A stretch of DNA of 63,167 nucleotides from Candidatus Woesearchaeota archaeon (GTDB lineage: Archaea > Nanobdellota > Nanobdellia > Woesearchaeales > JAFCFN01): assembly GCA_017608625.1 (NCBI GenBank), contig JAFCFN010000004.1:1-63167 (forward strand), in the 5' to 3' direction. The notes beneath the pieces are model-generated. The model saw only the letters and a program-made list of their open reading frames with translations, did no database searches and was not told the DNA's origin. Positions 1 to 63,167 of this stretch are shown here, piece after piece (within the stretch, counting starts at the first letter, position 1; each line of letters starts with the position of its first letter). Both the position numbers and the translations under genes were made by a program.

Positions 1-2
1 AA

Positions 3-671
3 GCCTTGATAAAAGATCCTAAAAAATATTTAGGTGAAAAATTTAAATTCTATAATTTAGATAATGTAGTTCTAAGGATAGATAAAAAAGATAAGATATA
101 TAAAAATGACAAATTAAGTACACTTTATTTCCTTAAAGGACAAGAATTACATAATAAAGCAGGACATTTGACAGCAATTGGTTATGCTGGAGATATGCAG
201 TTTGATGAAAATAATTATGATGTAAAAAAGGCAATTTTAGAAATACACAAGCAAGGAGGAATTGCACTGGCAGACCATCCTTTCAATACAGCAGCGGGGG
301 GCATGGGAGAAGAGAAATTACTAGAAGTCAAAGACGAATTAGATGGAATAGAAGCATTTAATGCCCAAAATTTTTTGTTTATGAAGAAATATAATAAACA
401 GGCAGATGAATTTTGCGAAAAATATAATATATCAGGCATAGCTGTTCCTGACAGTCACAGAGGAGAGGTAGATTTAGCATGCACCTATTTTCCAAAACAT
501 GTTATCCAGACAGATAATGGAAAAAATTTTATAAATTCATTAAGAAAAGCTATTAAAGAGAAAATATTTTTTAGAGATAAAAAACAAGAGAAATGTCTAC
601 CAGTAAATAAAATTATAACTACTTATTTAATTGAAACCTATATATTACAAAAGATAAGAAAAGCAAAATGA
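3..671 (+). CDS. PHP-domain metal-dependent phosphoesterase, 5' end outside window
   Basis: The reading frame is open to the left edge, so the N-terminus is missing; the TTG at position 6 is only the first possible start inside the window. The visible 220 residues carry the second half of a PHP-type metallohydrolase: a GQELH segment followed by GHLTAIGY, then ADHPFN, IEAFNAQN and a late AVPDSHR. The His, Asp and Glu residues in these blocks match the usual metal ligands of the PHP fold. PHP proteins hydrolyse phosphoesters; the substrate cannot be told here. The stop codon overlaps the ATG of the following glycosyltransferase (ATGA), so the two are probably translated together at the head of a glycan operon. 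The last 30 residues are basic and look unstructured. Confidence 0.75.
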   Translation, partial: ALIKDPKKYLGEKFKFYNLDNVVLRIDKKDKIYKNDKLSTLYFLKGQELHNKAGHLTAIGYAGDMQFDENNYDVKKAILEIHKQGGIALADHPFNTAAGGMGEEKLLEVKDELDGIEAFNAQNFLFMKKYNKQADEFCEKYNISGIAVPDSHRGEVDLACTYFPKHVIQTDNGKNFINSLRKAIKEKIFFRDKKQEKCLPVNKIITTYLIETYILQKIRKAK

Positions 672-1339
672 AATTGTCAATAATTATTCCGGCATATAAT
701 GAAGAAGCTACAATTAGCCATGTGCTTAGAGGTTTAAAATCAAAGGGTTATAAAAACATAGTTGTAGTGGATGATGGGAGTATAGATAAAACTCCTCATA
801 TTGCTAAAAAAGAAGGAGTAAAGTTACATAGTCATATAATAAATAGAGGTTTAGGAGGGGCTTTAGGGACAGGCATAGAAGCAGCTTTATTAGAAAATCC
901 AGACATTATTGTTACTCTTGATGCAGATGGTCAGCATGATCCAAAAGACATTAAAAAGTTAATTAAACCCATAATTAGAGGAGAGGCTGATGTTGTTATT
1001 GGTAGCAGAATGTTAAATCCAAGAGGAATGCCTTTTAGTAAAAGAGTAGCCAATAAAATTGGCAATTTTATAACTTGGTTATTGTTTGGTGTTTATATAT
1101 CTGACTCCCAGAGCGGTTTAAGGGCTTTTAGCAAAAATGCTGCTCAAAAAATAAATATAAAAACAAATGGTATGGAAGTAAGCTCAGAGATTTTAAAAGA
1201 AGCAAAAAGGAATAATTTAAAAATAAAGGAAGTACCTATTAAGACAATATATACCAAATATTCAATTAAAAAAGGCCAGAAGTGGTGGCATGGCTTTAAG
1301 GTTTTAGGTAAGTTAGTATTGAGAAAATTAATGAGGTGA
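668..1339 (+). CDS. Family 2 glycosyltransferase, polyprenyl-phosphate mannose/glucose synthase type
   Basis: A 223-residue GT-A enzyme. The start reads SIIIPAYNEE, followed by VVVDDGSIDKT and TLDADGQHDP; the DDGS and DADGQ acidic residues are the expected nucleotide-sugar and metal ligands. This is the size and motif order of DPM1-like enzymes, which move a sugar from a nucleotide donor to a polyprenyl phosphate on the cytoplasmic face of the membrane. It has no membrane span of its own, but the next gene is a DUF2304 membrane protein, a common partner of this family. The ATG overlaps the stop of the PHP gene by four bases. The likely role is supplying lipid-linked sugar for glycosylation. 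The sugar is not predictable. Confidence 0.87.
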   Translation: MKLSIIIPAYNEEATISHVLRGLKSKGYKNIVVVDDGSIDKTPHIAKKEGVKLHSHIINRGLGGALGTGIEAALLENPDIIVTLDADGQHDPKDIKKLIKPIIRGEADVVIGSRMLNPRGMPFSKRVANKIGNFITWLLFGVYISDSQSGLRAFSKNAAQKINIKTNGMEVSSEILKEAKRNNLKIKEVPIKTIYTKYSIKKGQKWWHGFKVLGKLVLRKLMR

Positions 1340-1344
1340 AATAA

Positions 1345-1686
1345 ATGGTTGTAATTACTATTACTCCATTACAGATTGTAGTTGTTTTGTTTGCTTTATT
1401 TGCTTTAAGCAGAGTTATATTTAGACTAAAAGAAAGTAATATCACAAAAAAAGAAGCTTTTTTTTGGAGTCTGGTTTGGATAGCTTTGATTATAGTAGTA
1501 TTTCTGCCTGGAGTAGCTGGTTTTATAGCAGGTATTTTAGGTATTGGAAGAGCAATTGATGTTGTTGTTTATGCAGCGATAATTGTATTATTTTATTTGA
1601 TTTTTAGGATATATGTAAGATTGGAAAAGATAGATCATGAGATTACAACTATTGTAAGGAAGATTGCTATTAGGAAAAGGAAATAA
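1345..1686 (+). CDS. DUF2304 family small membrane protein
   Basis: A 113-residue protein with hydrophobic stretches at about residues 5-20, 35-60 and 70-90 and a basic C-terminal tail. The pattern SRVIFRLKESNITKKEAFFWSLVWIAL is typical of DUF2304 proteins, which usually sit beside DPM1-like family 2 glycosyltransferases. That is the case here: the gap to the preceding gene is 5 bp. The likely role is membrane anchoring or assisting lipid-sugar synthesis. This rests on context and the family pattern, since the family has no well-defined biochemical activity. Confidence 0.75.
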   Translation: MVVITITPLQIVVVLFALFALSRVIFRLKESNITKKEAFFWSLVWIALIIVVFLPGVAGFIAGILGIGRAIDVVVYAAIIVLFYLIFRIYVRLEKIDHEITTIVRKIAIRKRK

Positions 1687-1689
1687 AAC

Positions 1690-1767
1690 ATGAGTTTGAT
1701 TAAGCTGTATAGATTTATTGATAAGTACATTGGAGGCTTTCTTTGTTTAGTCTTAAGTATTTTTTAA
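1690..1767 (+). other. Probable frameshifted N-terminus of the following GT9 gene
   Basis: An ATG at 1690, just after the DUF2304 stop, opens a 25-codon frame that includes the stretch LYRFIDKYIGGFLCLVLS. Family 9 transferases often begin with a short amphipathic segment of this sort before the KNILVIRLW strand. The frame hits TAA at 1765 right after a run of six T (1759-1764). The GT9 body continues in the -1 frame across the same T-run. So either the T-run length is wrong in the assembly, or the gene is truly frameshifted, or ribosomes slip on it. The GGAGG at 1732-1736 lies inside this fragment and could instead serve the TTG at 1743. Confidence 0.6.
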
Positions 1768-2756
1768 ATGAAATCAAAAACATTCTTGTCATAAGATTAT
1801 GGACAATTGGAGAAAGTATTTTAACATTGCCGATGATTCATGCATTAAGAAAAAAATTCCCAAAAGCAAAAATTAATGTTTTAGTAACAAAAAGAAGCAA
1901 GGACGTTTTTGTTGGTAATAAAGATATTAATAAAATTATTTTAGTAGGTCTTAGAAATCTAAAGCTATTTAGAACATTTGATGTGGTAATAGATACAGAA
2001 CCTTATCTTAGATTGTCTGCTTTATTATCTTTTTATTTAGGTGAAAGAAGAATTGGATTCAGTCATGGTATCAGATCTTTACTTTATACGGATAAAATTA
2101 AATTTAATGATAAACAGCATGCTGTATTAACCTTTTTAGATTTAAGCAAAGTGGTGGGAGCTTGGTACAAACCTGACAAGCTAATTAAATTGTGGGTATC
2201 TGAGAGAGACAAGAAAATTGTTAAAAATTATCTAAAAAAAATAGGCATCAAAAAAACAGATTTTTTAATTGGTATCTGTCCGGGAGCTGCTGAATCTGCT
2301 AGGCAGAGGATGTGGTCTGCAGAAAGATTTGCTGAGTTGGCTGATAAACTAATTGAGGAATCTAAAGCTAAAATTATCTTTATTGAAAAGAATAAAAATT
2401 TAATTAGAAAAATACAAAGTTTAATGAAGTATAAATCTTTTGATAGTGATGGTTTAAATATTAAACAGATAACTTATTTAATTGAAAATTGTAAATTGTT
2501 TATATCTAATGATACTGGACCTATGCATATCGCAGCTGCGCAAGGTGTTAGGACGATTGGATTATTTGGTCCTAATACCCCTATCAGATATGGACCATAT
2601 GGCAAAGAAAATAGAGCGCTATATCATAAAATTGGATGTTCACCATGTATAAATCCTCATAAAGGAGCTTTTCCGAAATGTTTTAATAAAGAATTCCAAA
2701 AATGTTTAAAGCTAATAAACATTGAGGAAGTTTTATCTTGTTTAAAAAATGATTAA
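1743..2756 (+). CDS. Family 9 glycosyltransferase (heptosyltransferase-like)
   Basis: A 337-residue GT-B fold enzyme of the ADP-heptose:LPS heptosyltransferase family. The N-terminal domain shows ILVIRLWTIGESILTLPMIHALR. The C-terminal domain has IGICPGA with a basic patch and then the donor-site block FISNDTGPMHIAAAQG near residues 253-270. Four cysteines near the C-terminus (CSPC and later CFNKEFQKC) match the GT9 variants that carry a late Cys cluster. The only in-frame start here is TTG at 1743, six bases after GGAGG (1732-1736), but an upstream fragment in another frame (1690-1767) looks like the genuine N-terminus. The gene overlaps the next GT9 by 8 bp. Archaea lack LPS, so the acceptor is presumably another envelope glycan. 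Confidence 0.82.
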   Translation: MFSLKYFLNEIKNILVIRLWTIGESILTLPMIHALRKKFPKAKINVLVTKRSKDVFVGNKDINKIILVGLRNLKLFRTFDVVIDTEPYLRLSALLSFYLGERRIGFSHGIRSLLYTDKIKFNDKQHAVLTFLDLSKVVGAWYKPDKLIKLWVSERDKKIVKNYLKKIGIKKTDFLIGICPGAAESARQRMWSAERFAELADKLIEESKAKIIFIEKNKNLIRKIQSLMKYKSFDSDGLNIKQITYLIENCKLFISNDTGPMHIAAAQGVRTIGLFGPNTPIRYGPYGKENRALYHKIGCSPCINPHKGAFPKCFNKEFQKCLKLINIEEVLSCLKND

Positions 2757-3750
2757 AAAAATTCTCCTTTTTAAATTAGGAGCAATTGGAGATACTTTGA
2801 TGACCACCCCTTTAATTAGACAACTTAGAAAAAATTTTCCAAAAGCTAAAATTGATTATTTAATTGGAAAAACAGCTTCACAAGTTTTATATGGTAATAT
2901 ATATTTAGATAATATTATCAAGTTTGATGAGCAAATCTTTATTAAAAAGAAATTTTTTAAATGGTTAAAATTAATTAAAAAAATAAGGAAACGAAAATAT
3001 GATTTAATTTTTGTTCTTGATAAGCACTGGATTTTTAACTTAACAGCAAAACTTTTTGGCATATCAAGAAGAGTCGGTTTTGATAGGTTAGGTAATGAAG
3101 GGATTTTTTTAACGGATAGAGTATATTACAGTCCGATAAGACATGAAATCTTTTATTATCTAGATTTATTAAAAATCTTTATAGGCAAGGCTGATTACAA
3201 AGATTGGCAAATGGATTTATTTCTAAATAAGAAAGATTTAACCTTTGCTAATAAAATTTGGAAAGAATATAAATTGGAAGGAAAAAAAGTGATAGGTATC
3301 GCACCAGGTGGCGGAAATCCATTTGATAAGTACAGTTATCTGAGAATATTGCCAATAAATTACTATGCTGATTTGATAAAGAAATTAATCAAAAAAAATT
3401 ATATAATTTTATTTGGAGGAAAGAATGATTTTTACATTGGTGAAAAATTAGAAAAAGATATTAAAAGTAGAAGATTGATTAATTTGATAGGAAAAACTAC
3501 TTTAAAACAAACTGCAGCATTAATGGCTAAATGCAATAATATATATTGCAATGACTCTGGAGCAATGCATATTGCTGCCAGCGTTAATAAAAAAATAAAT
3601 AGTTTTTTTATTGTGACGCATCCAAAAAGAAAAGCCCCTTTATGGAAAGAGAGCAAATATTCTTGGATAAGCAAAAATTATTATTGTTGGAAATGTGAGT
3701 TGTTTGGGAAATATGGATATTATAAAGACAAGGATAAGGAGGAGATTTAG
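2749..3750 (+). CDS. Family 9 glycosyltransferase (heptosyltransferase-like)
   Basis: The second GT9 gene in a row, 333 residues, overlapping the previous one by 8 bp. It has KILLFKLGAIGDTLMTTPLIRQLR at the start, VIGIAPGGG at about residue 182, and YCNDSGAMHIAASVN at about residue 265, the GT9 donor-binding block. It also has a Cys pair (YYCWKCELFG) near the end. It is clearly related to the upstream gene but diverged, so the two probably add different residues or use different acceptors. The polypeptide ends in a charged KDKDKEEI tail. It acts in the cytoplasm or at the inner membrane face. Confidence 0.82.
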   Translation: MIKKILLFKLGAIGDTLMTTPLIRQLRKNFPKAKIDYLIGKTASQVLYGNIYLDNIIKFDEQIFIKKKFFKWLKLIKKIRKRKYDLIFVLDKHWIFNLTAKLFGISRRVGFDRLGNEGIFLTDRVYYSPIRHEIFYYLDLLKIFIGKADYKDWQMDLFLNKKDLTFANKIWKEYKLEGKKVIGIAPGGGNPFDKYSYLRILPINYYADLIKKLIKKNYIILFGGKNDFYIGEKLEKDIKSRRLINLIGKTTLKQTAALMAKCNNIYCNDSGAMHIAASVNKKINSFFIVTHPKRKAPLWKESKYSWISKNYYCWKCELFGKYGYYKDKDKEEI

Positions 3751-3772
3751 GGGAAGGATGTAAAAATTAAAA

Positions 3773-5008
3773 ATGAAATTTTTATTTGTAACTGAATATT
3801 TCCCGCCTTTTATTATGGGGGGGGCAGAAATAAGTTTAAAGGTTTTGGTGGACGAACTTGTGAAAAATGGTCATAAGGTTGTAGTTTTAACACCAAATTA
3901 TAGTTCATTCAAAACTGTAATTGAAAAAAGAAGGAATTTAAAGATTACAAGATTTAAGTCTTTTAGAAGCTTTCTATATAAAAAAAAGGAAAAATTATCT
4001 TATAAAATGTATAGAAAAACAAAACCTCTTTTTTACTTACTTCTAAATCAATATGTCAAATATTCCTCTTACGAATTCAAAAAAAATGTTGAAAAGGTTT
4101 TAAAAAATGAAAATTTTGATGTGATTCATGCTAATAATTCAGAATCCATTCTAGCCTTAAATAATGTAAAAACACGTGCCAAAAAAATCGCTCATTTAAG
4201 AGATCTTGGTTTATTTTGCTATAATAGAGGACTAGACAATAACGGCAAACTTTGTTATGGATGTACGCAACAGAACTTAAAGAGTTGTATGGATACTAAT
4301 GGATTTGTTAATAAATTACTATTTACAGATATGAAAAAAAGGATTAATATTCTAAAAAAGCTATCTTCTTTTGATTTGCTAGTTGCAATAAGTAAATTTG
4401 TTAAAGAAAGATATGTTAATATCTTAGGAATCGATGGAAGTAGAATAAAAGTTTTATACAATCCAATATTTAATGATGTTATTTCAAACTTATCTAAAAA
4501 AGAAACAAGGAAATTACTTAAATTACCAAAAGATAAGAAAATCATTCTGTTTGTTGGTAGTTTAACAGAAAAAAAAGGGGCCCATTTAATTCCTAGAACT
4601 GCTAAAAAATTAAAGAACCATCTATTTATTGTGATTGGTGATGGTGTATTAAAGGATTTATTTTTAGAAAATAAGCAAAATAATATAATTTATCTTGGAT
4701 TTTTACCGATTACAAAGATTAAACATTTTTATAAAGCATCAGATATTTTGTTAGTTCCTTCTCTTTGGCATGAACCTTTTGGCAGGGTAGTTTTAGAAGG
4801 TGCGTATAATGGATGTTATGTTATTGGTAGTAATAGAGGGGCTATCCCCGAAGTTATTGATCAGTTAAAATGCGGAGTTTATGTTGAACCTTCTGTTGAG
4901 AATTTTATAAACAAAATAAAGAATTTTAATAGAAAGAAAGTAAAAAAACGAAAATTAAAAGAACTTAATTATTATAAACAATTTATGAATATAATATATA
5001 AAGATTAA
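3773..5008 (+). CDS. Family 4 glycosyltransferase (GT-B)
   Basis: A 411-residue protein with a GT4 N-terminal domain (FVTEYFPPFIMGGAEISLKVL, the GGAE glycine loop) and a C-terminal Glycos_transf_1 domain (KKIILFVGSLTEKKG, then VPSLWHEPFGRVVLEGAYNG, the E-x7-E block). A short cysteine-rich insertion lies at about residues 150-170 (CYNRG, CYGC, SCMD), as seen in some GT4 proteins. These retaining enzymes transfer a hexose from a nucleotide sugar. The gene follows the two GT9 genes by 22 bp, with GGGAAGG upstream of the ATG, and faces a convergent operon. It is probably the last gene of this glycan operon. Confidence 0.85.
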   Translation: MKFLFVTEYFPPFIMGGAEISLKVLVDELVKNGHKVVVLTPNYSSFKTVIEKRRNLKITRFKSFRSFLYKKKEKLSYKMYRKTKPLFYLLLNQYVKYSSYEFKKNVEKVLKNENFDVIHANNSESILALNNVKTRAKKIAHLRDLGLFCYNRGLDNNGKLCYGCTQQNLKSCMDTNGFVNKLLFTDMKKRINILKKLSSFDLLVAISKFVKERYVNILGIDGSRIKVLYNPIFNDVISNLSKKETRKLLKLPKDKKIILFVGSLTEKKGAHLIPRTAKKLKNHLFIVIGDGVLKDLFLENKQNNIIYLGFLPITKIKHFYKASDILLVPSLWHEPFGRVVLEGAYNGCYVIGSNRGAIPEVIDQLKCGVYVEPSVENFINKIKNFNRKKVKKRKLKELNYYKQFMNIIYKD

Positions 5009-5049
5009 AATTTAAATGTTTAATAGACAAATTTTGATATAATTTAAAT

Positions 5050-6117
5050 TTAATCTTGAATTTTAGATGATTTTAATTTTTTAAAATAATCTAAAAAAAC
5101 TTGATATACATCATTAGGTTCTATTTCCATTTCTTTTTTCCTTAATTTTTTATAAATTTTGAGAAAACCGTAATAAGGTTTATAATAAGGAATATAATTT
5201 TTAGGGGTTATTATCATAGCATTATTAGAAAATGGACGTGTACGTTTAGGATCCGGCCCACCTTTAAATAAATTTATTTGAGGAATACAAAATAAGGATG
5301 CTATGTGAGCTAATCCGCTGTCGTTACTTATAAAAAAATTACACCTACTTATTAATGAAATCACTTGCCTTAAGAAAAAGTCCTTTATAAGAATAACATT
5401 TTTAAACATTTTAAAATATTCTTCATATTCTATTTCATCCGGCCCTAGAAAAATTAAAAATTTTACATTTTTAAAATTATTTTTGATTATATTTAACAGT
5501 TTTATCCAATTGTTTATGTTCCATCTTTTCCAAGGCTGGTCTTTTCTAGATCCAGGATGTATGCCAATTATAAAATATTTATTAAGTGAATGTTTTTTCC
5601 AAAAATCATTTGCAAATACCTTCTCATCATTTGTTATTCTATAGACATATTTTAAGTCGTTTTTACGTATATTTAAAAATTTAATTAAATTTAAATTTTC
5701 GTAAACGCTATGTGTATTTTTAATTTCTGGTGAGTATGTTAAAAACCAGCTTATCTTCTTAAACACTCGAAATTTATACTTATGTTGAATTCTTCTCTTT
5801 GCTCCTATTAATTTCATGAATAGAGCAGAAAATATTCCTTGGGACGGATAAATTGTTATTGCGATGTCATAATTATTTAACTTTAATTTTGTTATTAATC
5901 TTTTTACTTCACTGTTCAGAAATAAATCTTTTATAAAAGGATATTTTAAAATAAAGATTTTATTTACAAAAGGTTGATTTTCTAATAAATCTTTTGTTCT
6001 TCTTGGTGCTACTAAGAAATCTATTTTTGTGTTGTATTTCTCTTTGAGCAATTTTATCATTGGAAAAGCCATAATTAAGTTACCAATTCCAGAAAGTGCA
6101 ATTATTAGGATTTTCAT
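5050..6117 (-). CDS. Family 9 glycosyltransferase (heptosyltransferase-like)
   Basis: The third GT9 enzyme in the locus, 355 residues, on the opposite strand. It starts with KILIIALSGIGNLIMAFPMIKLL. Further motifs are FIIGIHPGS with a KDQPWKRW donor-site segment at about residue 190, and FISNDSGLAHIASLF at about residue 263. The sequence from about 5020 to 5060, between this gene and the convergent GT4 gene, is AT-rich with inverted AAATTTAAAT-like pieces that may end transcription from both sides. It is the last gene of a three-gene operon (flippase, methyltransferase, GT9) starting at 8384. Confidence 0.82.
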   Translation of the reverse strand: MKILIIALSGIGNLIMAFPMIKLLKEKYNTKIDFLVAPRRTKDLLENQPFVNKIFILKYPFIKDLFLNSEVKRLITKLKLNNYDIAITIYPSQGIFSALFMKLIGAKRRIQHKYKFRVFKKISWFLTYSPEIKNTHSVYENLNLIKFLNIRKNDLKYVYRITNDEKVFANDFWKKHSLNKYFIIGIHPGSRKDQPWKRWNINNWIKLLNIIKNNFKNVKFLIFLGPDEIEYEEYFKMFKNVILIKDFFLRQVISLISRCNFFISNDSGLAHIASLFCIPQINLFKGGPDPKRTRPFSNNAMIITPKNYIPYYKPYYGFLKIYKKLRKKEMEIEPNDVYQVFLDYFKKLKSSKIQD

Positions 6118-6139
6118 AAAAACACCAAATTTTAAAAAT

Positions 6140-6811
6140 TTAAATTTTATTTATCTTCTTACCTAAGCCCCCTATTGAGGTTCCATATAAATGAGCAAAA
6201 AATGTTGATGAAGCATCTCTATCATTAAATAAAAATCTTTTCAATATTAAATAAGGACCTAATAATACACTTTTCCAACTTCTCCAAACTTTTATTGTTA
6301 GAATTCTAAAATCATTTTCTTCTAATAAACGCTTAATAGATGCATAATTATAAGGTCTTATATGTGTTGGATCGCTCCAAAAATTCATATTACCGTCGGG
6401 AATAAAGGCTCTTTTATAATAAGGCATTTCTATATAAATATATCCGCCATTTTTTAAAAGCCTATTAAACTCTATCATAAAGCTGTGAGGATTTAGAACA
6501 TGTTCTAATACATGCATACAAAAAATGAAATCAAAAGTTTCCTTCTTAAAAGGCAAATTATCTCCACTAGATTTTTTAAAGTTTATATATTCTGGTAAAA
6601 ATTCTTCTACTTCTCCAATATCTACACCATATAATTTCAAGTCAGGTCTTATTTTATGAATTTCTTTAAGATAAGTTCCTTTTCCGCATCCAACGTCCAA
6701 CACTTTAGAATTTTTTGGTAGTTTTTTTATAATATTTATTAAGAACTTTTTTGAAGGCCTATTTCCTTCTTCATAATTTTTAAAATATTTGTTTTTAAAT
6801 CTTTTCTCCAT
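6140..6811 (-). CDS. Class I SAM-dependent methyltransferase
   Basis: A 223-residue Rossmann methyltransferase. Motif I is VLDVGCGKGTYLKEI at about residues 40-54, the ribose-binding acidic position lies in LYGVDIGE, and the post-I and IV region reads FDFIFCMHVLEHVLNP. Such proteins in glycan loci usually methylate a sugar or a polyprenyl-linked intermediate, but the substrate is not visible. It sits 13 bp after the flippase and 22 bp before the GT9 gene on the same strand, so co-transcription is likely. Confidence 0.82.
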   Translation of the reverse strand: MEKRFKNKYFKNYEEGNRPSKKFLINIIKKLPKNSKVLDVGCGKGTYLKEIHKIRPDLKLYGVDIGEVEEFLPEYINFKKSSGDNLPFKKETFDFIFCMHVLEHVLNPHSFMIEFNRLLKNGGYIYIEMPYYKRAFIPDGNMNFWSDPTHIRPYNYASIKRLLEENDFRILTIKVWRSWKSVLLGPYLILKRFLFNDRDASSTFFAHLYGTSIGGLGKKINKI

Positions 6812-6824
6812 TTTTAATTAGATA

Positions 6825-8384
6825 TCACAAAACTTTAATAATCTTTTCCATAATTTTATTTATAACTTTGTTTTTGTTTTCTGTTTTAACCTTCAAATCA
6901 AAAATATTTTCTATTATCCTCTTTTGGGCGTTTTGGTTTTTCGGTTTGATAAACATTTGCATCTCAAAATAAATCACTCCTCCTACAATTATACAAACCA
7001 CTGCCTCTACCCAAGAATTCAACACTAAAATACTTTTTAACAAAGTTATAATCCCAACAAATACTGACCCAGCAACTAAAGTTTTCCCAAAACTACTCCA
7101 AGGAAGTTTTGCATTTATATATTTTTTTATCCACACTGTGCTAAAGCAAAGCATAATTCCATAGCTAACAAAAGTAGTAACAGCTGCTCCTATTATGCCA
7201 TATTTTGGAATCAAAATAAGATTAAAAATCAAGTTAAACAAAGCAGCAACATAAACAATCTTTGTGTTTATTCTTGGTTTTCCTAGACCATTAATCATAT
7301 TAAAATTGAGCATTGCAAAAGAAAAAAGAATGGTTCCTATTGACAAAATCTGTAAAGCAAGAGAGGCATTTTCATAAACACTACCAAACAACAACCTTAT
7401 TATAATCTTTGGGAAAGAGAACATAATCAATGCAAATGGTAAAATTATGATTAACAAATATCTATAAACATTTTCTATCCCATATCTTAGCCTTTTTCTG
7501 TCTTTTCTAGCCCAAAGTTCAGAAAACATAGGAAAGAATACAGTGCCTATTGCAGCAGAAAAATAAGTTAAGATCCTTGCTGTTGGCAAAGCAACATTAT
7601 ACAAACCTACTTGCTCCAAACCTGAGAAATATGTTAACATAATAGTATCAGTATAACCAAGAATAACCATTCCAGCCATGCCAACAACAACTGGCATTCC
7701 AAATTTGAAAAGTTTTTTAGTTAGTTTTTTGCTAAAATTTGTTTTGATTTTGCAAAACTGGGGAAAAACTTTTTTTGTTAAAACAGGATAAAATATTACA
7801 AAAAGAATAACAGGGTAAAACATATAAGCCAAAGTCGGAGCTAACAAACCTAAATTAAGTCTAAAACCAAAAAAAGCTATAATCAAAATAACTAACATTT
7901 TACTAAAATTAGTAAGTGCCACATATAACATATTCTGAAAACCTTGAAAAGAATAATTCAGAACATCAATAAACACAACGAGAATAAAACCAATAGCTAA
8001 TAATTTAATAATTGAAGAAGAAGCAGAAGAATGAAAATAATGCAAAGATAAATAATCTGCAGACAAAAACAAAATTATTGTAATAAAAACAGCAATAATA
8101 AACTGAAGCAGAGCAACTGTAATGATTGTACTTTTAACCAAATCTTTTTTTTTCTTAACCAAATATTCAGGTATATACTTAACAAGAGCTTGTCCTAAAC
8201 CAAGTCCTCTGAATGTGGTAATTAAACCAACCAAAGTTAACACAGCATAAAACAACCCATACTCCTCTACTGTTAAATTCCTAGCAAACAAAATCCTAAC
8301 TAAATATCCAAGAAAACCAGCAAGAATAGAAAAAATAAATACTGTAGCAGCTCCTCTGACAGCTCTTCTTGTGTAATTGACCAT
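6825..8384 (-). CDS. Polysaccharide flippase, MATE/MOP superfamily (Wzx/RfbX-like)
   Basis: A 519-residue integral membrane protein with about fourteen hydrophobic segments. It opens with RGAATVFIFSILAGFLGYLVRILFARNLTVEEYGLF, the signature of polysaccharide-biosynthesis flippases. MOP proteins turn lipid-linked glycans across the membrane. It is the first gene of an operon with a methyltransferase and a GT9. The ATG lies about 26 bp from the palindromic TATA box at 8405-8414, so the transcript is probably leaderless. Together with the glycosyltransferases at 0.7-6.1 kb it suggests a complete assemble-and-flip glycan route. No oligosaccharyltransferase is seen in the window. Confidence 0.88.
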   Translation of the reverse strand: MVNYTRRAVRGAATVFIFSILAGFLGYLVRILFARNLTVEEYGLFYAVLTLVGLITTFRGLGLGQALVKYIPEYLVKKKKDLVKSTIITVALLQFIIAVFITIILFLSADYLSLHYFHSSASSSIIKLLAIGFILVVFIDVLNYSFQGFQNMLYVALTNFSKMLVILIIAFFGFRLNLGLLAPTLAYMFYPVILFVIFYPVLTKKVFPQFCKIKTNFSKKLTKKLFKFGMPVVVGMAGMVILGYTDTIMLTYFSGLEQVGLYNVALPTARILTYFSAAIGTVFFPMFSELWARKDRKRLRYGIENVYRYLLIIILPFALIMFSFPKIIIRLLFGSVYENASLALQILSIGTILFSFAMLNFNMINGLGKPRINTKIVYVAALFNLIFNLILIPKYGIIGAAVTTFVSYGIMLCFSTVWIKKYINAKLPWSSFGKTLVAGSVFVGIITLLKSILVLNSWVEAVVCIIVGGVIYFEMQMFIKPKNQNAQKRIIENIFDLKVKTENKNKVINKIMEKIIKVL

Positions 8385-8404
8385 GTCTCTTTAAAACCAA
8401 AAAC

Positions 8405-8414
8405 TATTTAAATA
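8405..8414. promoter_or_regulatory. Perfectly palindromic TATA box shared by 5S rRNA and flippase operon
   Basis: TATTTAAATA reads the same on both strands. Its centre lies 26-27 bp from the 5S rRNA 5' end (8436, plus strand) and 25-26 bp from the flippase ATG (8384, minus strand). That is the usual archaeal TATA-to-start distance in both directions. A single box may therefore drive both transcripts. Confidence 0.65.
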
Positions 8415-8435
8415 ATTATCTGTTCAGAAATACCA

Positions 8436-8564
8436 GACGGCCATAGGAGGCTTGTCCCACCTGGTCCCATTCCGAACCCAGTAACCTTTTAAAGGTTGGG
8501 TAAAAGTGAAATGGCCTTCCGTACTGGAGTGTACTGCATTACGCGGGAAATCCAGTAAGCCGTC
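8436..8564 (+). rRNA. rrf: 5S ribosomal RNA
   Basis: The ends GACGGC (8436-8441) and GCCGTC (8559-8564) pair perfectly as helix I. The conserved block TCCCATTCCGAACCC lies at 8465-8479, the loop segment AAGTGAAA follows at 8504-8511, and the 3' half contains ACTGGAGTGTACTGC. Length is about 129 nt against a usual 120. The excess lies in the helix III/loop C tip, where ACCC (8476-8479) can pair with GGGT (8498-8501) and AACC (8483-8486) with GGTT (8494-8497), forming an extra hairpin. No 16S or 23S gene is nearby, so the 5S stands alone. Confidence 0.9.
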
Positions 8565-8622
8565 ACTTTAAATTTCTAGAATCATTTAATTTGTTTTTAT
8601 CAATACATCTTCATAATGCTTT

Positions 8623-8735
8623 GTTGTATAATACAACACTTTTCTTTAATTTACTCTTATTTGTTATATCATACAACTAAGTTGTATCATACAACAGAAA
8701 GATTTAAATATCAGTTATTTGTTGTATGATATAAA
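8623..8735. promoter_or_regulatory. Four palindromic operator-like boxes around the HEPN/NTase promoter
   Basis: The boxes follow GTTGTATNATACAAC. They lie at 8623-8637 (perfect arms), 8663-8677 (one mismatch), 8681-8695 (perfect) and 8721-8735 (left arm perfect, right arm decayed). Centre spacings are 40, 18 and 40 bp. The TATA box GATTTAAATA (8701-8710) lies between the third and fourth box, and the fourth ends exactly where the HEPN ATG (8736) begins. A protein bound here would block TBP access and transcription start, as expected for autorepression. Confidence 0.75.
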
Positions 8736-9080
8736 ATGAGTGAAACTGAAGATATTTTAATTAATAATGCTAAAGAATACTTTAAAAATGCGCTAGAAGC
8801 TCAAACTAAAAACGAGTTTAATACAGCAGTCACATTATTTTTTAAAGTAATGACTGCATTGTGTGATTTGTTTATTCTTAGAAAAGAAGGCAGTATACCA
8901 ACTTCCTATGCAAATCGATTCAGAATATTGGAAGCAAGATACAAGGAATTATATGATCTGATTGATAAGGATTTTCCTTTTTATCAGGAAAGTTATAAAA
9001 CAAGACTTACTAAAGAGGTTTCTTTGATTTTATTTGAAGATGTTAAAAAAATATCAAAAATCGTTGGGATTGATCTGTAA
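8736..9080 (+). CDS. HEPN-domain protein, probable toxin-like partner of the adjacent nucleotidyltransferase
   Basis: A 114-residue all-helical protein: LINNAKEYFKNALEAQTKNEFNTAVTLFFKVMTALCDLFILR is the long paired-helix start of HEPN domains that partner with nucleotidyltransferases. The strict RNase motif R-x4-6-H is not evident; RFRILEARYKEL contains arginines but no histidine, so catalysis is uncertain. It could be a structural partner rather than an RNase. The ATG directly abuts an operator-like palindrome and lies about 30 bp past a TATA box, so the mRNA is probably leaderless. The next gene overlaps it by 41 bp, which suggests coupled translation of a two-component pair. Confidence 0.65.
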   Translation: MSETEDILINNAKEYFKNALEAQTKNEFNTAVTLFFKVMTALCDLFILRKEGSIPTSYANRFRILEARYKELYDLIDKDFPFYQESYKTRLTKEVSLILFEDVKKISKIVGIDL

Positions 9081-9621
9081 TAAATTTAAAAGAAAACACA
9101 AGGATATCATAGATATAGTTCTTTATGGTTCTTTGGTAAAGGGAAAAATAAAATCAAGAGATATTGATATAATGGTTATTTTTTTGAATACTGAACTAAA
9201 AACACGTCTAGAAATTATACAAGAGCTTAAAAGACAATTACGCGTTTCTTTAGAAAATGTTGATGTAAAGTCCATGAATTTTTCTGATTTTTTTGATCCT
9301 ACTTTTCTTGCGAGACAGGGAATTTTAATCGAAGGAATAAGCTTGATCGATAAAAAGAGCTTAGCAGAAAAATTAGGATTTAAAAGTTATGCCATATTTA
9401 CTTATAATCTTGCTAATTTATCCCATACTGAGAAAATAAAATTCAATTATGCATTAAATGGTAGAAAAGGGACAGGTGTTTTACAAAATTTAAAAGGAAT
9501 GTCCTTGGGAAAAGGGGTGGTTCAAGTACCAATCACAACTAGTTTAACTTTTGAAGAATTTTTAGAAAAATGGAACATTCAATATAAAATTAAGCACGCC
9601 CTGATATCTTTTTATGTTTGA
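9040..9621 (+). CDS. MNT-type nucleotidyltransferase fused to a small C-terminal domain shared with the 38.5 kb protein
   Basis: The nucleotidyltransferase core is clear: VLYGSLVKGKIKSRDIDIMV, a GS-x9-D-x-D active site, with a later Asp in LENVDVKS. The ATG at 9040 is preferred over TTG at 9034. MNT proteins paired with HEPN proteins often act as antitoxins that AMPylate the partner. The protein is longer than a minimal MNT: after about residue 108 it carries an 80-residue domain with the landmarks IFTYNL, EKIKFNYALNGRKG, LGKGVVQVPI and FEEFLEKW. The same landmarks make up most of the stand-alone protein at 38482-38778. Because both genes have palindromes around their promoters, this domain may be the autoregulatory part; that is inference. 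The 3' end overlaps the convergent NFACT gene by 10 bp. Confidence 0.75.
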   Translation: MLKKYQKSLGLICNKFKRKHKDIIDIVLYGSLVKGKIKSRDIDIMVIFLNTELKTRLEIIQELKRQLRVSLENVDVKSMNFSDFFDPTFLARQGILIEGISLIDKKSLAEKLGFKSYAIFTYNLANLSHTEKIKFNYALNGRKGTGVLQNLKGMSLGKGVVQVPITTSLTFEEFLEKWNIQYKIKHALISFYV

Positions 9622-10724
9622 ATTTCTAGGGTTATCTTCTTCTCTTTAGCATTAACTTCTTTTATTATTTTATGACTTTTCAGCCTTTCTTTAATCTCTT
9701 GCAAAGAGTATTTTTTTCTAGCTTCGTTTATTTGGTTAATGATATCTTTTATTAAATTATACTTTTTATAGATTAGTTCTGCTTTTTTCTGATTTTCTTT
9801 AATTTCATTTTTAAGTTCTTTTATTTGTTCTTTTTGTTTTTCTACTATTCTTAGCTGTTTTTTAATTGCTTTTTGTTTTGCTAATTCAGCTGGAGAAGCT
9901 AATTCCTTTGTAAAATAAAAATCCAGAGCCTCGTTGAATGTTTTTATTTCTTTAAAATTATCTTCCTCATACTGTTGTAAAGGGAATGGAACAATATCTT
10001 GTAGATTTTGGTTTCTATAAATAATGCCTGCTTCGATTTTTTTGTTCTTTAATATTGATAAACTCTTAAAAATTTTGTTGACTTCATCTTTTGTTAAATG
10101 ATTTGCCTTTTTTGTTTTATCTATTTTAGCCAATAAGCAAACTTCTTCTGCATATAACCCTCCTAAACCAAGTTGAACTGCTAAGGTTCTTACTAAATCC
10201 AAATTTGAACTTTTTAGTAACTCTTTTAGTTCTTTGATTTTTAGTTTTAGAAAATTATATTTTTTCTGAGGGTATTTATAGAAAAGTCCTTTTTTAATTT
10301 CTCTGTCCTTCCATTTCTGCTGTTCCAAACAATTGATTATTTTGTTTTCTTCGTCCAATAATATTATGTTACCTTTATCAAATAACTCAATTATTAATTG
10401 ATACTTTTCTTTTTTGGTTTCTAGCGTAAAGCTTATTATCCTTTCAAAACCAAGTTGTTTTACTTCTCTGACCCTTGCATTTGCTAAGTATTTTCTGAGA
10501 AATAAGCAGAAAGAAGATGGTTCGCCATATTTTTCTTTAGATTTTATTAAATAAATTATTTTTCCTGGAATGATTTTGAGGATTTTCTTGCCTTTAGTTG
10601 GCACGTAGAATTGGATAATGAGTTCTTTTTTTGACGGATGATAAATTTGATCTATTCTAGCATTTATTAAGACTTGCAATTCCTTTAATAAGCAAAAATA
10701 GTCTAAGGCTGAAAATTGTCTCAT
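9612..10724 (-). CDS. NFACT-N family protein (NEMF/Rqc2/FbpA-like), lacking NFACT-R
   Basis: A 370-residue protein. Residues 1-200 match the NFACT-N domain: FSALDYFCLLKELQVLINARIDQIYHPSKKELIIQFY, then GEPSSFCLFLRKYLANARV and IISFTLETKKEKYQLIIELFDKGNIILLD. A helix-hairpin-helix stretch follows (TLAVQLGLGGLYAEEVCLLA), then a coiled coil at about 275-350. Archaeal NEMF homologues of about 650 residues continue into NFACT-R (DUF814), which binds nascent-chain tRNA on stalled large ribosomal subunits. That part is absent here. Either NFACT-R is a separate gene elsewhere or the protein works without it. Confidence 0.8.
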   Translation of the reverse strand: MRQFSALDYFCLLKELQVLINARIDQIYHPSKKELIIQFYVPTKGKKILKIIPGKIIYLIKSKEKYGEPSSFCLFLRKYLANARVREVKQLGFERIISFTLETKKEKYQLIIELFDKGNIILLDEENKIINCLEQQKWKDREIKKGLFYKYPQKKYNFLKLKIKELKELLKSSNLDLVRTLAVQLGLGGLYAEEVCLLAKIDKTKKANHLTKDEVNKIFKSLSILKNKKIEAGIIYRNQNLQDIVPFPLQQYEEDNFKEIKTFNEALDFYFTKELASPAELAKQKAIKKQLRIVEKQKEQIKELKNEIKENQKKAELIYKKYNLIKDIINQINEARKKYSLQEIKERLKSHKIIKEVNAKEKKITLEIQT

Positions 10725-10773
10725 AATAAAAAGAAAGAAAAAGGTATTTTTAATGGTTTCTAATCAAATCAAT

Positions 10774-11349
10774 TTATTTTGATTTCTTGTATAGTTCCTT
10801 ATATCTTACAAGTTTATCAAATTCTTTAATAGGTATTTTTATTGCCACTTCTGTTTGATATAAATTGGTGAATACTTCAGACTTTTTTATCAATTCAATA
10901 GCTATTCCTGCTTCCTCAATTTCATGTGGTAGTTTTGATCTCATAAGATTTGCTGCTTTAATAAAAGGGTCATTACCTTCTTTTGTGGGATAATTATCAG
11001 CATAAAACCATATGTGTTTTCCATCCTGGTTTTTAATCATATATTCTTGAAGATCTGATATAACGCATGTTGCTATAGGATATTCATTAGCTTTTCTTTT
11101 ACTTTTAGGTATAGTTTCTCCATATGCATTATACACTTTATCTTTCATGGTTTTTTTGATCATGTTATTCTCAAAATCTGTAGTACTTATAGGCATAGTT
11201 GCACATCCTTGTAATCCCATTAACACACTTAAAGTTAAAGCTGCCAGCCCTTTTTCATTTACATCAGTTGTTAAAATATCTCCAATGCCAGGTATTTTTC
11301 TTACACCATCATTTAATTTTTTTCTTATGTTTTGAATATAGTTTTTCAT
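10774..11349 (-). CDS. Putative lipoprotein of unknown function
   Basis: 191 residues, no family recognised. A hydrophobic segment at about residues 34-48 (GLAALTLSVLMGLQGC) ends in a lipobox-like LQGC, which suggests lipid attachment at Cys49. The 33 residues before it are unusually long and basic for a signal peptide. The rest is a soluble alpha/beta region with IATCVISDLQEYM, HIWFYADNYPTKEGNDPF and EVAIKIPIKEFDKLVRY. No internal ATG gives a clean short signal peptide, although the Met inside SVLMGLQGC exists. It sits between the NFACT gene and the AK6-type kinase on the same strand. Confidence 0.5.
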   Translation of the reverse strand: MKNYIQNIRKKLNDGVRKIPGIGDILTTDVNEKGLAALTLSVLMGLQGCATMPISTTDFENNMIKKTMKDKVYNAYGETIPKSKRKANEYPIATCVISDLQEYMIKNQDGKHIWFYADNYPTKEGNDPFIKAANLMRSKLPHEIEEAGIAIELIKKSEVFTNLYQTEVAIKIPIKEFDKLVRYKELYKKSK

Positions 11350-11410
11350 TCTTTACACACCATAACTAGCATATATCAAGATTTAAAGCATAACTTATAT
11401 ATAAATCTTT

Positions 11411-11911
11411 CTATTTTATACTACTGATTAGTAACAACTTATTTATTTCTATGCCTCTTGTAGTATCAACAACCAAAACCTTATGTTTTAGTTCTTTTGC
11501 CTCATTTAAGCAGACATCAAATATTTCACAATCTAAATTTTCCCTTATTTTTGCTTTATTATACCCTCTTTTTCTCAACCTTTTTTCTAGTGTTTTTAAG
11601 CTGCATTTTGTTATTATGCATAAATCAACATATCTTTTTGGGAGATAGTGGCTTAGATGAGAATCAATAATTATTCCACTTACTGTCCCTTGCCTTCCTT
11701 CTAGGGACTTAATAATGTCTATTATGACTTTGTTCAGTTTTTTAACATCAACAACATAGCATTTCCTTTTTTTATCATAACTTTCTGCTAATTTATGTTC
11801 TTTTATTATCTTGTTAACATCAAGGTATTTGTAGTTTAATTTTTTTGCTAGTTTTTTTGCTAAAGTTGTTTTTCCTGTCCCTACACTACCAGATATAACA
11901 ATAACTTTCAT
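11411..11911 (-). CDS. AK6/Fap7-type adenylate kinase-like NTPase
   Basis: 166 residues. The P-loop GSVGTGKTTLAKKL lies at the start, followed by a DVNKIIKEHKL segment. The AK6 signature region reads IIDSHLSHYLPKRYVDLCIITKCSLKTLEKRLRKRGYNKAKIRENLDCEIFDVCLNEA. Fap7/AK6 proteins bind ATP and act late in small-subunit ribosome assembly in eukaryotes and archaea, with weak adenylate kinase activity. The size matches the family. Upstream on the minus strand is a TTTAAATA box near 11935-11944, just inside the paired-hairpin element at 11952-12006. Confidence 0.82.
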   Translation of the reverse strand: MKVIVISGSVGTGKTTLAKKLAKKLNYKYLDVNKIIKEHKLAESYDKKRKCYVVDVKKLNKVIIDIIKSLEGRQGTVSGIIIDSHLSHYLPKRYVDLCIITKCSLKTLEKRLRKRGYNKAKIRENLDCEIFDVCLNEAKELKHKVLVVDTTRGIEINKLLLISSIK

Positions 11912-11951
11912 GCTATTAGAAAAAGAAAGAAGATATTTAAAGCTTTAGTAG

Positions 11952-12006
11952 CAACCTTCAAAAAGGTTGATCATTTGGGGAACATGCGCTTTGCTTAGTT
12001 CCCCTT
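11952..12006. repeat. Paired-hairpin intergenic element, copy 1
   Basis: Two hairpins in a row. The first is AACCTT/AAGGTT (within 11953-11969). The second is GGGGAAC (11977-11983) with GTTCCCC (11998-12004), whose loop contains ATGCGCTTTGCTTA. The same order of pieces (AACCT, AAAAGGTT, GATC, a G-run, CATGCGCT, GCTTAGT, C-run) recurs at 29508-29556. Both copies lie between the end of one minus-strand gene and the start of the next. It could be a terminator-type or small dispersed element. Confidence 0.6.
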
Positions 12007-12064
12007 TTAAAGATGTTTAATCATCTGGTAAAATTAAAGCTTTGCTTAAAATCTGTTTTGATTT

Positions 12065-12397
12065 TTAGTAGAAAACAGCAACGCATTTATTGTTAATACA
12101 TTTACATGTTCCTTGTCCGCAGTCTAGAGTGTTTGCTTGACATTCCGTTGTGCAGAAAATATTGGTGCAATTTGGTGCATTCTCTTTTGCAGTGCAAGAA
12201 GTAGGATGACAGCATTGTGTAGGAACACAATCTGAATCTTTGATGCATTCGTGTTGCCTAATACAACCACTAATTAAAAATAGAATAAGAATTAAAAAAA
12301 ATATTTTTCTTATAATTTTCTCCTCTTTAATATTCAGGCATTCCTCCTGGCATTCCACTAGAAGGTGTTGATGGAGTTTTCTCTTTTCCACCTGCAA
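12065..12397 (-). CDS. Small cysteine-rich lipoprotein; true start uncertain
   Basis: The credible protein is the last 80 residues: a hydrophobic signal [14 protein letters not shown] with a lipobox, then a compact region with about fourteen cysteines ([36 protein letters not shown]). This resembles small disulfide-rich secreted domains. The only ATG in frame (12397) lies 71 bp inside the thermosome gene and would add an implausible leader. A good Shine-Dalgarno AAAGAGGAG (12320-12328) starts at the thermosome stop and is followed by ATT (12316-12314) and ATA (12313-12311), so a rare start codon or the CTG further up is possible. The function is unknown; it is probably anchored on the outer face of the membrane. 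Confidence 0.6.
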
Positions 12398-13958
12398 TCA
12401 CATCATCTATTCTTAGAATCATCTCTGCCACTTCTGATGCTGATTTTATTGCCTGAGTTTTTATCTTTAAAGGTTCTATTACTCCTTTTTTCCAGTTGTC
12501 AACTATTTTTCCTGAGTAAACATCTATTCCAGCACTTTTTCTTCCTTTGTTGTGCTCTGCTTTTAATTCTGTTAAGATATCAATTGGATCTAGGCCAGCA
12601 TTTTCTGCTAGTGTTCTTGGAATAATTTCCACTGAGTCAGCAAATGCATTTACTGCAAGCTGCTCTCTTCCAGGCAAAGAGTGAGCGAATTTTCTTAAGC
12701 CTTTTGCAAGCTCTATCTCTACTGCTCCACCACCAGCAACAACCTTTCCAACTCTTAAAGCAGATGTAACATCTCCTATTGCATCCTCTACTGCCCTTTT
12801 GATTTCATCAACAACATGCTCTGTTCCCCCTCTTACTAAAATTGTGACTGCTTTTGGATTTTTACATTCCTCAACATATGTCATTTCTTCATCTCCTATT
12901 TTTAGCTCTCTTACTATTCCTGCTTTTCCTAGATCTTTTTCTGTTAAATCATCTAAGTTAGTTACTACTCTTGCTCCTGTTGCTCTTGCTAGCTTTTCCA
13001 TATCACTCTTTTTAATTCTTCTTGCTGCATAAATGCCTCTCTTTGCTAAGAAATGCTGTGCAATATCGTCTATACCTTTCTGGCAGAATAGTACATTGCA
13101 ACCTGAGCTAGCTACTTTGTCTACCATTGCTTTTAACATTTTTTCTTCTTGATCAATGAATGCCTGCATTTGCTCAGGAGAGGTTATTTGTATTTTTGCG
13201 TCTATTTCTGTGCTTTTAATTTCTAAAGCACAATCTATTAATGCTATTTTGGCATTTTTAACTAGTTTAGGCATAGCAGAATGAACTCTTTCTTTATCTA
13301 AAATAATCCCTTGAATTAATTCAGAATCCTCTACGCCTGCACCTACTTTTTTCTCTATTTTGATATCATCTGTGTTAATAACAATTTTGTCATTTTCTTT
13401 TTCAACAATCTCTTTAACAGCTTTTACAACTAGGTCTGCTAATTTTTCTTTTGCTGTTTCTGCTCCTTTTCCTGTCATTGCTGTTATTGCTATCTTTTTC
13501 AATAATTCAGTGTCTTTTTCAGTTACTTTTTCAGCTATTTTTTCAAGTATAATTTGAGATTGAGCAGCTGCTTGCCTATATCCTCTTGCTAAAACAGTTG
13601 GATGAATTTCCTGATCAAGTAGCCTTTCAGCATTTTTCAATAGCTCTCCAGCAAGTACAACAGCTGTTGTTGTTCCATCCCCTACTTCATCATTTTGAGT
13701 TTTTGCAACCTCCACTATCATTTTTGCAGCAGGATGCTCGACATTTAGTTCTTCTACTATTGTTGCACCGTCATTTGTCACTGTTATATCTCCTAAACTA
13801 TCAACAATCATCTTGTCCATACCTTTTGGACCAAGAGTTGTTCTGACTGTTTCTGCTACTAGCTTGGCTGCCATTATATTTGTTCTTTGCGCATCCCTGC
13901 CAGTAGTTCTTTGATATCCTTCAGGTAATATAAAAATAGGTTGAACCTGATTTGCCAT
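12327..13958 (-). CDS. thsA: Thermosome subunit (group II chaperonin)
   Basis: 543 residues with the full group II chaperonin signature: [28 protein letters not shown], the ATPase loop [16 protein letters not shown], and the late [17 protein letters not shown]. The C-terminus reads GGMPEY, a Gly/Met-rich tail. It folds proteins in an eight- or nine-membered double ring in the cytoplasm. The start at 13958 is chosen because GGGGGTGT lies just before that ATG; the longer frame to 14015 adds 19 residues not typical of the family. A TATA-like TTTATAAATA lies at about 14021-14032. Confidence 0.97.
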
Positions 13959-14101
13959 GCTACACACCCCCTGTTTTTTTTGAAAGAATGTTGGAGTCTT
14001 GAATGATTTGAGCAATACCTATTTATAAACATATCGTTTTAAATTTTTATCTAAAAAAGCAAAAGATTTAAATATCTCTTTATCACTTTTAAGTTACAAA
14101 A

Positions 14102-14728
14102 ATGGAAAAGAAACTTACTAGCGAAGTATTAGATAACATCCTTGATAAAATAGAGAATCCTAACATAGCTGTTGTTGGTCCTGGTTTAAATGAGGATCTA
14201 ATGATCTGTGATGCTTCTCTTTTCTATTATTTAAATAGATTATATAATAGGAGAGGAAAATTGAGTATAATTGATAAATACGATTTTTTCATTAAGTACT
14301 ATAAAAAAGATATTCTATGTCAAAGATTCCCTATGACAAAAAATATAGAATATCTGATAGAGGATATAACTGCAAAGAATAATAGTGTGAAAAGAAAGTT
14401 TGACATTATATCTTATCATTGCAGTGTCCCTTTTATTTCTGCAACAGAAGAGGGTATAAAGAAAGTTATTAATTCAAGTTACTGCTTACTTAAGGAAAAT
14501 GGTAAAGCAATTTTTATGTCATTTTGTGGAGAAAGTGAATACATGTTACACAAATTATTTTCTCAAACAACAAAAATACTGAGATCATTGTTACTTTCTG
14601 ATAAGAGATTTAAGGTTGAGGATTTTAATATAGAAGATTCTTATGTGGCTTATAATGGAACACAAAAAGAGACAATTTGGCCATACTATGCCTGCAATAC
14701 TATGACAATAGCAACAAAACTAAAATGA
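14102..14728 (+). CDS. Rossmann-fold protein, possible SAM methyltransferase
   Basis: 208 residues. A glycine-rich first strand NIAVVGPGLNEDLMI, a second strand with an acidic end (LSIIDKYDF), and a later FDIISYHCSVPF followed by LLKENGKAIFMSF have the order of motifs I, II, IV and V of class I methyltransferases, but motif I is degenerate. I do not recognise the family. A TATA box GATTTAAATA lies about 30 bp before the ATG, so the gene probably starts a leaderless operon. The CMP-kinase gene overlaps its stop (ATGA). Confidence 0.5.
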   Translation: MEKKLTSEVLDNILDKIENPNIAVVGPGLNEDLMICDASLFYYLNRLYNRRGKLSIIDKYDFFIKYYKKDILCQRFPMTKNIEYLIEDITAKNNSVKRKFDIISYHCSVPFISATEEGIKKVINSSYCLLKENGKAIFMSFCGESEYMLHKLFSQTTKILRSLLLSDKRFKVEDFNIEDSYVAYNGTQKETIWPYYACNTMTIATKLK

Positions 14729-15276
14729 TAATAACAATATCTGGTTTGCCTGGAAGTGGGAAAAGCACTGTTGCTAAGTATGTAGCTAAAAAACTTAATC
14801 TTAAACATTACTATATTGGTCAGATTTTAAGGGATATGGCCAAAAAGCAAGGAAAGGTTTTTCAGGATTTTTATAAAGAAGCAGATCCAGAAGAGGTTGA
14901 TAAAAAGGTTGATGAATATCAAAAGAAGTTAGGGATAATAGAAGATAATTTTATCATTGAAGGAAGAACTTCATTTTATTTTATACCTCACTCAACCAAA
15001 GTGTTTTTGACTGTTGATTTAAAAGTAGGCGCTAAAAGGATTTTTGAAGAATCAAAAAGAAGAAAGGAAATTGGATCTGAAAGAACTTACAATAGTTTAG
15101 AGGAGGCAATAAATGATGTTAAAGATAGAATTGAAACAGAGAAAAAGAGATATTGGGAGCTTTATCATCTTGATCATCACAATCTTAAATTATATGACCT
15201 TGTTATTGATTCCACTCATCTGACACCTACTCAAATTGGCGATCTAATAATAGATTATGTAAAAAACAAAAATTGA
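14725..15276 (+). CDS. cmk: Cytidylate kinase (archaeal type)
   Basis: 183 residues from the ATG at 14725, which overlaps the previous stop codon. P-loop ITISGLPGSGKSTVAKYVAKKL, then the archaeal CMP-kinase order: YYIGQILRDMAKKQG, IEGRTSFYFI (base-binding region), a lid-like RRKEIGSERTYNSLEEAINDVKDRIETEKKRYWELY, and a late YDLVIDST. It phosphorylates CMP/dCMP with ATP in pyrimidine salvage. The longer frame from 14677 adds 16 residues lying within the upstream gene and is unlikely. Confidence 0.85.
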   Translation: MIITISGLPGSGKSTVAKYVAKKLNLKHYYIGQILRDMAKKQGKVFQDFYKEADPEEVDKKVDEYQKKLGIIEDNFIIEGRTSFYFIPHSTKVFLTVDLKVGAKRIFEESKRRKEIGSERTYNSLEEAINDVKDRIETEKKRYWELYHLDHHNLKLYDLVIDSTHLTPTQIGDLIIDYVKNKN

Positions 15277-15287
15277 TTTTTTGAAAA

Positions 15288-15953
15288 ATGGAATTTGATA
15301 ATCAGGATTTAATAGACGAGATATACAAAGACATTGGAAAAATAAAGAAGATACATCCTAATTTATTTTTTACAGCAATAACAAAAGATGTTTTTGAAGA
15401 AAAAGCAGTGGATGATGCAGTTATTGTTTACATTTCAAATATTTTAACTAAATTTTTATCTACTGAAAATTTATACAAGCTTGGTAATTATATGATAGAT
15501 ATGCTGAAGATTCGGGGAGAATTAGATTCATATAGGAGATACTTGGCGGATATTCATATTGGTGATTATTCTTTATTCTTTACAGGAGTTTTCCCAGAAA
15601 TTTTTAAAAAAAGAATTGATCCGTACAAACCTATACCTCCAGACAAGTCTTTGTATTTTTATTTTGGTAAGAAAGCCTATATGGACGCTTCAAATAGCTT
15701 TGAAGCAAGGAAGCTTGGTTTAGATGAATTATTTGAGAATCTTTCAAAGGATTTTGAGGAATACTCTTATTTATTAAACATAGTAAAAGAAAGGCATATG
15801 CCAAATAAAAAAGCTTTGACAGATTTAATGCTTAAGGAGTATAATAAATACAAAGAAACAAAAAATATGCTGTACCTGCAAAAAGCAAGATCTATTGCAG
15901 ATGTGCTTAATATAAGGAAAGAACAGTTTCCTGATCTTTATAGAAACCTTTAA
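15288..15953 (+). CDS. Conserved-looking hypothetical protein, mostly helical
   Basis: 221 residues, soluble and predicted mostly helical. No family is recognised. Landmarks are FFTAITKDVFEEKAVDDAVIVYISNILTKFL near the start, DIHIGDYSLFFTGVFPEIFKKR in the middle and FYFGKKAYMDASNSFEARKLGLDELFENLSKDFEEYSYLLNIV later. The evenly charged helices look like a real folded protein. It follows cmk by 11 bp and probably shares its transcript. The last codons hold the TATA box (CCTTTAAATATA, about 15948-15959) for the FKBP gene downstream. Confidence 0.6.
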   Translation: MEFDNQDLIDEIYKDIGKIKKIHPNLFFTAITKDVFEEKAVDDAVIVYISNILTKFLSTENLYKLGNYMIDMLKIRGELDSYRRYLADIHIGDYSLFFTGVFPEIFKKRIDPYKPIPPDKSLYFYFGKKAYMDASNSFEARKLGLDELFENLSKDFEEYSYLLNIVKERHMPNKKALTDLMLKEYNKYKETKNMLYLQKARSIADVLNIRKEQFPDLYRNL

Positions 15954-15978
15954 ATATATTCTCTGATGAATTCTTATC

Positions 15979-16722
15979 ATGTCAGAGAAAATAAAAAAAG
16001 GAGATTTTGTTGAATTAGACTATACTGGTAAAGAAAAAGATTCTGGTTTAGTTTTTGATACAACAATAGAAGATATTGCTAAGAAAAATAATTTGTACAA
16101 CAGGAATGCGAGCTATAAACCCATAATAGTATGCGTTGGAGAAAAACAAATTCTTGCTGGTTTGGATAAAGAATTAGAAGGAAAAGAAGTTGGCAAAAGC
16201 TACTCTTTTGAGATTCCTCCTGAACTTGGCTTTGGAAAGAAAAATGCAAAATTATTAAGAATAATTCCTGCTGCTGTTTTTAAGAAACAGCAGATTAGAC
16301 CTGTGCCAGGATTGCAAGTAAATGTAGATGGAATTATTGGAACAGTTAAAGCAGTTGGAGGAGGAAGAATAATTGTTGATTTTAATCATCCTCTTTCTGG
16401 AAAAACTTTGATTTATGATGTGGATATTAAAAGAATAATTACAGATAAAAAAGATCAAGTAAAAGCATATTTAGATCTTATTGGAATTAAAAATGCTGAT
16501 GTGGCATTATCAAATGATGGAGCAAAGATCAAATTAAAAACGCCACTGCCTGATGAATTTAAGGAAAGACTTTCAAAAAAATTACAAGATCTGGTTAAAC
16601 TTAAAAAGATTGATTTTGAAATTGTAAATGTTAAGAAAGAAGCCTCTAAAAAGATTGAAGAAAAAACATCAACTATCTCTAGTAAAGAGGAGAAAAAAGG
16701 CAAGCAAAAACCAGGTGAATAG
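15979..16722 (+). CDS. FKBP-type peptidyl-prolyl isomerase, long archaeal (SlyD-like) form
   Basis: 247 residues. Residues 1-150 are an FKBP with an IF-domain insertion: KGDFVELDYTGKEKDSGLVFDTT, LAGLDKELEGKEVGKSYSFEIPPELGFG and VDFNHPLSGKTLIYDV. A C-terminal extension of about 95 residues, found in long archaeal FKBPs, ends in a Lys/Glu-rich tail. It isomerises Xaa-Pro bonds and acts as a chaperone in the cytoplasm. It has its own TATA box about 26 bp upstream and a leaderless-type start. A short FKBP paralogue is at 45702-46127. Confidence 0.88.
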   Translation: MSEKIKKGDFVELDYTGKEKDSGLVFDTTIEDIAKKNNLYNRNASYKPIIVCVGEKQILAGLDKELEGKEVGKSYSFEIPPELGFGKKNAKLLRIIPAAVFKKQQIRPVPGLQVNVDGIIGTVKAVGGGRIIVDFNHPLSGKTLIYDVDIKRIITDKKDQVKAYLDLIGIKNADVALSNDGAKIKLKTPLPDEFKERLSKKLQDLVKLKKIDFEIVNVKKEASKKIEEKTSTISSKEEKKGKQKPGE

Positions 16723-16825
16723 AATAGTGTAGAATAATAATTTTTAAATATAAGTAGTGTTTTTATGATTCTCAAGTGGGGAATTATCCTGTTTGTCATA
16801 TTAAAGTGAGGGGTGTTAGAAAAAA

Positions 16826-17971
16826 ATGGGGGATTTTATTAATGAACAAGAAGGAATTGATTCTATTGAACAACCAGTTCAAGAACAAAAACCAATACAA
16901 GGAGATTTACCAGTAAGAAATGCAAATGTTGAGGATGCGGAATTAGAAGAAATCCTTGCCAGACAAAGAGCAACTATTAAGGTTGTTGGAACTGGTGGCG
17001 GCGGAAATAATACAATCAACAGAATTGCTGAAGTGGGAATAACTGGTGTTGAGTCAATTGCTGTTAATACTGACGCTCAAGATTTATTATTTACAACAGC
17101 TGATAAAAAAATCCTTATTGGAAGAGAGATCACAAAAGGTCTTGGTGCTGGTTCTGATCCAAAAATAGGAGAAGAAGCTGCTAAAGAGAGTGAGCATGAG
17201 ATAAAACAAGCGATATATAATGCTGATATGGTGTTTATTACATGTGGTTTAGGTGGAGGAACAGGAACTGGATCTGCTCCTATAATAGCAGAGATTGCTA
17301 AAAAAATGGGAGCTTTGACAGTTGGAGTGGTTACACTACCTTTTACAATAGAAGGACAGACAAGATATGAGAATGCAATGATTGGTTTGGAGAAATTAGA
17401 GAATATAGTTGACACCCTGATTGTTATTCCGAATGATAAGTTATTGGAATTAGCACCTGATTTACCATTACAAACCGCTTTTAAGGTTGCTGATGAAATA
17501 TTGACAAATGCTGTTAAAGGGATTTCTGAATTAGTTACAAAAGCAGGTTTAGTTAACCTAGACTTTGCAGATATAAGAGCAGTTATGAAAGGCGGAGGAG
17601 TAGCTTTGATAGGTGTTGGAGAGAGTGATACAGAAAACAGAGCAGTTGAGGCTGTTGAAAAGGCAATTACAAATCCTTTGTTGGATGTTGATATCTCAGG
17701 AGCAAATGGAGCGTTGATTAATGTAGCAGGTGGACAGGATTTAACTCTTGATGAGGCTAAGAAGGTTGTTGAAACTGTTTCTGATAGACTATCAGAGAAT
17801 GCAAAGATTATATGGGGAGCGCAGATAAGCCCTGATTTGGCTAATACAATCAGAACAATGCTTATTGTGACAGGAGTTAAAAGCAGTCAGATATTTGGAC
17901 CAGGAAGAACAGTTAGTGACAAGAGAAAACAAGAGATAGAGCAAGAGCTAGGAATAAAGTTTGTTGACTAA
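16826..17971 (+). CDS. ftsZ: Cell division protein FtsZ
   Basis: 381 residues. [21 protein letters not shown] begins the GTPase domain at about residue 50. The tubulin signature [12 protein letters not shown] follows, then [12 protein letters not shown], the T7 loop region [17 protein letters not shown] and [14 protein letters not shown]-like sequence. The first 45 residues are an acidic, Gln/Pro-rich tail before the fold, and the C-terminus ends soon after the domain. It polymerises with GTP to form the division ring. A TATA box (TTTTTAAATATA, about 16740-16751) and GAGGGGTG (about 16807-16814) precede the ATG, giving a leader of roughly 50 nt. The order ftsZ-secE-spt5-rpl11 is common in archaea. 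Confidence 0.97.
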
Positions 17972-17986
17972 GATTTTTATTAAAGC

Positions 17987-18015
17987 TTTAAGAGAGTGAG
18001 AATTACTCTCTTAAA
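17987..18015 (+). terminator. Hairpin after ftsZ
   Basis: TTTAAGAGAGT (17987-17997) and ACTCTCTTAAA (18005-18015) form an 11-bp stem with a 7-nt loop 16 bp after the ftsZ stop, followed by T-rich sequence to about 18031. It fits a transcription end between ftsZ and the secE operon, which has its own TATA-like ACATTTAAAA near 18045. Confidence 0.55.
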
Positions 18016-18075
18016 AATTTCAATCTTTTTGTTATAACCATAACATTTAAAAAACAATCCTCTTTTCTCTATATA

Positions 18076-18276
18076 ATGGATTATACAGAGGAAAAGCCAA
18101 ATTTAATAAATAAGTTAAGAAGATTCATAATAGAATGTGTGAGAGTTTTAAAAGTTACAAGAAAGCCAACCAAAGAAGAGTTTAAAACAATTGTCAAAGT
18201 AACTGGTTTGGGAATAATAATCATTGGTTTGATAGGCTTTATAATTCAGTTAATCAAGATCATATTTTTTAAGTAA
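18076..18276 (+). CDS. secE: Preprotein translocase subunit SecE (Sec61 gamma)
   Basis: 66 residues: an amphipathic N-terminal helix (LINKLRRFIIECVRVLKVTRKPTKEEF, with the conserved V.R.TRKPT.EEF pattern) followed by one membrane span (IIIIGLIGFIIQLIKIIFF). Size and motif match archaeal SecE, which clamps SecY in the translocon. It is followed after one base by spt5, the usual archaeal order. Confidence 0.93.
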   Translation: MDYTEEKPNLINKLRRFIIECVRVLKVTRKPTKEEFKTIVKVTGLGIIIIGLIGFIIQLIKIIFFK

Positions 18277-18277
18277 A

Positions 18278-18754
18278 ATGGTAGAAGAAAGTGCTATATT
18301 TGCATTAAGAACAACACCTAATAGAGAAGATCAAGTAATGGATTTTGTTAGCTCTAATGCTGCTAAAAAAGGATTAGAAGTTTATTCTATTGTTAGGCCT
18401 CATGGTTTAAGAGGTTATATATTTATTGAGGCAAAAACAAGAACAGAGGCAGAGCAGGCAGCAGCAGGTGTTCCTTATGCAAGAGGAATATTGCCAAAAC
18501 CTGTTGAGTATAATGAAATAGAGCATATGCTTGAGCAGATCAAGGTTGAGAGAGATATAAGGAAGAATGATATTGTTGAGATTATTGCTGGAGCATTTAA
18601 AAGAGAGCAGGCAAAGATTATAAGAGTTGATAAACAAAAAGAAGAAGTTGTTGTAGAATTATTAGAAGCAGCTGTTCCTATTCCAATAACAGTAAGAATG
18701 GATGCTGTTAAGGTTATAAGAAGAGAGGGCGAGGCTGAGAAAGAGGAGGAATAA
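18278..18754 (+). CDS. spt5: Transcription elongation factor Spt5 (NusG)
   Basis: 158 residues with the NGN domain (FALRTTPNREDQVMDFV, then VRPHGLRGYIFIEA) and a C-terminal KOW domain (KNDIVEIIAGAFKREQAKIIRVD). It binds the RNA polymerase clamp, with Spt4 as partner, and promotes processive elongation. A short acidic tail (EGEAEKEEE) follows. It is co-transcribed with secE and probably rpl11. Confidence 0.95.
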   Translation: MVEESAIFALRTTPNREDQVMDFVSSNAAKKGLEVYSIVRPHGLRGYIFIEAKTRTEAEQAAAGVPYARGILPKPVEYNEIEHMLEQIKVERDIRKNDIVEIIAGAFKREQAKIIRVDKQKEEVVVELLEAAVPIPITVRMDAVKVIRREGEAEKEEE

Positions 18755-18820
18755 TGCGAGCAAAGCGAGCAAATTTTTTGGTTAAGCTTTTTGCCGACTT
18801 AAAGGAGGGAAAAAGGTTAA

Positions 18821-19561
18821 ATGGCAAAAGAGACTGTTGAAGCATTGGTGGAAGGAGGAAAAGCAACAGCAGCACCTCCATTAGGCCCAGCTTTGGGTCC
18901 ATTAGGAGTTAACATAGGTCAGGTAGTATCTGCAATTAATGAAAAAACCAAAGATTTTAAGGGAATGCAGGTTCCTATAAAAGTGATTGTTGATACTGAT
19001 ACAAAACAGTTTGAGATAACAGTCGGAACACCACCTGTTTCTTCTTTATTACTGAAGGAAGCTGGAATTGAGAAAGGTAGCAGTAATCCTCTGCAAGATA
19101 GGGTTGCTGATGTTCTTATAGAACAAATTATCAAAATTGCTAAGATGAAAGAAGATTCTTTATTAGGAAAAACATTAAAAGAGAAAGTTAAAGAAGTAAT
19201 TGGATCTGCTAATTCAATGGGAATATTGGTAGAAGGGAAGCCTGCTAAAGAGGCTATTAAATTAGTTGATGAGGGCAAGTTTGATAAAGAAATTTTAGAA
19301 GAGAAAACAGAGCTATCAGCAGAAGAGTTGAAAAAACTAGAAGAAGAGAAGAAGAAATTGGCAGAAGAAATAGAAGCAAGAAGAGCAGAATTTGAAGCTA
19401 AAGCTAAAGCAATTATTGAGGAGATGAAAGATGCTGAGAAATCAGCTATAAAAGCAAAACTAAGAGAAGCAGAGATTCCTGAACAGATTATTAAGGAGTT
19501 ATTGCCTGAAGAGGCAGCACCAGCCGCTGGTGGAGCTGCAGCTCCAGAGAAGAAGGAATAA
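18821..19561 (+). CDS. rpl11: Ribosomal protein uL11 with long C-terminal extension
   Basis: 246 residues; the family normally has about 160. The core is typical: VEGGKATAAPPLGPALGPLGVNIGQVVSAINEKTKDFKGMQVPIKV and later IIKIAKMKEDSLLGKTLKEKVKEVIGSANSMGI. From about residue 165 there is an added charged helix rich in Glu, Lys and Ala, then a UBA-like KAKLREAEIPEQIIKELL and a PEEAAPAAGGAAAPEKKE tail, which recalls the Ala-rich hinge of the P1/L12 stalk protein. uL11 forms the base of the GTPase-associated centre. AAAGGAGGGA precedes the ATG. No L1, L10 or L12 gene follows, unlike many archaea. Confidence 0.94.
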   Translation: MAKETVEALVEGGKATAAPPLGPALGPLGVNIGQVVSAINEKTKDFKGMQVPIKVIVDTDTKQFEITVGTPPVSSLLLKEAGIEKGSSNPLQDRVADVLIEQIIKIAKMKEDSLLGKTLKEKVKEVIGSANSMGILVEGKPAKEAIKLVDEGKFDKEILEEKTELSAEELKKLEEEKKKLAEEIEARRAEFEAKAKAIIEEMKDAEKSAIKAKLREAEIPEQIIKELLPEEAAPAAGGAAAPEKKE

Positions 19562-19565
19562 ATTT

Positions 19566-20381
19566 TTATTTGTACAATTCTTTCGCTTTTTTATATTCTA
19601 AATTTAATTCTTTTAATAGGTTGATTATTCTTTCTTTATACTGGCCAAGGCCTTTCCAGTCTATGACAATTAAATCAACTTTTTCTTTTGTTTTATCTAA
19701 TGCTTGTTTGAGCATTTCTTTATCCAAATTATCGAGCTGATATTTTGGACAAACATGACCAAATGAATATTCTGTGTTAAGCATTACTTTTTTGAAAATC
19801 GGAGTATGGTGCAAACCGCCTATTCCAAAAGCAATTTTGTAGTTAGGAATTTTTTCTGTTAAAATATGAAGAATTGTTTTAGCAATTATTTGGCCTGCTT
19901 TCTTGTTTTGCCATTGTTCTAAAGAAGAACCAATCTCTATAAACATACATGGTTTTTCTAGATAAGGACCATGATGAGTGCATTCTTGAACTATTTCCCA
20001 TTCAGTATTTTTGGCTAATTTTTCTAGCTTTAACAAAGCCATTTTTAGCAAAGAAGCAGGCGCAATGCATAATTTTTTGTCTTTTCCTCCAAACTCTGCT
20101 TTCCCCCAATTACCTGGAGCATGAACAGATAAAGAGTTTATTTTAGAAGCAGCTTCATGTTTTGTTGCAAATACAAACAAATCAGCATTTATTTGTTTGT
20201 CAATATTCTCACAATAGATCGATTCTTTTTCTGTTGTGTAAATTTTGATATCTTTTAGTTGATAAACAAAATTATTGTCAAATATTTCTGTTGTTTTTTG
20301 GAATGGAAATAGTTCTAACAAATTTTCTTTTATATTAAGTCCTGCTGGATCTTTTTTTGAGATTATTATTGCTGTTTGCAT
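19566..20381 (-). CDS. dtdA: D-aminoacyl-tRNA deacylase (archaeal/plant DTD2 type)
   Basis: 271 residues of the GEK1/DTD2 family. It shows LFVFATKHEAASKINSLSVHAPGNWGKAEFGG, the conserved ECTHHGPYLEKPCMFIEIGSS block with a likely metal site, and IAFGIGGLHHTPIF. It removes D-amino acids wrongly attached to tRNA, a zinc-dependent cytoplasmic proofreading step. The gene is convergent with rpl11 (4 bp between stops) and divergent from the Ca2+ ATPase gene. Confidence 0.93.
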   Translation of the reverse strand: MQTAIIISKKDPAGLNIKENLLELFPFQKTTEIFDNNFVYQLKDIKIYTTEKESIYCENIDKQINADLFVFATKHEAASKINSLSVHAPGNWGKAEFGGKDKKLCIAPASLLKMALLKLEKLAKNTEWEIVQECTHHGPYLEKPCMFIEIGSSLEQWQNKKAGQIIAKTILHILTEKIPNYKIAFGIGGLHHTPIFKKVMLNTEYSFGHVCPKYQLDNLDKEMLKQALDKTKEKVDLIVIDWKGLGQYKERIINLLKELNLEYKKAKELYK

Positions 20382-20447
20382 TTTTATATTAAATATGATA
20401 ATGTTTTTAAATATAGCTTATTTTTATCATATCAAAAAAGAGGTAAA

Positions 20448-23063
20448 ATGCATTATCACGCTTTAAATATTAGTGATGTTTTTAAGGCATTGAATTCTTC
20501 AAGAAAAGGTCTGACAGAAGCAGAGGCAAAAGCAAGACTTGAGAAATATGGCTTAAATGAAATAAAAGAGAAAAAACCAATTTCTGCTTTTAAAATATTT
20601 CTGTCACAGTTTGCATCACCAATAATCTGGATCTTATTGGGAGCAATAATAATTTCTTTAATAATAAAAGAACAGACAGATGCAGTTGTTATAGCTGCAA
20701 TTGTTATTTTAAATGCTGTTTTTGGATTTGTTCAAGAGTTTAAAGCAGGGAAAGCAATAGAGGCATTAAAGAGAATGGCTGGTTTGAAAGCAACTGTTAT
20801 CAGAGATGGAGAAGAGAAAGAAATCAGAGCAGAAGAGTTAGTTCCAGGAGATATTTTAGTTCTAGAAACAGGAGACAAAATAGCAGCTGATGCAAGATTA
20901 ATTGAGTCAGTTAATTTACAAACCCAAGAAGCAGCCTTAACAGGAGAAAGTCTTCCAGTTAAAAAAGAATTGACGATCTTGGATGAATCAATAGGTGTTG
21001 CTGACAGGAAAAACATGGTTTTCTCTGGAACAATTGTTACAAAAGGAAGAGCAAAAGCTATTGTAACTGCAACTGGAATGCAGACAGAGCTAGGAAAGAT
21101 AGCTAGTTTAATAGAGCAAGCTAAACCAGAGCCAACACCTTTACAAAAAAATCTAAAAAATCTTGCTAAGTTTTTAGGTTTGTTTGTCATAATTATTGCA
21201 ATAGTTGTTTTTATTGCAGGCATTATTAGAAAAGAAGCAACAGTAATGGATATGTTGCTTGTTTCTGTAGCATTAGCAGTAGCAGCAATACCTGAAGGTT
21301 TGCCTGCTGTTGTGACTATTTCTCTTGCACTAGGTGTTCAAAGAATGGTAAAAAGAAATGCATTAATCAGAAAATTGCCTAGTGTTGAGACATTGGGAGC
21401 ATGCACTGTTATTTGTACTGATAAAACAGGAACTTTAACTCACAATGAAATGACAGTAAGAAAACTTTATGTAAATAAAGAGGTTATAGAAGTAACTGGT
21501 TCTGGTTATGATTCAGTAGGAAAATTTAGCAAAGACCCAAAGGATTTTGAATTACTATTGAAAATAGGTGCTTTGAATAATGATGCAAAATTAAGAAAAG
21601 AGGGTAATGAGTGGTTAGTTATAGGTGATCCTACAGAAGCTGCATTATTGGTTTCAGCAAAAAAGGCAGGAATTGATATAGAAGATTTACAAGAAAAATA
21701 TCCAAGAAAGCAGGAAATACAGTTTTCTTCTGAGAGAAAGAGGATGACAACTATTCATAAAATAAACAAAAGTTTGTTTGCTTTTACAAAAGGAGCTCCT
21801 GATATAATAATTAATTTATGTGATAGAATTTTAATAAATGGAAGGGTAAGAAAACTGACAAAGCACGATAAAAGAGCAATTCTTGAGCAGAATGAAAAAT
21901 TTGCAAGAAAAGCTCTTAGAGTATTAGGATTTGCTTATAAAAAAATTAAAGGCACAGAATCAGAAGAAGAGATAGAAAGTAATATGATTTTTGTAGGCTT
22001 ACAAGCAATGATTGATCCTCCTAGAAAAGGAGTTAAGGAGGCTATTGCCAAATGTAAAAAAGCAGGAATCAAAGTAGTGATGATAACAGGGGATTATGAA
22101 GGTACAGCAAGAGCAATTGCTGAGGAGATAGGAATAAGAGGTAAGTCTCTTACAGGAGCTGAGTTAGATAGAATTCATAATTTGGAGGACATTGTGGAAG
22201 ATATTGCTATTTATGCAAGAGTTGACCCTGGCCATAAGACAAAGATAATAGATGCTTTGAGAAAGAGAGGCCACACAATAGCAATGACAGGAGATGGGGT
22301 AAATGACGCACCTGCTTTGAAAATGGCAGATATTGGAATAGCAATGGGCGTTACTGGAACAGATGTTGCAAAAGAAGCAAGTGAGATGATACTTACTGAC
22401 GACAATTTTGTAAGTATTGTTAATGCTGTTGAAGAAGGAAGAAGTATTTATGATAATATAAGAAAGTTTGTTTTTTATTTGCTTTCTTCTAATATGGGAG
22501 AAATACTGACATTATTTATAGCAATTTTAATTGGTTTACCTTTACCATTGATTGCTTTACAGATCTTATGGATTAATTTACTGACAGACGGTTTGCCAGC
22601 TTTAGCATTAAGTGTTGATCCTGCTGCACCAGATATTATGGTAAGGCCTCCAAGAAAAGTAAAGGAAAAAATAATGAGTAAAGAGAGAATAATTATGATG
22701 ATTTTTGTTGGTTTGGTAATGATGGTAGGTACACTAGGGATTTTTAAGTATTACAAACCTTCTTTAAATTTAGAATATGCTAGAACAATGGCATTTACAA
22801 CTTTGATGTTTTTTCAAATGTGGAACGTGTTGAATGCAAGATCAGAGAAAAGTAGTTTATTTAAAATTGGAATTTTTACCAATAAATATTTAATAGGAGC
22901 AATGCTTGTATCTATTATATTGCAGTTCATTGTGCTTTATACACCTTTAAATGTGATGTTCCATACACTGGCAATAACTGCTGTTGATTGGATCTATGTT
23001 ATTGCTGTTTCAGCATCAGTATTCATTTTTTACGAAATAATAAAAATCATAAAAAAGAGATAA
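20448..23063 (+). CDS. P-type Ca2+-transporting ATPase (SERCA/PMR1-like, P2A)
   Basis: 871 residues from the ATG at 20448 (preceded by GAGGT). It shows the N-terminal cation-ATPase domain (LTEAEAKARLEKYGLNEI), the A-domain TGES in ALTGESLPVKK, M4 with PEGLPAVVTISLALG (the Ca2+-site signature), the phosphorylation site CTDKTGTLTHNEM, KGAPD in the nucleotide domain and GDGVNDAPALKMADIG, then a full set of C-terminal membrane spans. It expels Ca2+ or another divalent cation from the cytoplasm using ATP. The next gene is a CaCA-type exchanger, so the pair looks like a Ca2+ efflux unit. A TATA box (TTTTTAAATATA) is at about 20403-20414. Confidence 0.95.
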   Translation: MHYHALNISDVFKALNSSRKGLTEAEAKARLEKYGLNEIKEKKPISAFKIFLSQFASPIIWILLGAIIISLIIKEQTDAVVIAAIVILNAVFGFVQEFKAGKAIEALKRMAGLKATVIRDGEEKEIRAEELVPGDILVLETGDKIAADARLIESVNLQTQEAALTGESLPVKKELTILDESIGVADRKNMVFSGTIVTKGRAKAIVTATGMQTELGKIASLIEQAKPEPTPLQKNLKNLAKFLGLFVIIIAIVVFIAGIIRKEATVMDMLLVSVALAVAAIPEGLPAVVTISLALGVQRMVKRNALIRKLPSVETLGACTVICTDKTGTLTHNEMTVRKLYVNKEVIEVTGSGYDSVGKFSKDPKDFELLLKIGALNNDAKLRKEGNEWLVIGDPTEAALLVSAKKAGIDIEDLQEKYPRKQEIQFSSERKRMTTIHKINKSLFAFTKGAPDIIINLCDRILINGRVRKLTKHDKRAILEQNEKFARKALRVLGFAYKKIKGTESEEEIESNMIFVGLQAMIDPPRKGVKEAIAKCKKAGIKVVMITGDYEGTARAIAEEIGIRGKSLTGAELDRIHNLEDIVEDIAIYARVDPGHKTKIIDALRKRGHTIAMTGDGVNDAPALKMADIGIAMGVTGTDVAKEASEMILTDDNFVSIVNAVEEGRSIYDNIRKFVFYLLSSNMGEILTLFIAILIGLPLPLIALQILWINLLTDGLPALALSVDPAAPDIMVRPPRKVKEKIMSKERIIMMIFVGLVMMVGTLGIFKYYKPSLNLEYARTMAFTTLMFFQMWNVLNARSEKSSLFKIGIFTNKYLIGAMLVSIILQFIVLYTPLNVMFHTLAITAVDWIYVIAVSASVFIFYEIIKIIKKR

Positions 23064-23064
23064 A

Positions 23065-24033
23065 ATGTCAATTATTGGTTTAGTAAATATCAATCCTTTA
23101 TTGTTTCATGCAATTGTTATAATTGCCAGTTTGATTGTTCTAATTAAAGCAGCTGATTTAGCGGTTTATGGTATAGTAAGATATGCAAGAAAATTGGGAA
23201 TTTCGGATTATTTAATAGGTTTGATAGTTATTTCTTTGGCAGCTTCATTGCCTGAATTGGTTTCTTCTTTGAATGGAAGTGTGATAGGAGACACAGGAAT
23301 TGTTTTTGGAACTATTCTCGGTTCTAATGTGTGTGGAATTGGTTTGGTTATAGGTGTTTTAGCATTAGTAGGTAAAAGAGTCAGTATGGAGTGTAAGATT
23401 TTTGAGAAAACAAAATCAGACATTTTTCTTTTAAGTTTATTGCCTTTTGTTTTGTTGTTGGATTCCAAATTAAATAGATTCGATGGAGTATTATTAATTA
23501 TTGCTTATTTTATATGGATTGGTTTACTTTGGAAAAGAGAAGGAGAATTAGGAAAAGTCAAGAAAGATGTGAAATTAAAGCACATTTACAGGGATGCTTT
23601 GATATTTATTGGATGCTTGGTTGCAATATTGCTTGCTGCTAGATGGATTGTGTTTAGTTCTGTAAATATTGCCAAATTGTTGGCTATTCCATCATATATA
23701 GTTGCTTTAATTGTAATAGGTATTGGTTCTAGTATACCTGATTTAACAGTTGGGATAAGATCTGTTGTTAGGCATCATGCTTCCATTGGAGTTGGTGATG
23801 CTTTAGGCAGTTTAGTAATGAAAAGCTTACTCTTTTTTGGTATACTCGCTTTAATTAATCCTTTAGTTGTTGAATGGTCAACGATTATTATAGCATTTTT
23901 CTTCATAACAATTATACTAGCTTTAGTTTTAAAATTTACAAAAGACAAAGTAATCAGCTGGAGAGAAGGGTTAATGCTTGTTTTGCTTTATTTTGCTTTT
24001 TTATTTCTGCAGATCTTTTGGTTAGTTTTATAA
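23065..24033 (+). CDS. Ca2+/cation antiporter, CaCA family (YrbG-like)
   Basis: 322 residues, about ten membrane spans in two inverted halves. The alpha-1 repeat reads LAASLPELVSSLNGSVIGDTGIVFGTILGSNV. The alpha-2 repeat reads GIGSSIPDLTVGIRSVVRHHASIGVGDALGSLVMKS. Both carry the acidic residue (Glu, Asp) that binds cation in this family. It exchanges Ca2+ (or K+) for Na+ or H+. It begins one base after the ATPase stop and is surely co-transcribed with it. Confidence 0.88.
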   Translation: MSIIGLVNINPLLFHAIVIIASLIVLIKAADLAVYGIVRYARKLGISDYLIGLIVISLAASLPELVSSLNGSVIGDTGIVFGTILGSNVCGIGLVIGVLALVGKRVSMECKIFEKTKSDIFLLSLLPFVLLLDSKLNRFDGVLLIIAYFIWIGLLWKREGELGKVKKDVKLKHIYRDALIFIGCLVAILLAARWIVFSSVNIAKLLAIPSYIVALIVIGIGSSIPDLTVGIRSVVRHHASIGVGDALGSLVMKSLLFFGILALINPLVVEWSTIIIAFFFITIILALVLKFTKDKVISWREGLMLVLLYFAFLFLQIFWLVL

Positions 24034-24036
24034 AGG

Positions 24037-25740
24037 ATGTTTAATATTTTTGCTTTTATGGATTTTTACCAGGAAATAATATCTATTTTGAAAAAGAATA
24101 AACTAACTAAAAAAGAGGTAGCTAGATTAAAGACTAGACTTTGTCGTAAATATAAATTGAAAAGGATTCCTACTGATGTCGAGATTTTATTGAATGCTTC
24201 TGCAGATGATTTACCAAAACTGAAATATTTGCAAACAAAACCTGCAAGAACTTTGTCTGGGGTGAGTCCTGTAGCTGTTATGACTAAACCAATAAGATGT
24301 CCTCATGGAAAATGCGCTTATTGTCCTGGTGGAGTTAGAAGTGTATTTGGAACAGTGCCTCAAAGCTATACTGGAAGAGAGCCTGCTACAAGAAGAGCGA
24401 TAAGAAATCTTTATGATCCTTATTTACAGGTTTTTAATAGGCTAGAGCAATATATCTGCTTAGGACATATGCCTCAAAAAGTTGATTTGATTGTAATGGG
24501 AGGAACATTTCCAAGCTTTCCAAAAAAATATCAGAGAGAGTTTATAACTTATTGCTTTAAAGCAATGAATGATTTTTCTAAATTGTTTTTTAAAAAGAAT
24601 CAATTTGATATTGCTAGATTCAAAGAATTTTTTGAATTGCCAGGGGATATTCACAGTAAAGAAAGGATTGAAAGAATACAGAAAAAATTGTTGAAATTAA
24701 AAAAATCATCACAAACTACTCTTGAGCAAGAGCAAAAGAGAAATGAAAAATCAAATATAAAATGCATTGGTTTAACAATAGAGACAAGACCTGATTATGG
24801 TAAACTAGAGCAGGGTAATTGGATGTTAAAGCTTGGGTGTACAAAGGTTGAATTAGGTATACAGAGTGTTTATGATGATGTTCTGAAAAAGATAGAAAGA
24901 GGACATTCTGTTAAAGATTCTATTGAGTCAATTAGAATATTGAAAGATTTAGGTTTTAAATTAAATTTTCATATGATGCCTGGCTTGCCAGGTGTTAATA
25001 TGCAGAGAGATTTAGAAGGTTTAAAAGAGCTATTTAAAAATCCTGATTTCAGGCCAGATATGTTAAAGTTATATCCTTGCATGGTTGTCAAAGGAACAAA
25101 GCTTTATGATTTGTGGAAGAAAAATAAGTATAAACCATTGACAACAAAACAAGCTGCTGAATTAATAATGGAATTTAAGAAGTCTGTTCCAGAGTATTGT
25201 AGAATAATGAGAGTACAAAGAGATATTCCAACTTATGCTACAGAAGCTGGTGTTGACAGAACAAATTTAAGACAATATATTGAGGAGTTAATGAAAAAGA
25301 AGAAAATAAAATGCAGATGCATAAGATGCAGAGAACCAAGAGGAAGAAATATATCTAACAAGATTAAGATTTTAGCTGGATATTATGAAGCATCTGAAGG
25401 TATGGAGTTTTTTATTTCTGCAGAAGATGTTAAGAATGACATTTTACTAGGGTTTTGCAGATTAAGATTCCCTTCACAAAGTTTAAGAGAAGAGATAACA
25501 AACAAAACAGCCTTAATAAGAGAGTTGCATGTTTATGGACAATTAGCTGAGATAGGAAAAAAAGGTATTGTGCAGCACAAAGGAATAGGTAAAAAATTGC
25601 TAAAAAAAGCAGAGAAAATAGCAAAAATTTATTACAAAAATAAGATTGTTGTTATAGCAGGAATAGGTGCAAGAGAGTATTTTAGAAAACTTGGTTATAG
25701 AAGAGAAGGACCTTATATGGTAAAATTTTTGAAAAAATAA
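24037..25740 (+). CDS. elp3: Elp3, tRNA wobble-uridine carboxymethylase
   Basis: 567 residues. The radical SAM domain holds the 4Fe-4S motif in RCPHGKCAYCPGGV (residues about 88-101), with LIVMGGTFPSFP, GLTIETRPDYG and VELGIQS. A C-terminal GNAT acetyltransferase domain (RELHVYGQLAEIGKKG, QHKGIGKKLLKKAEKIA) follows. It makes the 5-carbonylmethyl group on U34 from acetyl-CoA. The first ATG (24037) is 3 bp after the exchanger gene; a second ATG at 24058 gives an MDFYQEI start that may be the true one. Confidence 0.95.
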   Translation: MFNIFAFMDFYQEIISILKKNKLTKKEVARLKTRLCRKYKLKRIPTDVEILLNASADDLPKLKYLQTKPARTLSGVSPVAVMTKPIRCPHGKCAYCPGGVRSVFGTVPQSYTGREPATRRAIRNLYDPYLQVFNRLEQYICLGHMPQKVDLIVMGGTFPSFPKKYQREFITYCFKAMNDFSKLFFKKNQFDIARFKEFFELPGDIHSKERIERIQKKLLKLKKSSQTTLEQEQKRNEKSNIKCIGLTIETRPDYGKLEQGNWMLKLGCTKVELGIQSVYDDVLKKIERGHSVKDSIESIRILKDLGFKLNFHMMPGLPGVNMQRDLEGLKELFKNPDFRPDMLKLYPCMVVKGTKLYDLWKKNKYKPLTTKQAAELIMEFKKSVPEYCRIMRVQRDIPTYATEAGVDRTNLRQYIEELMKKKKIKCRCIRCREPRGRNISNKIKILAGYYEASEGMEFFISAEDVKNDILLGFCRLRFPSQSLREEITNKTALIRELHVYGQLAEIGKKGIVQHKGIGKKLLKKAEKIAKIYYKNKIVVIAGIGAREYFRKLGYRREGPYMVKFLKK

Positions 25741-25741
25741 A

Positions 25742-26686
25742 ATGCTAACTCCAATCCCAGGAACAGAAAATATAGAATTCAAGCAAGCATTTGTAGAGAG
25801 ATATAGCAAGCTTGCTGATTGGGGAGAGTTTAAGAAATATTCTTTATCTTTTTTGAGGAGAAGTATTAGAGTTAATACCTTAAAGATTTCTGTGGATGAA
25901 TTGAAGAAAAGATTGGGTAAAGAATGGAAGCTAAAGCAAATACCTTGGTGTAAAGAGGGGTTTTGGATAGAGCATAAAAAAGGTGAAAGAAGAGATATTG
26001 GCAATACATTAGAACATTCCTTGGGTTATATTTATGTTCAGGAAGCAGCTTCTATGTTACCGCCTTTAATTTTGAAACCAAAACCAGGAGAGATTGTGTT
26101 AGATATGTGTGCAGCTCCTGGAAGCAAGGCAACACAAATAGCAGCTTTGATGAAAAACAGAGGAGTATTGATTGCGAATGATATAAAAGGGGACAGGATT
26201 GCTGCATTAGGTATTAATATACAAAGAATGGGAATAACTAATACAATAATTACACAAATGTCTGGAGATTGGTTTAAAGAGATAGAATTTGATAAAATTC
26301 TTGTTGACGCTCCTTGTTCAGGAACAGGCACAATAAGAAAGAGTTTGAAAACATTACAAATATGGAACCCTAACATGATTAAAAGATTGGCAGGACTGCA
26401 AAGGAAATTAATAGACAGCGCTTTTAATTGTTTAAAAAAAGAAGGAAATTTAGTTTATTCAACTTGTTCATTAGAGCCTGAAGAGAATGAAGGAGTTGTT
26501 AATTTTTTATTAAATAAATATGAGAATGCAAAGTTAATTGATATTAAATTAAATATTAAAAAAAGTCCTGCTATTTTAGAATTCGAAGATAAAAGATACA
26601 ATAAAGAGATAAAGAAATGCTTAAGAATCTGGCCACAGGACAATGATACTGAAGGATTTTTTGTAGCTAAAATTAAGAAAAAATGA
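25742..26686 (+). CDS. NSUN/RsmB-family RNA cytosine-5 methyltransferase
   Basis: 314 residues. It has an N-terminal region with SLRRSIRVNTLKISVDELKKRL, then SAM motif I VLDMCAAPGSKATQIAALM. Motif IV is VDAPCSGTGTIRKS with a conserved Cys, and motif VI is VYSTCSLEPEENEGVV with the catalytic Cys. It makes m5C in tRNA or rRNA. The archaeal form of this size is usually a tRNA methyltransferase. It starts one base after elp3 and overlaps the RNase P gene by 4 bp, so this is an RNA-processing operon. Confidence 0.92.
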   Translation: MLTPIPGTENIEFKQAFVERYSKLADWGEFKKYSLSFLRRSIRVNTLKISVDELKKRLGKEWKLKQIPWCKEGFWIEHKKGERRDIGNTLEHSLGYIYVQEAASMLPPLILKPKPGEIVLDMCAAPGSKATQIAALMKNRGVLIANDIKGDRIAALGINIQRMGITNTIITQMSGDWFKEIEFDKILVDAPCSGTGTIRKSLKTLQIWNPNMIKRLAGLQRKLIDSAFNCLKKEGNLVYSTCSLEPEENEGVVNFLLNKYENAKLIDIKLNIKKSPAILEFEDKRYNKEIKKCLRIWPQDNDTEGFFVAKIKKK

Positions 26687-27063
26687 GAAAAAAAGGAAAA
26701 CCTAAAAAAATTAGGAAAATAAAGCAGATTGCATTAGAGAGAATAAAAATTTTGTTTGAACAAGCTGAGAAGATAGCAAAAGAAGATCCTTCCTTAGCAA
26801 ACAGATATGTTTATTTGGCTAGAAAAATATCTATGAAAGCTAAGGTAAGAATTCCTAGAGAACTAAAAAGAAGATTCTGTAAACATTGCTATGTTTATTT
26901 TATTCCAGGAGTTAATTATAGAGTTAGAATACAGAGGGGAAAAGTTGTTTATTACTGCTTTAATTGTAAAAAATATATGAGGTTTCCTTATGTTAAAGAA
27001 CAAAAGGCTAAAAGATCAAGTAAAAATAATCACTTGAGAGTAAATAAAAATAGAAAGATTTAA
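26683..27063 (+). CDS. rnp4: RNase P protein component 4 (Rpp21/Rpr2)
   Basis: 126 residues. N-terminal helices LERIKILFEQAEKIAKEDPSLANRYVYLARKISMKAKVRIP are followed by a zinc ribbon with two Cys pairs (FCKHCYVYF and YYCFNCKKY). This is the standard Rpp21 layout. With Rpp29 it forms the specificity module of archaeal RNase P, which trims tRNA 5' ends. The ATG overlaps the stop of the methyltransferase. Confidence 0.92.
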   Translation: MRKKGKPKKIRKIKQIALERIKILFEQAEKIAKEDPSLANRYVYLARKISMKAKVRIPRELKRRFCKHCYVYFIPGVNYRVRIQRGKVVYYCFNCKKYMRFPYVKEQKAKRSSKNNHLRVNKNRKI

Positions 27064-27089
27064 ATATATTTTTTTTCTGCATTCATATT

Positions 27090-27389
27090 ATGGCTCATCT
27101 TAATAATATTGAACACTGGCAAACCATAAACAAGATATTAGGATATAATCTAGATAAATTTAAACATATGAGATCAAAACATATTGATGATTCAATTGAT
27201 GATATGCAATTTGAAAGATTTATGCGGAATTTAAGTGAGGCAGAAAGAAAGGAAATTAAAAAATATGAATTGGATATTGTTTATTCTCGTTTTCTTTGTG
27301 CGCTTTATGGAATAGATTATGTACAACCCCATTCTAAAAAATTGAAACTTGCGAGTATGAGAAGATATCAAAAAAGGTTTTTTGGTTAA
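27090..27389 (+). CDS. Small hypothetical protein
   Basis: 99 residues, basic and helical, no family recognised. Landmarks are NIEHWQTINKILGYNLDKF, FERFMRNLSEAERKEIKKYELD and a basic end KKLKLASMRRYQKRFFG. A TATA box GATTTAAATATA (27058-27069) lies about 28 bp before the ATG, so the gene is likely leaderless and independently transcribed. That promoter supports it being real. Confidence 0.6.
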   Translation: MAHLNNIEHWQTINKILGYNLDKFKHMRSKHIDDSIDDMQFERFMRNLSEAERKEIKKYELDIVYSRFLCALYGIDYVQPHSKKLKLASMRRYQKRFFG

Positions 27390-27429
27390 AAAGTAAAGTT
27401 TTTTATAGGAGTTGCTTATATATTACTTC

Positions 27430-27693
27430 ATGCAATATAATTTAGAACTAGACAAAGTAATAAAAGAAATAAGAAGACAAAAGGCAAAAGTAGTTTGTAT
27501 CCAATTGCCAGATGGTTTAAAACCAATTGCTAAACACATAGTTGATAAAATAGAGTTAGAAACGAATTCTAAAATAATAATGTGGCAAGGAAGTTGTTTT
27601 GGAGCATGTGATTTGCCTTTACAATTGGAAAACTTGGGCATCGATTTAGTGGTGCAATTTGGGCATAATGAATATGAAAGAAAACTTAGTTAA
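27430..27693 (+). pseudogene. dph2: Truncated Dph2 (diphthamide synthase, N-terminal fragment)
   Basis: 87 residues matching the first domain of archaeal Dph2: KVVCIQLPDGLKPIAKHIVDKIE, then MWQGSCFGACDLPLQLENLGIDLVVQFGHNE. The cysteine in FGACD is the first of three that bind the 4Fe-4S cluster. The frame stops right after, so the second and third domains with the other two Cys ligands are missing. No continuation is seen in other frames; the following gene is unrelated and overlaps. Full-length Dph2 is about 330 residues and transfers the 3-amino-3-carboxypropyl group to His of EF2. This stump cannot do that alone. Confidence 0.75.
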
Positions 27694-28249
27694 AGTAATT
27701 GAGAATGCCGTAGAAATTGTTGAGGCATTGGAAAAAAAGAATGAAAAAATTTACAAAAAAAGAGCTCATATAATGAAAAGATTAAAGAAGTGGGAGGCAG
27801 CAAGAAAAGAAAGATACGCCAGAGTTCCAGATATGCTGAAACAGCAAATTTCGAATTACTATAAAGAAGCCTATTTGTTGGATAGAAGAATTGCCAAACT
27901 TTTGATAGAACATGTTTTAGAATTAATGGTTGCAGAGGATGAACAAAGAACTGTTATTTATTTAAAATTAAAAAAGTTACAGGATGTTTTATCGGATGAA
28001 GATACATTGGTGGCTCTTCTAAATGATCAAAAATCGTATATGATTAATTCTCTAAGATATCTGCAATCATTTAGAGAAGCAGCAGAAAAGGTATTAAAAA
28101 TAAACAAAGAGAAAAATTTGATAAAACTTACCCTTGATATCAAAAGCGAGGAAAAGCTTATTAACAAATTCAATAAAGATATTGATAAACAAATAAAATT
28201 AATAAAAAAAGAAGAAAGATATAGTAAAGCATTGGCAAAAGCAAGATAA
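27668..28249 (+). CDS. Coiled-coil protein of unknown function
   Basis: 194 residues from the ATG at 27668; 27674 is another candidate. Almost wholly helical and rich in Lys and Glu, with NLVKVIENAVEIVEALEKKNEKIYKKRAHIMKRLKKWEAARKERYARV, DMLKQQISNYYKEAYLLDRRIAKLLIEHVLELM and a C-terminal KFNKDIDKQIKLIKKEERYSKALAKAR. No known family is recognised. The start lies inside the end of the dph2 fragment, which suggests that the rearrangement that cut dph2 placed this gene there. It probably forms an operon with the next membrane protein. Confidence 0.6.
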   Translation: MNMKENLVKVIENAVEIVEALEKKNEKIYKKRAHIMKRLKKWEAARKERYARVPDMLKQQISNYYKEAYLLDRRIAKLLIEHVLELMVAEDEQRTVIYLKLKKLQDVLSDEDTLVALLNDQKSYMINSLRYLQSFREAAEKVLKINKEKNLIKLTLDIKSEEKLINKFNKDIDKQIKLIKKEERYSKALAKAR

Positions 28250-28251
28250 AA

Positions 28252-28710
28252 ATGCAATTTTTCATTTATTTTTTGGTATCAGCAATATCTTTCTTAGGTT
28301 TGGCATTTGGAATAATTATAGCATTTATTGCTAAAGATGAGCTAAAACAAGGAAAAAAGTATTTTATTACATTGCAAAACGCAATTGTAGCTTTATCAGT
28401 AGGTGTTTTAGCTTATTTTTATAAAATTGATTTATACTTTGTTGTGATTTTGACACTGCTGATTTTTTTTGTATTATTTTACATTGAAAATGTAAAAAAG
28501 AGTTACGTGATCTATCCGTTGCTTGCATTTATATTTTATATTAGCAGTGGAATTACTTCTTTTTTTGTTGTAGAATCTGTGTTAATCTTTTTATATGGAT
28601 TTCCAACAGCAGCTTTGTTGGTTAGAAAAAGAAAAGACATAATATATGTTATTTTAAAGCACATACCTTTTTTGATTATTGTAAATTTTCTTCCTTTAGT
28701 TTTTCCTTAA
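28252..28710 (+). CDS. Integral membrane protein of unknown function
   Basis: 152 residues with about five hydrophobic segments (residues 3-25, 40-58, 60-80, 88-112 and 130-150) and short charged loops (KDELKQGKK, VRKRKD). No family is recognised. It follows the coiled-coil gene by 2 bp and ends inside the convergent MinD gene, a 35-bp overlap of 3' ends. Confidence 0.6.
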   Translation: MQFFIYFLVSAISFLGLAFGIIIAFIAKDELKQGKKYFITLQNAIVALSVGVLAYFYKIDLYFVVILTLLIFFVLFYIENVKKSYVIYPLLAFIFYISSGITSFFVVESVLIFLYGFPTAALLVRKRKDIIYVILKHIPFLIIVNFLPLVFP

Positions 28711-29491
28711 GCAAAGTTCTATTAACCTCTTCTTTCCCAACATTTTTTGAAAAAAGCCTTTTAATTTTTGCTATTACTCTAGGATCTTTGTAGTTTTCTC
28801 CAATTAATGCTGCTGCTAATTTTTTGTATTCTATAACCGCTTTACCTAAAGGAGAATGCTGAGAAGCAGGGATTGTGTAAGCAACGGATTCAAGTATTTT
28901 TATATCCTCTGGCAGTACAGCTAATACAGGCACATCTGTTGCTTCCTCTATCTCCTCCAAGCTTAATTCGAATTTTTTATTTCTAACTTTATTTAGTATC
29001 AAACCAGCAATAGGTGTCTTCTTTCTTTTTGCCACTTTTACAGCGTGCATTGTACAGCTTAAAGTTGGAAAATCCGGGGATGTTACAGCAATTAGCTGAT
29101 CAGATGCAACCATTGTTGCTATAATCTCTTCATTTAAAGTAGGAGAAGAGTCTAGTATAATCACATCATAATCTTTTTTGATATCATTTAGTTTTCTCTT
29201 TAATTCAAAAGGATTTATCTTTCTTCCTAGTAAAGCTCCTGGAAGAACATCAAACTGCTCATACTTTTTTATTGCTTTTGTTATTGGGACATTTTTGTTT
29301 AAAACATCATGCAGTGTAAATTCTGGATCAACTATACCTAGATGTAAGCCTAGATTTGGAGCAGAGAAATTAGCATCAACAATTAGAACCTTTTTATTAA
29401 ACTCATTGGCTAAGATAGCACCTAGATTAACAGCAGTGGTTGTTTTCCCTACACCTCCTTTTATAGAAATTACCCCAATAACTTTGCCCAT
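28676..29491 (-). CDS. MinD/ParA-family ATPase
   Basis: 271 residues. Deviant Walker A KGGVGKTTTAVNLGAIL at about residues 11-27, then VLIVDANFSAPNLGLHLGI (switch I region) and YDVIILDSSPTLNEE (Walker B/switch II), then VTSPDFPTLSCTMHAVKVAKR. The C-terminus ends in a basic, amphipathic region (IAKIKRLFSKNVGKEEVNRTLLKEKLKEENLQ) that could touch membrane or a partner. Such ATPases place other structures in the cell by ATP-dependent dimerisation. GGAGGTG sits 8 bp before the ATG. It is the last gene of the 38.8-28.7 kb operon, after the giant coiled-coil surface protein, and may be positioned by it. Confidence 0.9.
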   Translation of the reverse strand: MGKVIGVISIKGGVGKTTTAVNLGAILANEFNKKVLIVDANFSAPNLGLHLGIVDPEFTLHDVLNKNVPITKAIKKYEQFDVLPGALLGRKINPFELKRKLNDIKKDYDVIILDSSPTLNEEIIATMVASDQLIAVTSPDFPTLSCTMHAVKVAKRKKTPIAGLILNKVRNKKFELSLEEIEEATDVPVLAVLPEDIKILESVAYTIPASQHSPLGKAVIEYKKLAAALIGENYKDPRVIAKIKRLFSKNVGKEEVNRTLLKEKLKEENLQ

Positions 29492-29507
29492 TATTTATAC
29501 ACCTCCA

Positions 29508-29556
29508 AACCTCAAAAGGTTTGATCGTTTAAGGGACATGCGCTCACTTTGTTCGC
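29508..29556. repeat. Paired-hairpin intergenic element, copy 2
   Basis: AACCTCAAAAGGTT forms a short hairpin, followed by GATCG and then AGGGAC/GTCCCT arms (29532-29537 and 29549-29554) around CATGCGCTCACTTTGTTCGCTTA. It matches the element at 11952-12006 piece by piece, with small changes in the loops and compensating changes in the stem (GGGGAAC/GTTCCCC there, AAGGGAC/GTCCCTT here). It lies between the giant surface gene and the MinD gene. Confidence 0.6.
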
Positions 29557-29584
29557 TTAGTCCCTTGGTCTCGCTTTGCTTGAC

Positions 29585-32500
29585 TTATTTATACACTTCT
29601 TTTAGTTTATTAAGCAGATGTTGTTTATATTCTTTTGTTTTTTTGATTTGTTTTTTAGTCTTTTCATCCAGTTTTTCTATATCTTTAATTATGTCTTTTA
29701 CAAATTTCTTTGCTTCTTTTTCAGCCAGCAGTTCCTTCCTTTCTTCTATTTTCTTAACTATTTCTTTTTTAACATTAATATCTTTTTCTATTTCTTTTTC
29801 AGCCTTTTTATAGTCTTCTATTTTTCCAATTCTTTCTTTAAGTTTCTTTATTGTTTCGGTTTCTATTTTATTTATATCTTTAACAGCTTTTTTGAATTCT
29901 TTTAGATCTCTTTCTTTTTTGTTTAGAACGGCTAGTTCGAGTTTCTCTTTGAAAGTAAGTGATTCTTCTTTTTCTGACAATTCCTCTTTTTTAGGCAATT
30001 TTACAAATTGTCTTTCTATTACTTTTTCCTTTTCTTTTAACTCTTCAATCTTTTCCTTCTTTTTAAATAAATCTTTTTTAATGCCAGTTAATGCATTTTC
30101 TAACTTTTTCAGCAGTTTTGTATTCTCAACTATACCAAATGTTGAAGCAGTTATTTTTTTATCCAACACTTCACACTCTTTTTGAATATTTTTTAGCTCT
30201 TCTTTTTCTTTATCAAGAAGTCTTATCTTAGACTGTTCTCTTAAAGCTAATACTCTTTCTTTATTTTTTAGTTTCCTTATTTTGTTTATGATTAACTTAA
30301 TATTTAAATCAAGGTTTTTCAATTTCTTTTCCAAGTTCTTTAAAGGAGCGTCTGCTTTCTTTTTTAGCGCATCAGGAATAACTACCCCTGCTCTTTCAAA
30401 TCTTGAGAATTTAGCTTCTTTTCTTTTGTAAAGTTCTTTGAGTAATTTAACAAATCCTTGTTTCTTGATTTGGAAATTTTGTTCATCTTTTTCAAATTCT
30501 TTTCTTACATTAGATAAAGTTGATTTTTGACTTGAAAGTTTTTCTATAGTAGTTTGCAGTAAAGCAATTCTTTCATTGGTTATAGCTTTTACAAGCTCTT
30601 TTTCTTTTTTAATAGATTCTAGCTTTTTGAGATGCTCTTTATAATCATTGAGTAAGTCCTGAGTTGCTGCAATTTTGGTTTTTATATCCTTAGATAATTC
30701 TTCATCTTTTTTGATTAATGTTAGCAATTTGTTTTCTTTGTTCTTCAACTTTCTTTCTTTTGTTTCTATTTTTCTTATATCCTCTGTCATATCTTCTATC
30801 GCTTGCTTTCTCTCATTAAGCTTTTTCAGATCTTTTTCTAATTTTGTTATCTCGTTTTCTAATCTTGTAACTTTTTCTTCATCTTTTTTCTTTATTGTTT
30901 CTAAACTAATGACAAACTCTTTACCTTCTTTTTCAAGCTCTCTTGTTTTTGCTATTTTTTCTTTTAACTCTTCAATCTTCTCTTTTTCTTTTACTAAATC
31001 TTTAGGTTTGATTGTTTTCTCTATTTCTATCTTTAGTTTGCCAGGGAACTTTTCAATTTTATCGGCCATCTTATGCCCTACTCTTATAATTTCTTCTTTA
31101 TGTCTTTGTACAGTTACTATTATAGTAATAGATCCAGAGATGCAGACAAGTGTTATTAGTATCCATAAGATATTATTTTCTATAGTATCGACCACAGAAT
31201 TTACTGCTGAGGAAATCCAAGCTATTAATTTAGGTCTTTCTTCTATGTGGGGTTTTGGGATCTCTTCCATAGGATGAATTTCTTCCGGCAGTGTTGGAGC
31301 TGTATAATTACAACTCCGTATTTCTGTTTTATTACCTAGACCACATGCTATATCTTTACATATTCTTGTTTGGGTTCCATTTTCTGTACACTCAGACCAC
31401 TCTGTGCAGTTCCATTTTATAGAACATCCTGCTTTGCCTGCTCTGCTAGGTGCAGGAGCAGCACAATCAACTGGGCAATTATTATAATCTTCTCCACTAT
31501 CACATATTCCGTCTCCGCAATAACTTTCTTGTTTTATTGAGAATCCTGATAAGTTTGTAAGTGTTATTGTTAAGGTGTCTTCTGTTTTATCTTGCACCAC
31601 ATTACTTAAATATTGCCATGTTCCTCCACATTCTTGTTGACTAAAATTCCAGTCAGCACACTTATACAAGCTAAGATAGTTTTCATTTGTAAATGCTATA
31701 TTGCTGTAATTGAAAGTTAGTGTGACATTGCTTTGGTTAAACTCACTTTCAACAGCGTATGTTGCTAAATAACCTGTTACAGGAGTTTGCTTTTTGTCTA
31801 TTCTAAGTGTTTTATTGTTGTATTTTGTTAGATTAACATTATTTAATTTTATTTTTATTGAACTATTGTATGCTTCGAAAAACAGATCATAATTCAAAAT
31901 AGGTTGTGAGCTATTCAGTGTTTCATTAAATTGATAATTGCTTACTTCTTTTTCTGTTCCAGTAATGTAAAGAGTGAGATCTACTGGAACATTATTTCCA
32001 TTACTATCTTTCACAGTTATTGTAAACTCGAATCCTGTATTTGATATGAAATAATCTGTTATGTTTACTAGATTTCCTAAAGTGTCATTAGCATAGAAAG
32101 TTATATCATATCTGCCATTAATTGTTGTTGAATAATTTAACGGGAATGATGTTATTGAAGCAGTTGTTGAGTCTGGCAGTGTTATTGTTGCCCATAGAGT
32201 TGATATATTTGAGTTATCAGTCGCATTTGCATCTATTGTTATATTCTCTCCAGTCATAACAGCAGCGGGATATATTGAGTAATTTATAGTTGGAGGAGTT
32301 ATCTCTGTTCTAATTTTATAATTATAATATTCTGTGCTATTCCAGTTATTGTATAAATCACTAGCAAGCCATCTATAATTGTATTCTCCTACTGAAAGAT
32401 TTGTAAATGTGTAATAATACACATCTCCTGATTTTGTTGTTACAGTAAAATTCTGGCCATTAAATTCTAGAATTACTTTGCTTATGTTTACATTATCTGT

Positions 32501-35500
32501 CCATGTAGCATAAAGTGTAAAGAATGTTTCATTTAGTAAAGCAGGAGATTCAGGATCTGCTCTTATGTTAAAGTAAACAGGAGCAGATAAGTCAGCTATA
32601 TTAAAGTATGTTTTTTGTGTATTATTTAGATTGTTTGATGTATCATTTACAATTATTGTTATGTTATATCTTCCTAGATAAGTTGTGTCTGTGAAGAGCT
32701 CTTCATATAAACCAGAGCTTGAGTTATAGCTTAGTTCTAGTAATTGATCGTTGTCAGCCCATTCAATATTTGCCAAAACACTATCAATAGCAGTTTCATC
32801 AGATGCATTTACCTTTATAGCGATTGGAGTATTATAATTATAAGTTACATTAGTAAGTGGAGCTGTTATAATCACACTTGGAGCAGTTATATCTATAACA
32901 TCAAAGAAATCAGTTTCTGTGTTGTTCGTATTATTGGATGCATCTCTTGCAATTATTCTTATGTAATATCTTCCTGCTGGATCTTGATTAGTAGGAGTAT
33001 AAGTATAATACCATACGTTATTGTCACTTTTTATCATGTCAAATGTCAGTGTTATGTTGTCCGGCTTTGTTATATTTAGTTTTACAGTCACATTTGTAGC
33101 GTCTATTACATTTACAGTTATATTAGTTGTTTGAGTTTGATTAATTACTCCAGGCGTTGTTGTTATGTTTATTACGGAAGGATTTTGTGTATCTTGCACT
33201 GTTATAAGGAGTGTTTTTGAGCTGGATGAATAGTTTCGCGTAGTAGGATAAACTGCTGTTATATTATAAACACCTAGTTCAGTGTATGTTGTTGTATTTT
33301 CTAATGGGCTTGTACCATTATTAATCAAAGCTCCATCTTGATATAGTTCTAGATAACCTGCTGGAGGAGTAATTGTTTCTGCCTTAATTGCTACAGCTGT
33401 GTTTATTTCTATTGTTTTATTTTCTGTAAGATTATCTAGTGTTAAATTGATCGAAGAGTTTGCTTTGTTTATCATATACTCTGACAGAGGTGTACTATTC
33501 CAATTATTGTAAACGTCGTTTGCATACCATTTATATGAATAATTTCCAGCAGGAAGGGATTGTATAGTGAAATAATACTTGTCTCCAGATTTTGTAGTTA
33601 CTGTGTTATTTTCTCCATTGAGTTCAAATAGTACAGAGTTAACTTTTATATTATCTGTCCATGTGCAATAGAAAATATAGGATTGATTAGGGCTATATGT
33701 TGTTGGTGAAACTGGATCAGTAGTTATATTACTCCAAGCTGGAGGGGAGATATCATTTATTTCAAAACTTGTTTTTTCTGTATCGTTTACATTATTGGAT
33801 GTATCATTGGCTATTATTGTTATATTGTATTCTGTTATTATTGACGTTTCATCAAAAACATTCTCATAAAATAAAGAAGTTGAATTATAGTTTAGTTTTA
33901 GTATTCTGTTATTTCCATCCCAACTTACATTTGCTAGAACACTGTCTACTTGTGTTTCATCTGTTGCATTAACTTTGATAGGTACTACAGAATTATAATC
34001 ATAAATTGTATTTTCAACAGGTTCTATAATCTCCACAACAGGTTTTGTTATGTCTAATACTGTAAAGTTTATAGTTTCTGTATCATTTATATTATTAGAT
34101 GTGTCATTTGCAATAACTCTTACGTAATATATTCCTGCTTTGTTTTGATTGTTTGCGGTATATTCATAATAGTATACATCATTGATGCCTTCTAACATTT
34201 CATAACTTTCAGTTATATTATCTGCACGGGTTATGTTTACAATTACTTTGCTAATATCTGTGTTGTCTGTTACTATGACTGTTATATTTGTTGTTTGAGT
34301 CTGGTTTATTGTAGCAGGAGTAGCAGTTAAGTTAGTTACAGAAGGATTTGTATTGTCCTCTACTTCTATGAAATGGGTTTCATAGCTAGGAGTATAATTT
34401 CTGCTTCCATTATAAATAGCAGTTATATTGTAGATTCCTGTTTCATTATATATCATAAAAATTGTTAGTGGAGATGAGCCATTAGCTATTTTTACACCAT
34501 TTTGGTATAACTCGATATAGCCTGTAGAAGGAATTATTAAGGTTGCTGTTATGTTTACTTGTAAACCAGCTTCTATTGTGATATTTTCATCATAATTGTT
34601 TAGTGTTAAGTTAATTAATGAAATCATTTTTGGATTTACTGTAACATTATCTGTTAGCTTGATTAGTTCTGTTCCTATTGAATCACATGTAACATTATAA
34701 TCAAATGTTCCGTTTTCTGCAAATGACCTGTTATATTCATATAACTCTGTTGTTGTGTTGAATATCATTATTGCACTTGAATCTGCAAAATCAATTGTAC
34801 AAATTGCAGCAAGTATGGGATTTCCATTTACAACTTTTGTATAATTAGCAAAGAATTTTATTTGTTCATCTACATATTTTGTTTGATTGGCATAAGGCAT
34901 ATCTTTATCAGTTTCATCCCAGATTACTAGTTTTGCATTTCCTGCTGTTGTAAAAGATGTAAAGTGACTTACATTAAATATCGCTGTGCCATTTACATAA
35001 CTTACATTTGAACAAATTGAAGCATTACAATACTCTCCATTTATATATACGTCAGGAGCATCCTCCCATCCGAGATTTCTGATGTAGAGTGTAGCAGATG
35101 AATTAAAACTAGAATGTAGCCCAGTGATTGTTACATTATTATAAGAAAGTTTTACTGCTGTATCAAAATCCTGATCAACTGCATTAACACATTCATGCCA
35201 TATTACCATGTCTGTATCAGGATTGTCAAGTATGGCTGTACTGTTACATACATTACTTAAATCAGGTAAAGAAGCCCAATCTGTTGTGTTTCCAGAGAAA
35301 TTACTGTAGTTTGGTACAGCCTCTCTGTTCACTTCTACAATTCTTGTTAAAGAGATATTCTTGTGTCCAAGCGAATCATAAACTTCACAATACCAGGAAT
35401 AGTTTCCGTCAGAGAGGTTCAATAATGTAAATTCTGCAGTTGTGTTTGTTCCAGATATATTGACTGTTTTGTTTAAGGTTCCTTCAAAATAAAAGGAGAT

Positions 35501-38485
35501 ATTTTTAAGGTTAAGATTGTCAATTACACTACAGTTAAAGTAAATATTTCCATCTCCATCAACTGCATTATCATTTGGTGAGAGAGAAGTAAATGAAGGA
35601 GGAGTTGTATCAACAGTAAAGCTTCTTGTTTCACTTGTATTTATATTATTTGCATCATCCCAACAAGTTATATTCCAGTAGTGTGTGCCATCACTAAATC
35701 CTGAGACTGTATAGTTCGTTGCTGTAGCATTATGACTTATTATATTGCTAGCATTGACAATACCATCAATAGTTAAATTGCAACGCAAACCTACATCAAG
35801 ATTATCTGTAGCTGTCCAATTAAAGTTAATTTCAGTAGAGCTTGTATTAAATGTATCCAATGGGGAATTTATAGTTATTGTTGGCTTTGTATTGTCTATT
35901 ATGAAATAGTATGCCATTAAATCAAAGCTGCATCTATCATAGATATCACAAGCCTCTATTTTTATCTTGTATTTTCCGTCAGTAGCTGATGTTGTATCAT
36001 ATATCTGAAATTCTGTTCCTTCTGGCACAGAACTGTTAATTGTCTCAAGAAAACCATTATCATAAGTCATTAAACTGACATTATAATCAAAAGGATCTCC
36101 ATTAGGATCATGCGACGCAAGCCAGGTTATATTTAAAATTCCTTTATAAACTTTGAAATATTCTGGATTAGTGATTTGCGGTTTTGTTGGTGGATCCCTG
36201 CCTTGTTCCCATATATCAGTCTGTAGAGTGGAGTATGCATTATTTCCTAAGCTGTCATTTGCCCAAACCTTATACTGGAACTGCTGATTGTTAGCAAAGT
36301 CAAACCAGTGAATATGTGCATCTGCCTCCCAATTATTTTCTAAGTTCCATGTTGTTCCATTATCAGCAGAATAATAAGTGTGCCCTGTTCCAAGTGTTAT
36401 GTTTTGCCTTCTTAACTCCCATGCAGCACTTATATTACTTACATCACGCGCTTCCAATATTATTGACATGTTTGGAGTAGCTTTAACACTTAATATTGTT
36501 CCATTAGAATTTATTGAGAAACGCAAGAATTTCCTTCCATAAGGCAAGGTTGGATCAAATGGTTCAAGCCCTCCAATATACACACAATTTGCATTTGTTA
36601 AAGGATCTCCTGCAGTATAACTAGAGTTACAATAATATACATCAAGATCATCTACAGTTCCTGTTTTATTGACAACATATACCTCAAGTCTATAGCTTAC
36701 ATTTTCAGCAACATAAAGTCCTGTGAAATTTATTTTTACAGAACGATTTACATAAATATCTTCGTAAGTACTGTTAAACTTATCAAGATCTTTAATAAAT
36801 AGATTGTATTTGCTTGGCCTATAAAACCAGTGAGATATATTTGCACACCATCTTCCATTTTGAAGACTGCCTCCTATTAAACTCATGTTAACATAACCAG
36901 GATCTTCTGGAATAATTCCAGCTTGCTCAGCTGTGCCACTGTTGTTATAGTAAAGTTTAGCTTCTGTTATGTTTGTTACACCTGTTATATTTACCTTTAT
37001 CTGGATATCTCCTCCACTACTAGCATTAAGATCAGAAGGAATTTGCTCCCAGTCAGAGAAAGAAGGGTATATTGAAATACCTCTAATTTGAATGTCGTCA
37101 ACTTTACACTCTTCATTTGGCACACTGCTATAACATCTAAACCTTATTTTAAAGTTAGGATTGTTATTAGCATCAGGTGTTAAACTATTGTTATCAAAAG
37201 TATAAGCAGCAGTATTTGTTCCTGTGATATTAAGCACATTAATCCAAGTTGTGCCATTATACCAATCTGCTCTTAGGTACTCTCCTGCATCAAGTCCATC
37301 AGTATCATACCAAAAACTAAAGGTTATATTCTTATAATTGGCTGTGCTAATGCTTGTTTCAATTATACTTTCACCATCTGTATTTTCAGTTTCTATATAA
37401 TAAATTCCAGCATAAGGATCATCTGTTGCAATTGCCCAAGCTCTACCTATTCCTGAAGTAGTCCAATTGTTTGTTGCTAAAGAAGCAGATTCCCAGTCTT
37501 CAAAGAATGTTCCACTGAAATTTGACAAAGGCGCAGCATCATGGATATAATCAAATTCCAGATATGTTATTGGTCCTTGGGTGCTTATAATTTTAAAATC
37601 AAACTGATTTGTTTGGTAAGAGAGATTATTTAGAATTATGTCTTGCCATTCTCCTGAAGAGTTAAATACTTTGGATTTTCCTAATAATGGGGAAGTAGTA
37701 TTAACATGATAGATTTCAAACCAAGTATTTTTAAGTTCTTGATTCCTTACATAAACATTAATAATGCTTCCATTTGTTAGATTGTGAGCAAATGTAACTC
37801 TTATAAACTCATTTGCATAAATTGGTTCTGACCAATTATCATCTTTGCGCTCAACTTCAGCAAATATGTCAGAAATGAATGAATAATTACTATCTAAATG
37901 TTCAGCAGCAGTAATATTAATCTCAGCAAATCCTGGATCCTCTGCTGTTAAAACAAAAGTATATTCTTGTCCAGGTATAATATTCATTAACTTAGTCCAG
38001 CTGCCGTGACAGCTTTGTTCTGTAAAATTCCAGTCTTTACATTTATATAACATGGTTCCTTTTGCTACTGCAGTTACAGTCGCATTATCAAAGACTATAT
38101 TGGTTGGGTCAATGGCATAAACCTCAACAAATTTTCCTTCTTTTTCATTTGGAACATCATCTATACCAATTTCAATTGTTTCATTGTATGTTAAATTATT
38201 GAATTCTATTTTCTTTACAGGGGTTGATTTTGGAATTACCTCAACCTTTTTTCCTATAATATTAATCTCTGCATAAATTGAATTATTCTTGCTATCTTTT
38301 AATTTATAATCAGCCATGGCTAAGATAGAAGCATTAGTTATATTAGTTCCATTTACTTTATAGACTGCTTCGCCTGCTTGAACAAAAATATCATTAATAA
38401 TAGGAACAGCTATTATTTGTGGCAATAATATTATAGCAACTAATGCAAAGATACAGATTCCAATTATTGCTTTTTTGTTGTTCAT
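29585..38485 (-). CDS. Giant single-span surface protein with Ig-like ectodomain and cytoplasmic coiled coil
   Basis: 2966 residues. An N-terminal signal segment (AIIGICIFALVAIILLPQIIAV) leads into about 2400 extracellular residues made of Ig/cadherin-like beta domains, very rich in Asn-x-Ser/Thr sequons. Two tandem modules of about 387 residues repeat (landmark INQTQTTNITV near residues 1386 and 1774). An LYKC-x-DWNF-x2-Q-x-C motif occurs near residues 143-160 and again near 2271-2288. A CGDGICDSGEDYNNC segment (about 2320) and a thrombospondin-1-like WNCTEWSEC...TQTRIC unit (about 2351-2392) lie before a membrane span at about 2437-2459. The remaining 500 residues are basic/acidic heptad-like coiled coil, predicted cytoplasmic by the positive residues after the span. 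It overlaps the upstream 98-residue gene by 4 bp (ATGA), and a MinD-like ATPase follows. Confidence 0.88.
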   Translation of the reverse strand: MNNKKAIIGICIFALVAIILLPQIIAVPIINDIFVQAGEAVYKVNGTNITNASILAMADYKLKDSKNNSIYAEINIIGKKVEVIPKSTPVKKIEFNNLTYNETIEIGIDDVPNEKEGKFVEVYAIDPTNIVFDNATVTAVAKGTMLYKCKDWNFTEQSCHGSWTKLMNIIPGQEYTFVLTAEDPGFAEINITAAEHLDSNYSFISDIFAEVERKDDNWSEPIYANEFIRVTFAHNLTNGSIINVYVRNQELKNTWFEIYHVNTTSPLLGKSKVFNSSGEWQDIILNNLSYQTNQFDFKIISTQGPITYLEFDYIHDAAPLSNFSGTFFEDWESASLATNNWTTSGIGRAWAIATDDPYAGIYYIETENTDGESIIETSISTANYKNITFSFWYDTDGLDAGEYLRADWYNGTTWINVLNITGTNTAAYTFDNNSLTPDANNNPNFKIRFRCYSSVPNEECKVDDIQIRGISIYPSFSDWEQIPSDLNASSGGDIQIKVNITGVTNITEAKLYYNNSGTAEQAGIIPEDPGYVNMSLIGGSLQNGRWCANISHWFYRPSKYNLFIKDLDKFNSTYEDIYVNRSVKINFTGLYVAENVSYRLEVYVVNKTGTVDDLDVYYCNSSYTAGDPLTNANCVYIGGLEPFDPTLPYGRKFLRFSINSNGTILSVKATPNMSIILEARDVSNISAAWELRRQNITLGTGHTYYSADNGTTWNLENNWEADAHIHWFDFANNQQFQYKVWANDSLGNNAYSTLQTDIWEQGRDPPTKPQITNPEYFKVYKGILNITWLASHDPNGDPFDYNVSLMTYDNGFLETINSSVPEGTEFQIYDTTSATDGKYKIKIEACDIYDRCSFDLMAYYFIIDNTKPTITINSPLDTFNTSSTEINFNWTATDNLDVGLRCNLTIDGIVNASNIISHNATATNYTVSGFSDGTHYWNITCWDDANNINTSETRSFTVDTTPPSFTSLSPNDNAVDGDGNIYFNCSVIDNLNLKNISFYFEGTLNKTVNISGTNTTAEFTLLNLSDGNYSWYCEVYDSLGHKNISLTRIVEVNREAVPNYSNFSGNTTDWASLPDLSNVCNSTAILDNPDTDMVIWHECVNAVDQDFDTAVKLSYNNVTITGLHSSFNSSATLYIRNLGWEDAPDVYINGEYCNASICSNVSYVNGTAIFNVSHFTSFTTAGNAKLVIWDETDKDMPYANQTKYVDEQIKFFANYTKVVNGNPILAAICTIDFADSSAIMIFNTTTELYEYNRSFAENGTFDYNVTCDSIGTELIKLTDNVTVNPKMISLINLTLNNYDENITIEAGLQVNITATLIIPSTGYIELYQNGVKIANGSSPLTIFMIYNETGIYNITAIYNGSRNYTPSYETHFIEVEDNTNPSVTNLTATPATINQTQTTNITVIVTDNTDISKVIVNITRADNITESYEMLEGINDVYYYEYTANNQNKAGIYYVRVIANDTSNNINDTETINFTVLDITKPVVEIIEPVENTIYDYNSVVPIKVNATDETQVDSVLANVSWDGNNRILKLNYNSTSLFYENVFDETSIITEYNITIIANDTSNNVNDTEKTSFEINDISPPAWSNITTDPVSPTTYSPNQSYIFYCTWTDNIKVNSVLFELNGENNTVTTKSGDKYYFTIQSLPAGNYSYKWYANDVYNNWNSTPLSEYMINKANSSINLTLDNLTENKTIEINTAVAIKAETITPPAGYLELYQDGALINNGTSPLENTTTYTELGVYNITAVYPTTRNYSSSSKTLLITVQDTQNPSVINITTTPGVINQTQTTNITVNVIDATNVTVKLNITKPDNITLTFDMIKSDNNVWYYTYTPTNQDPAGRYYIRIIARDASNNTNNTETDFFDVIDITAPSVIITAPLTNVTYNYNTPIAIKVNASDETAIDSVLANIEWADNDQLLELSYNSSSGLYEELFTDTTYLGRYNITIIVNDTSNNLNNTQKTYFNIADLSAPVYFNIRADPESPALLNETFFTLYATWTDNVNISKVILEFNGQNFTVTTKSGDVYYYTFTNLSVGEYNYRWLASDLYNNWNSTEYYNYKIRTEITPPTINYSIYPAAVMTGENITIDANATDNSNISTLWATITLPDSTTASITSFPLNYSTTINGRYDITFYANDTLGNLVNITDYFISNTGFEFTITVKDSNGNNVPVDLTLYITGTEKEVSNYQFNETLNSSQPILNYDLFFEAYNSSIKIKLNNVNLTKYNNKTLRIDKKQTPVTGYLATYAVESEFNQSNVTLTFNYSNIAFTNENYLSLYKCADWNFSQQECGGTWQYLSNVVQDKTEDTLTITLTNLSGFSIKQESYCGDGICDSGEDYNNCPVDCAAPAPSRAGKAGCSIKWNCTEWSECTENGTQTRICKDIACGLGNKTEIRSCNYTAPTLPEEIHPMEEIPKPHIEERPKLIAWISSAVNSVVDTIENNILWILITLVCISGSITIIVTVQRHKEEIIRVGHKMADKIEKFPGKLKIEIEKTIKPKDLVKEKEKIEELKEKIAKTRELEKEGKEFVISLETIKKKDEEKVTRLENEITKLEKDLKKLNERKQAIEDMTEDIRKIETKERKLKNKENKLLTLIKKDEELSKDIKTKIAATQDLLNDYKEHLKKLESIKKEKELVKAITNERIALLQTTIEKLSSQKSTLSNVRKEFEKDEQNFQIKKQGFVKLLKELYKRKEAKFSRFERAGVVIPDALKKKADAPLKNLEKKLKNLDLNIKLIINKIRKLKNKERVLALREQSKIRLLDKEKEELKNIQKECEVLDKKITASTFGIVENTKLLKKLENALTGIKKDLFKKKEKIEELKEKEKVIERQFVKLPKKEELSEKEESLTFKEKLELAVLNKKERDLKEFKKAVKDINKIETETIKKLKERIGKIEDYKKAEKEIEKDINVKKEIVKKIEERKELLAEKEAKKFVKDIIKDIEKLDEKTKKQIKKTKEYKQHLLNKLKEVYK

Positions 38486-38778
38486 TTCTCAACAAACACC
38501 TTCTTTTTTTCATAAGCACATTTCCATAATTTTAGGAAATCCTCTACTTCAGGAGCATATTTAATAGAAACAAGAAGAACTGTTCTTCCAAGATGTTCTA
38601 TATTTAATGCTTTAATTATACCAGATTTACCATCTCTTCCTTTAAGAGCATAATAAAATCTGACTTTGTCTTTTTTCAGCAAATGTTCTGTAGAATAAGT
38701 AAAAATTAGTGCCTCTTTATAATTCTCAATAGAATTCTCTTTATCCTCTTTTTTTGCTGGCATTTTGCTAAAAAACAT
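38482..38778 (-). CDS. Small protein matching the C-terminal domain of the 9.0-9.6 kb nucleotidyltransferase; candidate autoregulator
   Basis: 98 residues; a second ATG at 38763 gives 93. After a charged leader, the landmarks are LIFTYSTEHLLKKDKVRFYYALKGRDGKSGIIKAL, then LGRTVLLVSI and VEDFLKLWKCAYEKKK. They line up with IFTYNL, EKIKFNYALNGRKG, LGKGVVQVPI and FEEFLEKWNIQYK of the NTase at 9040-9621, with only a one-residue gap. No known DNA-binding family is recognised. Its promoter has two copies of a 17-bp palindrome flanking the TATA box, and it is the first gene of the operon with the giant surface protein, so an autorepressor role is plausible. This is inference. Confidence 0.65.
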   Translation of the reverse strand: MFFSKMPAKKEDKENSIENYKEALIFTYSTEHLLKKDKVRFYYALKGRDGKSGIIKALNIEHLGRTVLLVSIKYAPEVEDFLKLWKCAYEKKKVFVEK

Positions 38779-38789
38779 AAAATTGTTAA

Positions 38790-38863
38790 TGTTAAATAGA
38801 TTAACATTACTGCTATATAAAGGTTTTGGTGTTATATTTATTAACTTGTTAAATAGGTTAACA
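38790..38863. promoter_or_regulatory. Two palindromic operator-like boxes flanking the TATA box of the surface-protein operon
   Basis: TGTTAAATAGATTAACA at 38790-38806 and TGTTAAATAGGTTAACA at 38847-38863 differ at one spacer base. The first has longer arms (TAATGTTAA...TTAACATTA, 38787-38809). Between them, on the minus strand, lies CTTTATATAG (TATA, about 38813-38822), about 25-30 bp before the region where the transcript should begin. One box covers the start region and the other lies upstream of TATA. Centres are 57 bp apart. Confidence 0.75.
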
Positions 38864-38994
38864 AATAATGAAAAATAAACTTTTTATTGATTATGTCCAG
38901 AAATAGGTTTTTATTAGCTTTTTTATGCTGTTAAGAATCACATAAATAAAATTCAAGACAGTTTTGTTTGCAACTAATCTGATTAAAAACAAAA

Positions 38995-39792
38995 CTAAGA
39001 TGTAGAATTCAGAACAGATAAAATGGCAGATTCTATTGGATCATCCAATCCAATTAATTCTTTTTCATCTATTGTTACAACATAATTCAATGTTGTTGCA
39101 ACTTGAGTGATTGTTTCAATTTCACCATTTATAATATTTATCTCATAAATTCGTTTTATTTTATCTTTGTCCTGTATTTGAAGTAAAAATTTTTCATTTT
39201 TTGTTTTTTCTAAATTAATTTTTTTGTTAATTCTATTTACATATTCAGATAATATTTTTTCGTCTGGATATTTCACCCCTTCAAGTTTTTTAATTGCAAG
39301 AGAGGTAACTTCTGTTATTTTTTCAACTATTCCCAGAATATCCTCATCTTTATTTTTGGTTATATTGGAAATTATTGAATGATACTCTTCAAGTGTATCT
39401 TTTACTAGTGTTTTATCATTTTCTTTTATCTTATCCCAGTTGTTAGAAATCTTTTCAACAAGCCACTTATAATCATCTAAAACATCTTTCATCTCATCAA
39501 AATATTCTTCTCTATTCTTGTTTTTGTCAAGTTCTTCTAGTTCACTAACCCTCTCATTAGCTATGTCCATGATTTTCTCTGTTTTTTCCTCAGCATTTGT
39601 TAAGGATACGTCAACCCTATCTTTTATTTTGTCTATGTACCAAAACATTGATGTTGGAGGAATTGTTAGTGTTAGTTGATTTGATATAAGTGCAATAATG
39701 ATTAACACCAACACAATAAATGCGATAGCAGGAGATCTTACCATAATAAGATACAGCTCCTCTCTTTTTAAATAATTTTTGATAATCCTCAT
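38995..39792 (-). CDS. Membrane-anchored coiled-coil protein, DUF5667-like
   Basis: 265 residues from the ATG at 39792 (the frame extends to a TTG at 39798). A TATA-like TTTTATAAG lies about 25 bp before the ATG. One membrane span at about residues 20-44 (AIAFIVLVLIIIALISNQLTLTI) is followed by PPTSMFWYIDKIKDRVDVSLTNAEEKTEKIMDIANERVSELEELDKN. That stretch has the P..x..Y..D.....V...LT..E..K......A..R..E...L pattern of DUF5667 proteins. A helical region and a small beta-rich C-terminus (IKRIYEINIINGEIETITQVATTLNYVVTI) follow. It is probably exposed outside the membrane; function unknown. It lies upstream of the operon promoter at 38.8 kb on the same strand. Confidence 0.6.
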   Translation of the reverse strand: MRIIKNYLKREELYLIMVRSPAIAFIVLVLIIIALISNQLTLTIPPTSMFWYIDKIKDRVDVSLTNAEEKTEKIMDIANERVSELEELDKNKNREEYFDEMKDVLDDYKWLVEKISNNWDKIKENDKTLVKDTLEEYHSIISNITKNKDEDILGIVEKITEVTSLAIKKLEGVKYPDEKILSEYVNRINKKINLEKTKNEKFLLQIQDKDKIKRIYEINIINGEIETITQVATTLNYVVTIDEKELIGLDDPIESAILSVLNSTS

Positions 39793-39842
39793 AAACAAAA
39801 ATCAAAAGACTTATAAAAGAAAAATGAACTCTTTTAATCAAG

Positions 39843-39983
39843 CCTCGGTAGCTCAGTAGGTGGAGCACACGGCTGTTATCACAATCTTGTTAAGGATTGT
39901 TTGTGGTAACCGTGCGGTCGGCAGTTCGAGTGACATTAAATTTGCATAGCAAATTTATGGCTTGAGAATCTGCCCCGAGGCGT
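39843..39983 (+). tRNA. tRNA-Asn(GTT) with two introns
   Basis: Acceptor GCCTCGG (39843-39849) pairs with CCGAGGC (39976-39982), discriminator G. The D-stem is GCTC/GAGC. The anticodon stem is CACGG/CCGTG with loop CTGTTA+A and anticodon GTT at 39876-39878. Intron 1 is 39880-39909 (30 nt, canonical 37/38), with an internal CAATC/GATTG hairpin. The T-stem is GGCAG/CTGCC, and its loop TTCGA+AT is split by intron 2, 39931-39968 (38 nt), with AAATTTGC/GCAAATTT inside. Removing both leaves 73 nt. Exact cut sites may shift by a base or two. Confidence 0.9.
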
Positions 39984-40013
39984 AGCCTAAATTGGCTTCA
40001 TTTATTTAAATAT

Positions 40014-40180
40014 GGGCTGGTAGCTCAGTCTGGAGAGCAAAGCGAAACAGTCGCTTCGCTCGTGCAATTGGAGCACTACATTGTTTACAACATGTAAACA
40101 AGGTGAGGCTGATAACGTAGCGGTCGCCGGTTCAAAATTGTAGGAATAGTGTCCTGCAATAGAGAATCCGGTCCAGCCCA
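40014..40180 (+). tRNA. tRNA-Ile(GAT) with three introns
   Basis: Acceptor GGGCTGG (40014-40020) pairs with CCAGCCC (40173-40179), discriminator A. Intron 1, 36 nt (about 40035-40070), lies at the D-arm 3' side; GAGC is duplicated, so the position is ambiguous by 4 nt. It folds as GAGCAAAGCGA/TCGCTTCGCTC. Intron 2, 28 nt (40080-40107), interrupts the anticodon stem between positions 30 and 31 and contains TTGTTTACA/TGTAAACAA. Intron 3, 30 nt (40136-40165), splits the T-loop TTCAA+AT and contains ATTGTAGGA/TCCTGCAAT. The spliced product is 73 nt with anticodon stem CTACG/CGTAG and loop CTGATAA, anticodon GAT at 40111-40113. Confidence 0.88.
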
Positions 40181-40321
40181 TGTTCTTTTCTTCTGGATTT
40201 TTTTACGGTTTATCTTTTATAAAGAGAATTTAAATAACCATTCAAACACAATAAAGCTTATAAATAAGTTGTAATTTATAAATAGAAACAGTTAGTTAGC
40301 ACTTTAGGGGGTGGAAAGAAT

Positions 40322-41077
40322 ATGAGTTTAAAAATACTAATGGGAGCTTTATTATGCTTGCTTCTAATTTTAGGGGGTTGTATACAAGTAAGAGTTGTTG
40401 AAGAAGGTGTTGCAGAGAAAGAAACAGTTTCTTCATTAGTACCAAATGTAACAGAAGAAAATATAACTCAAGCAATAAATGCAACAAAAATAGAAGAAAT
40501 AAAAGAAGTTGAAGAAAAAGAAGTTGAAGAAGAGGTCGAGGCAGCAGAAGAGGAAGTAGAAGAAGAAAAAGTGCAAGAGATTAGTGTTACTGAAGGAGAT
40601 TTAATACAGTTAAAAGTTAAGGCAACAGATCCTGATGGAAATCCTTTAACATACTCTTTTTCAGAGCCTTTGAATAGCACAGGAGCATGGCAAACACAAG
40701 AAGGAGATGCAGGAGAGTATAATATTACAGTAACTGTGACTGATTCAGAGGGTTTATCAGCTTCTCAAGAGCTTAAGATAATTGTTTTAGCATTGAATCA
40801 TGCACCTATTTTAGAGAAAATAGACCCAATAGTTGTTGATGAAGGAGATACAATAGAAATTAAAATTAATGCGTCTGATCCAGATGGTGATGAACTAGAG
40901 ATAACATTCTCTGGATGGATGAACTCAAGCACGTATACAACAGACTATGATGATGCAGGCAACTACACAGTTACAGTAAAGGTTACAGATGGTAAAGAAA
41001 CAGTTTCACAGGATATATTAATCACAGTTAACAACAAGAACAGAGCACCAGTTATTACATCAATAAGCCTAACTTAA
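40322..41077 (+). CDS. Surface lipoprotein with two cadherin/Ig-like repeats
   Basis: 251 residues. Signal peptide with lipobox LLLILGGC, so lipid-anchored at Cys20. A Glu/Val-rich, probably extended spacer follows at residues 55-85 (EEVEAAEEEVEEEK). Two Ca2+-type beta repeats come next, each with VTEGDLIQLKVKATDPDGNPLTYSF-like start, YDDAGNYTVTVKVTDGKETVSQD centre and NRAP boundary. The DPDG and D.DGD residues are the usual Ca2+ ligands of cadherin-like domains. It ends just after a domain boundary (NRAPVITSISLT), so the last module may have been lost. GGGGGTGG 7 bp before the ATG and a TATA at about 40257-40268 give a leader of about 40 nt. Confidence 0.8.
   Translation: MSLKILMGALLCLLLILGGCIQVRVVEEGVAEKETVSSLVPNVTEENITQAINATKIEEIKEVEEKEVEEEVEAAEEEVEEEKVQEISVTEGDLIQLKVKATDPDGNPLTYSFSEPLNSTGAWQTQEGDAGEYNITVTVTDSEGLSASQELKIIVLALNHAPILEKIDPIVVDEGDTIEIKINASDPDGDELEITFSGWMNSSTYTTDYDDAGNYTVTVKVTDGKETVSQDILITVNNKNRAPVITSISLT
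40946..41014 (+). repeat. 69-bp perfect repeat shared with 41879-41947
   Basis: These 69 bases are identical to 41879-41947 in the next gene and encode a YDDAGNYTVTVKVTDGKETVSQD segment in both. The flanking sequence differs quickly, so the identity at silent sites points to recent duplication or gene conversion between the neighbouring surface genes. Confidence 0.85.
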
Positions 41078-41107
41078 ATTTTATTTTTTCTTTTTAAAAT
41101 ATAAAAA

Positions 41108-42559
41108 ATGAGAAGGGCTTTGATATTATTGTTTGTATTACTTTTTTTAATTAGCCCTTGCTTTGCAATAGACAAAATAACTGTTGATGAAGGCACTCTA
41201 ATAAAACTAAAAATAGATGCATATGATTTGGATAATGATAAATTAGAATATTTCTTTCCAGAACCTTTTAATGAAAATGGGGAATGGCAGACTAATTACA
41301 CAGATGCTGGAATTTATAATTTTACTATTGCTGTAAGTGATGGTAAAGATATTTCTTATAGGCAGGTACAGATCATAATAAAAGACAAAGACAGACCTCC
41401 TGTTTTTGTTGGATTAAAAGACAGTTATGTTGTAAAAGAAAACGAAACTCTAAATATAGAATTAAATGCAACAGACCCTGATGGAGATGAAGTAGATTTT
41501 ATTGCTGTTAATCTTCCAGATACAGCTTCTTTTTCCAAAGGAGTTTTTGAATGGAAACCAGATTTTGATACAGTTGCTAAAGATAATACCTTTAAAAATA
41601 AAGTGCTAACTAAACTTCACTTGTATAATTATTTCAGGAAGAAAGAGGGAAAATTCAATATTGTTTTTGTTGCAAAAGGAAAAGAAGAGTCTACTAAAAA
41701 AGATGTTAAGATCATAGTAAAAGATGTTAACAGGCCTCCTGTTTTAAAGGAGCTAAAAGATATAATTGTAACTGAGGGAGAAAAGATAGAACTAGAGCCA
41801 GAAGCAATAGATCCTGACAATGATGTTTTAACATTCTCTTATTCTGGTTTTATGAACTCAGACAGCTATAAAACAAATTATGATGATGCAGGCAACTACA
41901 CAGTTACAGTAAAGGTTACAGATGGTAAAGAAACAGTTTCACAGGATGTTAAAGTAGTTGTTAAAAATGAAAATAGAGCACCCGAATTTAAGAAGATAAA
42001 GGACAAAGTTGTTTATGAGAATCAAACCATTAAGTTTGAGCTAAAAGCAGAAGACAAGGATAATGATAAAATAACTTATTCTGCTGAACAAATGCCTGAT
42101 GGAGCAAATTTAAGTGATAATGTTTTTACTTATACTCCAGATTTTGATGTAACAAATAGTAGTAAAACATACATTGTAACATTTATTGCAGCTGATTCAG
42201 AAACAGAAACAAAACAAAAAGCAAAAATAACTGTTAGAAATGTGAATAGGAAACCTGTCATTGAAGAATTTTCGAACATAACAAAGGCTTATATAAATGA
42301 ACCAGCTAAATTTTCAGTAAATGCAACAGACCCTGATGGAGACAGTCTAACTTACAAATGGGTGTTTGGTTTATTTGATAGTTATGTAGGAAGTAATTAT
42401 CATATTAGAAAGTTTACAACACCTGGAATTAAGACAGTTAAAGTAATAGTTTCTGATGGAGAATCAGCTATAGTTCAAAAATGGAAAGTGGATGTTAGAG
42501 AAAAAGCAAAACCTGTTGAAACTGTAAAGAAGGTATATAAAACCTATATAATAGAGTAG
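41108..42559 (+). CDS. Secreted protein with cadherin/Ig-like repeats
   Basis: 483 residues. A cleavable-type signal (ALILLFVLLFLISPCFA) is followed by about five beta-sandwich repeats separated by RPP/NRAP/NRKP boundaries (RDRPPVF, VNRPPVL, ENRAPEF, VNRKPVI). Several carry DPDGDE or DKDNDK calcium-type loops. One repeat (about residues 210-300) shares its core with the preceding lipoprotein, including a 69-bp identical stretch. There is no membrane anchor or lipobox, so it may be released or held by the neighbouring lipoprotein. It is 30 bp downstream of that gene. Confidence 0.78.
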   Translation: MRRALILLFVLLFLISPCFAIDKITVDEGTLIKLKIDAYDLDNDKLEYFFPEPFNENGEWQTNYTDAGIYNFTIAVSDGKDISYRQVQIIIKDKDRPPVFVGLKDSYVVKENETLNIELNATDPDGDEVDFIAVNLPDTASFSKGVFEWKPDFDTVAKDNTFKNKVLTKLHLYNYFRKKEGKFNIVFVAKGKEESTKKDVKIIVKDVNRPPVLKELKDIIVTEGEKIELEPEAIDPDNDVLTFSYSGFMNSDSYKTNYDDAGNYTVTVKVTDGKETVSQDVKVVVKNENRAPEFKKIKDKVVYENQTIKFELKAEDKDNDKITYSAEQMPDGANLSDNVFTYTPDFDVTNSSKTYIVTFIAADSETETKQKAKITVRNVNRKPVIEEFSNITKAYINEPAKFSVNATDPDGDSLTYKWVFGLFDSYVGSNYHIRKFTTPGIKTVKVIVSDGESAIVQKWKVDVREKAKPVETVKKVYKTYIIE

Positions 42560-42603
42560 TTTTAATCCTAAATTATTTAAATCTTTTATTCTTTATTTTT
42601 CTT

Positions 42604-44193
42604 ATGTCTAAGAAAACAGTTCTTTATTCAAATAATCCTGTTGTAGATTTGGCTTTAGATACAATCAAAATCAACAAACAAGCATTTATTTTTGTTAATA
42701 CAAAGAGTTCTGCTGAAAAAACAGCTGAAGATATTGCAAATGCATTAGGCAAAAACACTATAAAAAAAGAATTAGAAGAATTAGCTGATAAGATAGAGCA
42801 TGTTCTGTCAAAACCAACCAAGCAGTGTGTGAGATTAGCAAAATGTATTAGAAAAGGAATAGCATTTCATCACGCTGGTTTAACAAATGAACAAAAGAAT
42901 ATGATAGAGGATTCTTTTAGAGAGGGTTTAATAAAAATAATCTGCTGTACTCCAACACTAGCAGCAGGAGTTGATCTACCAGCTTATAGAGTTATAATAA
43001 GAGATTTAAGAAGATTTGGATTTAGAGGATATGTGTGGATTCCTGTTTTGGAATATTTGCAAATGGCAGGTAGAGCAGGAAGGCCAAGTTTTGATAAAAA
43101 AGGAGAGGCAATAGCAATAGCAAAAACAGAAGCAGAAAAAGAAAAGATAATTGACAGTTATATTAATGGAGAGGCAGAAGACATTTATAGTAAACTAGCT
43201 GTTGAACCTATTTTAAGAATGTATCTGCTTTCTTTAATAGCAACAGAGTTTGTTAATACTAAAAAGGCAATTATGGAGTTTTTTTCAAAAACATTTTATG
43301 CTCATCAATTTAGAGATCTCTACAAGATTGAATCAATAATAACAAAGACTTTGGGTTTATTAGAGGAATGGGAATTTATTAACTCTAATAAACTTCCCCA
43401 ACCCACCCGCCCCCACCATCCACCAGAAAGAGATTTTGTATCTGCACTCGAACTAACTAATAATTATTCTATAAAAGCAACTTTATTAGGAAAAAGAGTT
43501 GCAGAGCTTTATATAGATCCTTTAACAGCACACCACATAATAGAGTGTTTGAAAAAAGCAAATAAGAGAGAAGTTTCTGCTATTGCTTTATTGCAGATGA
43601 TTTGCAATACTTTAGAGATGGAACCTCTTCTTAAAGTTAAGTTAAAAGAGTATGATGAAATTCAGTCAGAGATACTTAAATATGATTTTCTTGAACAGCC
43701 AAATATGTGGGATGAGGGTTATGAGGATTGGCTTAATTCTGTTAAAACAGCTTTGTTTTTTAATGATTGGATAAATGAAAAAGATGATGAATATTTGTTA
43801 GAAAAATACAAAATAAGACCAGGAGAAACAAGGGCAAAACTAGAAAGAGCAGATTGGCTGCTTTATTCTACATCAGAGTTAAGTAGGATATTACGCTTTC
43901 AAAAAATATTAAAAGATATTTTAAAATTAAGATTTAGGATAAAATATGGTGTTAAAGAGGAGTTACTGCCTTTGTTGAAATTAGAAGGTATTGGTAGAGT
44001 TAGAGCAAGAAAATTATTTAATAATGGAATTAAAACAATTAAAGATGTTAAAAAGGTTGATGTAGTTAAACTCATTCAAATAGTTGGAAAGAAAACTGCT
44101 TTAGATATTAAAAAGCAGGTTGGTCAAGAAATAAAAGAAGTGCCTAAAAGCAAGAGAAGAGGACAGTTGAGTTTGGGGAAATATCAAGAATGA
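42604..44193 (+). CDS. Hel308-type helicase lacking the first RecA domain
   Basis: 529 residues that start near the RecA2 domain. Visible parts are QAFIFVNTKSSAEKTAEDIA, the helicase motif block GIAFHHAGLTNEQKNMIEDSFREGLIKIICCTPTLAAGVDLPAYRVII, and QMAGRAGRPSFDKKGEAI (motif VI). The winged helix, ratchet domain (LYSTSELSRILRF) and C-terminal HhH (LLKLEGIGRVRARKLFNNGIKTI) follow. Full Hel308 is about 700 residues. The Q motif, Walker A and DExH box are all absent, and the region upstream codes for a surface protein. A TATA box (ATTATTTAAATC, about 42572-42583) precedes the ATG, so this half has its own promoter. The RecA1 half may be a separate gene elsewhere. DUF4416 overlaps the stop by 4 bp. 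Confidence 0.85.
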   Translation: MSKKTVLYSNNPVVDLALDTIKINKQAFIFVNTKSSAEKTAEDIANALGKNTIKKELEELADKIEHVLSKPTKQCVRLAKCIRKGIAFHHAGLTNEQKNMIEDSFREGLIKIICCTPTLAAGVDLPAYRVIIRDLRRFGFRGYVWIPVLEYLQMAGRAGRPSFDKKGEAIAIAKTEAEKEKIIDSYINGEAEDIYSKLAVEPILRMYLLSLIATEFVNTKKAIMEFFSKTFYAHQFRDLYKIESIITKTLGLLEEWEFINSNKLPQPTRPHHPPERDFVSALELTNNYSIKATLLGKRVAELYIDPLTAHHIIECLKKANKREVSAIALLQMICNTLEMEPLLKVKLKEYDEIQSEILKYDFLEQPNMWDEGYEDWLNSVKTALFFNDWINEKDDEYLLEKYKIRPGETRAKLERADWLLYSTSELSRILRFQKILKDILKLRFRIKYGVKEELLPLLKLEGIGRVRARKLFNNGIKTIKDVKKVDVVKLIQIVGKKTALDIKKQVGQEIKEVPKSKRRGQLSLGKYQE

Positions 44194-44702
44194 AAATATG
44201 TAAAACAGATTATAAGGCAAAACTGTTTGTAGGAGTTATGTTTTCTGATGAGAAATTATTAAATAAAGTAATTGGTGATCTAAAACAGAAATTTGGTGAA
44301 TTAGAAGAGGATTATTTAGAGTATGACTTTGATTTTACTAATTATTATGAAGAAGAGATGGGCAAGAATTTGAAAAAAAGAATTATTGTTTTTAAAGATT
44401 TGATAAATAGAGAAGAGATTGCTGATATTAAAATCTTTACTAATGAATTGGAGGAGAAATATTCTAAGGACGGTAAAAGGCAAGTGAATTTAGATCCTGG
44501 TTATTTTACAAAAGATCAGTTGTTATTACCATCTGCAAAAGAAAGCGCCTATAAAGTTTATTTGGGGAAAGGCGTTTTTGGACATTTATGCCTTATATTT
44601 AGTGGAAATAAAGCAATAGAAGTTAATAGAACATTCCCTGATTTTAGAACAGAACAAGTCAAAAATTTTTTTTTAGATTTAAAGAATAGATTGCCCCTAT
44701 AG
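44190..44702 (+). CDS. DUF4416 family protein
   Basis: 170 residues with the family pattern: AKLFVGVMFSDEKLLNKVIGDLKQKFGELEEDYLEYDFDFTNYYEEEMGKNLKKRIIVFKDLI, then RQVNLDPGYFTKDQLLLPSAKESAYKVYLGKGVFGHLCLIF. The function is unknown; DUF4416 proteins occur in archaea and some bacteria. The ATG overlaps the helicase stop. The stop codon TAG (44700-44702) lies inside the 5' end of the tRNA-Arg gene, so the mRNA and the tRNA overlap by 10 bp. Confidence 0.82.
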   Translation: MKICKTDYKAKLFVGVMFSDEKLLNKVIGDLKQKFGELEEDYLEYDFDFTNYYEEEMGKNLKKRIIVFKDLINREEIADIKIFTNELEEKYSKDGKRQVNLDPGYFTKDQLLLPSAKESAYKVYLGKGVFGHLCLIFSGNKAIEVNRTFPDFRTEQVKNFFLDLKNRLPL

Positions 44703-44779
44703 TTCAGCTTGGATAGAACACAAGCTTGCGGTTTTTAAGTAAAAAGCTTGTAACCTCGGTTCAAATCCGGGTAGGGGCA
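44693..44779 (+). tRNA. tRNA-Arg(GCG) with a short intron
   Basis: Acceptor GCCCCTA (44693-44699) pairs with TAGGGGC (44772-44778), discriminator A. The D-stem is GTTC/GAAC, the anticodon stem CAAGC/GCTTG and the T-stem CTCGG/CCGGG. Between the anticodon stem halves there are 20 nt where 7 are expected. A 13-nt intron (44732-44744) after position 37 leaves loop TTGCGG+A and anticodon GCG (44728-44730), giving 74 nt. The anticodon depends on this intron choice. Confidence 0.78.
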
Positions 44780-44837
44780 TTTTAAGCTTGGTAAAAAAAG
44801 AAAATTTTTTAAAAATCTTATTTATTATATTAACATC

Positions 44838-45503
44838 ATGTTAAGAATCAGTCTTATTGGTGCAGGCGATATAAATTATCACTATTTTAAATTATTGAAA
44901 ATAGATGAAAACAAATTTAACAAAGAATTAGATGATATAGCAAAAGTTCTTGTAGAAGAGAACTGTGAAATTGTATTGCTTCCTGACAGAGGAGTTTGTT
45001 TTGAAATAGCAAAAAGATATAAAAAGAATTGTGGAGCAAAGGTATTAGGAACAGTTCCTTTATCAGACAAGGATTTTGGAATAAATCATTTAAGACCGTA
45101 TATGGAAGCAGATGTTAATGGTAAAAAAATTTTTGATAAATTTATTGATACTGATAACTGGTATAAGCAAGATTTAACTTGTTGTATTTTTGGTGACGCT
45201 ATCTTAATGTTAGGTAATAGCTTAGGTTCTCTCGGTGAACTGGTTTATGGATATTATTTATATAAATTGTTTGTAGGAGATAAACCAGAGGTTAAAGCAA
45301 AGAAAAAAGCAATTCACCCAGAGACTAGGGCTGGAGAAAAAATACCTTATTCTGTTATTGTTTATCAACCATTTCTTAAGGGGAAATTGAATTCAGAAAT
45401 TGAGACATATATTAAAAAACTGAATGGAAATGTTTATTATGTTAACAATAGTAATGAATTAAAAAAAGTTTTAGAAAAATTAAAATCGCTAGCTCGCAAT
45501 TAG
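44838..45503 (+). CDS. Rossmann-like protein, possible SLOG/LOG superfamily member
   Basis: 221 residues. LRISLIGAGDINYHYFKLLKI at the start, a strand-helix with EEIVLLPDRGV-like sequence (ENCEIVLLPDRGVCFEIAKRY), GAKVLGTVPLSDKDFG, and CIFGDAILMLGNSLGSLGELVYGYYLYKLF. The last block resembles the GG-x-GT-x-x-E nucleotide-binding turn of LOG/SLOG proteins, with GNSLGSLGEL in its place. LOG-type enzymes cleave nucleoside monophosphates and SLOG sensors bind nucleotides. I can support the fold class but not an activity. Confidence 0.5.
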   Translation: MLRISLIGAGDINYHYFKLLKIDENKFNKELDDIAKVLVEENCEIVLLPDRGVCFEIAKRYKKNCGAKVLGTVPLSDKDFGINHLRPYMEADVNGKKIFDKFIDTDNWYKQDLTCCIFGDAILMLGNSLGSLGELVYGYYLYKLFVGDKPEVKAKKKAIHPETRAGEKIPYSVIVYQPFLKGKLNSEIETYIKKLNGNVYYVNNSNELKKVLEKLKSLARN

Positions 45504-45701
45504 ATGTAATTGAGTATTGAAATTTATTTTGTCAATTCAATATATTTTACCAAAAGGTGCGAATATTTGTATGATCCGCTTATTTAAAAGAAAAAGTTCC
45601 ACTAAAACCCAAACACTTAAATATATGAACAGATAATTCATTAAAAAACGCTTAGATAAGCTTTCTTAGCTTATTTTTTCGTTTAAAAGGGAGTTGATAT
45701 T

Positions 45702-46127
45702 ATGTCTGTTAAAAAAGGAGATAAAGTAAAGGTTGAATATACTGGAACACTAGATGATGGAACTGTTTTTGACACATCAGAAGGAAGAGAGCCTTTGGAG
45801 TTTGAAGTAGGCTCTGGTCAAATAATTAAAGGTTTTGATGATGCAGTTATAGGAATGAAAAAGGGAGAAGAGAAAGAGATAAAAATATCCCCATCAGAAG
45901 CATATGGAGAGGTTAATCCAGAATTAATAAAGAAAATTCCAAAAGATAATCTTCCGCCTGGGCAAGAACCACAACCAGGGATGATGCTTGTTTTGGGTAC
46001 ACCAGATGGAAGACGGATTCCAGCAAAGATAACTGAAGTTACGGACAAGGATGTAACTATTGACCTTAATCACCCTTTAGCTGGAAAAACCCTTAATTTC
46101 AAGATTAAGGTTGTGGATATATTATAA
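45702..46127 (+). CDS. FKBP-type peptidyl-prolyl isomerase, short SlyD-like form
   Basis: 141 residues with the full FKBP/IF core: KKGDKVKVEYTGTLDDGTVFDTSEGREPLEFEVGSGQIIKGFDDAVIGMKKGEEKEIKISPSEAYGE, then LNHPLAGKTLNFKIKVVDIL. A cis-trans prolyl isomerase and chaperone of the cytoplasm. The mRNA leader is about 55 nt or more: TATA ACTTAAATATA at about 45615-45625, a hairpin TAAGCT/AGCTTA at 45656-45672 and AAAGGGAG before the ATG. A longer paralogue lies at 15979-16722. Confidence 0.93.
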   Translation: MSVKKGDKVKVEYTGTLDDGTVFDTSEGREPLEFEVGSGQIIKGFDDAVIGMKKGEEKEIKISPSEAYGEVNPELIKKIPKDNLPPGQEPQPGMMLVLGTPDGRRIPAKITEVTDKDVTIDLNHPLAGKTLNFKIKVVDIL

Positions 46128-46240
46128 AACACCCAATAAAAGCAGCTTAAAAAATTCTGATTGAAAAGAAAAAATTTATATATAGTTACTTCTAAATAGT
46201 TACTAATTATAAAAAGGATGTCCTAGGTTCTGCTATAAAA

Positions 46241-47938
46241 ATGAACTTTAAAAAATTAAAAACAACAATTTTTCTATTGCTTTTGACTTTATTGCTTCCA
46301 AATTTTAAACAGAAAAAGCCTGTTAAAATCATCCCGGCATTGAAAAATGCTCTTATACTGACTGATAATGAAGTTAATTCATTAAACGAAGGCAATAGAA
46401 TTGTTGTCAATATTCCCTCCTATATGCTTTATTTTTGTAAAGATAACGAGATTGTAAAGAGTTATCCCATAAGTGTAGGCAGAAAAGGAAAACCTACTCC
46501 TGAAGGATTTTTTATTATAGATAGAAAGGAGAAAAGCCCATCTTATGTCCCTCTTGAAGGATCTCCTCATAGAAAGATTGCGAATTATTTTCCTCCAGGT
46601 AGGAATAATCCTTTTGGTACAAGATTAATGCATTTTTATAGTCATTTTTATATTCATGGTCTTCCAGATAAAGAGAGTTACTTGATAGGAAAAACAAAAG
46701 AAGATGGTTGTATTGGTATGTTAAATAAAGATATAGAAGAACTTTTTGATTATATACAACTCGGGACAAGAGTGGATATATTTTACAGAACATATTTGAT
46801 AACTAATCTGAAATCAAAATTAAATTGCCAAAAACTTCAGGACATTTACGATGGCTATAGAAGGATTATAATAAACAGAGAAGATTCTACCAAAAAAATT
46901 AAAAAAATTCCTGTGAGTTGGGTGAATCTTGCAAAGTTAAATGAAGTATCTCCAGAAAATTGGAATTTGGAAAGAAGATCTTTAGATGAAATAATTGCAA
47001 TAACTGATGAAGGATTTTATGATTATAAAATTGGAACAGCAGAACTAGTTGCTGGAGGAGATGTTATGTTGGGTTGGTTTATTGATCGATTTCTGAAAAG
47101 TGATTATGATCCTTTTTTATATATAAAACCTGTATTGAAAAATTCAGATATAGCTTTTTGTAATCTTGAAGCACCTTTTACAACCCGCGGAGAAAAAATA
47201 GAAAAAAAATTTAATTTTAGAGTTGATCCACAAAGAGTAATTTATTTGCAAAATGCAGAATTTGATATAGTTAGTATTGCAAACAACCACATTATGGATT
47301 ATGGCAAGCAAGGTTTAGAAGACACAATAGCAACTCTTGAGAGAGCAAGTATAACCTATTGTGGTGCAGGCATTTCTCTTAGCAAAGCAAGAGAAATTAG
47401 AATAATTAAAAAAAGAGGAGTTAAGTTTGCATTTCTTGGCTATTCAACCGTACAACCTTCTGACATTTTCGCAAGGCCAGGTACTCCTGGAGTAGCTTAT
47501 GCGAGCAAAGGATGGATTAAAGAAGATGTAAAAAAAGCGCAAAATTTAGCAGATATAGTTGTAGTTTCTTTACATAGCGGGGTAGAAAAAAACTATTCTC
47601 CCACTAGACGACAAAAAGAGCTTGCAAGATCAGCAATAGATGCTGGTGCACACATAGTTCTTGGACATCATCCACATGTGCTTGAAGGGATAGAAGAGTA
47701 CAAAAAAGGACTTATTATTTATTCTTTGGGAAATTTTGTGTTTGGCGCTTATAGAGGAAAGGAAATAAATAAAGGAATGATTTTACAAATAAAAGTAAAC
47801 AAGTATGGTATTGAAGATTATAATATACTTCCAATTGATATTTCTCCTGAAGTCAAATATCAACCGAGAATATTAAAGGGTAAAAAAAAAGAAAAGGTTC
47901 TCAACAAAATTAAAAAATTTTCTCAATATATCAAGTAA
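46241..47938 (+). CDS. Fusion of L,D-transpeptidase (YkuD) and CapA-type domains
   Basis: 565 residues. An N-terminal hydrophobic signal (TIFLLLLTLLLP) precedes a YkuD domain at about residues 50-180: RIVVNIPSYMLYFCKDNEIVKSYPISVGRKGKPTPEGFF, FGTRLMHFYSHFYIHGLPDKESYLIG and KEDGCIGM. The catalytic His and Cys are present, but the usual Arg after GC(I/V) is Gly. A PGA_cap/CapA metallophosphatase-like domain follows at about 265-520: VAGGDVMLG, NLEAPFTT, SIANNHIMDYG, VSLHSGVE, LGHHPHVLEG and YSLGNFVFG. In bacteria YkuD enzymes cross-link peptidoglycan and CapA serves poly-gamma-glutamate capsule synthesis or export. An archaeon should lack peptidoglycan, so the substrate is open. Probably acquired from bacteria. 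Confidence 0.87.
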   Translation: MNFKKLKTTIFLLLLTLLLPNFKQKKPVKIIPALKNALILTDNEVNSLNEGNRIVVNIPSYMLYFCKDNEIVKSYPISVGRKGKPTPEGFFIIDRKEKSPSYVPLEGSPHRKIANYFPPGRNNPFGTRLMHFYSHFYIHGLPDKESYLIGKTKEDGCIGMLNKDIEELFDYIQLGTRVDIFYRTYLITNLKSKLNCQKLQDIYDGYRRIIINREDSTKKIKKIPVSWVNLAKLNEVSPENWNLERRSLDEIIAITDEGFYDYKIGTAELVAGGDVMLGWFIDRFLKSDYDPFLYIKPVLKNSDIAFCNLEAPFTTRGEKIEKKFNFRVDPQRVIYLQNAEFDIVSIANNHIMDYGKQGLEDTIATLERASITYCGAGISLSKAREIRIIKKRGVKFAFLGYSTVQPSDIFARPGTPGVAYASKGWIKEDVKKAQNLADIVVVSLHSGVEKNYSPTRRQKELARSAIDAGAHIVLGHHPHVLEGIEEYKKGLIIYSLGNFVFGAYRGKEINKGMILQIKVNKYGIEDYNILPIDISPEVKYQPRILKGKKKEKVLNKIKKFSQYIK

Positions 47939-47949
47939 AACTCTGATAG

Positions 47950-49644
47950 TTATAGAACTCTTTTAACCTCATAAATAACAATCGCCTTTTTCTTGCCTTT
48001 GACTTTTACTTTGCCTAATTTTTTAACATTAACATTCTTTTTAACTAATTTATATGTATCTTCACTAATTAATACTTGTCCACCTTTTGCTATGCTGCAT
48101 AATCTTGCTGCTGTATTAACGCTATCACCGATTGCAGTATATTCCATTCTTTTTTCTGAGCCTATATTGCCTATTACAGCATAACCGGAGTTTATACCAA
48201 TACCAAATTTGACATTTTGTTTCAGACTGGTTGCAATTTTTTGCATTTCCAAAGCAGCTTTTATAGCATTTAAAGCATGATTTTTTTGTTTTAACGGAGC
48301 ACCGAATATTGCCATTATTGCGTCTCCCATATACTTGTCTAAAGTTCCATTATATTCAAACACAGCCTCTGTCATTTTTCCAAGATAAAGATTTAGCATT
48401 TTAACAACCTTTTCTGGAGGCAATTTTTCTGATAAAGCAGTAAATCCTCTGATGTCTGCAAACAGTGTTGTTATTTGTCTTTTTATTCCTTTTAGCTCAA
48501 TCTTTTCCTTACTTAAAATCTCTTTGGCAACATTTTCAGAGACATATTTTCCAAAAACAGACATTACTCTTTTTTTGCTTTTTTCTTCTGTTAAATAATT
48601 CATAACTGCAATTCCTGTATAAATAAATATGACATTAATTGGAGGATATATTATGTTCATTATTAGGCCTTTTTTGAAAGCAAAGATTGTGATAATTAAG
48701 TATACAAAAATTAATAAGATTGTTATAACTGTGGCTTTGAATATTCTAAAACCATATAAGATTAAGCTAGTTATAAGTCCAATAATGAATATTGTTAATA
48801 TAACGCTTAAATCTGTTTGATTAACTAAAAATTTTTTTGTCAAGAGTGTTTGAATAATATTGGCATGAATCTCAACACCAGGCATCGCTTTCCCCATAGA
48901 TGTTGGGACAAATGCATCATCATGCAAATCCGGAGAAGTAGCGCCAATTAGTACAATTTTATCTTTGAAGTCGACATTGACTTTTTTATTCAAAACATCA
49001 GAAAAAGAAAGTGTTGTAAAAGTGCCTGGTTTTCCTATAAAATTGATAAGCAGCTTATTAGTGTTGATCTGAAAATCTTCTATTCCTAAATAACTTTTTA
49101 AGATCTGCAAGGAAAAGCTCTCATAACTTTCATTACCGTGAATTTTCAGTATTGCTGATCTTGTTATACCATCATCATCTGTTAAAATATTTATGTGTCC
49201 TAGTCTAAGTGCAGCTTCTCTTAAAGCAGGAATAGGTTTTAGTATATCTCCACCTTTGCCTTCTTCATTAAAACTCATATATTCAACAGGGTAAACTATG
49301 TTCCCTGCTTTTTTTGTTGCATTTGCCAATAGTTTATCTTCAATAGGATCAGAAGGCTCAAAAAATGCAACATCTATACCAATAACTGCAGCATCAGATA
49401 TCAAAGGAATAAGTTGAGTAAAATTGTTCCTGCTCCACGGCCATCTTCCTATTTCTTGCAGGCTTTTATCGTCAATGGCGATTATTACAATATTATCTAA
49501 TGGCTTTTGTTCAGAATAAAGTGTATCAGCCAGTTTATGTTGCCATTTTGAAAAAACACTTGTATAAAACAAAACAGAAAAAGCAGAACTGATGATTAAT
49601 GCAATCAATATACAGAAAAAAAGCTTTTTGTTTCTTGTTAACAT
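47950..49644 (-). CDS. CHASE2-domain class III adenylate/guanylate cyclase
   Basis: 564 residues. A first span (LFFCILIALIISSAFSVLFY), an extracellular CHASE2 domain at about 35-270 (IVIIAIDDKSLQEIGRWPWSRNNFTQLIPLI, IGIDVAFFEPSDPIEDKLLA), then three spans at about 275-350. The cyclase domain lies at about 385-560: TLFADIRGFTALSEKLPPEKVVKMLNLYL, DKYMGDAIMAIFGAP and IGIGINSGYAVIGNIG, with NTAARLCSIAKGGQVLISE. Both metal-binding Asp (FADIRG, MGDAIM) and the transition-state Asn/Arg region are visible, so it should be active. It makes cAMP or cGMP in response to an outside signal. Its start abuts the FecR gene upstream (1-bp overlap). This pair is typical of bacteria. Confidence 0.92.
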   Translation of the reverse strand: MLTRNKKLFFCILIALIISSAFSVLFYTSVFSKWQHKLADTLYSEQKPLDNIVIIAIDDKSLQEIGRWPWSRNNFTQLIPLISDAAVIGIDVAFFEPSDPIEDKLLANATKKAGNIVYPVEYMSFNEEGKGGDILKPIPALREAALRLGHINILTDDDGITRSAILKIHGNESYESFSLQILKSYLGIEDFQINTNKLLINFIGKPGTFTTLSFSDVLNKKVNVDFKDKIVLIGATSPDLHDDAFVPTSMGKAMPGVEIHANIIQTLLTKKFLVNQTDLSVILTIFIIGLITSLILYGFRIFKATVITILLIFVYLIITIFAFKKGLIMNIIYPPINVIFIYTGIAVMNYLTEEKSKKRVMSVFGKYVSENVAKEILSKEKIELKGIKRQITTLFADIRGFTALSEKLPPEKVVKMLNLYLGKMTEAVFEYNGTLDKYMGDAIMAIFGAPLKQKNHALNAIKAALEMQKIATSLKQNVKFGIGINSGYAVIGNIGSEKRMEYTAIGDSVNTAARLCSIAKGGQVLISEDTYKLVKKNVNVKKLGKVKVKGKKKAIVIYEVKRVL

Positions 49645-50537
49645 TATTGCTCAGACTCAAGTCTTTGAAGCTCTTTATTAAGTTCATCAAGTCTTTTTAT
49701 AAGTTTGTCAGGAATAATAGGATATTTTGCTAGCTCTCTTTTTTCCTCTTCTCTTGATCTATATTTTATGATATAATCTTTGATTTGCTCGTCAGTTACT
49801 CCAAATCTTTTTTTGGCAAGAGCAATTATTTTCCTATATTTGTACACTTCTTTTATTTTTAACTCTTTTATAAACTCCTTATCTCTAAGTTTATGTTTTC
49901 TAATCCATGATTTGTATTTTTCTTTTATTGTTGATTTATTTATTTTGGAAAGTTTGTCTTTTAATATGGTTGCCTGTTCATTTGCACCAATTTCCTGCTC
50001 TGCTAAGAATTTTTTAATTCCTACTTTAATTTGATATGGTTTCACACCTACTTTTCCTTCAGCTACAACAACTTCTGTTGAATTTCCTTCAATAACAACA
50101 CCAAAAGCAGTTCCTCTTACTGTAGCTACAGTTGTTGGAGTTTCTATATTTAGATCTGTTTCCATTCCTGCTAATTTCAATACTTTGCTCCATATTTCTC
50201 CTGTTTGTTGTTTTAAGGATATTGTTGTTGTATTCTTATTTGAGATTAATTCTTGAATATTTACTTCTGTATTGCTTTCTAATCTTACTACAGAGCTATC
50301 ATAAAATATAATTGACGCTAAGCTGTTATTTAGTGTTCTTATGCTATCACCTAATTTAAGTTCCATTCCATTTTGAGCAGTGACCCATTCTCCATCAGAT
50401 TTTATTTCTGCTATTCCCTGTCTAATGTACAATGTAGCAGCCACTGTTTTGGAAGGAGAAAGAAGATATAATATAGTGGCTCCTCCTATTATTAACAGAG
50501 TTGCAATAATAATAAGTGTTGTTTTTAAAGCACCCAT
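49644..50537 (-). CDS. FecR-domain membrane protein
   Basis: 297 residues. One N-terminal span (LIIIATLLIIGGATILYLL), then a FecR domain at about 38-160: RQGIAEIKSDGEWVTAQNGMELKLGDSIRTLNNSLASIIFYDSSVVRLESNTEVNI, IWSKVLKL and TPTTVATVRGTAFGVVI. The last 120 residues are basic and helical (KYKSWIRKHKLRDKEFIKELKIKEVYKYRKIIALAKKRFG). It lies directly before the CHASE2 cyclase, and FecR-CHASE2 cyclase pairs occur in bacteria, where FecR domains act as extracytoplasmic parts of signalling systems. A TATA (TTTATATATT) lies near 50560, inside the end of the adjacent methyltransferase gene. Confidence 0.85.
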   Translation of the reverse strand: MGALKTTLIIIATLLIIGGATILYLLSPSKTVAATLYIRQGIAEIKSDGEWVTAQNGMELKLGDSIRTLNNSLASIIFYDSSVVRLESNTEVNIQELISNKNTTTISLKQQTGEIWSKVLKLAGMETDLNIETPTTVATVRGTAFGVVIEGNSTEVVVAEGKVGVKPYQIKVGIKKFLAEQEIGANEQATILKDKLSKINKSTIKEKYKSWIRKHKLRDKEFIKELKIKEVYKYRKIIALAKKRFGVTDEQIKDYIIKYRSREEEKRELAKYPIIPDKLIKRLDELNKELQRLESEQ

Positions 50538-50570
50538 ATATAACAGGGAGAGTATTTTTAATATATAAAC

Positions 50571-51113
50571 TTATCGAACAATACTCACTTCAACTCCTTT
50601 GTCAAAAGGCAAAGTATAAGAATCAAATTTTTTCTTTACAAAATTTAGATAATCTTGAACTTTATCTTTATGAGAAATGACATTATGGGCTATGATTATA
50701 CAATTTTTATTTAGTTTTTTAAGAATTAGTTTTAAATAATTAAGATATTCTCTTTTTTTACCGTCAATAAAAATGAAATCAAGCTTTTTATTTAATTTTT
50801 TGAGAATTTCTATAGCATCACCAACTTTTACTTCAACAAATTTATTTAGTTTCATTTTTTGAAGATTATTTAAAGCTTTGTTTACTGAATCTTTACCTTG
50901 TTCTATTGTTATTACTTTACCTTTAGTTTTTCTGGCTGCTTTTGCTAAAAAAGAAGTAGAGTATCCTTCACCTGTTCCTATTTCTAGAATTGATTTAGCA
51001 TTTGTTAGAATAATTAATCTGTTTAATAATTCGCCAGTTGCTTGAGAAATAAAATAATCTTTTCTTTTCATTATAATAATATAATTATTTCTTTCTTCCT
51101 CTTTGTTGTTCAT
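50571..51113 (-). CDS. SAM-dependent O-methyltransferase-like protein
   Basis: 180 residues, or 166 from the second ATG at 51071, which gives an MKRKDYFISQATGELLNRL start nearer to family proteins. Motif I is ILEIGTGEGYSTSFLAKAA, then VITIEQGKDSVNKAL, FVEVKVGDAIEILKKL and DFIFIDGKKREYLNYL. This is the COMT/caffeoyl-CoA O-methyltransferase fold. The substrate is not predictable; a tRNA or small-molecule role is possible. It overlaps the end of the ligase gene by 29 bp if the first ATG is used. Confidence 0.78.
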   Translation of the reverse strand: MNNKEEERNNYIIIMKRKDYFISQATGELLNRLIILTNAKSILEIGTGEGYSTSFLAKAARKTKGKVITIEQGKDSVNKALNNLQKMKLNKFVEVKVGDAIEILKKLNKKLDFIFIDGKKREYLNYLKLILKKLNKNCIIIAHNVISHKDKVQDYLNFVKKKFDSYTLPFDKGVEVSIVR

Positions 51114-53004
51114 ACAATCTTTTTACTTTTTCCAAACTATCTGCCTCATCGGCAGGCTTGTCATATCTTATTTTAACTACTCTCGGGAATCTTAGAGCAA
51201 AACCAGAAGAATATGTAGGAGAACGTTGGATTTCTTCATAATCAACTTCTATAAGTATTTTTGGTTTTATTGTAACTTCTCTTCCTTTTTGTTTTATGAT
51301 TAAAGGTTTTAACATCTCTGTTAATTGAGTGAAGGTAACACCTGCTCCTTTTTCTTTTATTCCTGTTCCAACTTTTCCAATTTCTAAAAATTTGTCACCT
51401 TTTTTACAAGCAATTGTAAATGAGGAAAGCCATTTTGCTCTTTTTCCAGTTCCCCATTCAGCACCAATTATTGCCAAATCTAAAGTTTCCATTGTTGGCT
51501 TAACTTTAACACCATAACCTACTCTTGAGCCAGGTTCATAAACAGCATCCAGATTTTTTACCATAACTCCTTCATTACCTTTTTCCAAGGCTTCTTTGTA
51601 AAATGCTTCTGCTTCTTTTTCAGAAGAAGTGATCAATGCCTTTGCAACAGCAAGCTTGTTTGGAACTGGCTTCACAATTTTGTCCAACCAAGCCCTCCTT
51701 TTTTTGAATGGTTCTTTGATTATATTCTTATTATTTATCATAATAACATCAAAAAGATTAAGCATAACAGGAATTTCTTTTGTCATTTCCTTTATTCCAT
51801 ATTTTCTTTTAATTCTTTGAGAGATATTTTGAAAAGGCAACCATTTTTTTGTTTTTGGATCAATACCAATGACCTCTCCTTCTATAATATAGTTGTTTGC
51901 TTTTATATTCTTTTTAACTATATCTACTATATCTGGAAATTGTTTTGTTACATCCTCTAAACGCCTTGTGAAAAGTTTTATTTCTTTGTTTTTATGTATC
52001 TGCAATCTGAATCCATCATATTTGTATTCTAGTTCAGCAGGTTTTCCTACAATAGAAAAAGCATCTTCTAAATCTTTTGCTTTTTGGAAAAGCATAACTT
52101 TAATTGGAACTCCTATTTTTAATGCAATTGTAAGCAAGCCTTTTACGCCTTTTGTTTTTGCTGTTAATGCAGTTATGCCTAAATCATTTGATAGATTAAT
52201 TGCTGTTTGAACAACATTAATTAAATAATTATAAGCTTCTCTTGCTGTTTTTTCATCCTCTGTTAAAATTGAATCGTAATTTTTCAAATTTTTATTTTCT
52301 AAATCTTTTTTGGATTTTATTTTCAAAATTTTCCCTGTATGTTTTTTGGTTATTTCTATTGCAAATTTGTCATCTATTTTATTTCCACATTCCAAGCATT
52401 TTTGCATTTTTGGCATCCAATTTTTGCATTTTTGGCATTGAAAAAATATACCAATTATTGGAGGAAAAAAGGCCCATACAATAGCATCCCTTATAGAGCC
52501 TTCTGCAGCACCTATTCTTAATTCTCCTAGGAGTGTTCTTACTATGTATTTTGCTTCTAAAGGTTGTGCAGAAGATAGAAGTTCTCTTATTAATTGCAAT
52601 TTTCTTTCAACAGTTCCAGCACCTGTTAGTTCTGCTAGTTTTCTTAGATTAGTGATTACTTTTTTTACTGTTAATTCTTCTTTAGATAGTATCATCTGCT
52701 TTTTCTTTGCAATTAATTCTTCTGCTACTTTGCCTAGATCTCCAATAGAAGCCCATTTATCTTCAATTTTTCTTTGTTCTATTCCAGATGTTTGAGAAAG
52801 AGCTTTTAGAATCAATCTTGCTGCTACTCCTAGTTCTCTTTGATCGTAGCTAGGAAATACATTTCCTTGAACTAAAAGCGTAACTGTTTCAAGATCTTCT
52901 GTATTTGTTTTTTTGAGCAACTTTGCTATTAGATAGGTTTTTTCTAATCTTTTTGTTGTTTTTTCAAGTTCTTGGTATGTATTAACAAGCTCAGAGTATA
53001 ACAT
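51085..53004 (-). CDS. lig: ATP-dependent DNA ligase with zinc-ribbon insertion
   Basis: 639 residues from the ATG at 53004, about 24 bp after a TATA box (ATTTAAATATA, about 53024-53034). The DNA-binding domain occupies about 1-250. The nucleotidyltransferase motif is ELEYKYDGFRLQIHK with the AMP-accepting Lys at about residue 327. The OB domain has GNEGVMVKNLDAVYEPGSR and VVKIRYDKPADEADS. Unusually, residues about 186-210 hold CQKC...KMQKCLECG, a four-cysteine zinc ribbon, inside an insertion of about 60 residues in the DNA-binding domain. It seals nicks in replication and repair. Confidence 0.93.
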   Translation of the reverse strand: MLYSELVNTYQELEKTTKRLEKTYLIAKLLKKTNTEDLETVTLLVQGNVFPSYDQRELGVAARLILKALSQTSGIEQRKIEDKWASIGDLGKVAEELIAKKKQMILSKEELTVKKVITNLRKLAELTGAGTVERKLQLIRELLSSAQPLEAKYIVRTLLGELRIGAAEGSIRDAIVWAFFPPIIGIFFQCQKCKNWMPKMQKCLECGNKIDDKFAIEITKKHTGKILKIKSKKDLENKNLKNYDSILTEDEKTAREAYNYLINVVQTAINLSNDLGITALTAKTKGVKGLLTIALKIGVPIKVMLFQKAKDLEDAFSIVGKPAELEYKYDGFRLQIHKNKEIKLFTRRLEDVTKQFPDIVDIVKKNIKANNYIIEGEVIGIDPKTKKWLPFQNISQRIKRKYGIKEMTKEIPVMLNLFDVIMINNKNIIKEPFKKRRAWLDKIVKPVPNKLAVAKALITSSEKEAEAFYKEALEKGNEGVMVKNLDAVYEPGSRVGYGVKVKPTMETLDLAIIGAEWGTGKRAKWLSSFTIACKKGDKFLEIGKVGTGIKEKGAGVTFTQLTEMLKPLIIKQKGREVTIKPKILIEVDYEEIQRSPTYSSGFALRFPRVVKIRYDKPADEADSLEKVKRLYEQQRGRKK

Positions 53005-53155
53005 CAAAAACTATATATATTAGAGTATATTTAAATCTTGCTGTAGGCAATAATATTTAGCTACGCTAAATATTTTAAACCTCCCCATTAGAGCACAACT
53101 AAGGAGAGTGCCCCACCCCAACAAAAGATTATGTTTTGACACAACTAAATATACA

Positions 53156-53821
53156 ATGGAACTAAATGAAACAATTAAAAAGAGAAGGTGTGTTAGAAGA
53201 TTTTTAGATAAACCAGTTGAGTGGGATAAAGTAAGTAAGATTATAGACTCTGCTAGATATGCACCTTCTGCAGGAAATATACAGGATTGGCGATTTATTG
53301 TTGTAACTGATAAAAGCAAAATAGCTAAATTATCTGATGCTGCTTTGGAACAAAGATTTATTGAACAGGCTCCTGTTGTAATTGTTGTTTGTTCTGATAT
53401 TGAAAAAATTAAAAGAGCTTATGGAATGAGAGGAGAAAAATTATATTCTATACAGGATTGTGCAGCAGCTGTGCAAAACATGTTTTTAACTATAACTGAT
53501 TTGGGTTTAGCAACATGTTGGGTGGGAGCATTTGATGAGGCAAAGGTTAAACAGATTTTATCTATTCCAGAAGGAGTAAGGCCTCAAGCAATATTGCCTA
53601 TTGGTTATGCTGATGAACAACCAAAAATGCCTTTAAGACAAGAACTGTATGCTATCACTTTTTTTGATAAGTACGGCAATAGAGTTAAAGATGTGGACGC
53701 TGTTCTTGGGAAATGGGGCAAAGTAATGGAGAGAGAAGTTAAAAAAGAAGCTAAAACAATTAGTAAAAAGATTAAGAAAACAATTAAAAAAGTTAAAGTG
53801 AGATTAAAGAAAAAGAAATAA
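53156..53821 (+). CDS. Nitroreductase-family flavoprotein
   Basis: 221 residues from the ATG at 53156; a longer GTG frame at 53108 adds an unlikely leader that includes promoter sequence. NETIKKRRCVRRFLDKPVEWDKVSKIIDSARYAPSAGNIQDWRFIVVTD is the FMN-binding start. IQDCAAAVQNMFLTITDLGLATCWVGAFD and LPIGYADEQPKMPLR complete the fold. These enzymes bind FMN and reduce diverse substrates with NAD(P)H. A Lys-rich tail of about 35 residues follows the domain. The stop abuts the convergent lipoprotein gene with no spacer. Confidence 0.88.
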   Translation: MELNETIKKRRCVRRFLDKPVEWDKVSKIIDSARYAPSAGNIQDWRFIVVTDKSKIAKLSDAALEQRFIEQAPVVIVVCSDIEKIKRAYGMRGEKLYSIQDCAAAVQNMFLTITDLGLATCWVGAFDEAKVKQILSIPEGVRPQAILPIGYADEQPKMPLRQELYAITFFDKYGNRVKDVDAVLGKWGKVMEREVKKEAKTISKKIKKTIKKVKVRLKKKK

Positions 53822-54103
53822 TTATCCAAACTGAGCTAAACAAGCTGCTCTAAACTCTTCGCTGACTTTATCACACAAGCTTGGATCATTCTTATTTACA
53901 GCTTCTATTGCATAACAATTATCTAATGCTTGCTGCTCAGTCATTTCTGGATTAGTTTCTTTAATTTGATCTAAACATTCCTTTACACTAATATCTGGAA
54001 TATAATCTACTTGATCAGCTGAGAGCTTAGGCTCTTTTGGTTTACAACCACTCAAAGCTATTAAACACATTACAAGCAATATTGGAATTATTTTCTTCAA
54101 CAT
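53822..54103 (-). CDS. Small lipoprotein of unknown function
   Basis: 93 residues with a clear signal and lipobox (IPILLVMCLIALSGC, Cys20 lipidated). The rest is a small helical domain with four cysteines (VKECLDQIKE, LDNCYAIE, PSLCDKV, AACLAQFG). No family is recognised. It overlaps the end of the 1421-residue gene by 7 bp and is the last gene of the surface-protein operon. It might anchor or help its partners. Confidence 0.68.
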   Translation of the reverse strand: MLKKIIPILLVMCLIALSGCKPKEPKLSADQVDYIPDISVKECLDQIKETNPEMTEQQALDNCYAIEAVNKNDPSLCDKVSEEFRAACLAQFG

Positions 54104-57100
54104 TTTTCAGGATGTTTCTCACACCACCAAATAGGTTTGCCTGTTCCTTGTTTTCCAGGTTCTACTGGTTTAGAATCAGGCTCTGAATCATCTGCATCTA
54201 CTATTCCATCTCCATCATTATCTAAATCAAGAGCATCAGTTGTTCCTTCCTCATCTGTATCTTCTAAACTATCCTTTGCTTCACCTTCTGTTATTATTCC
54301 ATTAACCTGACAAACAGGAGCCCAACCATTCTGATTAATCCATACCTTCATTGTACCTTCTGTGCATCCAAATTTCTGCTCTCCTTTGTTTTCACCTGGC
54401 TTACAATACAAGATCTGCTCACAACTACAACCATAAGTTGTTGCAGTTGTTATGCTGCTGTCAACAATTTCTGGATTACTACTAGAGCCAATGTTTGTCT
54501 CAAATATTCTGTCTTCATCTACTGCTGCATAATGCTGTGGTCTTAATACATCTGTTGGAACAGATTCTTGTAATAGAGTGTCAGGGCATTTATCAACATC
54601 ATTTCTAACTCCATCATTATCTTCATCCAGATAAACTGTAACTTTTATTGTATTGCTGTTTCCAGCATTATCCCTGGCTGTCTTTACAATTATTACATAA
54701 ATAGAATCTGTTAGAGCTTCTAGTGAATCAAAATTAAATTCAGTAGGTCCTGGAGATGCTAGTGTAGCTAGTAAATTATTATTTGGATCATAGATTTCAA
54801 TTGTTGAACCTTTAATTCCAGAACTAGGTTCTGGATCTGTTATAAGGTTTTCTAGTGTTAGGCAGTTATCTACATAAATAATTTCATCATCTTTTACTAT
54901 AACAGATCCATTCTTATAATCAATGTTGTTGAATAGGAACTCTCCAGTGCATGTTCCATCTTGAGATGCTGTGAATTTAAGCTCTTCATATGGAGGAACT
55001 GTGTCTAGGAATATGTAGGTTGTTTTGCTTATTTGATTTCCAGCAATATCTGTTGCTATAACAGATATTGTGTTTAATCCTTCTACTAAATTAATAGTTG
55101 CTGCATATGTATTATCAATTATTGTTGCATTTACTCCATTAACTACTACTTCTTTTACTCCTGAAAGTTCATCTGTAACAGTGCCTGTTATTGTTTGTGT
55201 TGGAATGTTTGTTGGAGTTGTTACTGGATCTATTGTCAAAGATGGAGGAGTTTTGTCGATTTTTACTAAGGCTGATTTTATCTCTTCTTTATTTCCTGCA
55301 TAATCTTTACTATAATATCTTAAATAGTTATAACCTTCTTTAGAAATTAGGGCATGATTGCCAATTATGGATGGTGTGCAGTTATTAATTTGATCTGTAC
55401 AATAATATGTATATGCAACTCCTGATAAACTATCTCCACTAATTAATTCAATTGTTACATTTGTGTTATGCCATATATCATCAGAATCATCCATTGTTGT
55501 TGGAGGGTATGTATCAACCTTAACAACAAAATATTTTTCTGCTTCTTTATTGCCAGCATTATCAACAGAATAATAATATATTGTGTAAATGCCATCTGAT
55601 AGATTAAATGTTCCAGTGTATGGTGTATAGTTAGCTGAATTTATTTTGTAATATGTTTTTGATACACCTGAAGTAGCATCACTGGCTGTTAAAGTTATGT
55701 ATATTTCTTGTTCTTTATACCAGCCATTATCTCCAGTTACTCCAACTACTGAATGGTTTGTTGTAGGAGGAATTGTGTCAATAGTTGTTGTTGCTATGTC
55801 TGATTTATTGCTTTCATGATAAACATTATCAGTAGCAGTTACCTGATAATAATATGTCATGCCTTCTAAAACTAATGTATCATTGAAGTAAGTATTTAAT
55901 CCAGTGCTTATGTGAGATTCATTATTTTTATAGAGGGTGTAGTAAGCAACTCCTGAAACCTCATCATAGCTTTCATTCCAATCAACATATATATTAAGTT
56001 TTGTTGTATACTGCGGCAGTGGATATATATCCGGAATAGTTGGTGGATATAGATCAATTGTTACACTTGTTTTGGCAGAATCTTTACTTCTTCCTGCATT
56101 ATCATATGCTTTTACATAATATGTGTATGTGGTTGCATCAGATAAACCAGAATCAATATATGATGTATTAGTTGTTGTTAGGATTAATTGATTATTTCTG
56201 TATAGTTCGTAATAAGCAATTCCTGATGTGTTGTCATAACCAGTCCAAGTAATTTGTACGATTCCATCCCCATCAAATTCAGGTAAAGGATTTATGTTTA
56301 CTATAGGATCTGTTTTATCTATTTTAATTAAATCTGTGTTTGTTGATTCAACATTCCCTGCATTGTCTGTGCTGTAATATTTTACAAAATTATCCCCTTC
56401 TGTTGTTATTATAATAGAGTTTCCTGAAGTAGGTGTGCAATTATTATTTTGATTAGAGCAAATATACGAGTCAGCAACTCCTGATAAAGAATCAGAAGCT
56501 GTTGTTACAGCATTAACATTGCTTATGTACCATTCATTTCTGCCAAGTTGGCCTGTTAAACTAAGCGAGGTTGAAGGAGCAGTTTTATCAAGCTTTACAA
56601 TAATTTCTTTTATATTTTCTATATTGCCTGCATTGTCTGAACTATGGTATTTTATGTAGTATGCACCTTCATCTACAACATCAATTAATTTTTGATCTAT
56701 ATTTGGAACGCATGCATTGTTGTTATCAATACAATATTTTGTCCATAAGATACCAGATCCAATATCTGTTGCATTGAGTATGATATGGGCATCGCTATTT
56801 ACCCAAACATTATCATAAGCATAATTGTCTGTTGTAGCGGGTTTATCAATATCAATTGCAATTATTTTATTTTGGCATACTATATTTCCTGCTAAATCTT
56901 CTGCACAACCATTTACAATATATATTCCTGTTTGATTTAACCATTTCTCTATTGTTTTGCCTTCTGGTTCAGTTAATACAATTAAAGCATAAGTTGAGAA
57001 ATGATATGTTTCTAGTGTCAGTGTTTTTGCAACTGTATCCTTTATTGCATGTTGTGCTTCCCAGTTTCCTGTTTCTGGATTTTTATAAAATATATCCAAT

Positions 57101-58362
57101 TTTTCTTCTTCTTTTGGTTTCAGATCTAAATCACCATAATAGAATATGATTGTTATTGGTTTATCAAAAGTTGCGTTTATTGGCATTATATCATAATGCC
57201 TTAGTAATTTTCCTTGACCACTATTTGTACTGACTGCAAACTGGGATGAATTTTCCACGATGCTGAATACTGTATTATTTACTATTCCCCCATCAATAGC
57301 TGTATTAGAAGGTACATTGACTGTTACAGCTCCATCTGTAGATGTTAGAGTTCCTCCTTCTTGACCAATTAATTTTTTACTTTCTATTTTCCATTTATTT
57401 GCAGCATCATAAGCCAAACTGTCTTTCAATCCAGCGCAGTTTGTATCTGCGCTGGAATTAAAACCATAACTGTGACCCCAATAGTTTCCTCCTCCAAATA
57501 ATACAGCAAGATCTGTTCCTGAAGGAGGACAGGAATCAAAATGTACCTTGTAAACATTGTTTTTCAAAAGAGCGTTGTTGTTTGATTCTTCAAAATAAAC
57601 TTCATTTTTTATGTTATTTCCTGTTATGTAAGCGTGAGAAACTCCAAGCATATATAATTCGTTGAGTGTGTTATTAATTACCTTGTTATAGTTTCCTGCA
57701 GCAATTTCAACTCCAATATAACGGGTGTTAATTGTGTTGTTTACTATGTATGCATTTCCTTTTGTTATTATTTTAATTCCGCAGTCTCCAGTAATATAAT
57801 TATTTATAATGCTTGTATGATCATTTACATTGTATTCATCAGCAATTCCACAACCCCTAGCATTTATGACTTGATTATTTACGATACTATTATTAAAGCT
57901 GGTTGTTATACCTCCAAATCCCACTAAATATCCTATATCAGAAACAGCATTATCTTTAATTTTGTTATTATCAGAATTGACAATATGCACTAACTCATCG
58001 ATAGACTGTGTAGCTTCATTAGAAATTATGAGATTATTATCAGAATCTTTTAAATAAATTCCATATAAATAATCTTTGATAGTACAATTTTTAATTGTTA
58101 CTCCAGATCTGCCATTTAGGTAAATTCCATTTTTGTTACCTTCATATTGATATCCAATTGTATGTCCATTACAGTCCAAAGTAATGTCATTAGCACCAAT
58201 AATAATCCCATCTCCAGGACAATCTAATATGTCCTGAGTTAAAACAGTGTCTTCTGTTATTGTTTGGCCACAAACACCTTGACTAAATGCACTGGCAGAA
58301 TTAATTAGTATGATGCCCACTATTAAGATTAATACAGTGTTCAATAGTATGTTTCTTTTCAT
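54097..58362 (-). CDS. Large secreted protein: parallel beta-helix plus FN3/Ig-like domains and a calcium-loop C-terminus
   Basis: 1421 residues. A signal peptide ([20 protein letters not shown]) is followed by a NosD/PbH1-type beta-helix at about 30-300 ([59 protein letters not shown]). A ZU5-like module comes at about 345-460 ([23 protein letters not shown]). Repeated Ig-like units with the pattern YYSxDNAGNxExxxxxxVKIDKTxP and FN3 units ([22 protein letters not shown]) fill about 470-1160. TSP3-like [17 protein letters not shown] lies at about 1250 and [19 protein letters not shown] near the C-terminus, both calcium-binding. There is no membrane anchor. Such proteins bind or process glycans or neighbouring cells. 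It overlaps the preceding gene by 4 bp. Confidence 0.83.
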
Positions 58363-59681
58363 TTTTTATTAATAGTCAAATTCAAATTTTTTATTCCTGA
58401 CAAAGAGTCTGTAGCATTGATTATAATTTTTACAGTTGAGACATACCAATTACTTAATCCTTCTATACCCTTAGCTATTATATTTGAAACAGGTTTTGTT
58501 TTATCTATGTTTACTTCTATTGATTTGATGGTTTCTTTATTTCCTGAATTATCAACAGCATAATATTCTATTATGTTGCTGCCTTCTTCTGAAATTAAAG
58601 TATTTACGTTTGATCCAGGGACTGTTATCCAGGCTCCATTATTAATCCTGTAATTAATTTCTTTTACACCGCATGCTGGAGAGCCTTCTTCAAACGCTGT
58701 TAGAGTTATATTGACATTATGATTTACCCAATCAGAAGGTGCATTATGAGTTGTTACAGGAGCAATTTGATCATTCTCATCTATTAAACCATTGCAATTG
58801 TTATCTAATCCATCACATACTTCTTCTGCTCCTGGATTTATATCAGCATTATTATCATCACAATCTGTGTCTGCAAAATATCCATCATTATCAGAATCCC
58901 CAATTATTTCAACATCTGTTAGTGTATAATCCCAAGCAAGTTTATCATTCCAATGATCTTTTCCAAAAGGATAAATCATTGCAACGAAATTATACACATT
59001 AGCTGACTGTGCTGTTTTTGGAACAATAAAATTAATATTATAGGTACCATCTGCTGTATTTATGTGATCCCATGTACCATCTGTAATGTATGTTTGGTCA
59101 TTATACTTTAATTCAACTCTCACACTTAGGTCTGTTGAGGGTACGCCAGTCCATGTTACAGGAACAGAATAAATAGTTACACCATCTGCATATAGCTTTT
59201 TAGGATAATTTCCAATTTTAAATGTAGCATCTTTACCGTCGCAATTTTCATCAATACCATTATTAAATATTTCAATAGCACCAGGATTTATATCAGCATT
59301 ATTATCATCACAATCAACAGCAGAATATGTACATCCTTCAGTATAGCCTTCTATACCATATCCATCATTATCATTATCTATACAAGTTATTATTATACAT
59401 GCATCTGGATCATCTGTACAAGCTATATCACCATAATCTGCTGGAGAAACTAAATCAAGATCCCCACACTCATAACCTTGCGTGTTGATAATAACTCCTG
59501 TTGTACAGAAGTCTGGATCTGTTGTGCATGATGCTCCATAATCCTCTGGATCTACTGAATCAATATTTTCACAAACATATTGTTGGTTGTTTATTATAAC
59601 TGTTTGGGCTAAGGCAATGCTGGATAAAATAAAGAAAAAAATGAAAAATACAAAAACTGCTTTATTAATTAAAAATTTCAT
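58359..59681 (-). CDS. Secreted MopE-type protein with Ig-like domain
   Basis: 440 residues. A signal peptide ([18 protein letters not shown]) leads to two short Cys-bearing repeats ([20 protein letters not shown] and [20 protein letters not shown]). Two MopE-type metal-binding motifs follow: [15 protein letters not shown]...[13 protein letters not shown] and NGIDENCDG, then [25 protein letters not shown] and [13 protein letters not shown]. The second half is an Ig-like repeat as in the following gene. It ends inside a repeat ([14 protein letters not shown]), so the protein may be truncated relative to an ancestor continuous with the next gene, whose ATG overlaps its stop. Confidence 0.8.
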
Positions 59682-59693
59682 ATTTACCCTTTA

Positions 59694-62600
59694 TTAAGAG
59701 ATTATTGGTTGTTTGAAAGTGTTGTCATTAGCACAATAATATCCATTAATACATGGTTGTGATGAATCACATACATCTCCATATTTTGTTGCTTGATAGC
59801 AATATTGTTGTGTTATTGTCCATTGTGGAACACATGCATTTGCTATATTGCTAGGAACTGCTATTTCTCCTGTCCAGCAATTTGCACAGTTTTCTTTTGC
59901 TGGTGCAAATACATTTATTGTTGGCAAATCACTATTCCCAGGTGTGCTATGACATGTATAATTATTTATTGCATTACCCCAACAGTATGTTGTACAATCA
60001 GCTTTTGCTGTGCATGGGCATCCATCAGCAGGGTTTATCAAAGCATTTGTGTCATCACAATCTGATAAAGTTGTTGATCCAGTGCATGCACTTAAATCAG
60101 TTCCTTGTGCTCCAAAACCATCTCCATCAGCATCACTACATTCTGGAGGTGCTGCTCCTACAGTACAAACATGTTTTCCTAAACCATTGTTGTAATGGTC
60201 TGCTATTTCTTCTGGTGTTAAGGCTCTGTTGTAGATTGCTACTTCGTCGATGAGGCCGTTGAAATATTTACCATCATAAGGCACACTCCCTCCAAAATAC
60301 CAATTTCCATTAGTTCCTTGATCACCCACCTCCCAAATTTCTCTATCACCAGAATTGTCCACACCGTTTACATAAAGATAAATTTGTCCATTTGGTACTT
60401 GTCTTACTACAATATGATACCACTCTCCTCCTGTCCAAGAAGTTCTTTTTGAATAAACACTTCTCCACTTCCACCAATAAACCCTTAATTTTCCTGTATC
60501 TGCTTGTAACATCCCCATAGGATTTATACCTCCTTCACCGGGATTCCCCCCTTCACCAACTAATAATTGATTTTCACTTGCAGAGGAATCAAAGGTATTT
60601 TGAAGTTTAAACCAATATTCGACTGTAAAACCATCGGCTATCGCATTTGATATTGGCGTGGCTTGTATTCTCACATAATCATCACTTCCATCAAAACTCA
60701 AAGCACTTCCAACCTTTCCTGTTGTCCATGTTGCACCATAAATTGTTCCATTATTAACTCCTAATACATCTGAAGCTATGTTTCCAGAACCTTCATCAAA
60801 CTGCCATACTGAAACAGCACCTTCTGGGCATACAACAGCAGCGGTAGTTTCTTCACTTCCAATTGAAATTGTTGGTTCTGGGGAGGCATATTTTCTAATA
60901 ACTAAATTATCAAAATAGTAACCATTAGTGTCATAACCCCATTTTACACCAATTCTTATATCCATATCAGTTGGATTATCAATCGCATGCCAACTCGTAT
61001 CTTCCAATACATTCCCGCTTAAGTCAGATATTACGATTTTTGCTTGACCGTTTGCTAAGAATGCTTCTATTTTGCGATTTAAATCAGAAGTTAAGTATTT
61101 CTCAGATGTAGTCCATACATCGTTGTTATAATCCCACCAATAAAGTGTCCCACCAGACCTAACATAAATTTCTCGCCAACGACTACTCCAGCTAGTTCCT
61201 CTAACTCCAACATTAAAATTTCCTGCTCCATTCAAGGTTGTAAATCTAGGATTGTATTGCGTGTTAGGAGAACCATCAGAACCTAAATAATCTATTGAAA
61301 AATACATTCCAACGTCAGTTGCATTAAATGGCTCACTTAAATGAAGATAAGCTGCATCTCTATTCCCTGTGCTATCTCCAACTATATTCACATGCAATTT
61401 GCCATCAACAATTTCTATCGTGCTATAAGATGATTTTGCATACCCTAATATCTTGTTATTATACCCATTAACTTGTGTTGAAAAATCATTCCAGTCATAC
61501 ATGGTTGCTGATTTATTGCTTGCACTCGCCGCATTTGGATTACCATAATACATATAAATGCTAGCTGTTGATCCTGCAGGGATATTTGGAACTTTTACCC
61601 ACGCAACAGATGGGCAGCTTTCTAGCCAATAAGACAATTGATTCCCATTCTGATCGCTAAATCTTAGATCAGAACAATCAGAATTCATCTTTCCTTCTGA
61701 TATTAATGCAGATCCATCAAATTCAACTTTTATTTGATAATCTGTTAAAGCATTTGAGTTTTCTGTGTTATCTATTGTTATTTCTCTTTTATATGCCCAC
61801 TGAGATAAAGATAACTCTTCAGGTTTTGTTTCATTATAATGCTGTTGAATTTCTTCTGGAGTTAGTGCTCTGTTATATATTTTTACTTCATCTATGAGGC
61901 CGTTGAAATATTGACCACTGTACTTACATCCTGATGCAACATCATTTGCACCTCCTATAAATATGCTACAGAAATTATTGGCAGCCATATCCACACCAAC
62001 ATATTTACTATCGCCTAATACACCATTCATATAAATACGAAGATAATTACCATCATATGTATAGGCAACATGATACCAATTATTTTCTGAATATGAAGTT
62101 GGAGAATCTATATAGTACCAGTTATCATCTGTTCCCTTAAACTGTCCACGGAAAAAATTACCCGCAGAAGATTTTAATAACTGATATCTTCCATTTTTTC
62201 CAGCAATCCATCTTTGTCCAGTATTAGAATCAGGTTTCACCCACGCCTCAATCGTAATCGCATCAGTAATATCCAAACTTGCTGAATCTGAGATAATCAC
62301 ATAATCATCCACCCCATCAAAACTCAAAGCCCTACCTCCTCCTGCAATAGGAGAATCAACACAAATTGCTCCATTAATAGTTCCATCATTTCCATAAGTT
62401 GATGAATCAGTTGCAGTACAATCATTAAATGTATAGTTTGCAACTAAAGGTTCAGGTTCAGGAGCAGCAGGAGTACAATATTGCTTTGAATTTAGGCCAT
62501 TAATATAATGTTGATTAATTTCATCAGCAGTTAGAGCTCTATCATAAATTGCTACTTCATCTATGAGGCCGTTGAAAGTAGCTCCAGGACCACCTTGCCA

Positions 62601-63167
62601 TCTTGAACCAATAAACACATTAGAGCTTGAGCCTCTTATTGCTCCACTGGTAGTTTTTTCTGACTTAAGGACACCATCAACATATAACTTAATCGAGGTA
62701 CCATCATATGTTCCAGCTATATGATACCATCTGCCTGCTGATATCTTTATATAATCAGTTGATATTAAAGCATCATACTCATTTACTATGCGAAAAGCTA
62801 CACCTTCCAATCCATCATCTAGCCTTAATTCATAATCCCCATTACCTGCCTCTCCTACATTATGTTTAATTAAAATGCCTGCATCTTTAAATGTATTTGA
62901 ATCCCATTTTATCCAAGCTTCAACTGTTATCTTTTGAGTAATATTCAAACTGTCAGAATAATTTATTTTAACATAATCATCCACACCATCGAAACTAAAT
63001 GCCTGCCCAACCTTTCCTTCTACAAATGTAGCTCCATTAATACTTCCATCATTATTACCATAAGCATCACTTGCATCACCATCAGCTTTCCAATAGCTTA
63101 CCAAACCTTCACTATGGCTCTCGCCACATGTTGGAACATCAGCAGCATGAGCTGCTATTTCTTCTGG
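59694..63167 (-). CDS. Large multi-LamG/DUF2341 surface protein, N-terminus outside window
   Basis: The frame is open to the right edge: before the TTG at 63104 it reads PEEIAAHAADVPTCGESHSEG, the tail of another LamG domain, so the protein is longer than 1157 residues. Three LamG/concanavalin-like domains are seen, each beginning near VSYWKADGDASDAYGNNDG-type sequence and ending with FNGLIDEVAIYDRALTADEI-type sequence. A DUF2341 domain lies between the second and third (WAYKREITIDNTENSNALTDYQIKVEF). A MopE-like CSDADGDGFG...DCDDTNALINPADG segment and Cys-rich blocks close the protein. LamG domains bind glycans or proteins. No membrane anchor is seen at the C-terminus. Confidence 0.85.
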   Translation of the reverse strand, partial: PEEIAAHAADVPTCGESHSEGLVSYWKADGDASDAYGNNDGSINGATFVEGKVGQAFSFDGVDDYVKINYSDSLNITQKITVEAWIKWDSNTFKDAGILIKHNVGEAGNGDYELRLDDGLEGVAFRIVNEYDALISTDYIKISAGRWYHIAGTYDGTSIKLYVDGVLKSEKTTSGAIRGSSSNVFIGSRWQGGPGATFNGLIDEVAIYDRALTADEINQHYINGLNSKQYCTPAAPEPEPLVANYTFNDCTATDSSTYGNDGTINGAICVDSPIAGGGRALSFDGVDDYVIISDSASLDITDAITIEAWVKPDSNTGQRWIAGKNGRYQLLKSSAGNFFRGQFKGTDDNWYYIDSPTSYSENNWYHVAYTYDGNYLRIYMNGVLGDSKYVGVDMAANNFCSIFIGGANDVASGCKYSGQYFNGLIDEVKIYNRALTPEEIQQHYNETKPEELSLSQWAYKREITIDNTENSNALTDYQIKVEFDGSALISEGKMNSDCSDLRFSDQNGNQLSYWLESCPSVAWVKVPNIPAGSTASIYMYYGNPNAASASNKSATMYDWNDFSTQVNGYNNKILGYAKSSYSTIEIVDGKLHVNIVGDSTGNRDAAYLHLSEPFNATDVGMYFSIDYLGSDGSPNTQYNPRFTTLNGAGNFNVGVRGTSWSSRWREIYVRSGGTLYWWDYNNDVWTTSEKYLTSDLNRKIEAFLANGQAKIVISDLSGNVLEDTSWHAIDNPTDMDIRIGVKWGYDTNGYYFDNLVIRKYASPEPTISIGSEETTAAVVCPEGAVSVWQFDEGSGNIASDVLGVNNGTIYGATWTTGKVGSALSFDGSDDYVRIQATPISNAIADGFTVEYWFKLQNTFDSSASENQLLVGEGGNPGEGGINPMGMLQADTGKLRVYWWKWRSVYSKRTSWTGGEWYHIVVRQVPNGQIYLYVNGVDNSGDREIWEVGDQGTNGNWYFGGSVPYDGKYFNGLIDEVAIYNRALTPEEIADHYNNGLGKHVCTVGAAPPECSDADGDGFGAQGTDLSACTGSTTLSDCDDTNALINPADGCPCTAKADCTTYCWGNAINNYTCHSTPGNSDLPTINVFAPAKENCANCWTGEIAVPSNIANACVPQWTITQQYCYQATKYGDVCDSSQPCINGYYCANDNTFKQPIIS

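Follow-up and report, generated by a model that had tools for sequence, protein, structure and literature searches.

Judged from sequence, a new domain of about 80 residues, without a name in the databases searched, very likely constitutes a self-regulating gene switch for a toxin-antitoxin-like pair and for giant surface-protein genes. Our main reading, held at a probability of roughly 0.8, is that of a ferredoxin-like DNA-binding domain that would act as a dimer on a palindrome, with a pair of dimers 40 bp apart repressing the promoter of its own operon. The stretch analyzed (the window, 63,167 nucleotides) is JAFCFN010000004.1, positions 1-63,167, forward strand, of the Candidatus Woesearchaeota archaeon assembly GCA_017608625.1 (order Woesearchaeales). 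Genomes in this archaeal group are tiny, with few recognised regulators, and the giant surface proteins they encode are thought to serve contact with a host or neighbour.

The stand-alone copy of the domain in the window is surrounded by the following features:

28676..29491, minus strand: MinD/ParA-type ATPase, neighbour (Pfam AAA_31, CbiA)
29585..38485, minus strand: 2966-residue giant protein; hydrophobic N-terminal segment, Ig-like domains (Big_7, 4.3e-15)
38482..38778, minus strand: 98-residue stand-alone domain copy P0001, predicted regulator (translation, homology to the nucleotidyltransferase C-terminus, AlphaFold2)
38790..38806, minus strand: putative operator O1, TGTTAATCTATTTAACA, between TATA box and start codon (sequence, exact genome-wide matches)
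38814..38821, minus strand: TATA box, TTTATATA in minus-strand reading (sequence)
38830..38846, minus strand: putative operator O2, imperfect palindrome AGTTAATAAATATAACA, just upstream of TATA (sequence)
38847..38863, minus strand: putative operator O3, TGTTAACCTATTTAACA (sequence, exact genome-wide matches)

The dyads of O1 and O2 are spaced 40 bp apart and O3 follows 17 bp upstream of O2; the O1/O2 pair was recovered by the 40-bp pattern scan at 1 mismatch. The start of the giant gene overlaps the stop of the regulator gene by 4 bp. The MinD gene, counted in the original prediction as a further member of the operon, lies on the same strand as the giant gene across a gap of 93 bp. A MinD-type P-loop was present in 0 of 43 related loci, and the gene was rejected as part of the system; it is probably a neighbour and not a conserved part of the unit.

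The second copy belongs to a nucleotidyltransferase (NTase) operon on the plus strand:

8623..8637, plus strand: putative operator GTTGTATAATACAAC (sequence)
8663..8677, plus strand: putative operator GTTATATCATACAAC, 40 bp after GTTGTATAATACAAC (sequence)
8681..8695, plus strand: putative operator GTTGTATCATACAAC, just upstream of TATA (sequence)
8703..8710, plus strand: TATA box TTTAAATA (sequence)
8721..8735, plus strand: putative operator GTTGTATGATATAAA, ending at the ATG (8736), 40 bp after GTTGTATCATACAAC (sequence)
8736..9080, plus strand: 114-residue helical partner (P0003), tentatively HEPN-like by position
9040..9621, plus strand: MNT-type nucleotidyltransferase carrying the domain C-terminally (Polbeta PF18765, 6.5e-10)
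9379..9618, plus strand: C-terminal domain copy within the NTase (BLASTP; profile match 9373-9606, E 8.5e-25)

The dyad spacings of this operon are, in order, 40, 18, and 40 bp. The palindromes reported earlier to flank the TATA box of both genes are seen in the sequence, on the minus strand at the 98-residue gene. The proposed HEPN/MNT pair held for its MNT half, the NTase scoring 39.5 bits against PF18765 (cut-off 26.9), which assigns it to the MNT fold; with the NCBIfam MntA equivalog NF047752 it reached 27.2 bits, below the cut-off of 60. The HEPN label of P0003 stays tentative. Neither P0003 nor any of six partner proteins matched HEPN in Pfam, a profile of nine partners reached 4nqf 'Nucleotidyltransferase' only at E 0.06 with TPR proteins scoring better, and a spacing of the Rx6H kind (HEPN, Rx4-6H) occurs in some partners, not in P0003.

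The likeness between the 98-residue protein and the NTase C-terminus is homology, with 27/78 identities, one gap, and E 1e-13 in a single BLASTP comparison. A search of the same genome with the 98-residue protein matched two NTase C-termini, the one just compared at 4.7e-10 and another, which makes a third copy of the domain, at 3.7e-9. The regions match by profile, too, since a 40-row domain profile picks up NTase C-termini in many genomes. The domain is present in 151 of the 352 genomes of the order, about two in five, mainly as an NTase C-terminus or as a stand-alone protein. No match to the domain was found in Pfam, NCBIfam, PADLOC, or PDB sequences; P0001 matched 0 families in Pfam and NCBIfam (HTH, winged-helix, RHH, and Lrp regulator families included), none of 40 domain sequences had a meaningful match to a known family, and a PDB profile search found none. 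Full-text searches of open-licence PMC papers gave, among the papers listed, none with a listing that describes the domain or the palindrome pairs. An apparent copy within a 1441-residue protein (G028) was an artefact of a stretch reading N. A viral origin was also considered and rejected, with 0 of 52 candidate stretches in viral contigs confirmed and no convincing BFVD fold match.

Promoters of domain genes were compared for repeated palindromes in 141 of 145 cases, 4 being left out for too short an upstream region. The best repeated palindrome score was at least 21 in 72 of the 141, against 2.3% of dinucleotide shuffles. For the spacing test, 26 NTase loci that showed no HEPN-like partner motif were set aside, leaving 115 operon promoters; several of the 26, e.g., L031, L033, L097, and L099, do show palindromes. 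The promoter sets, that of the comparison with natural controls included, hold a few near-duplicates, the same locus from two collections having mostly been removed by hand. A matching palindrome pair exactly 40 bp apart was present in 55/115 promoters (47.8%), while other spacings from 18 to 70 bp never exceeded 8.7% and mostly gave 0-2%. Natural control promoters carried such a pair in 4 of 398 cases (Fisher, 1.6e-36). Among NTases that lack the domain but belong to the same Pfam family (30 loci, 3 left out for lack of a readable frame), it occurred in 1 of 27, and this sole positive sits behind a stand-alone domain gene, leaving 0 of 26 independent cases. In held-out operons from other orders (40 regions, 7 of them left out as already seen), 9 of 33 had the 40-bp pair, against 0.9% at other spacings. 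Homologous genes thus keep palindromes around the TATA box by a strict test, whose threshold 60 of the 115 promoters miss; at the stand-alone genes L015, L067, L068, L070, L088, L090, and L011/L075 no palindrome was found by eye.

The arrangement within the pairs is also regular, with TATA 15-17 bp past the first dyad in 38 of 55 and the ATG 8 bp past the dyad of the second site in 16 of 55. An unbiased scan of 193 whole genomes for a 40-bp pair of the GTTAA type gave 44 places in 24 genomes, 34 of them adjoining a domain gene, and the reversed pattern gave 2 (counts tallied by hand from listings). Single palindromes were tried as genome-wide targets and rejected: TGTTAA-N5-TTAACA with at most one mismatch occurs at 19 places and its reversed control at 11, which makes a lone palindrome poor evidence; specificity comes only with the 40-bp pair.

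The stand-alone form has arisen several times; identical domains were removed from the domain tree. Of 51 stand-alone copies, 7 lay too near the end of the retrieved DNA, and a long gene, mostly for a secreted-type protein, directly follows the copy in 30 of the 44 evaluable cases. These two unrelated kinds of operon have just the domain and the palindromes in common.

The AlphaFold2 model of P0001 (pLDDT 91.2, pTM 0.74) has strands at 20-29, 61-64, 67-71, and 88-97 and helices at 35-46 and 72-84. This predicted beta-alpha-beta-beta-alpha-beta topology is ferredoxin-like, as are its fold matches. The best of them among those listed reached Z 8.6 with rmsd 2.5 over 69 residues, at sequence identities of at most 18% among the matches listed. 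The matches are generic and include many non-DNA-binding proteins; no known relative emerged past generic ferredoxin-like folds. A natural tandem-domain model (pTM 0.76) had no convincing match among known DNA-binding dimers. A known non-DNA-binding fold, which would have spoken against the prediction, did not turn up; DNA binding is not excluded because the ferredoxin-like fold occurs in DNA-binding and other proteins alike.

The half-site core GTT is present in 58-60 of 63 cases and the inner bases vary. A Mantel test gave r 0.29 (0 of 5,000 permutations as high). Predicted helix 1 contains all six of the residue columns whose association with half-site class is strongest, the residues that best track half-site differences lying mainly on one face. 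Columns outside helix 1 also have a positive median z (2-3.6), and when a single base position is used alone, helix 1 holds just four of the eight top-ranked columns. The association of residues with operators is confounded by descent, and with this confounder it supports the earlier suggestion that each copy is tuned to its own site. A one-residue code, in which the position flanked by F and Y in K-x-x-F-x-Y would by itself set the half-site, was rejected, since L195 (F-N-Y) carries TTCTTAC, not GTTGTA, and F-Y-Y proteins divide between GTTAA and GTTGGTA.

The palindromes could instead be sites of another, conventional regulator, e.g., winged-helix or RHH, with the domain as a non-DNA-binding effector or dimerisation module. 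The ferredoxin-like fold is indeed often a ligand or protein-interaction module, and PII-like, CutA1, and ACT-type regulatory domains are among the best fold matches, but the half-site class follows the domain and helix 1, the pairs are missing from NTase genes that do not encode the domain, and a separate regulator would need to shift its specificity in step with the domain across many genera. We consider this unlikely.

Under autorepression by the domain itself, a dimer would bind a palindrome of 15-17 bp, each half-site being read by helix 1. Two dimers at a distance of exactly 40 bp, the first immediately ahead of BRE/TATA and the second in the interval from TATA to the start codon, would keep TBP/TFB and RNA polymerase off the promoter of their own operon. 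Fused to the MNT nucleotidyltransferase, the domain would autoregulate an operon of two genes that resembles a toxin-antitoxin system; standing alone, it would mostly autoregulate a promoter whose main product is the giant secreted-type protein directly behind. We infer physical DNA binding, dimerisation, any signal, and repression rather than activation, this last because of the position of the sites at the promoter. Bound domains that mainly activate, by recruiting TFB/TBP through the site upstream of BRE, or that form a concentration-dependent switch, have a low probability: an activator could also sit directly upstream of BRE/TATA, but a dimer at the second site would block initiation, and the MNT antitoxin SO_3165 is reported to be a repressor (PMC4621449). 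A role of the palindromes in RNA, as terminators or translation-control hairpins, is hardly credible. NTase copies of class R/K-V-x-F-H-Y do have a further 40-bp pair that begins with the stop codon and lies in transcribed DNA, but in every promoter pair one site precedes TATA and stays outside the transcript of its promoter, the stems are short and A+T-rich, and the fixed spacing has no evident reason in hairpins.

From sequence alone, a DNA-binding role can be assigned to a domain that roughly two in five of the order's genomes carry. Many copies come with a predicted target, the rigid 40-bp arrangement makes targets findable in whole genomes, and the variants of helix 1 and half-site found in nature are a ready data set for a recognition code. 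A broader reading, to which we give even odds, is that a DNA-binding domain shared with MNT antitoxins repeatedly became a stand-alone autorepressor coupled to giant proteins of the cell surface (and, in certain genera, to the uL3 ribosomal operon and a lipoprotein as well). It would read palindromes that share the GTT core and vary in the inner half-site by one face of helix 1, and its code could be deciphered from natural variation.

Among known systems, ferredoxin-like proteins such as the procarboxypeptidase pro-domain, LarC2, PII-like proteins, and Cas2 share the predicted fold, but most are not sequence-specific DNA binders and the resemblance looks generic. Viral E2/EBNA1-type domains form a dimeric beta-barrel on palindromic sites, each monomer inserting its helix 1 into the major groove of the DNA. 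They have in common with the domain the beta-alpha-beta-beta-alpha-beta order, predicted in its case, the palindromes, and a likely reading by helix 1; there is no sequence match, and no E2/EBNA1 member was among the top matches listed in the PDB or BFVD fold searches, an absence that does not exclude kinship. Closest in organisation is the type VII HEPN-MNT system (HepT/MntA; Shewanella SO_3166/SO_3165), like the operon here a two-gene unit with an MNT nucleotidyltransferase. In PMC4621449, SO_3165 is reported to bind the promoter of its own operon, where two dissimilar palindromes lie, to repress it, and to have no predicted DNA-binding domain. Set against that account, the present family has a separable C-terminal domain accompanied by matched palindromes 40 bp apart, and it would exemplify one way for an MNT antitoxin to carry its own DNA-binding part.

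Two regions of the window encode the domain, a segment of about 80 residues.

38482-38778, minus strand: P0001, the 98-aa stand-alone copy
9040-9621, plus strand: MNT-type nucleotidyltransferase (NTase) with the domain at its C-terminus

A BLASTP alignment of P0001 with the NTase C-terminus spans 78 residues, of which 35% are identical, and contains a single gap (E value of 1e-13, single comparison), which bears out the original prediction that the two share a domain. A third copy in the source genome (646 kb, 98.7% complete) forms the C-terminus of another NTase, accompanied by a partner gene of approximately 120 aa. P0001 had no match in Pfam, NCBIfam, or PADLOC, none of 40 domain sequences matched Pfam meaningfully, and their profile found no match among PDB sequences. 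The AlphaFold2 model based on the 40 sequences had a predicted beta-alpha-beta-beta-alpha-beta fold (pLDDT 91.2, pTM 0.74), and the matches from Foldseek and VIA-align were generic ferredoxin-like folds with Z ≤ 8.6; a BFVD fold search with the model gave no convincing match. We presume a likeness of the predicted topology to that of the E2/EBNA1 domains.

The domain was detected in 44 of 99 relatives with a single-sequence query, in 151 of 352 genomes of the order with a profile, and in 145 of 371 genomes in a sample of the phylum, while no occurrence was confirmed among the viral contigs searched. Most of the 43 named loci are labeled Woesearchaeota, with a few Nanoarchaeota, Pacearchaeota, Aenigmatarchaeota, and Altiarchaeota. 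One of them, L093, carries the label of an Aminicenantes bacterium, probably a binning or naming error because a contig of equal length and with an equal match is present in the archaeal genome G043 of the same order. Three architectures were observed: stand-alone proteins of about 90 to 120 aa, NTase C-termini in proteins of about 190 aa, and tandem double-domain proteins (L091, L092, L094, and L095). The latter would be natural single-chain dimers, attractive for structural work; the model of the L091 protein (pLDDT 89.1, pTM 0.76) again gave generic fold matches. On a tree built from 140 domains, 11 changes of architecture label were required, compared to a shuffled mean of 43, and at least 6 to 7 changes between the two main labels were forced by well-supported branches, which indicates several gains, or losses, of the stand-alone form.

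The P0001 gene has three palindromes, putative operators, in the order O3-O2-TATA-O1-start, with 40 bp between the dyads (palindrome centers) of O2 and O1. The NTase operon has four with dyad spacings of 40, 18, and 40 bp, the final pair bracketing the TATA box and ending at the ATG. The description of duplicated palindromes on both sides of the TATA box was thus right for both genes, and palindromes around the TATA box were also found at homologous genes, as predicted. In promoters examined blind to the protein, the best matching-palindrome pair scored at least 21 in 72 of 141 operon 5' ends, compared to 2.3% of shuffles, and at least 23 in 28 of 141, compared to 0 of 1,692 shuffles. When every distance from 18 to 70 bp was evaluated in 115 promoters at a score threshold of 20, exactly 40 bp was reached by 47.8%, the strict score being missed by just over half, followed by 58 bp (8.7%), 18 and 38 bp (5.2% each), and most others with 0 to 2%. 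Natural control promoters from the same loci had the 40-bp pair in 4 of 398 cases, a background that is over-counted if anything, since three of the four fall in loci with a domain gene (L082 and L089/L046). Among PF18765 NTases lacking the domain, the pair was found in 1 of 27, whose gene comes second after a stand-alone domain gene. In a held-out set of operons, taken from other orders of the class, it occurred in 9 of 33 cases, compared to 0.93% at 26 other spacings. Some stand-alone genes had no palindrome visible by eye. The 40-bp spacing is not universal, because a genus outside the order has GGTTTA-N2-TAAAC palindromes around the TATA box with a variable spacing of 30 to 43 bp (170-aa NTase form with K-x-L-F-N-Y-A-L; L305, L307, L313, L317, L323, L334, and L335).

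In 63 promoters with clear palindrome pairs, half-site positions -7 to -5 were G, T, and T in 58, 59, and 60 promoters, respectively, whereas position -4 varied (A in 36, G in 19, and T in 8), with further variation beyond. Operator distance tracked domain distance (Mantel r of 0.29; 0 of 5,000 permutations as high). The six top residue-operator columns, P0001 residues 46, 39, 35, 44, 42, and 38, all lie within the predicted helix 35-46 (helix 1; hypergeometric P of 4e-6), in which residues 35, 39, 42, and 46 share one face. Enrichment of this helix persisted under other class definitions (Mann-Whitney P of 0.004 to 0.02) and was weaker when a single base position defined the class. The proposed tuning of each copy to its own site is supported by this association, in which shared descent is still included as a confounder.

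In a scan of 193 genomes for two GTTAA-N5-TTAAC palindromes separated by 25 bp, allowing no more than two mismatches, 44 places in 24 genomes matched, compared to 2 places for the reversed control. By our own count, 34 places adjoin a domain gene (7 of them immediately after the NTase stop codon), and the remaining 10 lie elsewhere. Among these 10, a pair precedes the uL3 ribosomal protein operon by about 180 to 260 bp in the source genome, in G001 from the same genus, and in G270 from a different family, the last with two overlapping places. In G349 and G350, pairs were located immediately before lipoprotein genes that resemble each other by eye, and in G011 a pair precedes a lipoprotein gene of similar appearance by about 1 kb; protein names were assigned by eye. 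Such places are candidates for additional targets, and the uL3 pairs in three genomes from two families suggest a possible influence of the stand-alone regulator on ribosome synthesis.

Locations of palindrome pairs
Upstream of the uL3 operon: L260 3189-3243 (source genome, contig C10); L246 2766; L249 2471 and 2511
Near lipoprotein genes (G349, G350, G011), 40-bp pairs: L247 2662; L248 2258; L251 2513
At the NTase stop codon: L253-L259; also L152, L196, L131, L134, L140, L150, L155, L162

In the NTase class with R/K-V-x-F-H-Y, a second 40-bp pair starts at the NTase stop codon, with the next gene in either direction. The operon is therefore bracketed by operator pairs, possibly for looping or as a cassette boundary. 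An exact lone operator copy was present in the source genome (L001 1501-1517, contig C3) directly 3' of the stop codon of a gene for a tyrosine recombinase that resembles XerA by eye; a second site at a distance of 40 bp is absent.

Among 51 distinct stand-alone genes, 44 were evaluable, and 30 of these lie immediately before a long ORF, defined as 400 aa or more, or as 250 aa or more when the frame continued past the end of the retrieved sequence. An N-terminal hydrophobic segment is encoded by 28 of the 30 ORFs; for control genes the corresponding numbers were 36 of 243 and 26 (Fisher P of 2e-12). The domain gene and the following gene often overlap by 4 bp. Stand-alone copies outside the main clade (e.g., in G012, G033, G058, G070, and G086) likewise precede long genes, and the gene behind P0001 encodes a 2,966-aa Ig-like protein. 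In G001, the gene behind the stand-alone copy is instead an MNT gene. The assignment of the NTase partner as HEPN is weak.

In 38 of 55 pairs, the distance from the first dyad to the start of a TATA-like octamer is 15 to 17 bp, and the commonest ATG position is 8 bp after the second (16 of 55). One site is therefore upstream of BRE/TATA and the other between TATA and the start codon, a layout that would fit shutting TBP/TFB and polymerase out of the promoter. From this position, and from the precedent of the Shewanella MNT antitoxin SO_3165, which is reported to bind and repress its own promoter (PMC4621449), we infer that the domain may act as a repressor.

Follow-up and report, generated by a model that had tools for sequence, protein, structure and literature searches.

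Positions 40014-40180 on the forward strand of the window, the 63,167-nt stretch of DNA that was analysed as a whole, hold a tRNA-Ile(GAU) gene with four exons and three introns (34, 28 and 30 nt), the unspliced precursor measuring 167 nt and the spliced tRNA 75 nt. Two further intron-bearing tRNA genes lie on the same strand:

39842..39982, forward strand: tRNA-Asn(GUU), upstream of tRNA-Ile; introns at 37/38 (39879-39908, 30 nt) and 59/60 (39931-39968, 38 nt)
40014..40033, forward strand: tRNA-Ile exon 1; acceptor 5' strand, D-stem 5' strand and D-loop up to G19
40034..40067, forward strand: tRNA-Ile intron 1, 34 nt, D-loop 19/20; hairpin GAGC-A-AAGCGA / UCGCUU-C-GCUC; central helix with 3/4 pairs
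40068..40079, forward strand: tRNA-Ile exon 2; remaining D-arm, position 26 and initial four nt of the anticodon stem
40080..40107, forward strand: tRNA-Ile intron 2, 28 nt, position 30/31; strict bulge-helix-bulge AC/A, CACU:GGUG, AG/G; 4/4 pairs
40108..40136, forward strand: tRNA-Ile exon 3; G31, anticodon loop CTGATAA, anticodon stem 3' strand, variable loop, T-stem 5' strand and TTCAAA
40137..40166, forward strand: tRNA-Ile intron 3, 30 nt, T-loop 59/60; hairpin AUUGUAGGA/UCCUGCAAU; relaxed motif with 3/4 central pairs
40167..40180, forward strand: tRNA-Ile exon 4; T60, T-stem 3' strand, acceptor 3' strand and discriminator A73; CCA not encoded
44693..44779, forward strand: tRNA-Arg(GCG), from the cloverleaf search; 13-nt intron at 37/38 (44732-44744)

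The tRNA-Ile gene was detected by a de novo search for cloverleaves interrupted by bulge-helix-bulge (BHB) introns, to which no hint of the answer was supplied. With a score of 35.7 it was the top match of the 63-kb window, against a maximum of 31.6 among 400 dinucleotide-shuffled 600-mers, and only the tRNA-Asn and tRNA-Arg genes otherwise scored above 31.0; we discarded low-scoring parses, those under about 31.5, as AT-rich noise. Neither ARAGORN nor Rfam at its curated gathering threshold reported the locus. ARAGORN labelled 44693-44779 as tRNA-Ala(TGC), a call that we rejected in favour of the tRNA-Arg(GCG) with its 37/38 intron. Removal of the three tRNA-Ile introns restores a complete cloverleaf, and the unspliced RNA is predicted to fold at -70.5 kcal/mol (z = -6.7) into a structure containing the acceptor, D and T stems together with the hairpins of all three introns. 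The parse and the fold agree with the initial annotation on the coordinates, the GAT anticodon and three introns that each have their own hairpin, and the parse also recovered the 28-nt (30/31) and 30-nt T-loop (59/60) introns at the lengths it had given.

The genome (645,741 bp, 98.7% complete) belongs by kinship to the Woesearchaeales and shares its genus with Woesearchaeota archaeon Meg22_1012_Bin_87, as fits the DPANN-like character that had been supposed. Our comparison set comprised 39 related genomes from this order (G001-G039), among which G001 is the only congener. G001 and L026 keep the Asn-Ile order, and so does L024, to the extent that N-masked bases let it be read. The tRNA-Asn ortholog of G001 has no introns and the same exon joins, which lends independent support to both joins of the window tRNA-Asn.

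Intron boundaries and the spliced tRNA-Ile

A D-arm intron of 36 nt and a 73-nt tRNA had been proposed at the outset; we correct this to an intron of 34 nt within the D-loop, directly after G19, and a 75-nt tRNA. In this form it makes a near-complete BHB (3/4 central pairs, a 4-bp inner helix, score +3.5) and yields the D-arm GCTCAGTCTGGTTGGAGC, where relatives have, for example, GCTTAGCCTGGTTGGAGC or GCTTAGCCTGGTGGAGC. A 36-nt intron outside the D-loop, which would leave an 8-nt D-loop and a mature tRNA reading GTCTGGTTGGAGC, closes a 4-bp D-stem too (GCTC:GAGC), yet it forms no BHB in any of its six equivalent placements (-0.4 to -5.1), and it is at odds with all 11 orthologs, whose D-loops of 9-10 nt have bases following G19 as in the 34-nt version. 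Moreover, a 35-nt intron of a relative (G031, contig L026) occupies exactly the D-loop site of the 34-nt version. We consider the longer intron very improbable and rejected it.

With the 34-nt intron removed, the spliced tRNA-Ile aligns end to end with the 11 orthologs, five of which are intronless. Our alignment of 12 tRNA-Ile(GAU) sequences from the order, all in spliced form, covers 21 stem pairs and thus 252 cells, every one of which holds a standard pair, and 11 of the 21 pairs have changes on both sides; none of 500 shuffles reached this level, and slid controls were 31-50% paired. The tRNA-Ile of L024 was left out as an ortholog because it enters masked bases. Relative to the congener, the differences in the acceptor, anticodon and T stems of the window gene are compensatory. 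Introns vary across the same 12 genes: five have none, three have one at 37/38 only, one has one at 59/60 only, one combines 37/38 with 59/60, one combines the D-loop with 37/38, and the window gene has its three (the 59/60 case of G015 was read by eye from the comparison output). The unbroken pairing of the stems and the compensatory changes within them are what selection on a tRNA leaves behind.

Heavy interruption, together with invisibility to standard tRNA finders, is what a decaying, silent gene might present. Such decay is nonetheless extremely unlikely here: all 21 stem pairs are intact, with compensatory changes relative to the orthologs, and the interruption is shared with 34 of the 37 tRNA genes decoded from the same genome. 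Nor was another tRNA-Ile(GAU) found in searches, including BLAST, of the 98.7% complete assembly; since BLAST is weak for broken copies, this excludes an intact second gene firmly and a broken copy less so. The initial annotation had named another intact tRNA-Ile(GAT) as an observation that would speak against the locus, and the searches of the assembly found no such gene. Given the kept pairs, the compensatory changes and the lack of a second copy, the locus looks functional and not like a relic, and we regard it as very probably a functional three-intron tRNA-Ile(GAU) gene, the working copy of this genome.

An intron-rich tRNA set

In this genome we decoded 37 tRNA genes, which together hold 72 introns. 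Three of the genes have no intron, ten have one, twelve two, ten three and two four; the introns lie at 37/38 (22), at 59/60 (24) and elsewhere (26). As the genes were located via Rfam, BLAST of the congener's tRNAs and targeted stretches, the list is incomplete, lacking Tyr, Trp and some Leu, Pro, Ala and Gly isoacceptors. For Phe, Ser(GGA), Ser(GCT), Pro, Lys(TTT), Thr(CGT), Arg(TCT) and Leu(TAG), hand parses that were checked against the source sequence replaced the automatic ones. The two four-intron genes are:

G000:C12:1285-1458 (L151:286-459): tRNA-Phe(GAA), four introns
G000:C2:45504-45768 (L150 5369-5105), minus strand: tRNA-Ser(GGA), four introns

Spliced, this tRNA-Phe differs by two bases from that of G011, a member of another family, and the two make up one compensatory T-stem pair. 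The three-intron tRNA-Ile is typical of its own genome, not exceptional. Rfam recognises between 10 and 43 tRNAs in each of the 39 relatives, mostly near-complete genomes, a number that tracks intron load only roughly; in the complete single-contig genome of G011 it recognises 14, and the hidden ones are again intron-split, often at 59/60. Two side observations concern individual tRNAs. An acceptor-stem intron at 3/4 appears to be present in the tRNA-Pro(TGG) of both G000 and G001 (L141, about 1476-1650, and L116), and G000 (L013 1296-1480) and G011 (L220) have a tRNA-Ile(TAT), which would read AUA codons. Such a tRNA-Ile is uncommon, although Nanoarchaeum and Korarchaeum have the same arrangement.

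The canonical BHB motif has a central helix of 4 bp flanked by a 3-nt bulge at each splice site. All four central pairs are present in 42 of the 50 introns outside 37/38, as against 10 of the 22 at 37/38, counts that lean upward because intron boundaries were picked partly by BHB score. One of the eight exceptions, the 3/4 intron of tRNA-Pro(TGG) in G000, reaches 4/4 when UGCG from the 5' leader is included. Our shuffle control covers the T-loop introns, 20 of whose 24 members have four central pairs, compared with 13% after intron shuffling and re-optimising. T-loop introns typically end in UGAANN, and the UGAA pairs with the near-invariant T-loop UUCG/UUCA, so that a strict BHB is possible in almost any tRNA. 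As most non-canonical introns have the full 4-bp core, there is no need to suppose broad tolerance for the majority; some tolerance may still be required, since two of the three tRNA-Ile introns, those in the D-loop and at 59/60, have one mismatch each (3/4) next to the 4/4 of the intron at 30/31.

Similar introns also recur in different tRNA genes. Over 32 nt, the T-loop intron of tRNA-Asn matches the intron at 37/38 in tRNA-Ser(TGA) (G000:C8, L062) with 97% identity, and common stretches in the range of 16 to 36 nt link the T-loop introns of Leu(TAA), Pro(TGG) and Ile(TAT), as well as those of Met, Cys, Lys(CTT) and Leu(TAG). None of the three tRNA-Ile(GAU) introns matched another decoded intron in this comparison. 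Related introns appear to have moved between tRNA genes and sites, in a direction and by a mechanism that we infer, and the UGAA pairing with the T-loop may have driven their spread. Transposition of tRNA introns has been described for Thermoproteales (PMC4033280), which likewise have similar introns in different tRNAs but are an unrelated lineage.

The splicing endonuclease and its substrates

One EndA gene is the sole match in the genome to PF01974 or PF02778 at E<=10, and it matches both domains; RtcB is also encoded by one gene. The EndA gene lies at L022 1474-2049 on the minus strand. Its protein (191 aa) is a single unit within the range of about 170-200 aa typical of alpha4 enzymes and has the Tyr-His-Lys triad Y127/H137/K168, invariant in 15 sequences. 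Its best PDB sequence match is Nanoarchaeum equitans alpha, and the monomer model (mean pLDDT 85) has M. jannaschii 1A79 as its best fold match (TM 0.82/0.91). By gene count, sequence and predicted fold, it is probably an M. jannaschii-type alpha enzyme that would act as a homotetramer. Broad-specificity EndAs are marked by loops, a CSL of 15-18 residues or a shorter ASL, with lysine, in the N-terminal domain (PMC12397907). We found neither in this EndA, whose loop region YGDVLENGRLQL has no insertion, and no CSL/ASL insertion in the EndAs of 38 relatives. G035 has two full-length EndA genes (L083, L169), the sole such case among 40 genomes.

Reviews describe homotetrameric alpha4 EndA as cutting canonical BHBs only, and the (alpha-beta)2 and epsilon2 forms as cutting relaxed motifs (PMC6379350, PMC8707768). 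The initial annotation had called for an enzyme with broad BHB tolerance; a single M. jannaschii-type gene without CSL or ASL, of a class described as narrow, and a 4-bp helix in 42/50 non-canonical introns, which such an enzyme should cut, do not support that as it was put. A homotetramer should be able to cleave most introns, their BHBs being strict. More doubtful is the cutting of the relaxed 37/38 introns and of tRNA-Ile introns 1 and 3, each of which has one mismatch, given the description of homotetramers as limited to canonical BHBs. Either this alpha-type EndA is more tolerant than that of M. jannaschii, or it has a partner out of view. An extra, unrecognised subunit or cofactor would turn it into a heteromeric, broad enzyme and leave the gene itself real and spliced; this would accommodate the two tRNA-Ile introns and the 12 of 22 introns at 37/38 without a full 4-bp central helix, and N. 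equitans, the source of the best PDB sequence match, does have a separate structural subunit. We nevertheless think such a partner unlikely, as the 98.7% complete genome has a single PF01974/PF02778 gene even at E<=10, and 38 of the 39 relatives have one or two alpha-type matches and the remaining one has none.

The gene structure, the conservation of the spliced form, the one EndA and one RtcB gene and the similarity among introns can all be read from the DNA itself, and processing might be pictured as follows. The precursor would probably be transcribed together with the upstream tRNA-Asn, and each intron would fold as a hairpin whose base, with neighbouring exon bases, makes the BHB. The lone EndA, acting probably as a homotetramer of the M. 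jannaschii type, would cut both bulges of each intron, and RtcB would ligate the exons to the 75-nt tRNA-Ile. The introns are probably part of a lineage-wide expansion in which UGAA-ended introns build a strict BHB in almost any tRNA.

Known multi-intron tRNAs and significance

Multi-intron archaeal tRNA genes are already known; what is unexpected here is that they occur in this lineage, that two of the genes have four introns and that the enzyme lacks the loops. Thermoproteales are indeed the best-known home of three-intron tRNAs, as had been stated at the outset: tRNA-Pro(UGG) of Pyrobaculum islandicum has introns at 25/26, 37/38 and 56/57 (PMC4090602, PMC8450103), and P. calidifontis, with 71 introns in 46 tRNA genes, is the record in the tRNAscan-SE 2.0 paper, which gives three introns as the most that archaeal tRNA genes hold (PMC8450103). 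Our genome resembles these archaea in its short introns, several per gene (there up to three), at non-canonical sites. It differs in its lineage, which is unrelated, in having 59/60 in the T-loop as the commonest site, in its two four-intron genes and in its single loopless alpha-type EndA, as opposed to the crenarchaeal (alpha-beta)2 EndA with CSL. The Asgard Atabeyarchaeia and Freyarchaeia, again an unrelated host lineage, are similar in that 92-95% of their tRNA genes are interrupted, often at non-canonical sites and more than half with multiple introns, three Asgard genomes holding 228 tRNA introns (PMC11291895). In Cyanidioschyzon merolae, tRNA-Ile(UAU) has introns at 12/13, 37/38 and 53/54 (PMC9602550), with BHB motifs and an EndA without ASL and CSL (PMC6379350), but this is a eukaryote with other sites, another anticodon and a heteromeric EndA. 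ARMAN-2 (Micrarchaeum) is likewise an ultrasmall archaeon with non-canonical tRNA introns, unlike ours cut by an epsilon2 EndA, a three-unit protein with the ASL (Y160-K161) that is absent here (PMC12397907). In the open-licence papers searched we found no earlier account of multi-intron tRNAs in this lineage, and none of a tRNA gene with four introns.

Standard finders miss or mislabel most tRNAs in genomes of this kind, which distorts tRNA counts and genome-quality scores; a spread of 10 to 43 Rfam tRNAs among mostly near-complete relatives means that tRNA-based quality scores mislead in this order. A very intron-rich tRNA set is now placed in a DPANN order for which the open-licence papers searched yielded no such report. 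Relatives rich and poor in recognisable tRNAs share the loopless EndA, and therefore offer a direct test of the co-evolution of loops and intron diversity. Tentatively, and as a possibility that deserves serious weight, we propose that a loopless EndA from a single gene copes with a tRNA intron set that ranks among the densest reported, relaxed motifs and four-intron genes included, so that CSL or ASL would not be required for a high intron load, and that T-loop introns may have spread as portable elements for which the T-loop supplies half of the splice motif.
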